32,935 bases of DNA from an uncultured Verrucomicrobiota bacterium (GTDB lineage: Bacteria; Verrucomicrobiota; Verrucomicrobiia; Limisphaerales; UBA9464). Made by a program: the position numbers and the translations under genes. Below, in pieces: positions 1 to 32,935 of this stretch. Location of the stretch: NCBI GenBank assembly GCA_903858835.1, contig CAIOKD010000209.1, positions 1 to 32,935 of the forward strand, read 5' to 3'. Position 1 is the first letter of the stretch. Every line of letters begins with the position of its first letter. The notes under the pieces are model-generated. The model was not told the origin of the DNA. It saw only the letters and a list, made by a program, of their open reading frames with translations, and did not search any database.

Positions 1-990
1 CGCATACTCGCCAGCCCCGCTGAAACGGCCTTTGTGCGTTCCGTCGAATCCCACGGCCCCCCAGTAGGCGCCGCCGTCCGGGCTGTCCATCCGGTAGCCG
101 AAGAGTCCGGGCACCACGATCCGTAGCGACTCCACCGGAGGCAGGCTGACCGCCGATGCGAACTGCCACCGTTGTGCTTCATTTTCCTGCGTTTGGGTCA
201 TGCCCGAGATCCCGGCAATCTGGGTGCCCACGAGGGCATGAACACAATGAATCGCAATCCAGGCTGCGAAAACGACCACCAGCGCGAGTCTTGATGCGCT
301 GGTCAGCAGATTCTGTGGCGTTCTGACAGATTCCGACCAAGAATGCCAAATGAGGAAACAGGCGACATAAATGCTGAAAATGGCGCCGACATCGCCGCCC
401 TCGCTCACGCTCAAACCGGTGGCGAGTCCCGCTGTAGCCGAGAAAGCCCAAGATCGCCATCCCGAGTCCCGTCTGGTGAGGGCCATCAAGGCTAAGAGAG
501 TGAAACCCAATGAAAAGGCCTTCGCCGTCAACCCCCAGCACGCATAGGACACAGGGTTGGACGCTAGAGATGCCGCGATGCCTGAGAGGACGGCAACTTC
601 AATCCTGAACCCTAGGCAGCGAACAAAAACAAAGCAGCTCAGTCCCAGAAACGTCAAGGAAAGCGGTACGTAGAATTTAGCCACGAACAGTGGGTTGTTG
701 ACAATGGTTCCGAGAATCTGTGTCAGGTTGGGGGTTGCTCCGATGGTTACCGATCCCACCCAGTTTAGATCTTGCCAGAGGCCCAAAAAGCTATCTGGAA
801 GCCTGCCTGCTTCGGATTTTAAAACTCCTAGTGGTGCATCATTTGAAAACAGTACGAATTCAGGAGCGAAGCTTTTCCAAAAGAGACCGCAGACTGTTCC
901 GGCAAGGACGACCCAAGCTATTAACAACCCTCTGACACTATGAGCACCTTTTGGGACTTCTGAAGATGATGGAATCGTAAGACGTTTCAT
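1..990 (-). CDS. Polytopic membrane protein, possibly YfhO/glycosyltransferase-like (partial, C-terminus off window)
   Basis: Translating the minus strand from the ATG at 990 gives 330 uninterrupted codons to the window edge. The ORF track omits this gene because no stop is present. The protein starts MKRLTIPSSSEV, has a hydrophobic segment at about residues 20-40, a 'FSNDAPLGV' motif after it, then several strongly hydrophobic stretches typical of a multi-spanning inner-membrane protein. The short 'SNDAPLG' loop and the topology resemble large YfhO-like or GT-C-like membrane proteins of glycan clusters, but this is only a resemblance. The start overlaps the stop of the upstream glycosyltransferase by 4 bases (ATGA), so the two are probably translationally coupled. 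About 240-990 is AT-rich relative to its surroundings. The family assignment is uncertain; the reading frame is solid. Confidence 0.75.
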   Translation of the reverse strand, partial: MKRLTIPSSSEVPKGAHSVRGLLIAWVVLAGTVCGLFWKSFAPEFVLFSNDAPLGVLKSEAGRLPDSFLGLWQDLNWVGSVTIGATPNLTQILGTIVNNPLFVAKFYVPLSLTFLGLSCFVFVRCLGFRIEVAVLSGIAASLASNPVSYACWGLTAKAFSLGFTLLALMALTRRDSGWRSWAFSATAGLATGLSVSEGGDVGAIFSIYVACFLIWHSWSESVRTPQNLLTSASRLALVVVFAAWIAIHCVHALVGTQIAGISGMTQTQENEAQRWQFASAVSLPPVESLRIVVPGLFGYRMDSPDGGAYWGAVGFDGTHKGRFSGAGEYA

Positions 991-1967
991 GGTTCCTGGG
1001 AGTTGTTCCGAAACAATGGTTGCGGGCCGAAGAGTCGATCCCTGCAGAAAACAGCCAATTTTCCCAGCCACCAGTGCAAGGGTTTTATCAGACTTCGGGT
1101 CATCGATCCGATGTCTCTTGCATATTCTGCATCCAATGGGTTGAGGGTTTGCTGTTTTACTACGGACCGTGCAGCGAACAGGCATTGGATTCGCTGGCTC
1201 CAGATCCAATTGCCAAGGGTGGATGCTGGAATCCATCGAGCGATCTGCTGCATGGCTCTGAGTTCATCGGCCACCCAACTTTCAAGACATCTAGAATTGG
1301 TCATTGTGGCGCTGTTTCCATGGTGTCGGATCTGGCAGTGAATTTCTCTAAGTTCCAACCGCAGTGAGGCGTTGCGTGCCCAGTCGGCGTAAAAGACACA
1401 GTCTCCCACCTGAGGATAATCCAATGGAAAACGGCAGGGGGCCGGTCGGTGGGAAGTCTTCAACAGGACCGAGCCGCATAAGATGGTCTGCAGTTGCCCT
1501 TGCTGGTGCAAGAATTTGAGCAATGGGATTGGTCTCACTTCCGGCCGAGGTGGTGGAGGTTGCATCGGCAACCGCTGCCCTCGGGCGTCAATCTTTTCGG
1601 TCAGAGACCATGCCATGGCCGGTGGTACTGCATTGGCCAAGGTGGGTGCCAATCGCTCGAGAAAGCAGGGGAGCACGAGATCGTCGGCAAGGAGGATGTG
1701 CAGGATTTCCGTCTCGACGGCCAAGTCGAGGCAGCGATTCAGGTTACCGAAGAGTCCCTGGTTCCGTTCATTGCGCCGGAGCTCTCCTCGAAGTCGCGGG
1801 TGCTCCGCGAAGAATGCCTCTACCAGTTCCGGGGTTCCGTCACTGGAGACATCGTCGATCACCACTACTCGATCGGGAGGGGCTGTCTGGGCGGCTAACG
1901 ACTCAAGTGTCGCACGAAGGTAGCGCGCGCCATTGTACACCGGAATGACAGTTAAGATTTCGGACAT
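987..1967 (-). CDS. Family 2 glycosyltransferase
   Basis: A 326-residue GT-A fold glycosyltransferase, predicted to transfer a sugar from a nucleotide donor to a glycan or lipid acceptor at the cytoplasmic face. The N-terminus has the classical GT2 start (MSEILTVIPVYNG), then 'VVVIDDVSSDGT' at about residues 37-48 and a DXD-like 'LLADDLVLP' near 100. The ORF track extends upstream to a GTG at 2066, but those 33 residues are polar and unlike GT2 N-termini. ATG 1967 puts the first beta strand at the usual place, so I prefer it, although no strong Shine-Dalgarno is visible at either site. The gene is followed by the membrane protein with an ATGA overlap. Acceptor and donor cannot be told from sequence. 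Confidence 0.88.
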   Translation of the reverse strand: MSEILTVIPVYNGARYLRATLESLAAQTAPPDRVVVIDDVSSDGTPELVEAFFAEHPRLRGELRRNERNQGLFGNLNRCLDLAVETEILHILLADDLVLPCFLERLAPTLANAVPPAMAWSLTEKIDARGQRLPMQPPPPRPEVRPIPLLKFLHQQGQLQTILCGSVLLKTSHRPAPCRFPLDYPQVGDCVFYADWARNASLRLELREIHCQIRHHGNSATMTNSRCLESWVADELRAMQQIARWIPASTLGNWIWSQRIQCLFAARSVVKQQTLNPLDAEYARDIGSMTRSLIKPLHWWLGKLAVFCRDRLFGPQPLFRNNSQEP

Positions 1968-2115
1968 TGAATCCGAAGGGGACCACAAGCCGCAAGCTCG
2001 GGAAAGTTTCCTATCGCCTTTCCGAACGTCTGCTTTGGGTGGTGTTTTCGCGACGGTTTCAATCACGGCTCAATGGCTAACCAAGAAGCGGGGTGACAGT
2101 CCGGCATGACAAGTA

Positions 2116-2937
2116 TCACGCTGGTTCCCCTGCGACGGAACTACCTGCGGCTTCCGCAAACCGGGTGGCGTGCCAGATCCGGAGGTTGCGGAGTTGGAGG
2201 GCCAGGGGCGGACAAACGATGTTGGGCAACAACGTTCGATGCACCGGCTCTGGGGCGGCCTCCGGGCGGATCTCGACGGACCGATCCCAGACCTCTGCGA
2301 TCAGTTCCAACACCTCCGCCTTGGACATCGCGGGCCAAAAGCCGGGCTGGCAGACCGGGGGCGGGGATCCAGCCTCCAACAGGCCGTTGCAAATCCTAGC
2401 CCATTCCAGTGTCGTGATTCCGTTCCAGGCATGATTGACGAACCCACGCACCGGTCCTCGTTGGTTCAGGAACCATTCCATTAGGCTTTTTGAGGACTTC
2501 AGTTCCGGGCCCAGTATCGAACAACGGATGGCGCAACCACCGGCCATAATCACCTGCCGTTCGGCCTCCCACTTCGATCGCCCGTAATCGTCGGCAGCAT
2601 CTCCGGATTCCTCGGCGCGGCGGGAGGGTTGGTCGGGGCGGAAGATGCCGTCGGTGCTGGCCTGGATGAAGCGGACACCCGCGTCAAGGCGGCGGATTGC
2701 CTGGGCAACCAGATGCACGTGCGTCTCGGTAAGCAGCTGCGCTGTAGCCCCTGCGCGGATGCCGATGCAATTGACGACCGCCTCCGGCCGTGTGGATTGC
2801 AGCGCATCCAGGAATTCGTCGGGTGATTCCGCCCTGAACCGAATTTCCGGGCACCGTATCGCGTGGCCCGCCTCGGCAAGGAACTGGGCGACCACGTGGC
2901 CGAGCATGCCCGAAGCGCCGAGGACGGTGACCCGCAT
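2116..2937 (-). CDS. RmlD-like SDR, NDP-sugar reductase
   Basis: Extended short-chain dehydrogenase of 273 residues in the dTDP-4-dehydrorhamnose reductase (RmlD)/FnlB-like group. It has a Rossmann GASGMLG at residues 7-13, 'STDGIF' at 94-99 with the catalytic Ser/Thr, and YGRSK at 118-122 with the catalytic Tyr and Lys. The likely role is NAD(P)H-dependent reduction of a 4-keto nucleotide sugar. The track start at 3015 adds 26 residues that overlap the upstream methyltransferase; the ATG at 2937 shares one base with that gene's TGA (TGATG) and begins exactly at the beta strand MRVTVLGASG, so it is preferred. The order dehydratase, C-methyltransferase, reductase suggests a single pathway making a methylated deoxy sugar. 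The exact sugar is not determinable. Confidence 0.88.
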   Translation of the reverse strand: MRVTVLGASGMLGHVVAQFLAEAGHAIRCPEIRFRAESPDEFLDALQSTRPEAVVNCIGIRAGATAQLLTETHVHLVAQAIRRLDAGVRFIQASTDGIFRPDQPSRRAEESGDAADDYGRSKWEAERQVIMAGGCAIRCSILGPELKSSKSLMEWFLNQRGPVRGFVNHAWNGITTLEWARICNGLLEAGSPPPVCQPGFWPAMSKAEVLELIAEVWDRSVEIRPEAAPEPVHRTLLPNIVCPPLALQLRNLRIWHATRFAEAAGSSVAGEPA

Positions 2938-4121
2938 CAGTCCTCCCCGAAGGCGGTCAGCCATTCCCACGAGTGGCCGGGGTACTTGCGGACAATGTCC
3001 TCCCGGTGGTTCCACGCGGTGACCAGGCAGGCGACCGGGGGATTCCGGATCATCTCGGCCGGGGCCACGATGGGGGTCGCCAATTGCGGTATGAACTTGC
3101 CGCAGCGGAGGGGTGACTCATCTACGATGTAGCTGAAGCATAGCTGCCGCAGTTGGTTGAGATAGACATTGGCACGGCCTGCGGCCCCGTAGGCGGCGAT
3201 GGGACGACCTTCCGAGAGCAGGCGCTCGAGTCTCCGGGCGGCCGGGGTATCTGCGCGCCTGTCGTAGGCCCGCTGGATCCCATGCAGGCCGGATTCGGCC
3301 TCCGGGGCGCGGTCGGGAATCGCGGCGGCGTGGGGATCCCGACGGAACCTGACCCGCAGCAGTCCTCCGTGCAGCGGGGTCCGGAGGGTCGCCTCGTGGG
3401 CGAAACCCACGTCACAGACGCAGCGGATCAGGGCCGACTCGCTCCACTCGACCTTGTGCTCGTGGTAGATGGTGTCCCATTGCCCTCCCGCGAGGGTGGC
3501 GGCCAGGTCGTGGACCTCGACCCAGAAATGGCCGCCGGGCCTCAGGGCGAGGGCAGCCCCGGCGAATACCTCCCGCAGGTCGGTGATGTGGGCCAGGCAG
3601 TTGGAGCCGGAAAGGACATCCACGGACCCCTCGAGTCCGTGTTCGCGGACGACCTCTGGGGTGAAGGGGGTGTTGACCAACCGCCAGGAGGCCGTGACCG
3701 CGGCGCGCCGGGAAACGTCGCTCGGGTCCACGCCGATGCGTCGCCAGCCTGGGGGCAGATGGTTGAGCAACACGCCGTCGTTGCAGCCGATCTCCAGGTA
3801 GGTCAGCGCCGAATCCCTCCCGTAGAACGAGGCGAGCGTGTCGGCGAATCCGATGAAGTGGCGGACCAGCCCCGGCACTGTGGACGAGGCGTAGTTGTAC
3901 TCCTCGTACAGCTGGGCGCCGGAGATGTCCTCCGCCACCTGGACGGCACCGCACCGCGAGCAGCGCAACCAGGTGAGCGGGAAGAGGGGCGCCAGCTGGG
4001 CCGATTCGGCCGAACGGCAGAACATCCCGGCCAAGGGCATCGGGTCCATGCGCAGGACCTGGACGAGCCCCGACGACGGCGCGTGGCAACCGCGGCAGTG
4101 GTGGATCGTTGGAGACGACAT
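2937..4121 (-). CDS. NDP-sugar C-methyltransferase with N-terminal zinc-binding domain
   Basis: A 394-residue class I SAM-dependent methyltransferase of the TylC3/TcaB9 sugar C-methyltransferase type. Three parts are visible: an N-terminal zinc site with Cys pairs at residues 9/12 (CRGC) and 54/57 (CSRC); a Rossmann SAM domain with EIGCNDG at about 110-116 and the family 'IYHEH' motif, whose His is a candidate catalytic residue; and a C-terminal domain containing 'AAYGAAGRANVYLNQL', typical of the methyltransferase C-terminal fold. Family members add a methyl group to a carbon of a 4-keto NDP-sugar. It lies 24 bases after the dehydratase gene and abuts the reductase gene, supporting consecutive steps. 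The substrate is inferred from context only. Confidence 0.9.
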   Translation of the reverse strand: MSSPTIHHCRGCHAPSSGLVQVLRMDPMPLAGMFCRSAESAQLAPLFPLTWLRCSRCGAVQVAEDISGAQLYEEYNYASSTVPGLVRHFIGFADTLASFYGRDSALTYLEIGCNDGVLLNHLPPGWRRIGVDPSDVSRRAAVTASWRLVNTPFTPEVVREHGLEGSVDVLSGSNCLAHITDLREVFAGAALALRPGGHFWVEVHDLAATLAGGQWDTIYHEHKVEWSESALIRCVCDVGFAHEATLRTPLHGGLLRVRFRRDPHAAAIPDRAPEAESGLHGIQRAYDRRADTPAARRLERLLSEGRPIAAYGAAGRANVYLNQLRQLCFSYIVDESPLRCGKFIPQLATPIVAPAEMIRNPPVACLVTAWNHREDIVRKYPGHSWEWLTAFGED

Positions 4122-4145
4122 GGGGGAGGGCGATCCGGCGGTGCT

Positions 4146-5135
4146 TCAGGTGTATTCCTCGACCACGCCGGCGGCGTCGAGCAGTGGGGAGATCTCCTCG
4201 AAGGAGCGGAGCCGCGACGTGTTCTCGGAGCTGTACTCCGACCCGAGCGGCTGCGGGGTTGGCTCGGAAGGCAGGCGGTATTCCGGATGGATGTTGAAGT
4301 AGGTGTCGCTCTCGCTCACGCGCTGCAGCTCGTACTCGTTGACGAGGATCTCGTGGATCTTTTCGCCCGGGCGGATCCCCACCTCCTGGATCGGATGGCC
4401 GGCCCCCCGCGGGCTGTATTTCTGGCGCATGGCCTCGGCGAGGTCGTGGACGGTGCAGGCGGGGGCCTTCCGCACGAAGATCTCTCCACCCCGGGCCATG
4501 GTCATGGCATGGAACACCAGGTCCACCGACTGGTCCAAGGTCATGAGAAAGCGCGTCATGTGGGGCACGGTGAGGGTCATCGGGGCATCCTCCCGGATCT
4601 GGCGCAGGAACAGCGGGATGACCGAGCCCCGGCTGCCCATGACATTGCCGTAGCGCACGCAGCAGAAGGTGGTCGCGCCGCCGAACGGGTTCTGGCTGCA
4701 CACCAGCTTCTCCATCATCGCCTTGCTCGTCCCCATGGCATTCACGGGCTTCACGGCCTTGTCGGTGCTCAGGGCCACCACGGTCTTCACCCCGGCGGCT
4801 CGGGCGGTCGCGCAGATGTTCTGGGTTCCGAGGATGTTCGTCTTGATGGCCTCCAGCGGATAGCTCTCGCAGGAGGGCACCTGCTTGAGAGCCGCGGCAT
4901 GGAAGACGAAGTGGACCCCGCTCATCGCCTCCTCCAGACGTTCGGCGTCCCGGACGTCTCCGATGATGTAGCGGAACTGCGGCCATCGGCGTTGCATCTC
5001 CCACTGCTTCTTCTCGTCGCGGCTGAAGATGCGGATCTGCTCCGGGTTCAGGTCGAGCAGGTGGCGCGCGACGCGGTTCCCGAAGGAGCCGGTGCCCCCG
5101 GTGATGAGGATGGTCGCGCCGGACAGGGATCGCAT
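4146..5135 (-). CDS. UDP-N-acetylglucosamine 4,6-dehydratase/5-epimerase-like SDR (FnlA/WbjB/CapE type)
   Basis: A 329-residue extended SDR of the polysaccharide biosynthesis (CapD_N/FlaA1) family, probably acting on UDP-GlcNAc or a related UDP-sugar to give a 4-keto-6-deoxy product. TGGTGSFG at residues 12-19 binds NAD(P). STDKA at 123-127 carries the catalytic Asp-Lys pair. At the canonical YxxxK position it has MGTSK (134-138): Met replaces Tyr, the pattern I associate with FnlA/WbjB/CapE rather than PseB/FlaA1. 'RYGNVMGSRGSVIPLF' and 'TRFLMTLDQ' are also family motifs. It begins the leftward glycan operon; the 117-base gap to the divergent gene at 5253 is the probable promoter region. The 5-epimerase specificity is inference from the Met variant. 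Confidence 0.92.
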   Translation of the reverse strand: MRSLSGATILITGGTGSFGNRVARHLLDLNPEQIRIFSRDEKKQWEMQRRWPQFRYIIGDVRDAERLEEAMSGVHFVFHAAALKQVPSCESYPLEAIKTNILGTQNICATARAAGVKTVVALSTDKAVKPVNAMGTSKAMMEKLVCSQNPFGGATTFCCVRYGNVMGSRGSVIPLFLRQIREDAPMTLTVPHMTRFLMTLDQSVDLVFHAMTMARGGEIFVRKAPACTVHDLAEAMRQKYSPRGAGHPIQEVGIRPGEKIHEILVNEYELQRVSESDTYFNIHPEYRLPSEPTPQPLGSEYSSENTSRLRSFEEISPLLDAAGVVEEYT

Positions 5136-5252
5136 GGCCGTTTTCTAACGCACGGGGCCCTCCAAGGGCAGCCATTTGTTCCGGGCGCCGCGGGCCGAGA
5201 ACCCCGGACGACGCTCTCGACGCGGCCCGGAATTCCCTCCAGGGTGTCACCG

Positions 5253-5828
5253 ATGATCACGCAGTGGATTGCCGAGTACCTGGAGGCCCAGAAGCGGGCC
5301 GTCGATTCCTTGAAGCCCGCCGAGATCGCGGGCCTGGTCGAGACCCTGCGCACGGCCTGGTCGGCCGACCGGCAGATCTTCGCGATCGGCAACGGGGGCA
5401 GCGCGGCCAACGCCAGCCACTTCGCGGTGGACCTGGGCAAGGGGTCCAGCGACAAGCTGCCGCGCCGATTCCGGGTGCTCTCCCTCACCGACAACGTCGC
5501 CTGGATGACAGCCCTCGGGAACGACTATTCGTACGACGAGGTCTTCACCCGGCAGTTGATGAACTATGCCCACAAGGGTGATGTGCTCATCGCCGCCAGC
5601 GTCAGCGGCAATTCGCCCAACCTGGTGAAGGCCTATGAATGGGCCCGGTCACAGGGGCTCAAGACCATCGCGCTGGTCGGCGCCAAGCGTGGACGCCTGG
5701 CCGAGTTGGCCGACCAGGTGGTGGTCATCGAGGACACCCACTACGGGCGGGTCGAAGATGTGCAGATGCACATCCTGCACATCCTCTGTTACGCGTTCAT
5801 GGAGCGACCCGAGCTGGCGCGTTCTTGA
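5253..5828 (+). CDS. gmhA: SIS-domain phosphosugar isomerase, GmhA/DiaA-like
   Basis: A 191-residue SIS protein with the length and layout of sedoheptulose-7-phosphate isomerase (GmhA), which makes D-glycero-manno-heptose 7-phosphate for LPS core or capsule heptose. It has FAIGNGGSAANASHF near residues 45-60, 'ALGNDYSYDEVFTRQL', the phosphate-binding 'ASVSGNSPNLVKA' and a C-terminal 'MHILHILCY' helix whose second His matches catalytic His180 of E. coli GmhA. The residue matching catalytic Glu65 is Asp (HFAVDL versus HFAEEL in E. coli), so it may be a side branch of the family. The ATG at 5253 is chosen; a GTG three codons upstream (5244) is possible. The long track ORF from 3153 runs antisense to other genes and is not its N-terminus. 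A GT9 heptosyltransferase-like gene lies at 29034. The symbol is tentative. Confidence 0.82.
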   Translation: MITQWIAEYLEAQKRAVDSLKPAEIAGLVETLRTAWSADRQIFAIGNGGSAANASHFAVDLGKGSSDKLPRRFRVLSLTDNVAWMTALGNDYSYDEVFTRQLMNYAHKGDVLIAASVSGNSPNLVKAYEWARSQGLKTIALVGAKRGRLAELADQVVVIEDTHYGRVEDVQMHILHILCYAFMERPELARS

Positions 5829-5907
5829 CCCGGGATCCGGTTCCCGAAGCGCGTGGATCCGCGCGGACGGCCGGTGCTCGGTGGAAATCATCCATGGAAT
5901 ATCCCGA

Positions 5908-7014
5908 ATGAACACCCCAGGAAGACGATGGGTAGCGATGGTCTTGCTCGGCACCCTGATGATGGTTGCGGGCACGGCGATCGTTCGTGCCGGCACCCTC
6001 GTGCGCTTTCGCACAGGCCTGGCCGACGTCGTGGTTGAATTGTATGACAAGGAGAAGCCGCTGACCTCCTCCAATTTTCTCCGTTACATCCGGGCCGGGA
6101 GCTACTCGAACATGTTCGCGCACCGGGTCGTGCCCAACTTCGTGATCCAGGGTGGAGGCTTTCGCGTGGCCCACCGGGGCACCGCGAGCAATTCGGTGGA
6201 ATCGGTGCCAGAGTTCGCCTGCGTCTCCAACGAGTTCGACGTCGGGCCCCGCTATCGCAACCTGTACGGAACGCTCTCCATGGCGAAGAAGGGCGCCAGC
6301 ACCAACCTGCTGCCGACGGTGCGGGTGACCAACGCGGCGGTGGCCTTCACCCGGTTCGCCGGGCTCAAGACCAACGCCGTCACCTACACCAACGCCTTTC
6401 CCGAGGTGGCCACCTTCGAGGTCTACACCGACCGCATCGTGGCCACCAACGGCAGCGGTGCCACCCAGATCTGGGTGGTGTCCACCGATGGGGTGGTTTA
6501 TTCGGGTGGTCCGCACTCCGCCTCCAGCCAGTGGTTTTTGAGCTTCGGGGACAATTCCGCCAACCTGGACCAGCAGAACGGTGGCTTCACCGTGTTCGGA
6601 CGGGTGGTGAGCGACACCAACACGTTCAACCGGCTGAACACGTTCCAGCCGATCCGCCGTGCCACCAACGTGGTCTATCCGGCCGGGGGTGCCTTCAACG
6701 AGCTTCCGCTGCTCGAGTACTTTGAGCCACTGAGCCTGGCCCAGTTGTACGCGGGCTTGCTCTTCATCGACATCACCGAGCTGCCGGCCCCGCAGGCGCC
6801 GGTTCCCGATCCCGGGCTTCCGGGAATCCGACTCCCCGGCTCCCTGGGCCTCCCCCATTCGGTCGAGGCGGCCTCCGCCCTCCAGGGGCCCTGGTTGACC
6901 CTCAGCAACTTCACCGGCCGTGCCTCCGAGGCGCAGGTATCGGATCCGGAGGGCAAGGGCCCGCTGCGCCTCTACCGCCTGAAGGTGCCGTTCTCGCTGA
7001 CGCGGCCGGAATGA
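5908..7014 (+). CDS. Secreted cyclophilin-type peptidyl-prolyl isomerase with insertion and C-terminal module
   Basis: A 368-residue exported protein. The signal peptide spans about residues 1-28 (hydrophobic core VLLGTLMMVAGTAIV, cleavage likely after VRA). The cyclophilin fold starts with 'FAHRVVPNFVIQGGGF' (70-85), retaining the catalytic Arg and Gln, then 'GTLSMAKKGAS' (121-131). The fold is then interrupted by about 70 residues before resuming at 'SSQWFLSFGD' (206-215) and 'FTVFGRV'. The C-terminus (about 305-360) ends in '..SDPEGKGPLRLYRL', a module seen again in the copper protein at 25361. It should catalyse proline isomerisation in the periplasm. The ATG at 5908 directly precedes the signal peptide; the track's earlier start at 5635 lies within gmhA in another frame. 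Confidence 0.88.
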   Translation: MNTPGRRWVAMVLLGTLMMVAGTAIVRAGTLVRFRTGLADVVVELYDKEKPLTSSNFLRYIRAGSYSNMFAHRVVPNFVIQGGGFRVAHRGTASNSVESVPEFACVSNEFDVGPRYRNLYGTLSMAKKGASTNLLPTVRVTNAAVAFTRFAGLKTNAVTYTNAFPEVATFEVYTDRIVATNGSGATQIWVVSTDGVVYSGGPHSASSQWFLSFGDNSANLDQQNGGFTVFGRVVSDTNTFNRLNTFQPIRRATNVVYPAGGAFNELPLLEYFEPLSLAQLYAGLLFIDITELPAPQAPVPDPGLPGIRLPGSLGLPHSVEAASALQGPWLTLSNFTGRASEAQVSDPEGKGPLRLYRLKVPFSLTRPE

Positions 7015-7026
7015 AGCGCCGGACCT

Positions 7027-7045
7027 GGTGACGGCCCCGGTCACC
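7027..7045. terminator. Possible hairpin between convergent genes
   Basis: GGTGAC and GTCACC (7027-7032 and 7040-7045) form a perfect 6-bp stem around a 7-base loop. It lies in the 26-base gap between the convergent cyclophilin and DUF486 genes and reaches into the DUF486 stop. There is no T-tract on either strand, so a terminator role is only suggested by position. Confidence 0.3.
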
Positions 7046-7397
7046 GTCCTGACGATCCGGGCAAGAAGGTGAAGACCACCGCCGCGATGATGCACCCGAA
7101 GGCCGCAAGGTGGTTCCACTGCGGTCGAGTGCCGAAGTAGAGCAGGGCGAATCCGCTGAAGACCACCAGGGTGATCACCTCCTGCAGGATCTTCAGTTGG
7201 TAGGGCGAGTAGATGGCGCTGCCCCAGCGATTGGCGGGCACCATGATCACGTACTCGAAGAAGGCGATCCCCCAGCTGGCCAAGATGACCCGCGCCAGAG
7301 GCGCATCCCGATGCTTGAGGTGGCCGTACCAGGCCACGGTCATGAACAGGTTGCTCACGAAGAGCATCACGATGGGCATCCACCCGGTGGAGATCAT
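7041..7397 (-). CDS. DUF486/DMT-like small membrane protein
   Basis: A 118-residue integral membrane protein with four predicted transmembrane helices, matching the DUF486 family in length and pattern: 'VSNLFMTVAWYGHL' in helix 1, 'WGIAFFEYVIMVPANRWG' in helix 2, then 'YSPYQLKILQEVITL' and a last helix ending VVFTFL. The function of the family is unknown; it resembles half-size drug/metabolite transporters. The track frame runs upstream to 7964, but only the part from ATG 7397 looks like protein; the rest is Pro/Arg/Ser-rich sequence antisense to the NfeD gene. It is divergent from nfeD across a 166-base gap that probably holds both promoters. Confidence 0.88.
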   Translation of the reverse strand: MISTGWMPIVMLFVSNLFMTVAWYGHLKHRDAPLARVILASWGIAFFEYVIMVPANRWGSAIYSPYQLKILQEVITLVVFSGFALLYFGTRPQWNHLAAFGCIIAAVVFTFLPGSSGR

Positions 7398-7563
7398 ACT
7401 CACGGGCCCATGGAAGCAGCATCGCCGTTCCGGGGCCAGAGGGGTCGCGGGAACTTCGCGGGGTTCCCGGGCTCGTTGGAAACCGGGGGTGAGATTCCAG
7501 TCGTTTCGGTAGCCTGTTTCGTCATCGTGGACAGGTCGGTCGAAACCCGCTACCACCTTGACC
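7398..7563. other. Divergent intergenic region, DUF486 / nfeD
   Basis: A 166-base spacer between two divergently transcribed genes, so it should contain both promoters. I see no convincing sigma-70 boxes, repeat or RNA element in it. Confidence 0.4.
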
Positions 7564-8142
7564 ATGGATTCCTCGCTTTCCGCCTTTTGGACCGGGCTTC
7601 CCGTCGCGCAACAGGTGTTTTTCGGTATCGGCATCATTGCTGGCGTGGTGGCCCTGGTGATGGGTGTGATGTCCGCCGTCGGCTTGGAGCACCATGACGT
7701 GGTCGCTCTGCCCGACTCGATCGGATGGGACGCCGGGGGCGGCGGTATCTTCTCGGTCAAACCACTCACCGGGTTCCTGCTCGGGTTCGGGTGGGCTGGA
7801 GGGATCGCCTCGGCCAACGGGATGGGCCTGTTCGCGGCCATCGTGGTCGCCACCCTCTCCGGGTCGCTGGTGATGGCGCTGGTGGTGGGGCTCCTGCGGC
7901 TGATCCTGGGCATGCGCAGCGACGGCACCGCCCGCATCGCCGACACCCTGAACGCGGCGGGCACCGTCTACGTGTCTCTGCCGCCTTCCCGCCAGGCCGG
8001 AGGGCAGGTGACGGTGCATTTCCGCGGTCGGCAGGAGACTTTCCAGGCCCTCAACCGCTCCGACCGGCCGGTCCCCAGCGGCGAGCGCGTCCGCGTGGTC
8101 GAGGTGCTCGACAGCCAGACCGTGCTGGTGGAGCCCCTCTGA
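7564..8142 (+). CDS. NfeD-like membrane protein with C-terminal OB domain (flotillin partner)
   Basis: A 192-residue protein of the short NfeD type, which has membrane helices and an OB fold but no ClpP-like serine protease domain. Helices lie at about residues 15-40, 70-95 and 97-115 (glycine-rich, '..GIASANGMGLFAAIVVATLSG'), and a beta-rich soluble tail follows (about 120-192, 'ERVRVVEVLDSQTVLVEPL'), typical of the NfeD C-terminal domain. In Bacillus the homologous YuaF pairs with flotillin YuaG; here the flotillin gene starts 95 bases downstream on the same strand. The role is probably scaffolding of membrane microdomains. ATG 7564 is preferred over the TTG at 7558. Confidence 0.85.
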   Translation: MDSSLSAFWTGLPVAQQVFFGIGIIAGVVALVMGVMSAVGLEHHDVVALPDSIGWDAGGGGIFSVKPLTGFLLGFGWAGGIASANGMGLFAAIVVATLSGSLVMALVVGLLRLILGMRSDGTARIADTLNAAGTVYVSLPPSRQAGGQVTVHFRGRQETFQALNRSDRPVPSGERVRVVEVLDSQTVLVEPL

Positions 8143-8237
8143 ACCCGTGGTTTGCGGACATCGCCCCAAGCGATCCCCGGCCCGCTTTCCTTCCCGTCCC
8201 CAAACCCAACCCAAACCAACCGAACCCCGAGTCGCCC

Positions 8238-9782
8238 ATGGAAATCATCCCCATCCTCGCCATCCTCCTGCTGGTCGTCTTTCTGCTGGTCGTGGTGATC
8301 ACCCTCATCTCGCGCTACCGCATGTGCCCGCCCGACCGGGTGCTGGTCGTATACGGCAAACTGGCCAACGGCCTTTCGTCGCGCTGCTACCACGGTGGAT
8401 CGACCTTCGTGATCCCCTTCTTCCAGAGCTACTCCTACCTCGACCTCACGCCGATCAACATCGACATCGAGTTGAAGGGGGCGCTCTCGAGCCAGAACAT
8501 CCGTATCGACGCCCCGGCCTCGTTCACCATCGGCGTCTCCACCGACCCGGAGGTCATGCAGAACGCGGCCACCCGCCTGCTCGGTCGTTCACTCGACGAG
8601 GTCCAGCAACTGGCCTCCGAGATCATCATGGGCCAGATGCGCGTGGTCTTCGCCTCGATGAGCATCGAGGAGATCAACAACGACCGTGAGAAGCTCATCG
8701 CCCTCATCACCAAGGGTGTGGAGGTCGAGTTGCACAAGGTCGGCCTGCGGATGATCAATGGCAACATTCGCGACATCCGCGACCACTCCGGCTACATCGA
8801 CGCGCTCGGCAAGGAGGCCGCCGCCAAGGCCATCAACGACGCCCAGATCAAGGTGGCCCAGGAGAACCAACGCGGCTCGATCGGCCGTGCGGAGGCCGAG
8901 CGTGAGCAGGCCATTCGGGTGGCCAACGCGCAGGCCGAGGCCAAGCGCGGTCAGAACACGGCTCAGGCGATGATCGCCAAGTCCGATGCCGACCTCGCCG
9001 CCGAGCAGGCCGAGGCCACCCGCCGCACCGAGGCCGCCCAGCGGGTCGCCGAGGCCCGGGCGCTCGAGGAATCCTACCACGCCCAGCAGCAGGCCGAGTT
9101 GGCCCGCGCTGCGCGCGAGAAGGCTGCGGCCCAGGCCGATCAGATCGTGAAGGCCGAGATCGAGCGTGAGCGCGTGCGCATCGACGCCGAGGCCAAGGCC
9201 GCTCAGACCGAGATCCTCCAACGCGGTCAGGCCGCCGCCTACATCGCGCAGAAGCAGGCCGAGGCCGACGGCATCAAGCGGGTGGCCGAGGGCGAGGCCG
9301 ACGGTATCCGGGCCCGGCTCACCGCCGAGGCGACCGGCGTGCAGGCCAAGCTGACCGCCGAGGCCGAGGGCACCCGGGCGCTGCTGGATGCCAAGGCCCA
9401 GGGTTTCGAAAAGATCCTCCGCGTGGCCGACGGTACGAACGGTGCCACCCAGTTGCTCATCGCCGAGAACATCGTGCGCATTGCCGAGATTCAGGCCGGG
9501 GCCATCAAGGGGTTGCAATTCGAGAAGGTCGTGGTGATGGGCGGTGGTTCCGGCGGCAATGGCCCGGGCCAGTTCGTCCAGGACCTCTACAAGGGCGTGC
9601 TGCCCATTCATGAACTTGCCAAGAGCGTCGGGCTGAGCCTGCCTGCCTTCCTGGGTACCCCGGGATCCGAGGCGTCCCCGATCGTGGCCAGTGGTGCCAC
9701 CACCGAGGCCCCGGCCCCGACCCCCGCGGTTGCCACGGCACCGGTGATTCCGGCGGTCAAGCCGCCCAAGCCGACCGCCTGA
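8238..9782 (+). CDS. floT: Flotillin (SPFH/band 7 membrane-microdomain scaffold)
   Basis: A 514-residue flotillin. It has an N-terminal hydrophobic anchor (residues 3-26), an SPFH domain from about 30-190 ('RMCPPDRVLVVYGK', 'SFTIGVSTDPEVMQNAATRLL', 'DVEL'-type region with 'LRMINGNIRDIRD'), then an Ala/Glu-rich coiled coil from about 200-400 with many AEA/EAE repeats, a conserved C-terminal part ('LLIAENIVRIAEIQAGAIKGL') and a Pro/Ala-rich tail. Flotillins oligomerise on the inner membrane and organise lipid domains. The upstream NfeD gene and the length support the call. The ATG at 8238 begins at the membrane anchor; the track's frame back to 7725 is antisense-like Arg/Gly-rich sequence over nfeD. 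Confidence 0.95.
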   Translation: MEIIPILAILLLVVFLLVVVITLISRYRMCPPDRVLVVYGKLANGLSSRCYHGGSTFVIPFFQSYSYLDLTPINIDIELKGALSSQNIRIDAPASFTIGVSTDPEVMQNAATRLLGRSLDEVQQLASEIIMGQMRVVFASMSIEEINNDREKLIALITKGVEVELHKVGLRMINGNIRDIRDHSGYIDALGKEAAAKAINDAQIKVAQENQRGSIGRAEAEREQAIRVANAQAEAKRGQNTAQAMIAKSDADLAAEQAEATRRTEAAQRVAEARALEESYHAQQQAELARAAREKAAAQADQIVKAEIERERVRIDAEAKAAQTEILQRGQAAAYIAQKQAEADGIKRVAEGEADGIRARLTAEATGVQAKLTAEAEGTRALLDAKAQGFEKILRVADGTNGATQLLIAENIVRIAEIQAGAIKGLQFEKVVVMGGGSGGNGPGQFVQDLYKGVLPIHELAKSVGLSLPAFLGTPGSEASPIVASGATTEAPAPTPAVATAPVIPAVKPPKPTA

Positions 9783-9815
9783 GGGGCCTTCCCGTCGCCA
9801 GGGCCCGAACAACGA

Positions 9816-9852
9816 ACGACCCGGACCGTGCCTTCCGCGCGGTCCGGGTCGT
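9816..9852. terminator. Bidirectional hairpin between flotillin and ileS
   Basis: ACGACCCGGACCG at 9816-9828 pairs perfectly with CGGTCCGGGTCGT at 9840-9852: a 13-bp GC-rich stem with an 11-base loop. It sits in the 91-base gap between convergent flotillin and ileS. No clear T-run follows on the plus strand; on the minus strand a mildly T-rich 'TCGTTGTTCG' follows. The stem and position make a shared terminator likely. Confidence 0.65.
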
Positions 9853-9873
9853 GTCGTCTGCGGGGATGCGGTA

Positions 9874-12702
9874 TCAGGCCAGCGGGATCACCGCCTCGAC
9901 GCAGCGGGCGCAGAGGGTCGGATGGGTCGGGTTGGCGCCGACATCCGATTCCCAGTGCCAGCAGCGCTCGCACTTGGTGCGACCCGCCTCGCCGGCGACC
10001 TGCACGGTGATCCGCCGTTCGGTCCCCTCGGCCACCGCCAGGCTGACGGCCGAGCAGTTGCAGAGTTCGCGGAGGTCCGCCTCATGGGATGCCACCTGCG
10101 CGTGTTCCTCGGCCGGCAGCGTGAAATGCAGGACCGCATCGAGGCCCTTGCCAATGAGTTTGGCCTGCCGGGCCTTCTCCAGTTCCGGCAACGCCTGCTC
10201 GCGCAGCGAGAACAGCACCGCCCACGCGGGCTCGGTCGCCACGGCGGCGTTGGCCGGATTCCACAGGCTCAGATGCACCGACTTCGTGGACACGCCGGGA
10301 ATCTGCTCCCAGGCCTCGTCGGCCGTGAATGCCAAGATGGGGGCCAGCGCCTGGGTGAGGCGGGTCAGGATCCGGTGCAGGGCGGTCTGGGTGCTGCGTC
10401 GGCGCGCGGATGAGGCGGGATCGGTGTAGAGGCGGTCCTTGACCACGTCGTGGTACATGGCGCTCAACTGCACCGCGCAGAACTGGGAGACCAGCTGGTA
10501 GACCCCGTGGAATTCGTAGGCGTCGTACGCCTGGGCCACGGCGGCCTCCAGCGTGGCGAACTCGCCCAAGATCCACCGATCGAGTCCACTGAGCTTCTCG
10601 TCGGGCACCGCGTCGGTCGCGGGATTGAAGTCGTACAGGTTCGAGAGCTGGTAGCGCAGCGTGTTGCGGATCAGGCGGTAGGTCTCGCCCACCTTCTTGA
10701 GGCGCTCCTCGCTGACCACGATGTCGTTGCGGTAGTCCTGTGAGGCGACCCACAGGCGCACCACGTCGCAGCCGTAGTCCTTGATGTAGCGCTCCGCCGT
10801 CTGCGGCTTCTGGTACCCGCCTTGGCCCTGCTTCGACTTGGAGATCTTCTCGCGGTCCTCGTCGACCATGAAGCCATGGGTGAGCACGGTCTTGAAGGGG
10901 GCCGCCCCGTTGCCCGCCAGCGACAGCAGCAAGGACGACTGGAACCAGCCCCGATGCTGGTCGCTGCCTTCCAGGTACACGTCGGCCCGCCAATCGCCGC
11001 CGGCGCCGCGGAGCTCCGGTCGGCGCATCAGCACCGCACGGCTCGAGGAGCCCGAGTCGATCCACACGTCGAGCGTGTCCTGGCTCTTGCGGACGGCCTC
11101 CGGGCCCGACCAGTCGGCGGGGCGGCATCCCTCCCAAAGCGCCTCGACCGGGGTTGCGAACCACACATTCGAGCCCTCGCGCTCGATCCAGTCGGCCGCC
11201 TTGCGGACGATCCGCGCATCGAGGATCGGCTCGCCGGCCGCATCGTAGAAGGCCGGGATGGGCACGCCCCAGGTCCGTTGGCGCGAGATGCACCAGTCGG
11301 GCCGGGACTGCACGGCCCCCTGGATGCGGTTCTTGCCCCAGTCCGGGACCCAGTTCACCGCATCGATGGCCGCCAAGGCCTGTTGCCGGAAGGGCAGGGC
11401 ACCGGCACCGCCCGCGGTGTGGTCCACGCGGATGAACCACTGGTCGACCGCGCGGAAGATGATCGGCGACTTGGAGCGCCAGCAATGCGGGTAGCTGTGC
11501 GAATAGTCCTCGCGGCGCATCAGCGCCTCCTTCTCGGTCAGGAGCGCCAGCACGGCTTCGTTGGCCTCGGACTTGCCGGCCTTGGCGAGGGTGGACTTGC
11601 CCACCAGCGATTCCGGGAGTTGCTGCTCGCGGGGCAGGTCGGCGGTGGGGGTCAGGCGACCCTCGTCGTCGACCGGGCAATAGATCGGCAAGCCGACGCT
11701 CAGGCCCAGCTGGTAGTCGTCCATGCCATGGCCTGGGGCGATGTGGACGAAGCCGGTGCCGGTGGAGTCATCCACGAAGTCGGCCGGGAACAACCGACCA
11801 GTGCGCTCGCAGAAGGGGTGCTCGTAGTGCAGCGACGCCAGCTCTTCGGCCTGCGCGGTGCGGATGATCTGGTAGCCGTCCCAACCGCACTTTTCGCTCA
11901 AGGTCGACAGCAGGGAATTGGCCACCAGGTAGGTGTTTCCCTGCGCGAACACGTAGGAGTAGAAGAACTTTGGATTGAAGGCGACGGCCAGGTTGGCCGG
12001 CAGGGTCCAGGGCGTGGTGGTCCAGACCACCACGTAGGTGTTGGGTTCGCCGACGAGGCGGAAGCGCACGAACACGCTCTGGCTCAAATGGTCGGCGTAC
12101 TCCACCTCGGCCTCGGCCAGCGCGGTGCGGAAGGGGACGCTCCAGTAGACCGGCTTCTTGCCCCGGTACACGAAGCCCTTGTCGACCAGGTCGGCGAACT
12201 GGCGCAGTTCATCGGCCTCGTACTGGGGGGCCAGGGTCAGGTAGGGGTTGGCCCAATCGCCAAGGACCCCGAGCCGCTGGAATTGCTGCCGCTGCAGGTC
12301 GATGTACTTGCGGGCGTAGGCGTCGCAGGCCGTCCGGATGGTGGCCGCGTCGGCCTCGGTCTTGCCCTGGGCGCGGAGTTCCTGAGTCACCTTCGACTCG
12401 ATGGGCAGGCCGTGGCAGTCCCAACCGGGAACATACGGCGTCTGGTGGCCCCGCAGGGACTTCGACTTCAGGATCAGGTCCTTGAGGATCTTGTTCAGCG
12501 CGGTGCCGATGTGCACGTCGCCGTTGGCGAAGGGCGGGCCGTCGTGCAGCACGAAGCGGGGGGCGTCGGCCCGGGCCGCCATCAACTGGCCGTAGAGGTC
12601 CGCGGACTGCCACCGGGCCAATCGTTCGGGCTCCCGTTGGACCAGGTTGGCCTGCATCGGAAACTCCGTCCGGGGCAGATTCAGTGAATTCTTGTAGTCC
12701 AT
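9874..12702 (-). CDS. ileS: Isoleucyl-tRNA synthetase
   Basis: A 942-residue class I aminoacyl-tRNA synthetase (E. coli IleRS is 938), cytoplasmic, charging tRNA-Ile. Visible features are 'GPPFANGDVHIG' at about 55-66 with the HIGH motif as HIGT, 'YVPGWDCHGLPIE', the CP1 editing region ('WTTTPWTLPANLA'), 'SDQHRGWFQSSL' near the active site, and the KMSKS-type loop as KISKS at 619-623 followed by an unusual KQGQGGY stretch. The C-terminal zinc knuckle has Cys at 911, 914, 931 and 934. ATG 12702 (MDYKNSLNLP) is chosen; the track's upstream extension to 12795 is not like IleRS. The 621-residue ORF on the opposite strand is a shadow. Confidence 0.97.
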   Translation of the reverse strand: MDYKNSLNLPRTEFPMQANLVQREPERLARWQSADLYGQLMAARADAPRFVLHDGPPFANGDVHIGTALNKILKDLILKSKSLRGHQTPYVPGWDCHGLPIESKVTQELRAQGKTEADAATIRTACDAYARKYIDLQRQQFQRLGVLGDWANPYLTLAPQYEADELRQFADLVDKGFVYRGKKPVYWSVPFRTALAEAEVEYADHLSQSVFVRFRLVGEPNTYVVVWTTTPWTLPANLAVAFNPKFFYSYVFAQGNTYLVANSLLSTLSEKCGWDGYQIIRTAQAEELASLHYEHPFCERTGRLFPADFVDDSTGTGFVHIAPGHGMDDYQLGLSVGLPIYCPVDDEGRLTPTADLPREQQLPESLVGKSTLAKAGKSEANEAVLALLTEKEALMRREDYSHSYPHCWRSKSPIIFRAVDQWFIRVDHTAGGAGALPFRQQALAAIDAVNWVPDWGKNRIQGAVQSRPDWCISRQRTWGVPIPAFYDAAGEPILDARIVRKAADWIEREGSNVWFATPVEALWEGCRPADWSGPEAVRKSQDTLDVWIDSGSSSRAVLMRRPELRGAGGDWRADVYLEGSDQHRGWFQSSLLLSLAGNGAAPFKTVLTHGFMVDEDREKISKSKQGQGGYQKPQTAERYIKDYGCDVVRLWVASQDYRNDIVVSEERLKKVGETYRLIRNTLRYQLSNLYDFNPATDAVPDEKLSGLDRWILGEFATLEAAVAQAYDAYEFHGVYQLVSQFCAVQLSAMYHDVVKDRLYTDPASSARRRSTQTALHRILTRLTQALAPILAFTADEAWEQIPGVSTKSVHLSLWNPANAAVATEPAWAVLFSLREQALPELEKARQAKLIGKGLDAVLHFTLPAEEHAQVASHEADLRELCNCSAVSLAVAEGTERRITVQVAGEAGRTKCERCWHWESDVGANPTHPTLCARCVEAVIPLA

Positions 12703-12818
12703 CGCCGTTCCATTCAAGGGCGGCAACGCTACCGAGTCGGCGGACCCACGGCCAAGGGGAATCCCGGTCGGTCCGAATCCGTCCCTCAGGATCACTCCGC
12801 TGCTTTCTCAAAGGTCTT

Positions 12819-12835
12819 AATCGAAGTATTCGATT
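12819..12835. promoter_or_regulatory. 17-bp inverted repeat, possible operator
   Basis: AATCGAA-GTA-TTCGATT is a perfect 7-bp inverted repeat around 3 bases, in an AT-richer patch between ileS and actA. The size fits a dimeric regulator's operator. Which gene it would control is unknown. Confidence 0.35.
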
Positions 12836-12915
12836 CGTTGATGCCATGAACGTAATCCATCGACGGGCTTGCCTTGGGGAAGACCGGGGTGGTTCACTTG
12901 GCCCGGTGCTGACCG

Positions 12916-12945
12916 CCGTTCCGGGTTAAAACCGTTCCCGAACGG
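12916..12945. promoter_or_regulatory. Repeat cluster upstream of actA
   Basis: CCGTTCC occurs at 12916 and again at 12932, 16 bases apart. The second copy is part of a palindrome CCGTTC-CC-GAACGG (12932-12945), with GGGTTAAAA between the two copies. Spacing of about 1.5 helical turns and position upstream of the act operon allow a regulatory role; chance is not excluded. Confidence 0.3.
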
Positions 12946-13111
12946 CCGTCTGGGGCTTGTGTATTGAGCACAAGGGCTCGGGTGGCCGACGGCAGCGGGC
13001 GGAGAATGCCTCCGGCGCGGACGATGGTCGGCTCGAGAACCCAATCCAAGGGGCGGGCGGGAGGGTCCGAACGATTCGGAACCGACCCCGATGCCCCAAG
13101 AAAGCGGCCCG

Positions 13112-13747
13112 ATGTCGGACATTTTCCCGAGGTGGACCAACAAGATACCGTTGATGGTCGGTGTGGCGGCGGCCGTGGTGCTGCCCACCGTCATCGCTGG
13201 GATCACCTACTACTTCACCCCGAAATACACCCGGGTGGGTTATCAGCCCAAGCAACCGGTGGCGTTCTCCCACGCCATCCATTCCGACCAGTTGGGCATC
13301 GACTGCCGCTACTGCCATAGCGATGTCGACAAGTCCTGGTTCTCGAATATCCCGTCCTCCGAGACCTGCATGCGTTGCCACTCCATCGTGGCCAAAGACT
13401 CCCCCAAGCTGAGCTTGGTGCGCGAGTCCTACTCCAGCGGCAAACCCATCCCCTGGGTGCAGATCCACAAGACGCCCGATTACGTCTATTTCAATCACTC
13501 CGTCCATGTGAATCGCGGCATCTCGTGCGTGAAATGCCACGGCGAGATCCAGAAGATGGACGAAGTGCACCATGCCAAGCCCCTGTCGATGGGCTTCTGC
13601 CTGGAGTGCCACCGGGAGCCCGAGAAGCATATCCGGCCCAATGATCTTGTGACCAAGCTCGACTGGAACGGTGAGTTCGACGGCAAGAAGGCCGTGCATG
13701 ACTGGAAGGTCCAACCCGGCCAGAGCTGTTCCACCTGCCACCGCTGA
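13112..13747 (+). CDS. actA: Alternative Complex III subunit ActA, pentaheme cytochrome c
   Basis: A 211-residue multiheme cytochrome. Five CXXCH heme sites are seen at residues 65-69, 86-90, 139-143, 163-167 and 206-210, the number expected for ActA. An N-terminal hydrophobic helix (about 12-35) anchors it with the hemes on the periplasmic side. It passes electrons from the quinol-oxidising part of Alternative Complex III to the acceptor. I prefer ATG 13112 (MSDIFPRWTNK) since ActA proteins begin with a similar 'IFPRWTN' block; ATG 13091, seven codons upstream in frame, is the alternative. The TGA stop shares a base with the actB ATG. First gene of the operon. Confidence 0.95.
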   Translation: MSDIFPRWTNKIPLMVGVAAAVVLPTVIAGITYYFTPKYTRVGYQPKQPVAFSHAIHSDQLGIDCRYCHSDVDKSWFSNIPSSETCMRCHSIVAKDSPKLSLVRESYSSGKPIPWVQIHKTPDYVYFNHSVHVNRGISCVKCHGEIQKMDEVHHAKPLSMGFCLECHREPEKHIRPNDLVTKLDWNGEFDGKKAVHDWKVQPGQSCSTCHR

Positions 13748-16700
13748 TGAAGACGATCCCCCCGATCTGCAACGAACCGGAGACCGGTCCGAAGTACTGG
13801 CGTTCCCTGGAGCAGTTGGCCGACCAGCCCGACTTCCGCCAGTGGATGGAGCGCGAGTTCCCGGCCGGCGCGAGCATCGCCCCCGATGGCGAGACCCGGC
13901 GCGACTGGATGAAGCTGATGTCCGCCAGCTTCCTATTGGCGGGCTTGGGCGGCATGGCCACCGGCTGTCGCCGCCCCGAGGAGGAACTGACTCCGTTTGC
14001 CAAGCAGCCCGAGGGCTACGTGCACGGCAAGGCGCAGCATTTCGCCACCTCGATGCCCGTGCGCGGCAGCGCCATACCCCTTACGGTCAAGTCGAGCGAC
14101 GGCCGTCCGACCAAGATCGAGGGCAATTCGCTCTTCCCGGGAAGCAATGGGGGCACCGACGCCTTGGCCCAGGCGGCCATCCTGAACCTCTACGATCCGG
14201 ACCGCGCTCATCGGCACACCCAGGGCGGCAACGATGTCAAGATCGAGGCCGTCCGTGATGCGCTCGCCGGAGTCGCCAAGGCGGCGTCGGCGAACCAGGG
14301 TGAAGGCCTCGCTTTCCTCGCGGAGCGCTCCTCCTCTCCGTCTCGTGCGCGGCTCCAGAAGTTGGTCGCCGAAAAGTATCCGAAGGCCACCTGGCACGCC
14401 TACGAGCCGGTCGACTTCTCCGGGGCCGATGCTGCGTATTCGCAGGCCTGCGGCACACCGGTCCACGCTGTGGTCCATCTTGAGAAGGCTCGCCGGATCC
14501 TGTCGCTCGATTGCGACTTCATCGGCGTCGAGCAGGATGCTCATCGCAGCATCCGCGGGTTCGCCCTCGGCCGGAAATCGGCCGATGACGGCATGAATCG
14601 GCTCTACGTGGTGGAGTCGATGATGTCCCTCACCGGCGGCAACGCCGACCATCGCCTGCGGGTCAAGCCCAGCGAGGTGGTCAAGGTCGCCGCCGCCGTC
14701 GCCGCTGAACTCGGGGTTTCCGGGGTCGCCTCGCCGTCCGGAGCCCACTCCGCCTGGGCGGCCGCCGTGGCCAAGGATTTGAAGGAAGCGGGCAAGGGTG
14801 CCGTGGTCGTGGCCGGGTATGCCCAGCCTCCCGCGGTCCATGCCCTTGCCGCCGCGATCAACGCGGCCCTCGGTGCGATCGGTTCGACTGTGACCTTGGT
14901 CCAGCCGACCGAGCCCGCCGCCTCCGGCATCCAAGAACTGACCGCCGCTCTCCAGGCGGGCAAGGTCTCCACCCTGGTCATTCTGGGCGGCAATCCGGCC
15001 TACAACGCGCCCGCCGATCTCCAGTTCGAGACCGTGGCCAAGAAGGCCGGCACGGTGATCCGCCTTGGATACTACGAGGACGAGACCGCGGCCGTGGCCA
15101 CCTGGCACCTGGCCGGAACCCACTTCCTTGAGTCCTGGGGCGACGCTCGCACGGCCGACGGTACGGTGGTCCCGGTGCAGCCGTTGGTCGAACCGCTCTT
15201 CGGCGGTCTGACCGAGCTCGAGGTGGTCGCCCGCATCCTGGGCGAAACCAAGGTGGCTCCCTACGATATCGTCCGCGAGACGCTGAAAGGTCTGGGCGTG
15301 GCCGACGAGGCCGCCTGGAAGCGCTTCCTGCACGACGGTTTCCTGGCCGACAGCGCCTCTCCGGCGGTTTCCGCGACGGTGTCCGCGTCGGCCGCCGCCA
15401 CCGCGCTGGCCGCCCACAAGCCGGTTTCCGGTGAGATCGAGGTGGTGCTCCACCGTGATGCCTCGGTCGATGACGGCCGCTTCTCCAACAACGGTTGGTT
15501 GCAGGAGATGCCCGATCCGATCACCAAGGTCACCTGGGACAACGTCGTCATGATGTCCCAGAAGACCGCCAAGTCGCTGGGCCTTCCCACCAAACGGTCG
15601 GCCAAGGTGCCTGATGAGTTGAGCCCCGCCGAGGCCGCCGATGCCAAGGACGGCCAGTACGACCAACCCGTGGTGAAGATCACCGTGGGTGGCCGTAGCG
15701 TCGAGGGACCGGTTTGGATCCAACCCGGATTGGCCGATGGCACCGTCGCCCTGGCCCTCGGCTACGGACGCCGGGTGGTCGGCCGCGTGGGTCGCGGAGT
15801 GGGCTTCAACGCCTACACCCTGTTCCAGTCGGCTTCCCGTCACCTTGCCGCCGGCAAGGTCGAAAAGGTCTTCCGCAAGCACCGGTTGGCGGTCACCCAG
15901 GAGCACGGCCTCATGGAGGGCCGGCCGGTCATCCGCGAGGCCCATCTCGAGCAGTTCAAGGCGCAGCCCGAGTTCGCCCGGAACATGGACCTCGAGGCGC
16001 ACCTGCCGCACTACGTGCCCTACAAGAACGGCACCGACGGCCGCAACGCCGAGAAGCGTCCGCAGAACATCTACGAGCACCCCTACGATCAGAACCCCGA
16101 GACGGCCTCGAAGGTCCATCAGTGGGGCATGGTCATCGATCTCCAGACTTGCGTCGGATGCTCGGCTTGCGTGGTCGCCTGTCAGAGCGAGAACAACATC
16201 CCCATCGTCGGCAAAGATCAGGTGGCCCGTGGCCGCGAGATGCTCTGGATGCGCATCGACCGCTACTACAGCCACAACCCGGATGCCGACGTGAACGCCG
16301 AACTGGCGGCCGAGGATCCCCAGATGGCCGTGCAGCCGATGTTCTGCCAGCACTGCGAGGCGGCCCCGTGCGAGAGCGTCTGCCCGGTCAACGCGACCGT
16401 CCACGACGAGGAGGGCATCAACGCGATGGCCTACAACCGCTGCATCGGCACGCGGTACTGCGCCAACAACTGCCCCTACAAGGTCCGCCGCTTCAACTGG
16501 TTCGACTTCAACAAGCGCGAGACCGACTACGGCGCCGCTCAGGACCAGCACCTGGTCAACACGGGCAACCTCTACAAGGGCCCGCTCGGCGTGAACCGCA
16601 ACAGCGAGCCGGAGTGGGAGATCATCAAGCTGGTCAAGAACCCCGACGTCTCGGTCCGCATGCGTGGCGTCATGGAGAAGTGCACCCTCTGCGTGCAGCG

Positions 16701-17097
16701 GATCCAGCAGGGAAAGATCGCCCAGAAGGTGAAGGCCGGGAACAGCGGTGACGTGGCCGTGCCTGACGGCGCTATCAAGACCGCCTGCCAGCAGGCCTGC
16801 CCCGCCGACTCGATCGTCTTCGGCAACCTGCTCGACGCCCACAGCGAAGTCGTCAAGGCCAAGGCCAGCCCGCGCAACTACTCGGTGCTCGGCTTCCTCG
16901 ACACCCGTCCGCGCGTCACCTACCTGGCGCGCATCCGCAACCCCAATCCGGCCGTTCTCGCCCTCGAGAAGCGCAAGACCCCGGACAGCCAGCGCGACTA
17001 CGAGCGCTTCCGTCACGAGACCCCATTCCAAGGACATTCACATGGTCACGATGCCTCGCATCCATCCGCTTCCCCGGCGGGGAAAGGAGCGGTCTAA
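13747..17097 (+). CDS. actB: Alternative Complex III subunit ActB, molybdopterin-oxidoreductase-like with Fe-S domain
   Basis: A 1116-residue fused subunit. Residues about 80-770 resemble the catalytic subunit of molybdopterin oxidoreductases; in known ActB this part lacks the cofactor. Residues about 795-1060 form a ferredoxin-like domain with '[11 protein letters not shown]' from Cys802, '[14 protein letters not shown]', '[14 protein letters not shown]', 'CTLC' and 'CQQACP', the Cys sets for several iron-sulfur clusters. A Tat-like '[19 protein letters not shown]' begins at residue 51, as in other ActB proteins, suggesting export to the periplasmic side. Start and stop overlap actA and actC by one base each. 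The electron path is quinol to Fe-S clusters to the heme subunits. Confidence 0.96.
17080..17088 (+). promoter_or_regulatory. Shine-Dalgarno of actC
   Basis: GGAAAGGAG lies inside the end of actB, 8 bases before the actC ATG at 17097. It fixes that start and indicates independent loading despite the TAATG overlap. Confidence 0.7.
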
Positions 17098-18527
17098 TGG
17101 CTAGCCCCGGAAAATCCGCCGCCGTCAAGGCGCCCGAACCGCCGGCCGAACTGGTCCGCGAGCCGTTGGTCCTCAACAACCGGCCGCTCGGCTGGATCAC
17201 CGACGCCATCGCTGGCGTCTGCGAGAAGCCGATGCCCGTCTGGTGGTGGCCCGCCTTCATCATCTCGGTGGGCGGCATGATCACCATGTTCTCTCTCATC
17301 GCCTATCTGGTCTCGACCGGCGTCGGCGTCTGGGGCCTGAATCAGCCCGCCGACTGGGCGTGGGACATCACCAACTTCGTGTTCTGGATCGGCATCGGCC
17401 ACGCAGGCACGCTGATCTCGGCCGTGCTCTTCCTGCTCCGCCAGAAATGGCGCACGTCGGTCAACCGGGCCGCCGAGGCCATGACCATTTTCGCCGTGGC
17501 TTGCGCGGGTATCTTCCCAGTGTTCCACACCGGCCGTGTCTGGTTCGCCCTGCTGCCCGGCTACCTGTTCCCGGCCCCGAACGCCAACGAGATCTGGCCG
17601 CAGTTCCGCTCGCCCCTGCTGTGGGACGTCTTCGCGGTGTCCACCTACGGCACGGTCTCGCTGCTCTTCTGGTACGTGGGCCTGATCCCCGACTTGGCCA
17701 CTCTCCGTGACCGGGCCAAGGGTTGGCTGCGACGGTTCTTCTACGGGCTGTTCTCGCTGGGCTGGACCGGCTCGAACCGCCACTGGAGCAACTACGAAAA
17801 GGCCTACTTGCTCTTGGCCGGCTTGAGCACCCCGCTGGTGTTGTCGGTGCACTCCATCGTGTCATTCGACTTCGCGGTGTCGGTGGTCCCTGGTTGGCAC
17901 ACCACCATCTTCCCGCCCTACTTCGTCGCGGGTGCCATTTTCTCCGGCTTCGGCATGGTGCTGACGCTGCTCATACCCCTGCGTTCGCTCTTCAAGCTGG
18001 AGGATGTCATCACGCTCCGCCACGTGGAGTTGATGTGCAAGGTGCTCCTCGCGACCGGTTCCATCGTCGGCTACGCCTACGGCATGGAGTTCTTCATCGC
18101 CTGGTACGGCGGTAGCCCCTACGAGCTCTACGCCTTCAAGAACCGCGCCTTCGGTCCCTACTGGTGGAGCTATTGGGCCATGATCTCCTGCAACGTGATC
18201 AGCCCGCACTTCTTCTGGTTCAAGAAGCTTCGTACCAGTGTGGTCTTCGTGTGGATCGTCTCGATCTTCGTGAACATCGGCATGTGGTTCGAGCGCTTCG
18301 TCATCATCGTGACCTCGCTGCACCGTGATTACCTGCCGTCCAGCTGGGGCTACTTCACGCCGAGCTGGGTCGATGTCATGACCTTCGTCGGCAGCTTCGG
18401 CCTCTTCATGACGCTGTTCCTGCTGTTCATCCGCTTCCTGCCGGTCATCGCGATCAGCGAGGTCAAGGGCGTGACGCCCCAGGCCGATCCCCACCATCCG
18501 CTCGGCGGCGCCAAGGGACACCACTAA
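17097..18527 (+). CDS. actC: Alternative Complex III subunit ActC, NrfD-like quinol-interacting membrane protein
   Basis: A 476-residue polytopic membrane protein of the NrfD/PsrC family with about ten transmembrane helices. Recognisable parts are the N-terminal '[18 protein letters not shown]', '[12 protein letters not shown]', the '[24 protein letters not shown]' helix region typical of ActC, and '[32 protein letters not shown]'. ActC is one of the two quinol-site candidates in the complex. It follows actB directly with a one-base overlap and a strong Shine-Dalgarno; actD starts 16 bases after its stop. Confidence 0.96.
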
Positions 18528-18543
18528 TCCATAGCCCCTGTCC

Positions 18544-19089
18544 ATGAGTTCCAATCCCTCCAAGCCGCACGGCCTCCTGGCCGAGTTCCACACGGCGGCG
18601 GACATCTTCGAGGCGGCGATCCGTTGCCGCGATGCCGGGTTCACGAAGTGGGACGTGCACACCCCCTTCCCGATCCATGGCATGGACGAGGCCATGGGCC
18701 TGAGGAAGTCGCCCGTGGGGTGGTTCACCTTCTGCGGCGGGTTCACCGGGTTCTTCACTGGCATGACCATGATCTGGTACATGAACAAGTTCGACTACCC
18801 CCTGGTGGTCGGCGGCAAGCCCCTCTTCACGCCGCTGTTCGCGTTCCCGGTCAGCTATGAGATGACCATCCTATTGAGCGCCTTCGGCACGCTCTTCGGC
18901 ATGTTCTTCCTGAACCGCCTTCCCAAGTTCCACAACCCGCTCTTCAAGAACGAGCGGTTCAAGAAATCGACCGACGACCGGTTCTTCATCTGCATCGAGT
19001 CGGCCGACCCGAAGTTCGGGCTCGAGGCCACCCGGGCCTTCCTGACCGAGAAATGCCATGCGGCCGTCGTCGAACTTGTGGAGGACTGA
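18544..19089 (+). CDS. actD: Alternative Complex III subunit ActD (DUF3341)
   Basis: A 181-residue membrane protein of the DUF3341 family. The N-terminal soluble part has 'AAIRCRDAGFTKWDVHTPFPIHGMDEAMG', the family signature. Two transmembrane helices follow (about 58-80 and 98-122), then a cytoplasmic tail with 'DDRFFICIES'. ActD anchors and stabilises the complex and carries no cofactor. Its stop directly abuts the actE start. Confidence 0.95.
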   Translation: MSSNPSKPHGLLAEFHTAADIFEAAIRCRDAGFTKWDVHTPFPIHGMDEAMGLRKSPVGWFTFCGGFTGFFTGMTMIWYMNKFDYPLVVGGKPLFTPLFAFPVSYEMTILLSAFGTLFGMFFLNRLPKFHNPLFKNERFKKSTDDRFFICIESADPKFGLEATRAFLTEKCHAAVVELVED

Positions 19090-19713
19090 ATGCGCACCTT
19101 CCTGAAATACTTCTTCACCGCCTACGTGCTGGCGGTCGCCCTGGTTGTGGGAATCGCCGGGTTCCGCGGCTCCAAGAGCACCAAGCCCCCGCTGGAGGTC
19201 TTCCCCGACATGGACCGCCAGCCCAAGCTGCGACCCCAGACCACCACCAAGTTCGCCGCGTGGGGCGACGGACAGACTTCCCGTCCGCATCCGGCGGGCA
19301 CGGTCTCGCGCGAATCCACCTGGGAGGACAACGCGTTCAATACCGGCCGCCAGGGTGGTGCCCTCGTCGAGGCGATGCCCATCGCGGTCAATGCCTCGGT
19401 CCTCAAACGGGGCCAGGAGCGCTATTCGATCTATTGCCAGCCCTGCCACGGCGTGCTGGGCGACGGCAAGGGCATCACCAGCAAGTACGGCATGGGCAAC
19501 ACGGCGAACCTGCACCAGGACCGCCTGATCAAGACCCAAGATGGCGACCTCTTCAACACCATCAGCAACGGCAAGAGCACGATGATGGGCTACGCCTCGG
19601 CCATCCCGGTCGCCGACCGGTGGGCCGTGGTGGCCTATGTCCGGGCGCTGCAACTGAGCCGGTTGGCCGCGGAGTCCGAGATTCCGGCGGCGGTCCTGCC
19701 CACCATCAAGTAA
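19090..19713 (+). CDS. actE: Alternative Complex III subunit ActE, monoheme cytochrome c
   Basis: A 207-residue monoheme cytochrome c. It has an N-terminal membrane helix or lipoprotein-like anchor (residues 5-25), a linker, one heme motif CQPCH at 116-120 followed by 'GVLGDGKG', and a likely axial Met in 'TMMGYASAI'. In Alternative Complex III, ActE is the second heme subunit on the periplasmic face. The ATG follows the actD TGA with no gap; actF begins 6 bases after the stop. Confidence 0.95.
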   Translation: MRTFLKYFFTAYVLAVALVVGIAGFRGSKSTKPPLEVFPDMDRQPKLRPQTTTKFAAWGDGQTSRPHPAGTVSRESTWEDNAFNTGRQGGALVEAMPIAVNASVLKRGQERYSIYCQPCHGVLGDGKGITSKYGMGNTANLHQDRLIKTQDGDLFNTISNGKSTMMGYASAIPVADRWAVVAYVRALQLSRLAAESEIPAAVLPTIK

Positions 19714-19719
19714 GCATCC

Positions 19720-21021
19720 ATGAACCCATTCTCACGACCGACCCAGTCTTGGAGGCCCGTGATCGCCGTCATGGCCATCGCCGGTCTGGCCCTCCTGCCC
19801 GCGATGGGGGCCGATGCCGGGCATGCGGCCCATGACACCGCCCATGCCGCCGCCGCACACGCCACGGCGAGCCACGGCTCTGATCATGGACACGCCGCCG
19901 TTTCCGCTTTCTCGCTCAAGCAGATCGCCCACAGCTACCTCACGGCCTACATGTTCTGCCTGAGCCTGTGCGTCGGCTCGCTGTTCCTCACCCTCGCCCA
20001 CCACCTGTTCGATGCCGGATGGTCGGCCTCCATCCGCCGGGTGACCGAGACCCTGGCCAGCCTGCTCTTCCCCTGGATGCTGATCCTGGCACTGCCGATC
20101 ATCGGCTTCGCTTGGACCGGCAACCTGCACGCCTGGTTCAAGATCGACCCGGCCACGGACCACGCGCTGGACGTCAAGAAGGTGCTTTTCAACCCGGCCG
20201 CCTTCACCGTGATGGTGCCTGTTCTCCTCACGCTGCTGGGCCTGATGGCCCGCAACATCCGCGCCTGGTCGATCGCCCAAGACAAGGACGGCGCCGCGCA
20301 CTGGACCACCAAGTCGCGCAAGCTGGCCGCGGGCGGCATCTTCTTCTTCGCCATCGGTACCACGCTGCTCTGCTTCCTGCTGATGAAGTCGCTGCAGCAC
20401 CAGTTCTTCAGCACGATGTACGGTGTCTACTACTTCGCCGGCAGCGTCTGGACGACCCTCATCACGCTGTACCTGCTCACGATGTGGCTCGCCCAGCCGG
20501 GTCGGCCTCTCGAGAAGGTCTACTTCAAACGCCAACAGCAGGATCTGGGCGTGCTGTTCTTCGCCTTCACGGTCTTCTACGCCTACATCCACTTCTCGCA
20601 GTATTTCCTCATCTGGAACGCGGCCATCCCCGAGGAGACCTTCTGGTACGTGCTGCGTGAGGTCGGGTCCTGGAAGTGGGTGGGCATGACCATCCTCTTC
20701 GGCCACTTCTTCGTGCCGTTCCTGTTGCTCCTCAACCAGGACATCAAGCGCAACCTCTCGGTGATGATCCCCGTGGGTGCGTGGGCCTGGCTGATGCACT
20801 ACATCGACATGACGTACAACATCATGCCGGTGATCCATCCCGACGGCCTCCACCTGACCCTGTGGGATCCGATCTTCTGGATCGGTCTCTCGGTCCTGCT
20901 CGCCCGGTTGTTCTGGTCCGAGTACCGCAAGAACCCGCCGTATCCCCAGAAGGATCCGCGGCTTCAGGAGGCCATCGTGCACCACGAGGTGCCCGCCCCC
21001 GGTGCATCCGCCGCCCACTGA
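19720..21021 (+). CDS. actF: Alternative Complex III subunit ActF, NrfD-like membrane protein
   Basis: A 433-residue NrfD-like polytopic protein, paralogous to ActC and the second membrane core subunit. A His/Ala-rich N-terminal region (about residues 33-60, 'HAAHDTAHAAAAHATASHGS') precedes the first conserved helix; the family pattern continues with 'YFKRQQQDLGVLFFAFTVFYAYIHFSQYFLIWNA' and 'HYIDMTYNIMP'. It is followed by an 18-base gap and a small membrane protein rather than directly by an oxidase gene. Confidence 0.95.
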   Translation: MNPFSRPTQSWRPVIAVMAIAGLALLPAMGADAGHAAHDTAHAAAAHATASHGSDHGHAAVSAFSLKQIAHSYLTAYMFCLSLCVGSLFLTLAHHLFDAGWSASIRRVTETLASLLFPWMLILALPIIGFAWTGNLHAWFKIDPATDHALDVKKVLFNPAAFTVMVPVLLTLLGLMARNIRAWSIAQDKDGAAHWTTKSRKLAAGGIFFFAIGTTLLCFLLMKSLQHQFFSTMYGVYYFAGSVWTTLITLYLLTMWLAQPGRPLEKVYFKRQQQDLGVLFFAFTVFYAYIHFSQYFLIWNAAIPEETFWYVLREVGSWKWVGMTILFGHFFVPFLLLLNQDIKRNLSVMIPVGAWAWLMHYIDMTYNIMPVIHPDGLHLTLWDPIFWIGLSVLLARLFWSEYRKNPPYPQKDPRLQEAIVHHEVPAPGASAAH

Positions 21022-21039
21022 GCCAAGCCCTCTCCCGAC

Positions 21040-21408
21040 ATGAGTTCCTCGAATTGCTGTTCCTCGACGTCGAAGACGACGCTCGCCTACCTGGCGGGCG
21101 GCCTGGGTTCCTTCCTCATCGTCGGTGCGCTCGCCTGGTTGGTGGTCCGCCAGCCGGTCGTGGCCGTCGATGCCGAACGCGTGTCCCAGCGGGTCAAGTT
21201 CAAGTCCGAGGTCGAGGCGGCCAGCGCCGCGAAGGTCTCCGGCTACGCCCTCGACACCGATGCCCTGGCCAAGGGCAACAAGGTCTATCACGTCCCCATC
21301 GCCCGCGCCTTGGAGATCGCCGCCGACGATTTCAAGGATCCCGCCGCCGGTCGCGCCAAGTTGATCCAGCGCCTGGAGGACAAGTCGAAGCAGCAGTCCT
21401 TCGAGTGA
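21040..21408 (+). CDS. Uncharacterised single-TM protein between ACIII and cbb3 oxidase genes
   Basis: A 122-residue protein I do not recognise with certainty. It has a short Ser/Cys N-terminus (MSSSNCCSS), one hydrophobic helix at about 16-37, and a polar, probably periplasmic, domain containing 'NKVYHVPIARALEI' (about 79-92). Small one-helix proteins with a similar 'V-x-I/V-P-I-x-R-A-x-E' stretch are familiar from oxidase clusters of other bacteria, by memory only. It is tightly embedded: 18 bases after actF and 4 bases before ccoS. It could be an accessory subunit or assembly factor of the ACIII-oxidase unit. The paired cysteines might bind metal or be an artefact. Confidence 0.8.
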   Translation: MSSSNCCSSTSKTTLAYLAGGLGSFLIVGALAWLVVRQPVVAVDAERVSQRVKFKSEVEAASAAKVSGYALDTDALAKGNKVYHVPIARALEIAADDFKDPAAGRAKLIQRLEDKSKQQSFE

Positions 21409-21412
21409 ACCC

Positions 21413-21601
21413 ATGTCGGTGATCGCATTCATCCTGTTGGGAAGCGTGGTGCTGCTGCCGGCGGCTGCCCTCTGGGCGCTCCGTTGGGCGGCGGCCGCGG
21501 GTCAGTTCCGATGCCCGGACAAGGCGGCCCTCCTGCCGTTCGACGAGTCCGAGCCCGTGGGCATTGAAACCGACTGCATCCTTGGAGGAAACCGTCGTTG
21601 A
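21413..21601 (+). CDS. ccoS: CcoS-like cbb3 oxidase assembly protein
   Basis: A 62-residue protein with one N-terminal transmembrane helix (residues 3-27) followed by 'AAAAGQFRCPDKAALLPFDES', which matches the CcoS pattern of a helix, then '..GQF.D....A...L.D'. CcoS is needed to insert cofactors into cbb3 oxidases. The location immediately upstream of ccoN, with a 4-base overlap, supports the call. The Cys after GQF is not a residue I expect in the family. Length fits (CcoS is about 50-70 residues). Confidence 0.8.
   Translation: MSVIAFILLGSVVLLPAAALWALRWAAAAGQFRCPDKAALLPFDESEPVGIETDCILGGNRR
21584..21590 (+). promoter_or_regulatory. Shine-Dalgarno deciding the ccoN start
   Basis: GGAGGAA ends 7 bases before the TTG at 21598 but 13 bases before the in-frame ATG at 21604. 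The spacing favours a TTG start for ccoN. Confidence 0.6.
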
Positions 21602-23091
21602 GCATGATCCATCAGTCCCAAACGCTGCGGGCCCTCCTTCCCGGTGACACCGGTGCCGAGGGCGGCCAAAAGACGGCGCTGGCGGAGATCGACGCCTCTT
21701 GCCGGGTGCCGGTCCTCTTCTTCTTCATCAGCGGTCTTGCCTGGCTTCTGGCCGGCACCGTGTTGGCGCTGGTCGCCAGCATCAAGCTCCACACCCCGGG
21801 GTTCCTGGCGGGCTGGGAGTGGCTCACCTTCTCGAACGTCCGCACCGCCCATCTCAACACCGTCATCTACGGCTTCGCCTCCCAGATCTCGGTGGGTGTC
21901 TCGGTCTGGCTGATGTGCCGGCTCTGTCGCATCCCGCTGCCGGCCCCGGGCTTGGTCACCGTGGCCAATCTCTTCTACAACCTCGGGGTCACGGTGGGCG
22001 TGGCCGGGATCCTGATCGGTGATTCCACGGCCATCGAGTGGCTGGAGATGCCCCGATATGCCACCCCGATCCTCTTCTTCAGCTACGCCCTGATCGCGGT
22101 TTGGACGATCATCACCTTCCGCCTCCGGGCCGAGCGTCACCTGTATGTCTCGCAGTGGTACCTCCTGGCGGCCGTGCTCTGGTTCCCATGGCTCTACGGC
22201 ACCGCTCAGGTCATGTTGCTCATCGAACCCGTGCGCGGGGTCGTGCAGGCGGCCGTCAACTGGTGGTTCGCGCACAACGTACTCGGCCTCTGGTTCACGC
22301 CGATCGGCCTCGCTTCGATCTACTACTTCATCCCCAAGGTGATCGGGCGTCCGATCCATAGCTACTATCTCAGCGTGTTGGGGTTCTGGTCGTTGGCCCT
22401 CTTCTACAACTGGAACGGCATGCACCACCTCGTGGGCGGCCCGCTGCCCGCCTGGATGATCACCATCAGCATCGTCGCCTCGGTCATGATGCTCATCCCC
22501 GTGATCACCGTGGCGATCAACCACCACTTCACCATGGTGGGCCATTTCGGAAAGATGCGGCACAGCCCGACGCTGCGATTCATCGTCTTCGGCGCGTTCT
22601 CCTACACGTTGGCGAGCCTCCAGGGAGTGGCGAGCGCCCTCCGCAGCGTCAGCGAGGTCACCCACTTCACCCACCATACCATCGCCCATGCGCACCTGGG
22701 CATGTATGCCTTCTTCACGATGGTGATGTTCGGGGCGATGTACTACATCCTGCCGCGCATCACCCAGCGGGAATGGCCGTCCAATGGGCTCATATCGCTG
22801 CACTTCTGGGGCGTGGCCCTCGGCATCCTCCTGTATGTCGTGCCGATGAGTGTCATGGGTTTCATCCAGGGCACGCGCCTGAATGATCCGACAATCCGCT
22901 TCCTCGATGTGGTGCAGTTCACCCTGCCTTGGCTCCAGTTGCGGACGCTGGCCGGGTTGCTCCTGGCCGCGGGCCATGCGGCCTTCGTGGTCAATGTCGG
23001 CTGGTTGCTGGTGCGGATGTTCGAGCCCTACCGCAAGCCGGTGGTCCGCATCCTGACCGGAGAGGCTGAATCCCTTGCCGCCGGAAAATAG
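21598..23091 (+). CDS. ccoN: cbb3-type cytochrome c oxidase catalytic subunit CcoN
   Basis: A 497-residue heme-copper oxidase subunit I with about 12 helices. Seen in it: His85 in 'RTAHLNTVIYGF' (low-spin heme b), His226 in 'WWFAHNVLG' (CuB), Tyr270 placed like the His-crosslinked Tyr of helix VII, His276/277 (CuB, 'GMHHL'), and His364/His366 in 'TIAHAH' (heme ligands). It reduces oxygen to water. Compared with the canonical motifs, the 'FEGPMM' Glu is Gln ('LQGVAS') and 'TDWTIGHVHSG' is 'THHTIAHAHLG', so it is a divergent CcoN. The TTG start is chosen from the Shine-Dalgarno spacing; ATG 21604 would remove two residues. It overlaps ccoS by 4 bases and is followed by ccoO after 2 bases. Confidence 0.95.
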   Translation: MSMIHQSQTLRALLPGDTGAEGGQKTALAEIDASCRVPVLFFFISGLAWLLAGTVLALVASIKLHTPGFLAGWEWLTFSNVRTAHLNTVIYGFASQISVGVSVWLMCRLCRIPLPAPGLVTVANLFYNLGVTVGVAGILIGDSTAIEWLEMPRYATPILFFSYALIAVWTIITFRLRAERHLYVSQWYLLAAVLWFPWLYGTAQVMLLIEPVRGVVQAAVNWWFAHNVLGLWFTPIGLASIYYFIPKVIGRPIHSYYLSVLGFWSLALFYNWNGMHHLVGGPLPAWMITISIVASVMMLIPVITVAINHHFTMVGHFGKMRHSPTLRFIVFGAFSYTLASLQGVASALRSVSEVTHFTHHTIAHAHLGMYAFFTMVMFGAMYYILPRITQREWPSNGLISLHFWGVALGILLYVVPMSVMGFIQGTRLNDPTIRFLDVVQFTLPWLQLRTLAGLLLAAGHAAFVVNVGWLLVRMFEPYRKPVVRILTGEAESLAAGK

Positions 23092-23093
23092 CC

Positions 23094-23732
23094 ATGAGTT
23101 ACGGACCGCTACTCTTCCTGGGAATCCTTCTCACCCTCGCCTCGAGCTGGGTGGGTCTGGTGCTGATGCCGCACCGTCAGATGGGCTCCCTGGGTCAGAA
23201 CACCGACACCAACACCGCGGCCATCTATCCGATGGCCCGGTCGGGTGAGGCCCAGCAGGGCGCCGAGCACTACCGCTCCCTGGGGTGCGTCTATTGTCAC
23301 ACCCAGCAGGTTCGGCCCGAGGGCTACGGCTCCGATCTGGAGCGTGGCTGGGGTCGCCGCCGTACGGTCAGCCGAGACTACATCCACGACAAGACCGTGA
23401 TGCTCGGCACCATGCGCACCGGTCCGGATCTCACCAATATCGGTGAGCGCCAGTCCGACACCGCCTGGCACTACCGCCATCTCTACAATCCCCAGATCAC
23501 CAGCCCGGGCAGCATCATGCCGCCCCACGCGTTCCTCTTCGAGACCCGTCCCATCGGGGCCTTTGGTCGCTCCACCAATGCGCTGGTTCTCGAGGGCGCC
23601 TTCGCTCCTCGCGCCGGCCACGAGGTGGTCCCGACCCGCCGGGCCGAGCAATTGGTCGCCTACCTGCGCAGTCTCAAGTCTTCGGGCGACCTGCCGGAGG
23701 CGCCGGTCAAGAAGGAGGAGGCCTCGAAATGA
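23094..23732 (+). CDS. ccoO: cbb3-type oxidase subunit CcoO, monoheme cytochrome c
   Basis: A 212-residue membrane-anchored monoheme cytochrome, subunit II of cbb3 oxidases. It has an N-terminal helix (residues 4-25), then 'QQGAEHYRSLGCVYCHTQQVRPE' with the heme motif CVYCH at 65-69, the family 'RTGPDLTNIGER' and axial Met in 'PGSIMPPH'. It feeds electrons to the CcoN heme b. The last codons overlap the next gene by 4 bases (ATGA), consistent with co-translation. Confidence 0.96.
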   Translation: MSYGPLLFLGILLTLASSWVGLVLMPHRQMGSLGQNTDTNTAAIYPMARSGEAQQGAEHYRSLGCVYCHTQQVRPEGYGSDLERGWGRRRTVSRDYIHDKTVMLGTMRTGPDLTNIGERQSDTAWHYRHLYNPQITSPGSIMPPHAFLFETRPIGAFGRSTNALVLEGAFAPRAGHEVVPTRRAEQLVAYLRSLKSSGDLPEAPVKKEEASK

Positions 23733-24559
23733 GCCATTCCAAGGACCCTTCCAAGGACACCTCCCGCGCGGCCTCCGGGCTTGATCGCGGCGAGCAGCAC
23801 GACGTCACCGAACTCCACGCCGCCGTCCTGCGCGAGAAGCCCGATCCGGTCGAGGGATTCGAGCCGGTGAACCTCTGGGTGGTGGCCGGCATCGCCGGTC
23901 TGCTGTTCTGGGGTGGAGCCTACCTCACCCAATACAGCGGTCGGTTCGAGGCGATGGAATTCTCCGAGATCCCCCACGGAAAACCCGCCCCGGTGGCGGC
24001 CGTGGCGGCCGATCCTCTGGCCGCCGTCAAGCGCGAGGGCATGCTCACCTACAATGCGGTGTGCGCGCTGTGCCACGGTGAAGACGGCGCCGGCAAGGCA
24101 GGGGTGGCTCCGCCGCTGGCGGGTTCTGACTGGGTGAACGCCGACGGACCGAATCGCTTGATGCGGATCGTCCGCCACGGGCTCAAGGGCACGGTGAAGG
24201 TCAACAAGGATGTCACCTGGAACCCGGCCAACGATCCCAGCATCGTGATGGGTTCCCAGTGGGAGGCCATCGGCGCCTCCAACGAGAAGTTGGCCGCGGT
24301 GCTGACCTACATCCGCTCCTCTTGGGGCAACACAGGCGCCCCGGTGACCGCCCCGATGGTGGCTGACGGCCTTGCACCAGTGAAAGAGCGCTCCGGCGAC
24401 GACAACTGGACCCAGGAAGAACTCCTCAAGGTGCCCGCCAGTGGCGCCGGCGCCCCGGCCGTGGCCGCGGGGCCTGCGACGCCCGAGCAGTTGAAGGCGC
24501 AGTTCGAGGCCCTGCCGGCCGACCAGCGCCAAGCCCTCCTGAAGGAGCTTTCAAAGTGA
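23729..24559 (+). CDS. ccoP: CcoP-like membrane-anchored monoheme cytochrome c
   Basis: A 276-residue cytochrome. An N-terminal polar part with 'DRGEQHDVTELHAAVLREKPDPVEGFEPVNLW' leads into one helix (about 49-67), then a cytochrome c domain with CALCH at 112-116 and a likely axial Met in 'IVMGSQWEAIG'. A charged, predicted coiled tail ('PEQLKAQFEALPADQRQALLKEL') ends the protein. Canonical CcoP carries two hemes; only one CXXCH is present here and the protein has no other cysteines. It occupies the ccoP position at the end of the operon and is probably the electron entry from ActA/ActE or a soluble cytochrome c. Confidence 0.85.
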   Translation: MSHSKDPSKDTSRAASGLDRGEQHDVTELHAAVLREKPDPVEGFEPVNLWVVAGIAGLLFWGGAYLTQYSGRFEAMEFSEIPHGKPAPVAAVAADPLAAVKREGMLTYNAVCALCHGEDGAGKAGVAPPLAGSDWVNADGPNRLMRIVRHGLKGTVKVNKDVTWNPANDPSIVMGSQWEAIGASNEKLAAVLTYIRSSWGNTGAPVTAPMVADGLAPVKERSGDDNWTQEELLKVPASGAGAPAVAAGPATPEQLKAQFEALPADQRQALLKELSK

Positions 24560-24655
24560 GCTCGCCGGGTGCGGCCCTCCGGAGGCTTCCGCACCCGCCC
24601 GCGTTCCGGCGAACCCGGGGTTGCGATTTCGTGGCCGGGATGATTTCTTGAAGAC

Positions 24656-25009
24656 ATGAACAGGCGGAGGGACTTCGCGGTTCGGACGGTCCTCGGGATG
24701 ATCCTGGGGGGGGTCCTCGTCGGTTGCGAAACCTACGGCAAGGCCGACTGGAAGGCCCGTTTGGGCCACTACACCTGGGACCAGGCCATCGAGGAACTCG
24801 GTCCTCCCGAATCCGAGGCCCGCACCTCCGACGGTTCTCGGGTGGCCGATTGGATCCTTTCTCGGTCCCGCACCTATAGCACCGCCGTCCGCGGTCCGCT
24901 GTTCTGGAGTTGGAGCGGCCAGGACATCACCACGACGGCCGAGAATCACCTGCTGCTGACCTTCGATGCCCAAGGCCGACTGAAGGCCTGGAAACGGATC
25001 TACAAATGA
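24656..25009 (+). CDS. Small lipoprotein, SmpA/BamE-like outline
   Basis: A 117-residue predicted lipoprotein. A basic N-terminus (MNRRRD), a hydrophobic stretch and a lipobox LVGC put the acylated Cys at residue 24. The mature part contains 'YTWDQAIEELGPPESEARTSDG', then a tryptophan-containing beta pattern and 'LLLTFDAQGRLKAW', the outline of SmpA/BamE-type small lipoproteins (helix, 'lG.P', strand, 'F.d.G.l..w'). The exact family is uncertain. It overlaps the next gene by 4 bases (ATGA), so it is likely co-translated with the FtsB-like protein. Confidence 0.75.
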   Translation: MNRRRDFAVRTVLGMILGGVLVGCETYGKADWKARLGHYTWDQAIEELGPPESEARTSDGSRVADWILSRSRTYSTAVRGPLFWSWSGQDITTTAENHLLLTFDAQGRLKAWKRIYK

Positions 25010-25347
25010 AACGCCTCCGCAATGATTCTCCCTACGAGGTGGACCTCGGCTGGATGGGGGCCCTGAACCGGGCCATCCGCTGGTGCCTGTTCATCGGCAT
25101 CATCGGGTTCATCGTCGCCCAGTACCTACCTCTGATTCGCAAGAACCAAGCCCTCCGCGAGAATCTCGCCCGGTGGGAGGCTCAGCAGGCGCGGTTGACC
25201 GGCCAGTCCGACGACACGGCGGCCCGCCTGCAGAGCCTCCGCGAGGATCCGAGGGCCGTGGAGCGCGCCGCACGCGAGCGGCTCCAGTTGGCCCGCACCA
25301 ACGAGAGCGTCATCAACTTCGTGTCGCCGGATGCCCCGGCGCGTTGA
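25006..25347 (+). CDS. FtsB/DivIC-like septum formation protein
   Basis: A 113-residue bitopic protein: a short cytoplasmic N-terminus, one transmembrane helix (about residues 25-43, 'WCLFIGIIGFIVAQYLPLI'), then a heptad-rich coiled coil (about 45-80, 'NQALRENLARWEAQQARL') and the DivIC signature 'LREDPRAVERAARERLQLARTNESVINF' (R-x-P-x-x-x-E-x-x-A-R-x-x-L). In the divisome such proteins bridge FtsL and FtsQ. The start overlaps the preceding stop; the next gene begins 13 bases after its stop. Confidence 0.88.
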   Translation: MKRLRNDSPYEVDLGWMGALNRAIRWCLFIGIIGFIVAQYLPLIRKNQALRENLARWEAQQARLTGQSDDTAARLQSLREDPRAVERAARERLQLARTNESVINFVSPDAPAR

Positions 25348-25360
25348 AGATCGGCCCTGC

Positions 25361-27337
25361 ATGAAGCCAATGGCTCACTCCTATCGATCGGGATGGTTTG
25401 CACGGGTCGCGCGTGCGGTCGTTGCCGTCGCCGGCCTCTTCGCCACCCGTCTTGGCGCCGACTCCGTGCGTCCCGTGTATGATGCTCTCTGCGCGGCCCC
25501 CAAGTTGCAGTTGGAATTCGCTGCCGACGCCGACTCGGTCGGGGTGCTCGAGGGATCCGAGAGTCTGGAGGCGCCGGAGTGGCGGCCACTGCTCCAATTG
25601 GGCGCGACCTCCGGCCACCACGAGTGGATGGATCCCGAGAACCGGGCCCGGGCTCGGCGCTTCTACCGCCTCAGTCGTTCACCCCGGCCGCCGCTCCTGC
25701 CGCTGCCCAATTTCCGCCTGACCGATCACCTGGGGTTCTCCCATGAATTGTTCCGTGAGGGCGACGCCCGCGCCGTGGTGCTGGTCTTCACCGATGCCCC
25801 GTCGATGGCCTCGCACTGGCAGCAGTTGAAGCCGATCGTGGAATCCCCGGCCGGGGCAGGGGTGCAGTTCTGGATGATCGATCCCGTCGACGATCGGGGG
25901 GCCATGGCCGAGGCCGCTGCGAAGGCAGGGGTAGGCCTCCCGGTGCTCCACGACGCCGCCCGTCTCGTGACCCGGTCCTACGGGGTGTCGGTCGCGGGTG
26001 AAGCCGTGGCCCTCGAGGCCGAATCGCTCGCCCCGGTGTATCGCGGGGCCATCGAGGATGTCGTGTCGTCAGCAGTGGGTTCGTCGGTGCGCCAGCCCTA
26101 CCTGGCCGACGCCCTCGCCCGCTTCGCCTCGGGTGCCCGCCCGGCGGTGGAGTACGCCCGCCCGACGGGGTCTGCGTGGACACCCGATGACCCGGCCATC
26201 GCCTCCTACCGCGACGAGATCGCCCCGCTTCTGCAGGCCAAGTGCGTGACCTGCCACCGGCCGGGTGAGATCGGCTCCTGGGCCATCACCAATCATGCCA
26301 CGGTGCGGGCCAAGGCCGCGTCCATCCGTGCGAACGTTCTCGAGGGGCTCATGCCGCCGTGGCACGCCGACCCCGCTCACGGAAAATTCGAGAACGACTT
26401 TTCCCTGACCCCGCGGCAGCAGGCCCGCCTGGTGGCCTGGCTCGATGCTGGTGCGCCGCGCGACGAGGCTGGAGCCGATCCACTGGAGACGGTGCCGCCC
26501 GCCCCCGGTCCGTGGCCCATGGGCACTCCCGATGTGGTCCTTAAGATCGCGCCTCAGCCCATCCAGGCGACGGGCCAAATGCCCTACGCCTACCTGATCG
26601 TGACCAACACCCTGAAGACTAATGCCTGGCTTCGCGCGGCGGTCGTGCGACCCGGCAATCGCTCGGTGGTCCACCACTCGCTGATCTTCTACATCAAGGG
26701 CGGGTCCCTCCTCCAGATGCTCGCCGAGTTCCAGGCGGTGCAGGGCGGGTTGAACGGCTTCTACGCGGGCTACGTTCCCGGCATGGATCAGCGCCAGTAC
26801 CCGGCCGGGACCGGCAAATTCCTGCCCGCGGGTGGGGTGTTCGTCTTCCAGATGCACTACACTCCGAACGGCAAGGCGACGACCGACGCCACCGAGATGG
26901 GGCTGTACTTGAGCCCGACCCCGCCGCCCATGGAACTCAAGACCGGCGCGGCCAGCTCGACGGCCATCGACATCCCGGCCGGGGCCCGCAACCACCGCAT
27001 GGTGGCCGAGCGCGTCTTCGACACGGCCGTCGATGTGCACGAGTTCAGCCCGCACATGCATTTCCGGGGCGACTCCATGCGCTTCGAGGCGATCCTGCCG
27101 GATGGCTCCACGCAGGTGCTGCTCAACGTGCCCAAGTACGACTTCAACTGGCAGGCTCTCTATCGCTTGGCCCAACCGGTCCGCCTTCCGGCCGGAAGTC
27201 GCATCCGCATCTCGGGCGGGTTTGACAATTCCCGGTGGAATCCCTTCAACCCGGACGCCAAGTCCCGGGTCCGCTTCGGCGAGCAGACGGCCGATGAGAT
27301 GTTCATCGGTTATGTGAACTACTCCGAGGTGCGTTGA
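25361..27337 (+). CDS. Secreted fusion of redoxin-like fold, cytochrome c and PHM-type copper monooxygenase domain
   Basis: A 658-residue exported protein. Signal peptide about 1-33; a short module ending 'ARRFYRL' (about 50-104); a thioredoxin-like domain (about 115-225) with no Cys where a peroxidatic or CxxC Cys would be; a cytochrome c site CVTCH at 295-299 with probable Met331 ('GLMPPWH'); then a copper type II monooxygenase domain. In the last, His438/439 ('VHHS') and His499 ('QMHYT') match the CuH site, and His565/567 ('PHMH') with Met647 ('DEMFIGY') match the CuM site of peptidylglycine alpha-hydroxylating monooxygenase. Likely a periplasmic copper oxygenase of unknown substrate. ATG 25361 is chosen; ATG 25331 overlaps the previous gene. 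Confidence 0.88.
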   Translation: MKPMAHSYRSGWFARVARAVVAVAGLFATRLGADSVRPVYDALCAAPKLQLEFAADADSVGVLEGSESLEAPEWRPLLQLGATSGHHEWMDPENRARARRFYRLSRSPRPPLLPLPNFRLTDHLGFSHELFREGDARAVVLVFTDAPSMASHWQQLKPIVESPAGAGVQFWMIDPVDDRGAMAEAAAKAGVGLPVLHDAARLVTRSYGVSVAGEAVALEAESLAPVYRGAIEDVVSSAVGSSVRQPYLADALARFASGARPAVEYARPTGSAWTPDDPAIASYRDEIAPLLQAKCVTCHRPGEIGSWAITNHATVRAKAASIRANVLEGLMPPWHADPAHGKFENDFSLTPRQQARLVAWLDAGAPRDEAGADPLETVPPAPGPWPMGTPDVVLKIAPQPIQATGQMPYAYLIVTNTLKTNAWLRAAVVRPGNRSVVHHSLIFYIKGGSLLQMLAEFQAVQGGLNGFYAGYVPGMDQRQYPAGTGKFLPAGGVFVFQMHYTPNGKATTDATEMGLYLSPTPPPMELKTGAASSTAIDIPAGARNHRMVAERVFDTAVDVHEFSPHMHFRGDSMRFEAILPDGSTQVLLNVPKYDFNWQALYRLAQPVRLPAGSRIRISGGFDNSRWNPFNPDAKSRVRFGEQTADEMFIGYVNYSEVR

Positions 27338-27350
27338 CGATGGTGGCACT

Positions 27351-27396
27351 GCCGGGTCGCCGTCAGCGGGACCTTGAGTTGCCAGAGAGGACCCGG
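27351..27396. terminator. Weak long-loop hairpin between convergent genes
   Basis: CCGGGTC (27351-27357) pairs with GACCCGG (27390-27396) across a 32-base loop, followed by ATTTA on the plus strand. It lies in the 72-base gap between the convergent copper protein and flippase genes. The loop is long, so this is tentative. Confidence 0.25.
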
Positions 27397-27409
27397 ATTT
27401 ACCCCCGAG

Positions 27410-28966
27410 TCAAAGAAAACGCCCCAACTCCGCGCGACCGGTGACCCCGGCGCGTCGGGCCCGGAACAGTGCCGCTCCGAAGGCCAGGCCCAGCGTGGTG
27501 CCGAGGCAGAGGCCTGCCAGGGCCACGGTCATCCTCCAGTCGCCGGCCGTGGATCGCAGTCCCAGGACGGACAGGCCTGCCGCCAACCCCGCCGCCAGCG
27601 CCGCCCGCGACCACGACGCGCGCAGCATCGGCCACGGTGCCCGTCCGCTGGCCTTGGCGAATTCGAGATGCAGGGGCAGTAGGGTGCTGCCGGAGGCACC
27701 GGCGATGAAGGCGATGAGGATGCCCATCGGGCCCAGCCAGAGGCCAAGCGGCAGGCTGAAGGCCAGGCAGCAGGCCAGTTCTCGGCGCATCAGGCGCGCG
27801 AGGAGATCCATGTGCCCGTGGGCGAACATCCAATACCCCGGTTGCGAGGCGATGCCGGTCACCAGGTAGCGCAGGGCGAACAACGAGGTCAGCAGCGTGC
27901 CCCCGGAAAACTCCCGCGCCTTGTAGTCGGCGATGAAGGCTGGGATGCAGACGGCCGACACTGCCATCGCCGCTCCCCAGAGCCAGCCATTGAAGCGCAG
28001 GACCCCCTCGGCGATCGACTCGGCCTTCTGCGTCCGGGCTGCCAAGATGGGCCACGCTGCCTCGTCGGCCGATTGCAGGAGCAAGCGCAGCTTGCTGAAC
28101 AGGTTGGCCACCAGGGAGTACTGACCCACCGACCTGCCCTGCCACAGCCAGGCCACCAGCATCACGTCGAGCGTGTAGACCAACAGGGTCCAGAACTGGA
28201 ACCGCATCAGTCCCGAGGCGTCGGGCCAGAGTTCCTTCAGGCGCGCGGAATCCCCGGAATCCCACGAGAAATCGAGCAACCGAAGGCCCGGGGCCGCGGT
28301 GCGGATGATCGGCGCGGCGATGGCGATGGCCGCGAGGCTGGGCAGGCTCTGGGAGAGCACGAAGGACCAGATGCCCAGACCGGAGCGGAAGCCGGCCCAC
28401 AGGATGCCGATCGATGCCCAAGCCATGAAGAGTTGCAGCATGAACATCCGACGCTGCTGTCCCAGGCCGGTGAGCAGTTGCAGCGAGGCCGACCCGAGGG
28501 CCACCACACCGGCGACCGCGCCCAGCGAGGGGTAGAACAGCCAGGGAAGTCCGAGGGATCGGGCGTTGGGCGTCAGCGAGTAGGCGCTGAGGATGGCCGT
28601 GCCCAGCACCGCGACGCCGGCGCAGAACCACGTGTACAGGCGTTGGCCGAACCGAAGCATCCCGAAGGTCTCCTCGTCCCGCTCGCGCCCGAGGATCCGG
28701 CGGTTGAGGGTGTTGCGGAATCCTCCGTCCAGGGCGGGCAGGCTTCCGAGGACGAGCAGTGCTGCGCTGATCAGGCCGAAGAGTTCCACCGACTCGAAGA
28801 CCCGCAGGGTCAGGAGCGACACCAGCGCCCACGACAGGTAGGCCAAGGCCCGCCAGAAAACGGTTTGGACGAAGAGGGAACCCAGCACCGCCGTCGAGGC
28901 TACCAGTGGCGGCCCCCCGCAGCCATGTCCGTCTTCGCCCTTCCTCGTCGAGGTGCGCCGTCGCAT
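27410..28966 (-). CDS. Wzx/MATE-type polysaccharide flippase-like membrane protein
   Basis: About 518 residues with roughly 12-14 predicted helices, in the pattern of MVF/oligosaccharide flippases (polysaccharide biosynthesis protein): N-terminal 'FWRALAYLSWALVSLLTLRVF', 'DGGFRNTLNRRILG', and a middle 'YTLDVMLVAWLWQGRSVGQYSLVANLFSKL' helix pair characteristic of the family. It should translocate a lipid-linked glycan across the inner membrane. The track starts at 29170, inside the divergent gene. ATG 28966 (MRRRTSTRKG) leaves 67 bases to the divergent start; ATG 29035 would share CATG with that start. The N-terminal 30 residues are polar, so the true start may be slightly further in. Confidence 0.82.
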   Translation of the reverse strand: MRRRTSTRKGEDGHGCGGPPLVASTAVLGSLFVQTVFWRALAYLSWALVSLLTLRVFESVELFGLISAALLVLGSLPALDGGFRNTLNRRILGRERDEETFGMLRFGQRLYTWFCAGVAVLGTAILSAYSLTPNARSLGLPWLFYPSLGAVAGVVALGSASLQLLTGLGQQRRMFMLQLFMAWASIGILWAGFRSGLGIWSFVLSQSLPSLAAIAIAAPIIRTAAPGLRLLDFSWDSGDSARLKELWPDASGLMRFQFWTLLVYTLDVMLVAWLWQGRSVGQYSLVANLFSKLRLLLQSADEAAWPILAARTQKAESIAEGVLRFNGWLWGAAMAVSAVCIPAFIADYKAREFSGGTLLTSLFALRYLVTGIASQPGYWMFAHGHMDLLARLMRRELACCLAFSLPLGLWLGPMGILIAFIAGASGSTLLPLHLEFAKASGRAPWPMLRASWSRAALAAGLAAGLSVLGLRSTAGDWRMTVALAGLCLGTTLGLAFGAALFRARRAGVTGRAELGRFL

Positions 28967-29033
28967 CGGTTCCCCGTGAGGTCCGTCGTTGGGCTTGCCT
29001 CCGGGGGATCGCTCCGGTAGGCCGGGCCGCACC
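28967..29033. promoter_or_regulatory. Divergent promoter region, flippase / GT9
   Basis: A 67-base gap between divergent genes, expected to carry both promoters. It is GC-rich and I see no clear -35/-10 boxes. Confidence 0.3.
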
Positions 29034-29996
29034 ATGACCGTCGATGCCTCGGCCCCCGTCTCCTCCGACTCCGGGCGCGGATGCATCCTGGTGATCCGGG
29101 GTGGGGCGGTGGGCGATTTCATCGTCACTTTGCCTGTGCTGGCCGCCCTGCGGGAGCGATTCCCGCGCACCCGTCTCGAGGTGTTGGCCTATCCCCGGGT
29201 CGCCGGTCTGGCCGTGCGGTCGGGATTGGCCGACGCGGCGGTGCCCATCGAATCGCGACCGCTGGCCGGATTCTTCGCCCGGAAAGGCGTGCTCGACCCC
29301 CTCCAGTCGGAGCGTTTCGCCCGCTGCGACGTGATCTTCAGCTACCTGTTCGACCCGGACGGGATCTTCCGGGACAACCTCGAGAGGGTGACCTCGGCCC
29401 AGGTGATCGCCGGGCCGCATCGACCGTCGGAGTCGACCGGCGTGCCCGCGTCCGTTCAGTTGCTCGCGCCCCTGGAGCGATTGGCCATCTTCGACGCCGA
29501 TCCCGTGCCGTGTCTCCATTGGGCCGGGATGGGCGGCGACCGTGGGCGGTGGATCGCCCTGCACCCGGGCAGCGGCAGCCCCGCCAAGAACTGGCCCTTG
29601 GATCGCTGGGCCGGCCTGGTGCGGCATTGCGTGGAGTCCACCGACCTGGACCTGATCCTGATCGGTGCCGAGGCGGAGGCGGGCGCCCTCGAATGTCTCG
29701 AACGTCTGATCCCCGCCCCGCGGCGGCGGGTCCTGCGGGGCGAGTCGCTCGAATCGGTGGCTGAACAGCTTTCCCGTTGCCAGGGGTTCGTCGGACACGA
29801 TTCGGGGATCACCCACCTGGCCGCCGCCGTCGGGGTGCCGTGCCTCGTGCTCTGGGGACCGTCCAACGCGTCGGTCTGGCGCCCACTGACCCGTCCTGGC
29901 CAGTGCTTGCGGACGCTCTCCCAAGCCGGAGGCCTGGACGCACTGCCGGTCGGGGAGGTGACCTCCGCGCTGGCATCCCTGCTCGCGGGTGCCTGA
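29034..29996 (+). CDS. Family 9 glycosyltransferase (ADP-heptose:LPS heptosyltransferase-like)
   Basis: A 320-residue GT-B enzyme of the heptosyltransferase family, cytoplasmic or peripheral at the inner membrane. The family N-terminal motif 'IRGGAVGDFIVTLPVLAALRERFP' spans residues 21-44. The C-terminal donor site shows 'HPGSGSPAKNWPLDRWAGL' and 'GHDSGITHLAAAVGVP' followed by 'VLWGPSN'. It probably transfers heptose, or another NDP-sugar, to a glycolipid core. ATG 29034 (MTVDAS) is chosen; the in-frame start at 28989 adds 15 residues covering the divergent promoter. Its neighbour is a divergent flippase, and a heptose-phosphate isomerase homologue is present at 5253. Confidence 0.9.
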   Translation: MTVDASAPVSSDSGRGCILVIRGGAVGDFIVTLPVLAALRERFPRTRLEVLAYPRVAGLAVRSGLADAAVPIESRPLAGFFARKGVLDPLQSERFARCDVIFSYLFDPDGIFRDNLERVTSAQVIAGPHRPSESTGVPASVQLLAPLERLAIFDADPVPCLHWAGMGGDRGRWIALHPGSGSPAKNWPLDRWAGLVRHCVESTDLDLILIGAEAEAGALECLERLIPAPRRRVLRGESLESVAEQLSRCQGFVGHDSGITHLAAAVGVPCLVLWGPSNASVWRPLTRPGQCLRTLSQAGGLDALPVGEVTSALASLLAGA

Positions 29997-30261
29997 TCCG
30001 CGGTCGTGGTGGTTGGAATGGGCGGGAAAACCCGCGGGTCCGGCCCTTCGGGAATACCCCTTCAGATTCCGCAATGGGTCCGGAAAACCGTTGCGGAACT
30101 CCGAAAAAACGGGCTTGGTTGAGGGCTCCGGTCGTCAGGCCCGTGCCTGGACCGGTGGTGGGGGCGCCCTCGGGTGCCCTTGCCGTGAGCCTGAACGTGG
30201 GTGTTCCCAGCCATGATTGCCGGGGTCTCCCACCAGGTCCGGGAAGGAGCTGAATTTTGAA
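29997..30261. other. Intergenic region upstream of rpsU
   Basis: About 265 bases without a gene; the ORF-track entries are Arg/Gly/Pro-rich shadows. It contains a small GCGGG-AAAA-CCCGC hairpin (30022-30035, no T-run) shortly after the GT9 stop and an 8-bp inverted repeat at 30067-30098. It should hold the rpsU promoter, which I cannot place. Confidence 0.45.
30067..30098. promoter_or_regulatory. Inverted repeat upstream of rpsU
   Basis: TTCCGCAA (30067-30074) and TTGCGGAA (30091-30098) are perfect 8-bp arms around 16 bases, about 165 bases before the rpsU start. It could be an operator or an RNA hairpin with a GC-containing loop; followed by CTCCGAAAAAAC, not by T residues. Confidence 0.35.
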
Positions 30262-30459
30262 GTGAGCGAAGTCAAACTGAAGAAGGGCGAGCCCGTGGAT
30301 CGCGCGTTGCGCCGCCTGAAGAAAAAGGTGGACCGCGAGAACACCCTCCGTGACGTGCGCATGAAGCGCCATTACGAGAAGCCCAGCGAAACCAAGCGTC
30401 GCAAGATGAAGGTTTCCAAGTTCTCTGCCATGCTGGCCGCCCGGTACGCCGACCAGTGA
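30262..30459 (+). CDS. rpsU: 30S ribosomal protein S21
   Basis: A 65-residue basic protein beginning with the S21 signature 'SEVKLKKGEPVDRALRRLKKKVDRE' (split here: SEVKLKKGEPVDRALR then RLKKKVDRE), with 'MKRHYEKPSETKRRKMK' in the C-terminal half. S21 binds the 30S subunit near the anti-Shine-Dalgarno end of 16S rRNA. The GTG at 30262 gives the correct N-terminus; the track start at 30217 adds 15 atypical residues. GGAAGGAG at 30242-30249 is 12 bases from GTG, a rather long spacing. Monocistronic, with a good terminator downstream. Confidence 0.95.
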   Translation: MSEVKLKKGEPVDRALRRLKKKVDRENTLRDVRMKRHYEKPSETKRRKMKVSKFSAMLAARYADQ

Positions 30460-30518
30460 GGTCGTTGTCCAGGCCGTTGCACGGCTGATACCGCTGCAAG
30501 GCGGTTTGCTTTCAACAG

Positions 30519-30559
30519 GGCCGGATGCTTTCCTTCGGGGACGCATCCGGCCGTTTTGT
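30519..30559 (+). terminator. Rho-independent terminator after rpsU
   Basis: GGCCGGATGC (30519-30528) pairs with GCATCCGGCC (30543-30552): 10-bp stem, 14-base loop, followed by GTTTTGT. It is a textbook intrinsic terminator 60 bases after the rpsU stop. A smaller hairpin ACCGC...GCGGT (30490-30505) followed by TTTGCTTTC precedes it. Confidence 0.85.
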
Positions 30560-30596
30560 CTCCAGACCCGGACGCGCGGCTGTTAGACTGACCATC

Positions 30597-31535
30597 ATGT
30601 ATTCCCTATCCACCTGCTGGAACTCGAGCCGCCACCAAGACGGGGGCGACATGCTTCGGGAGATCCGCGACCTTGGCTTCGAGTACGCCGAATTGAGCCA
30701 TGGGGTTCGGGTCAGCCTGGTGCCCGGGATCTTCGAGGCGGTGGAGGCCGGGGTCATCAAGATCAGCACCTTGCACAATTTTTGCCCTTTGCCGATGGGG
30801 GTGAACCATGCGGCCCCGAACCTCTTCAAGTTCTCGGCCTCCGAGAAGCGGGAGCGCGACCTGGCCTGGAAGCATTCGCTCAAGACCCTCGAGACGGCCG
30901 AGCGGCTGGGGGCCAAGCTGATCGTGCTGCACTCCGGGGCTGTGGACCTCTCCGGGTTCTTCGGCGATCCCCATTATCAAGACAAGCTGGAGGCGCTGGC
31001 CGCGGCCGGGAAGCAGGACACCCCCAAGTACACCAAGCTCCTGGCCGAGCTGGAGCAGCGACGCGAGGCCCGCAAGGAGAAGCCCATGGAGCTGGCCATC
31101 GACATGATCCGCCGCCTGGCCGAGGTGGCCGGCGAGAAGAACCTGCTGCTCGGCATCGAGAATCGCGAATCCGTGGAGGAGATCCCCTTCGACCACGACC
31201 TGCTCTTCTTCCTCGACCAGTTGCCCGACAATGTCCGCTACTGGCACGACTGTGGCCATGCGCAGATCAAGCACCAGATGGGCTTCCTCGACCATCGAAT
31301 GCACCTCGAAAGCCTCTCCGAGCGCCTCGGCGGACTGCACATTCATGACGTGGTGCTCACCCCCGACGGGGCCCATGACCATGCGCCTCCGGGTGCGGGG
31401 GTCATCGATTACGCCGCCCTCAAGCCGTTCGTGGGACCGGAGCACATCAAGGTCCTCGAGCTGAATCCCGGGGTCGCGCCCGAGGACGTGACCCAGGGTT
31501 TCGCCCACATCCGTTCCGTCTGGGGGCCGGAGTAG
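30597..31535 (+). CDS. TIM-barrel sugar phosphate isomerase/epimerase-like protein (AP endonuclease 2 superfamily)
   Basis: A 312-residue protein of the xylose isomerase-like TIM-barrel group. Seen: 'YAELSHGVR' in the first strands, 'LIVLHSGAVDL', 'LLLGIENRES' with a metal-ligand-like Glu, 'YWHDCGHAQIK' (His/Asp ligands), 'GLHIHDVV' and 'VLELNPGV' with a final Glu; these follow the usual Glu/Asp/His/Glu metal-site series. A long insertion at about 125-165 ('QDKLEALAAAGKQDTPKYTKL..') is helical. Reaction and substrate are unknown. ATG 30597 follows the rpsU terminator; the track start at 30525 lies inside the terminator stem. The next gene begins 4 bases after its stop. Confidence 0.85.
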   Translation: MYSLSTCWNSSRHQDGGDMLREIRDLGFEYAELSHGVRVSLVPGIFEAVEAGVIKISTLHNFCPLPMGVNHAAPNLFKFSASEKRERDLAWKHSLKTLETAERLGAKLIVLHSGAVDLSGFFGDPHYQDKLEALAAAGKQDTPKYTKLLAELEQRREARKEKPMELAIDMIRRLAEVAGEKNLLLGIENRESVEEIPFDHDLLFFLDQLPDNVRYWHDCGHAQIKHQMGFLDHRMHLESLSERLGGLHIHDVVLTPDGAHDHAPPGAGVIDYAALKPFVGPEHIKVLELNPGVAPEDVTQGFAHIRSVWGPE

Positions 31536-31539
31536 TCGG

Positions 31540-32649
31540 ATGGCTTCCCGGCCCGCCAACATCTCTCCCCCGCGGAAGACGCTCGGGCAATTGATCCGGC
31601 TGGCCTTCTGCGGCCTGCTCTTGGCCGCGATCTTCCACGCCATCTTCTGCAATGAGGCGCAGCTCGACCTGCTGGCCCAAGGAAGACCCGAAGCCTGGAA
31701 GGCGATGGGGTCTTGGGAGCAGCGTCAATACGCCTGGACCCACAGCCCCTCCAAGCTGCTGGGCATGGTCCGACGGCTCGACTCCGGGAGCCTCGGTCTG
31801 GCCTTCGGGCTCTGCGGGGCGTTGATCTTCCTGGGCGGCCTCCGCTGGCGCGAGGCGCTGCGGGTCCAGGGCCTGGAGTTGCCGCTGGGCGAGGTGACGC
31901 GCCTGTCATTCGTGGCCCATTTCTTCAACGCCTTCCTGCTGGGTTCGACCGGCGGTGACGTCTGGAAGGCCTATGCCGCCGCCCGCAGCACCCACCACAA
32001 GAAGGCCGAGGCTGCCCTGACCGTCTTCGTCGACCGCCTGATAGGCATCCTGGCGTTGCTGGTGTTCGCCGTTGTCTTCGCCGTGCCCAATTGGCCCCTG
32101 TTTCTGCGGTTCCGTCGCTACGACGGCGTGGGGCTGGCGATCTTCGGCATGATGCTCGTGGCGATGGTCTGCGCCGGGGCCGGCTTCTTCTCGGACCTGC
32201 TTGCCGAGGATGGGAGGCTCAGTCGATGGATGGGGCGGTTTCCGAGGATGAAGGGTCCGCTGCGTGCGCTGGCCGCGTGTCGGTTGTTCGGCCGCAATCC
32301 GGGGTTCCTCTGGCGCAGCGCCCTGCTGTCGGTGGCCATCAACCTGGCCATCGTCGGCACCTTCGCTGCGTTGGCCTCTGGCTTGGGCCTGATGATCCCC
32401 CGGTGGAACCTGTGGTTCGTGGTGCCGGCGGTGGTGTGTCTCGCGGCCCTGCCCATCACCCCCAGCGGCTTGGGAGTGCGCGAGAATCTCTTCGTGGTGC
32501 TGCTCGCCGTTGACTTTCCGGGGTTCGGCGTCAAGCCGGCCGAGGCCCTGTCGCTGTCCCTGTTGGGCTACACCCTGAACCTTGCCTGGAGCGCCATCGG
32601 CGGCCTGGTGTATCTCACCGTCCGGAAGTACATCCCGCCCGAGTCGTAG
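31540..32649 (+). CDS. AglD/MprF-type (UPF0104, lysylphosphatidylglycerol synthase TM region) membrane protein
   Basis: A 369-residue polytopic membrane protein with about eight helices. Motifs of the family are present: 'FFNAFLLGSTGGDVWKAYAAAR' (the 'P/T-G-G-D-xx-R/K' helix end), 'FVDRLIGILALLVF', and the 'PITPSGLGVRENLFVVLL' segment, equivalent to 'P.s.gGlGv.E'. Members act as lipid or glycolipid-related integral membrane proteins; the specific role is unknown. It lies 4 bases after the sugar-isomerase-like gene and probably forms an operon with it, followed by a lipoprotein gene after 29 bases. Confidence 0.9.
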   Translation: MASRPANISPPRKTLGQLIRLAFCGLLLAAIFHAIFCNEAQLDLLAQGRPEAWKAMGSWEQRQYAWTHSPSKLLGMVRRLDSGSLGLAFGLCGALIFLGGLRWREALRVQGLELPLGEVTRLSFVAHFFNAFLLGSTGGDVWKAYAAARSTHHKKAEAALTVFVDRLIGILALLVFAVVFAVPNWPLFLRFRRYDGVGLAIFGMMLVAMVCAGAGFFSDLLAEDGRLSRWMGRFPRMKGPLRALAACRLFGRNPGFLWRSALLSVAINLAIVGTFAALASGLGLMIPRWNLWFVVPAVVCLAALPITPSGLGVRENLFVVLLAVDFPGFGVKPAEALSLSLLGYTLNLAWSAIGGLVYLTVRKYIPPES

Positions 32650-32678
32650 CTTGCCGGATCCACGCCCGCGTCCAGACT

Positions 32679-32935
32679 ATGGGCATGCGTTTCACCGTGG
32701 TGTTGGGCGTTTCGGCGTTGGCGTGGATGGCCGCCGGATGCGGCAAGGATGAGGTCCGGGTCTATCAGGCTCCGCAGGACGCCCCAGCTTCGGTCGCCTC
32801 ACAGGCCAAGGGTGGCTCGGCGCAGAATAGCGGCTCCACGGGTTCGTCGGGCTCGTCGGCCACACCCGCTGAAACCGCGGGTTCGGAGCGGCCCGCCGTT
32901 CCCTGGACCGTGCCGGCCGGTTGGGAAGAAAAACC
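32679..32935 (+). CDS. Lipoprotein (partial, cut by right window edge)
   Basis: An ORF from ATG 32679 runs 85 codons to the window end, without a stop; it is not in the ORF track. The start is MGMRFTVVLGVSALAWMAAGCGKDEVRV with a lipobox MAAGC (Cys21). After the Cys comes 'EVRVYQAPQDAP', a low-complexity Ser/Gly/Ala linker, and 'VPWTVPAGWEE'. The linker and the 'W.VPAGW' end are reminiscent of cell-envelope lipoproteins of Verrucomicrobiota and Planctomycetota, from memory. Function unknown. A second in-frame ATG lies two codons in (32685). Confidence 0.7.
   Translation, partial: MGMRFTVVLGVSALAWMAAGCGKDEVRVYQAPQDAPASVASQAKGGSAQNSGSTGSSGSSATPAETAGSERPAVPWTVPAGWEEK

Follow-up and report, generated by a model that had tools for sequence, protein, structure and literature searches.

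The gene discussed here lies in a window of 32,935 nucleotides (the whole stretch of DNA that was analysed) from an uncultured Verrucomicrobiota bacterium. It raises the question of why one polypeptide carries a redoxin-like fold, a c-type heme motif, and the ligands of a PHM-type copper monooxygenase, and from where such an enzyme would obtain its electrons. PHM and dopamine beta-hydroxylase are copper type II ascorbate-dependent monooxygenases, and in animals a PHM-type copper monooxygenase finishes peptide hormones. In the characterised PHM/DBM enzymes the CuM site activates O2 with supplied electrons. How electrons enter PHM-type enzymes and cross between their two coppers has long been debated.

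The open frame in the ORF list begins at ATG 25331 and spans 25331-27337 (+), 668 codons. We favour the start at 25361, since alignments with close relatives set in near residue 11 and ATG 25331 falls within the upstream DivIC-like gene. Residues are numbered in the 668-aa frame, so the start at 25361 is M11, and subtracting 10 gives the 658-aa numbering. The AlphaFold2 model of the 658-aa protein, built on a 56-sequence alignment, reached a mean pLDDT of 87.9 and a pTM of 0.85. A signal-like N-terminus is followed by a beta-rich domain (about residues 45-118), the thioredoxin-like domain, the heme domain, and the copper domain (Table 1). An earlier note, made from the sequence alone, had described a three-part fusion; the redoxin-like, heme, and copper parts do share one ORF, but the protein has four domains, and the beta-rich one had been missed. 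The putative signal peptide shows a basic N-region, a hydrophobic core, and an AxA-like end, and the first 30 residues were modelled with a pLDDT under 50. The protein is thus probably exported. An NCBIfam search of the protein gave no match. With the single sequence, Pfam detected AhpC-TSA (125-223, E 7e-5), Cytochrome_CBB3 (297-346, E 0.002), and Cu2_monoox_C (564-664, E 0.002, 18.2 against a cut-off of 23), all below the curated cut-offs for the whole protein.

Table 1. Coordinates of the gene, its domains and ligand residues, and the adjoining upstream gene.
Feature	Residues	Position in window (strand)	Basis
DivIC/FtsL-like gene		25009..25347 (+)	PF04977; 13 bp before target start
Whole gene	658 aa	25361..27337 (+)	ORF list, relatives' alignment, sequence around start
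Putative signal peptide (MKPMAHSYRSGWFARVARAVVAVAGLFATRLGA, followed by DS)	11-43	25361..25459 (+)	Read from sequence
N-terminal beta-rich domain, ends ...ARRFYRL		25463..25684 (+)	Model strands; close Verrucomicrobiota relatives
Thioredoxin/redoxin-like domain	121-262	25691..26116 (+)	Pfam AhpC-TSA, profile matches, Foldseek
Cytochrome c-like domain	285-384	26183..26482 (+)	Cytochrome_CBB3, profile match, helices
Heme c attachment motif CVTCH	305-309	26243..26257 (+)	Invariant in relatives
MPP, likely axial heme ligand	M341	26351..26359 (+)	Met 93/93, fixed spacing
PHM/DBM-type copper monooxygenase domain	394-668	26510..27334 (+)	Foldseek, profile, PF03712
PHM CuH ligand equivalents	H448-H449	26672..26677 (+)	Aligned to PHM HH; 93/93
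PHM CuH ligand equivalent, in FQMHY	H509	26855..26857 (+)	Aligned to PHM LQVHY; 93/93
PHM CuM ligand equivalents	H575-x-H577	27053..27061 (+)	Aligned to PHM HTH; 93/93
Proposed PHM CuM ligand equivalent (DEM motif)	M657	27299..27301 (+)	92/93; within PF03712 match

The copper domain has the PHM fold. In a Foldseek search of the whole model against the PDB, PHM was the best match (E 2.4e-12), with target TM-scores of 0.51-0.63 for PHM entries; human dopamine beta-hydroxylase was matched at E 2.6e-10, and all of the top 29 fold matches were PHM or dopamine beta-hydroxylase structures. The PHM tandem beta-sandwich fold is accompanied by the CuH ligands HH and H, and the profile alignment to PHM also covered HxH. 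We take H448/H449 to correspond to H107/H108 of PHM, H509 to H172, and H575/H577 to H242/H244. The HH, H, HxH set claimed in the earlier note is thereby confirmed. In the same alignment W-Q608 falls on PQ within the PQAFY stretch of PHM, and W607-Q608 is essentially invariant in the 93 aligned relatives. The heme residues and all six copper ligands are likewise essentially invariant there, and their conservation led us to reject chance motifs. The copper Met claimed along with the histidines is well conserved, but its direct alignment stops short, since the PHM profile ends before the CuM Met. M657, presumably the counterpart of PHM M314, was placed by conservation and by the Pfam match to Cu2_monoox_C, for which the isolated C-terminal part scored 23.1 against a cut-off of 23 bits. 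This family was matched by 35 of 36 relatives. A profile of the last 132 residues found no match among PDB sequences.

PHM and dopamine beta-hydroxylase thus share with this protein the fold, the aligned HH, H, and HxH, and, within the C-terminal domain, a Met that is conserved, but identity is only about 16% and the c-type heme is fused only here. Because the profile match to PHM is weak (E 8e-5), substrate and chemistry need not match those of PHM. PHM is disulfide-bonded; unlike it, 86 of 103 copper domains, the target included, contain no cysteine at all.

The heme domain is supported by its sequence as being of cytochrome c type. CVTCH provides the CxxCH motif and M341 the candidate distal axial ligand, and in the aligned relatives C305, C308, and M341 were each found in 93/93 and H309 in 92/93, with one X. 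The spacing from CxxCH to MPP was 36 residues (quartiles 36-36). Cytochrome_CBB3 was matched in 10 of 56 relatives, and the heme-domain profile found the alpha subunit of hydrazine synthase (E 4e-6). That likeness to the C-terminal cytochrome c domain of hydrazine synthase alpha (5c2v) covers the heme motif and the C-terminal helix region, although only short stretches match and the enzyme context is different. Modelled alone, the heme domain gave four helices and a pLDDT of 82.5. Foldseek of this model against the PDB returned nothing significant (cytochromes c only at E above 3, with cytochrome c551 at E 3.7), which does not decide the fold because the model contains no heme. The c-type heme claimed earlier therefore holds for the invariant CVTCH and M341 and for the sequence profiles, but the structure check gave no significant cytochrome match.

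The fusion is not peculiar to this genome. The arrangement recurs in eight relatives at about 79-87% identity, of which two are split between frames, and scanning genome contigs yielded at least 471 relatives among the 500 pattern matches listed. A one-off or assembly-artefact fusion was rejected on the basis of these eight relatives and the hundreds more. The earlier note's fusion is real, but it is how a large family is normally built and not a singular event. The family spans Verrucomicrobiota, Planctomycetota, alpha- and gammaproteobacteria, and other groups. The copper domain was found in 15 of 289 sampled genomes of the window's own phylum; a search of a plasmid collection gave no match. 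Two genomes reached via planctomycete loci held 8 and 12 matches, of which some lie in tandem, with one gene accounting for two of the twelve. The family is therefore widespread and conserved in bacteria, and it is apparently unstudied. The individual domains are already known; for the combined redoxin, heme, and PHM-type architecture we found no publication in the open-access literature searched, outside which most subscription journals lie.

We then compared 114 distinct copper-domain ORFs. Redoxin, heme, and copper domains occurred together in 108, and in six no redoxin domain was detected. Of these six, the L011 ORF is fragmented and that of L137 begins at the end of its sequence, so the genuine two-domain forms are L088, L089, L090, and L117. 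CxxCH was present just upstream of the copper domain in 112 of 114 ORFs, the exceptions being the fragmented L011 and L073, where an ambiguous base gives CVSCX. No copper domain without an upstream CxxCH was observed among the complete, readable ORFs of this set. The relatives and the search profile derive from fused proteins, which biases this co-retention figure upward, and heme-free copper domains may be under-sampled because of the way the profile was built. The distance from CxxCH to the copper-domain start had a median of 92 (quartiles 92-94). Judged from these sequences, heme and copper domains appear to be a near-obligate pair, almost never apart. Among close relatives dN/dS had its lowest values, about 0.05, in the heme and C-terminal copper parts and its highest, about 0.15, in the redoxin domain; these ratios are rough because dS is near or over 1. 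Purifying selection acts on all domains, most weakly on the redoxin.

The redoxin domain gave profile matches to 2ywi (E 6.5e-23) and ResA (about 1e-11), and Foldseek against the PDB matched it to the thioredoxin-like protein 2cvb (E 3e-9) and also to ResA. It shares fold and sequence profile with the ResA / TlpA / AhpC-TSA redoxins (2ywi, 2cvb, 3u5r, ResA), but the catalytic Cys of thiol-active members was lost in the window clade, and residues 121-262 contain no Cys. The earlier reading of a thioredoxin-like domain without its catalytic cysteine was therefore correct, and an active peroxiredoxin was rejected because this Cys is missing. Among the 108 redoxin-bearing relatives the catalytic column held Cys in 63 and no Cys in 45. 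The whole window clade of Verrucomicrobiota uniformly lacked it, the own-genome paralogue (L002, 37-38% identity) kept it, and a quick tree built from the heme and copper region showed about eight changes of state. With Cys missing in 45/108 and four relatives without a redoxin, this domain is expendable in the family. The planctomycete loci L028 (1022-6400) and L046 (5623-11200) carry three tandem copies each, the middle one without the redoxin Cys and its neighbours with it.

The N-terminal beta-rich domain (strands E35-40 to E101-108 in the 658-aa model numbering) had no Pfam match over 25463-25684. It was also found in L003-L007, L010, and L012, the nearest relatives down to 49-54% identity, and we take it to resemble a common Verrucomicrobiota domain. 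Among the relatives read, this domain with its RFYRL end was limited to the window's clade.

With moderate confidence, we propose that the protein is an ascorbate-independent PHM/DBM-type hydroxylase that uses electrons of periplasmic cytochrome c via its own heme, with a non-catalytic redoxin domain. The c-type heme (C305/C308/H309, axial M341) would accept electrons one at a time from the cytochrome c pool of the periplasm and pass them to the two-copper domain. One copper would be held as CuH by H448/H449/H509 and the other as CuM by H575/H577/M657. O2 activated at CuM would then hydroxylate a substrate that is probably small or hydrophobic. With its own electron donor, the enzyme would not need ascorbate. 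A search of the genome for an ascorbate-type cytochrome b561 found none, but the control searches had no hits either, so this absence carries no weight. The Cys-less redoxin domain may have no role beyond structure, docking, or presentation of the substrate. The built-in electron supply suggested in the earlier note is plausible, as it fits the near-obligate heme-copper pairing and the fixed spacing seen in the sequences. A paper on copper nitrite reductases (PMC13324648) offers a precedent, a tethered cytochrome c that acts as built-in donor. The well studied three-domain enzyme of Ralstonia pickettii (RpNiR) likewise joins a copper enzyme and a c-type heme donor in one chain, but its copper fold, chemistry, and ligands are unrelated, and its heme domain is C-terminal, whereas here the heme domain is N-terminal to the copper domain.

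Upstream of the gene, a compact respiratory operon (13091-24559, +) encodes alternative complex III and, directly after it, a COX1-type oxidase subunit, FixO-like cytochrome, and further cytochrome c; the complex III genes comprise a multiheme cytochrome, an Fe-S subunit, NrfD, ActD, and cytochrome c. With complex III, cytochromes c, and a heme-copper oxidase all encoded right before the target, a cytochrome c pool is present in this cell. The oxidase-side block (ActE/ActF onward) was kept in the relatives at about 79-87% identity, within the flanks fetched. In L010, at 54% identity, the respiratory genes are not neighbours, and of the upstream genes only the DivIC-like one and a small one before it are left. 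Outside the window clade, oxidase genes did not turn up among the shared neighbours. The linkage to the respiratory operon is at genus level only. The respiratory genes are thus evidence of a cytochrome c pool but no conserved partner of the target, because the linkage is gone at 54% identity. A contig titled as an Akkermansia muciniphila MAG (L005) has the window's genus-level synteny, and its title looks wrong. The DivIC-like gene kept its linkage to the target in relatives down to 54% identity (L010 5611-5928). This DivIC/FtsL-like gene and a small possible lipoprotein gene (together 24656-25347, +) adjoin the target even in L010 (5234-5928).

The gene's place right behind the complex III and oxidase genes would also suit electron flow in the opposite direction, as the domain pairing alone leaves this direction unfixed. 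The copper domain would then oxidise its substrate and release electrons through the heme to the respiratory chain, as a dehydrogenase or oxidase feeding cytochrome oxidase. We consider this unlikely. The full PHM ligand set is kept, the CuM Met included, O2 is activated by supplied electrons in the characterised PHM/DBM enzymes, and the link to the oxidase genes has gone at 54% identity.

A mainly regulatory or structural heme, the oxidation state of which gates substrate access while electrons come from elsewhere, has the same nitrite reductases as its precedent. According to PMC13324648, the tethered cytochrome of the three-domain CuNiR does more than deliver electrons: it alters both the Km and the potentials of the coppers, and it controls substrate entry. 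The tether described there is still a donor, however, and no alternative donor was identified for the present protein, so we judge this reading improbable. That the protein is a copper-handling or oxidase-assembly factor, loosely like Sco proteins and serving the adjacent oxidase, is suggested by a thioredoxin-like fold and copper ligands beside a heme-copper oxidase, but it is highly improbable, as the thioredoxin domain of the target has no cysteine, oxidase genes neither adjoin the gene in L010 nor recur as shared neighbours beyond the window clade, and about a dozen copies in one planctomycete genome suit an enzyme family better. Such a Sco-like factor was rejected as first choice for its missing thioredoxin Cys and for a linkage that fades beyond the genus-level clade.

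Beyond this one gene, the hydroxylase reading would define a widespread bacterial PHM-type class in which an obligatorily fused cytochrome c replaces ascorbate and ties copper-oxygen hydroxylation to the respiratory chain, with the redoxin fold reused as a non-catalytic part after losing its Cys repeatedly; we give this broader proposal an even chance. If it is true, bacteria gain a class of respiratory-chain-fed copper hydroxylases without a described member in the literature searched, and copies of it reach about a dozen in one genome of the bacteria that bear these copper hydroxylases. In a natural PHM-type enzyme whose own chain carries a donor visible by spectroscopy, electron delivery could be timed directly.

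An MMPL/RND transporter gene was found nearby in 21 gammaproteobacterial loci, including L029 (1135-3447, -), which hints at a hydrophobic substrate or product. By eye, EF-hand-like DxNxDG repeats were seen in two relatives, C-terminal in L002, the paralogue from the same genome, and N-terminal in L083.
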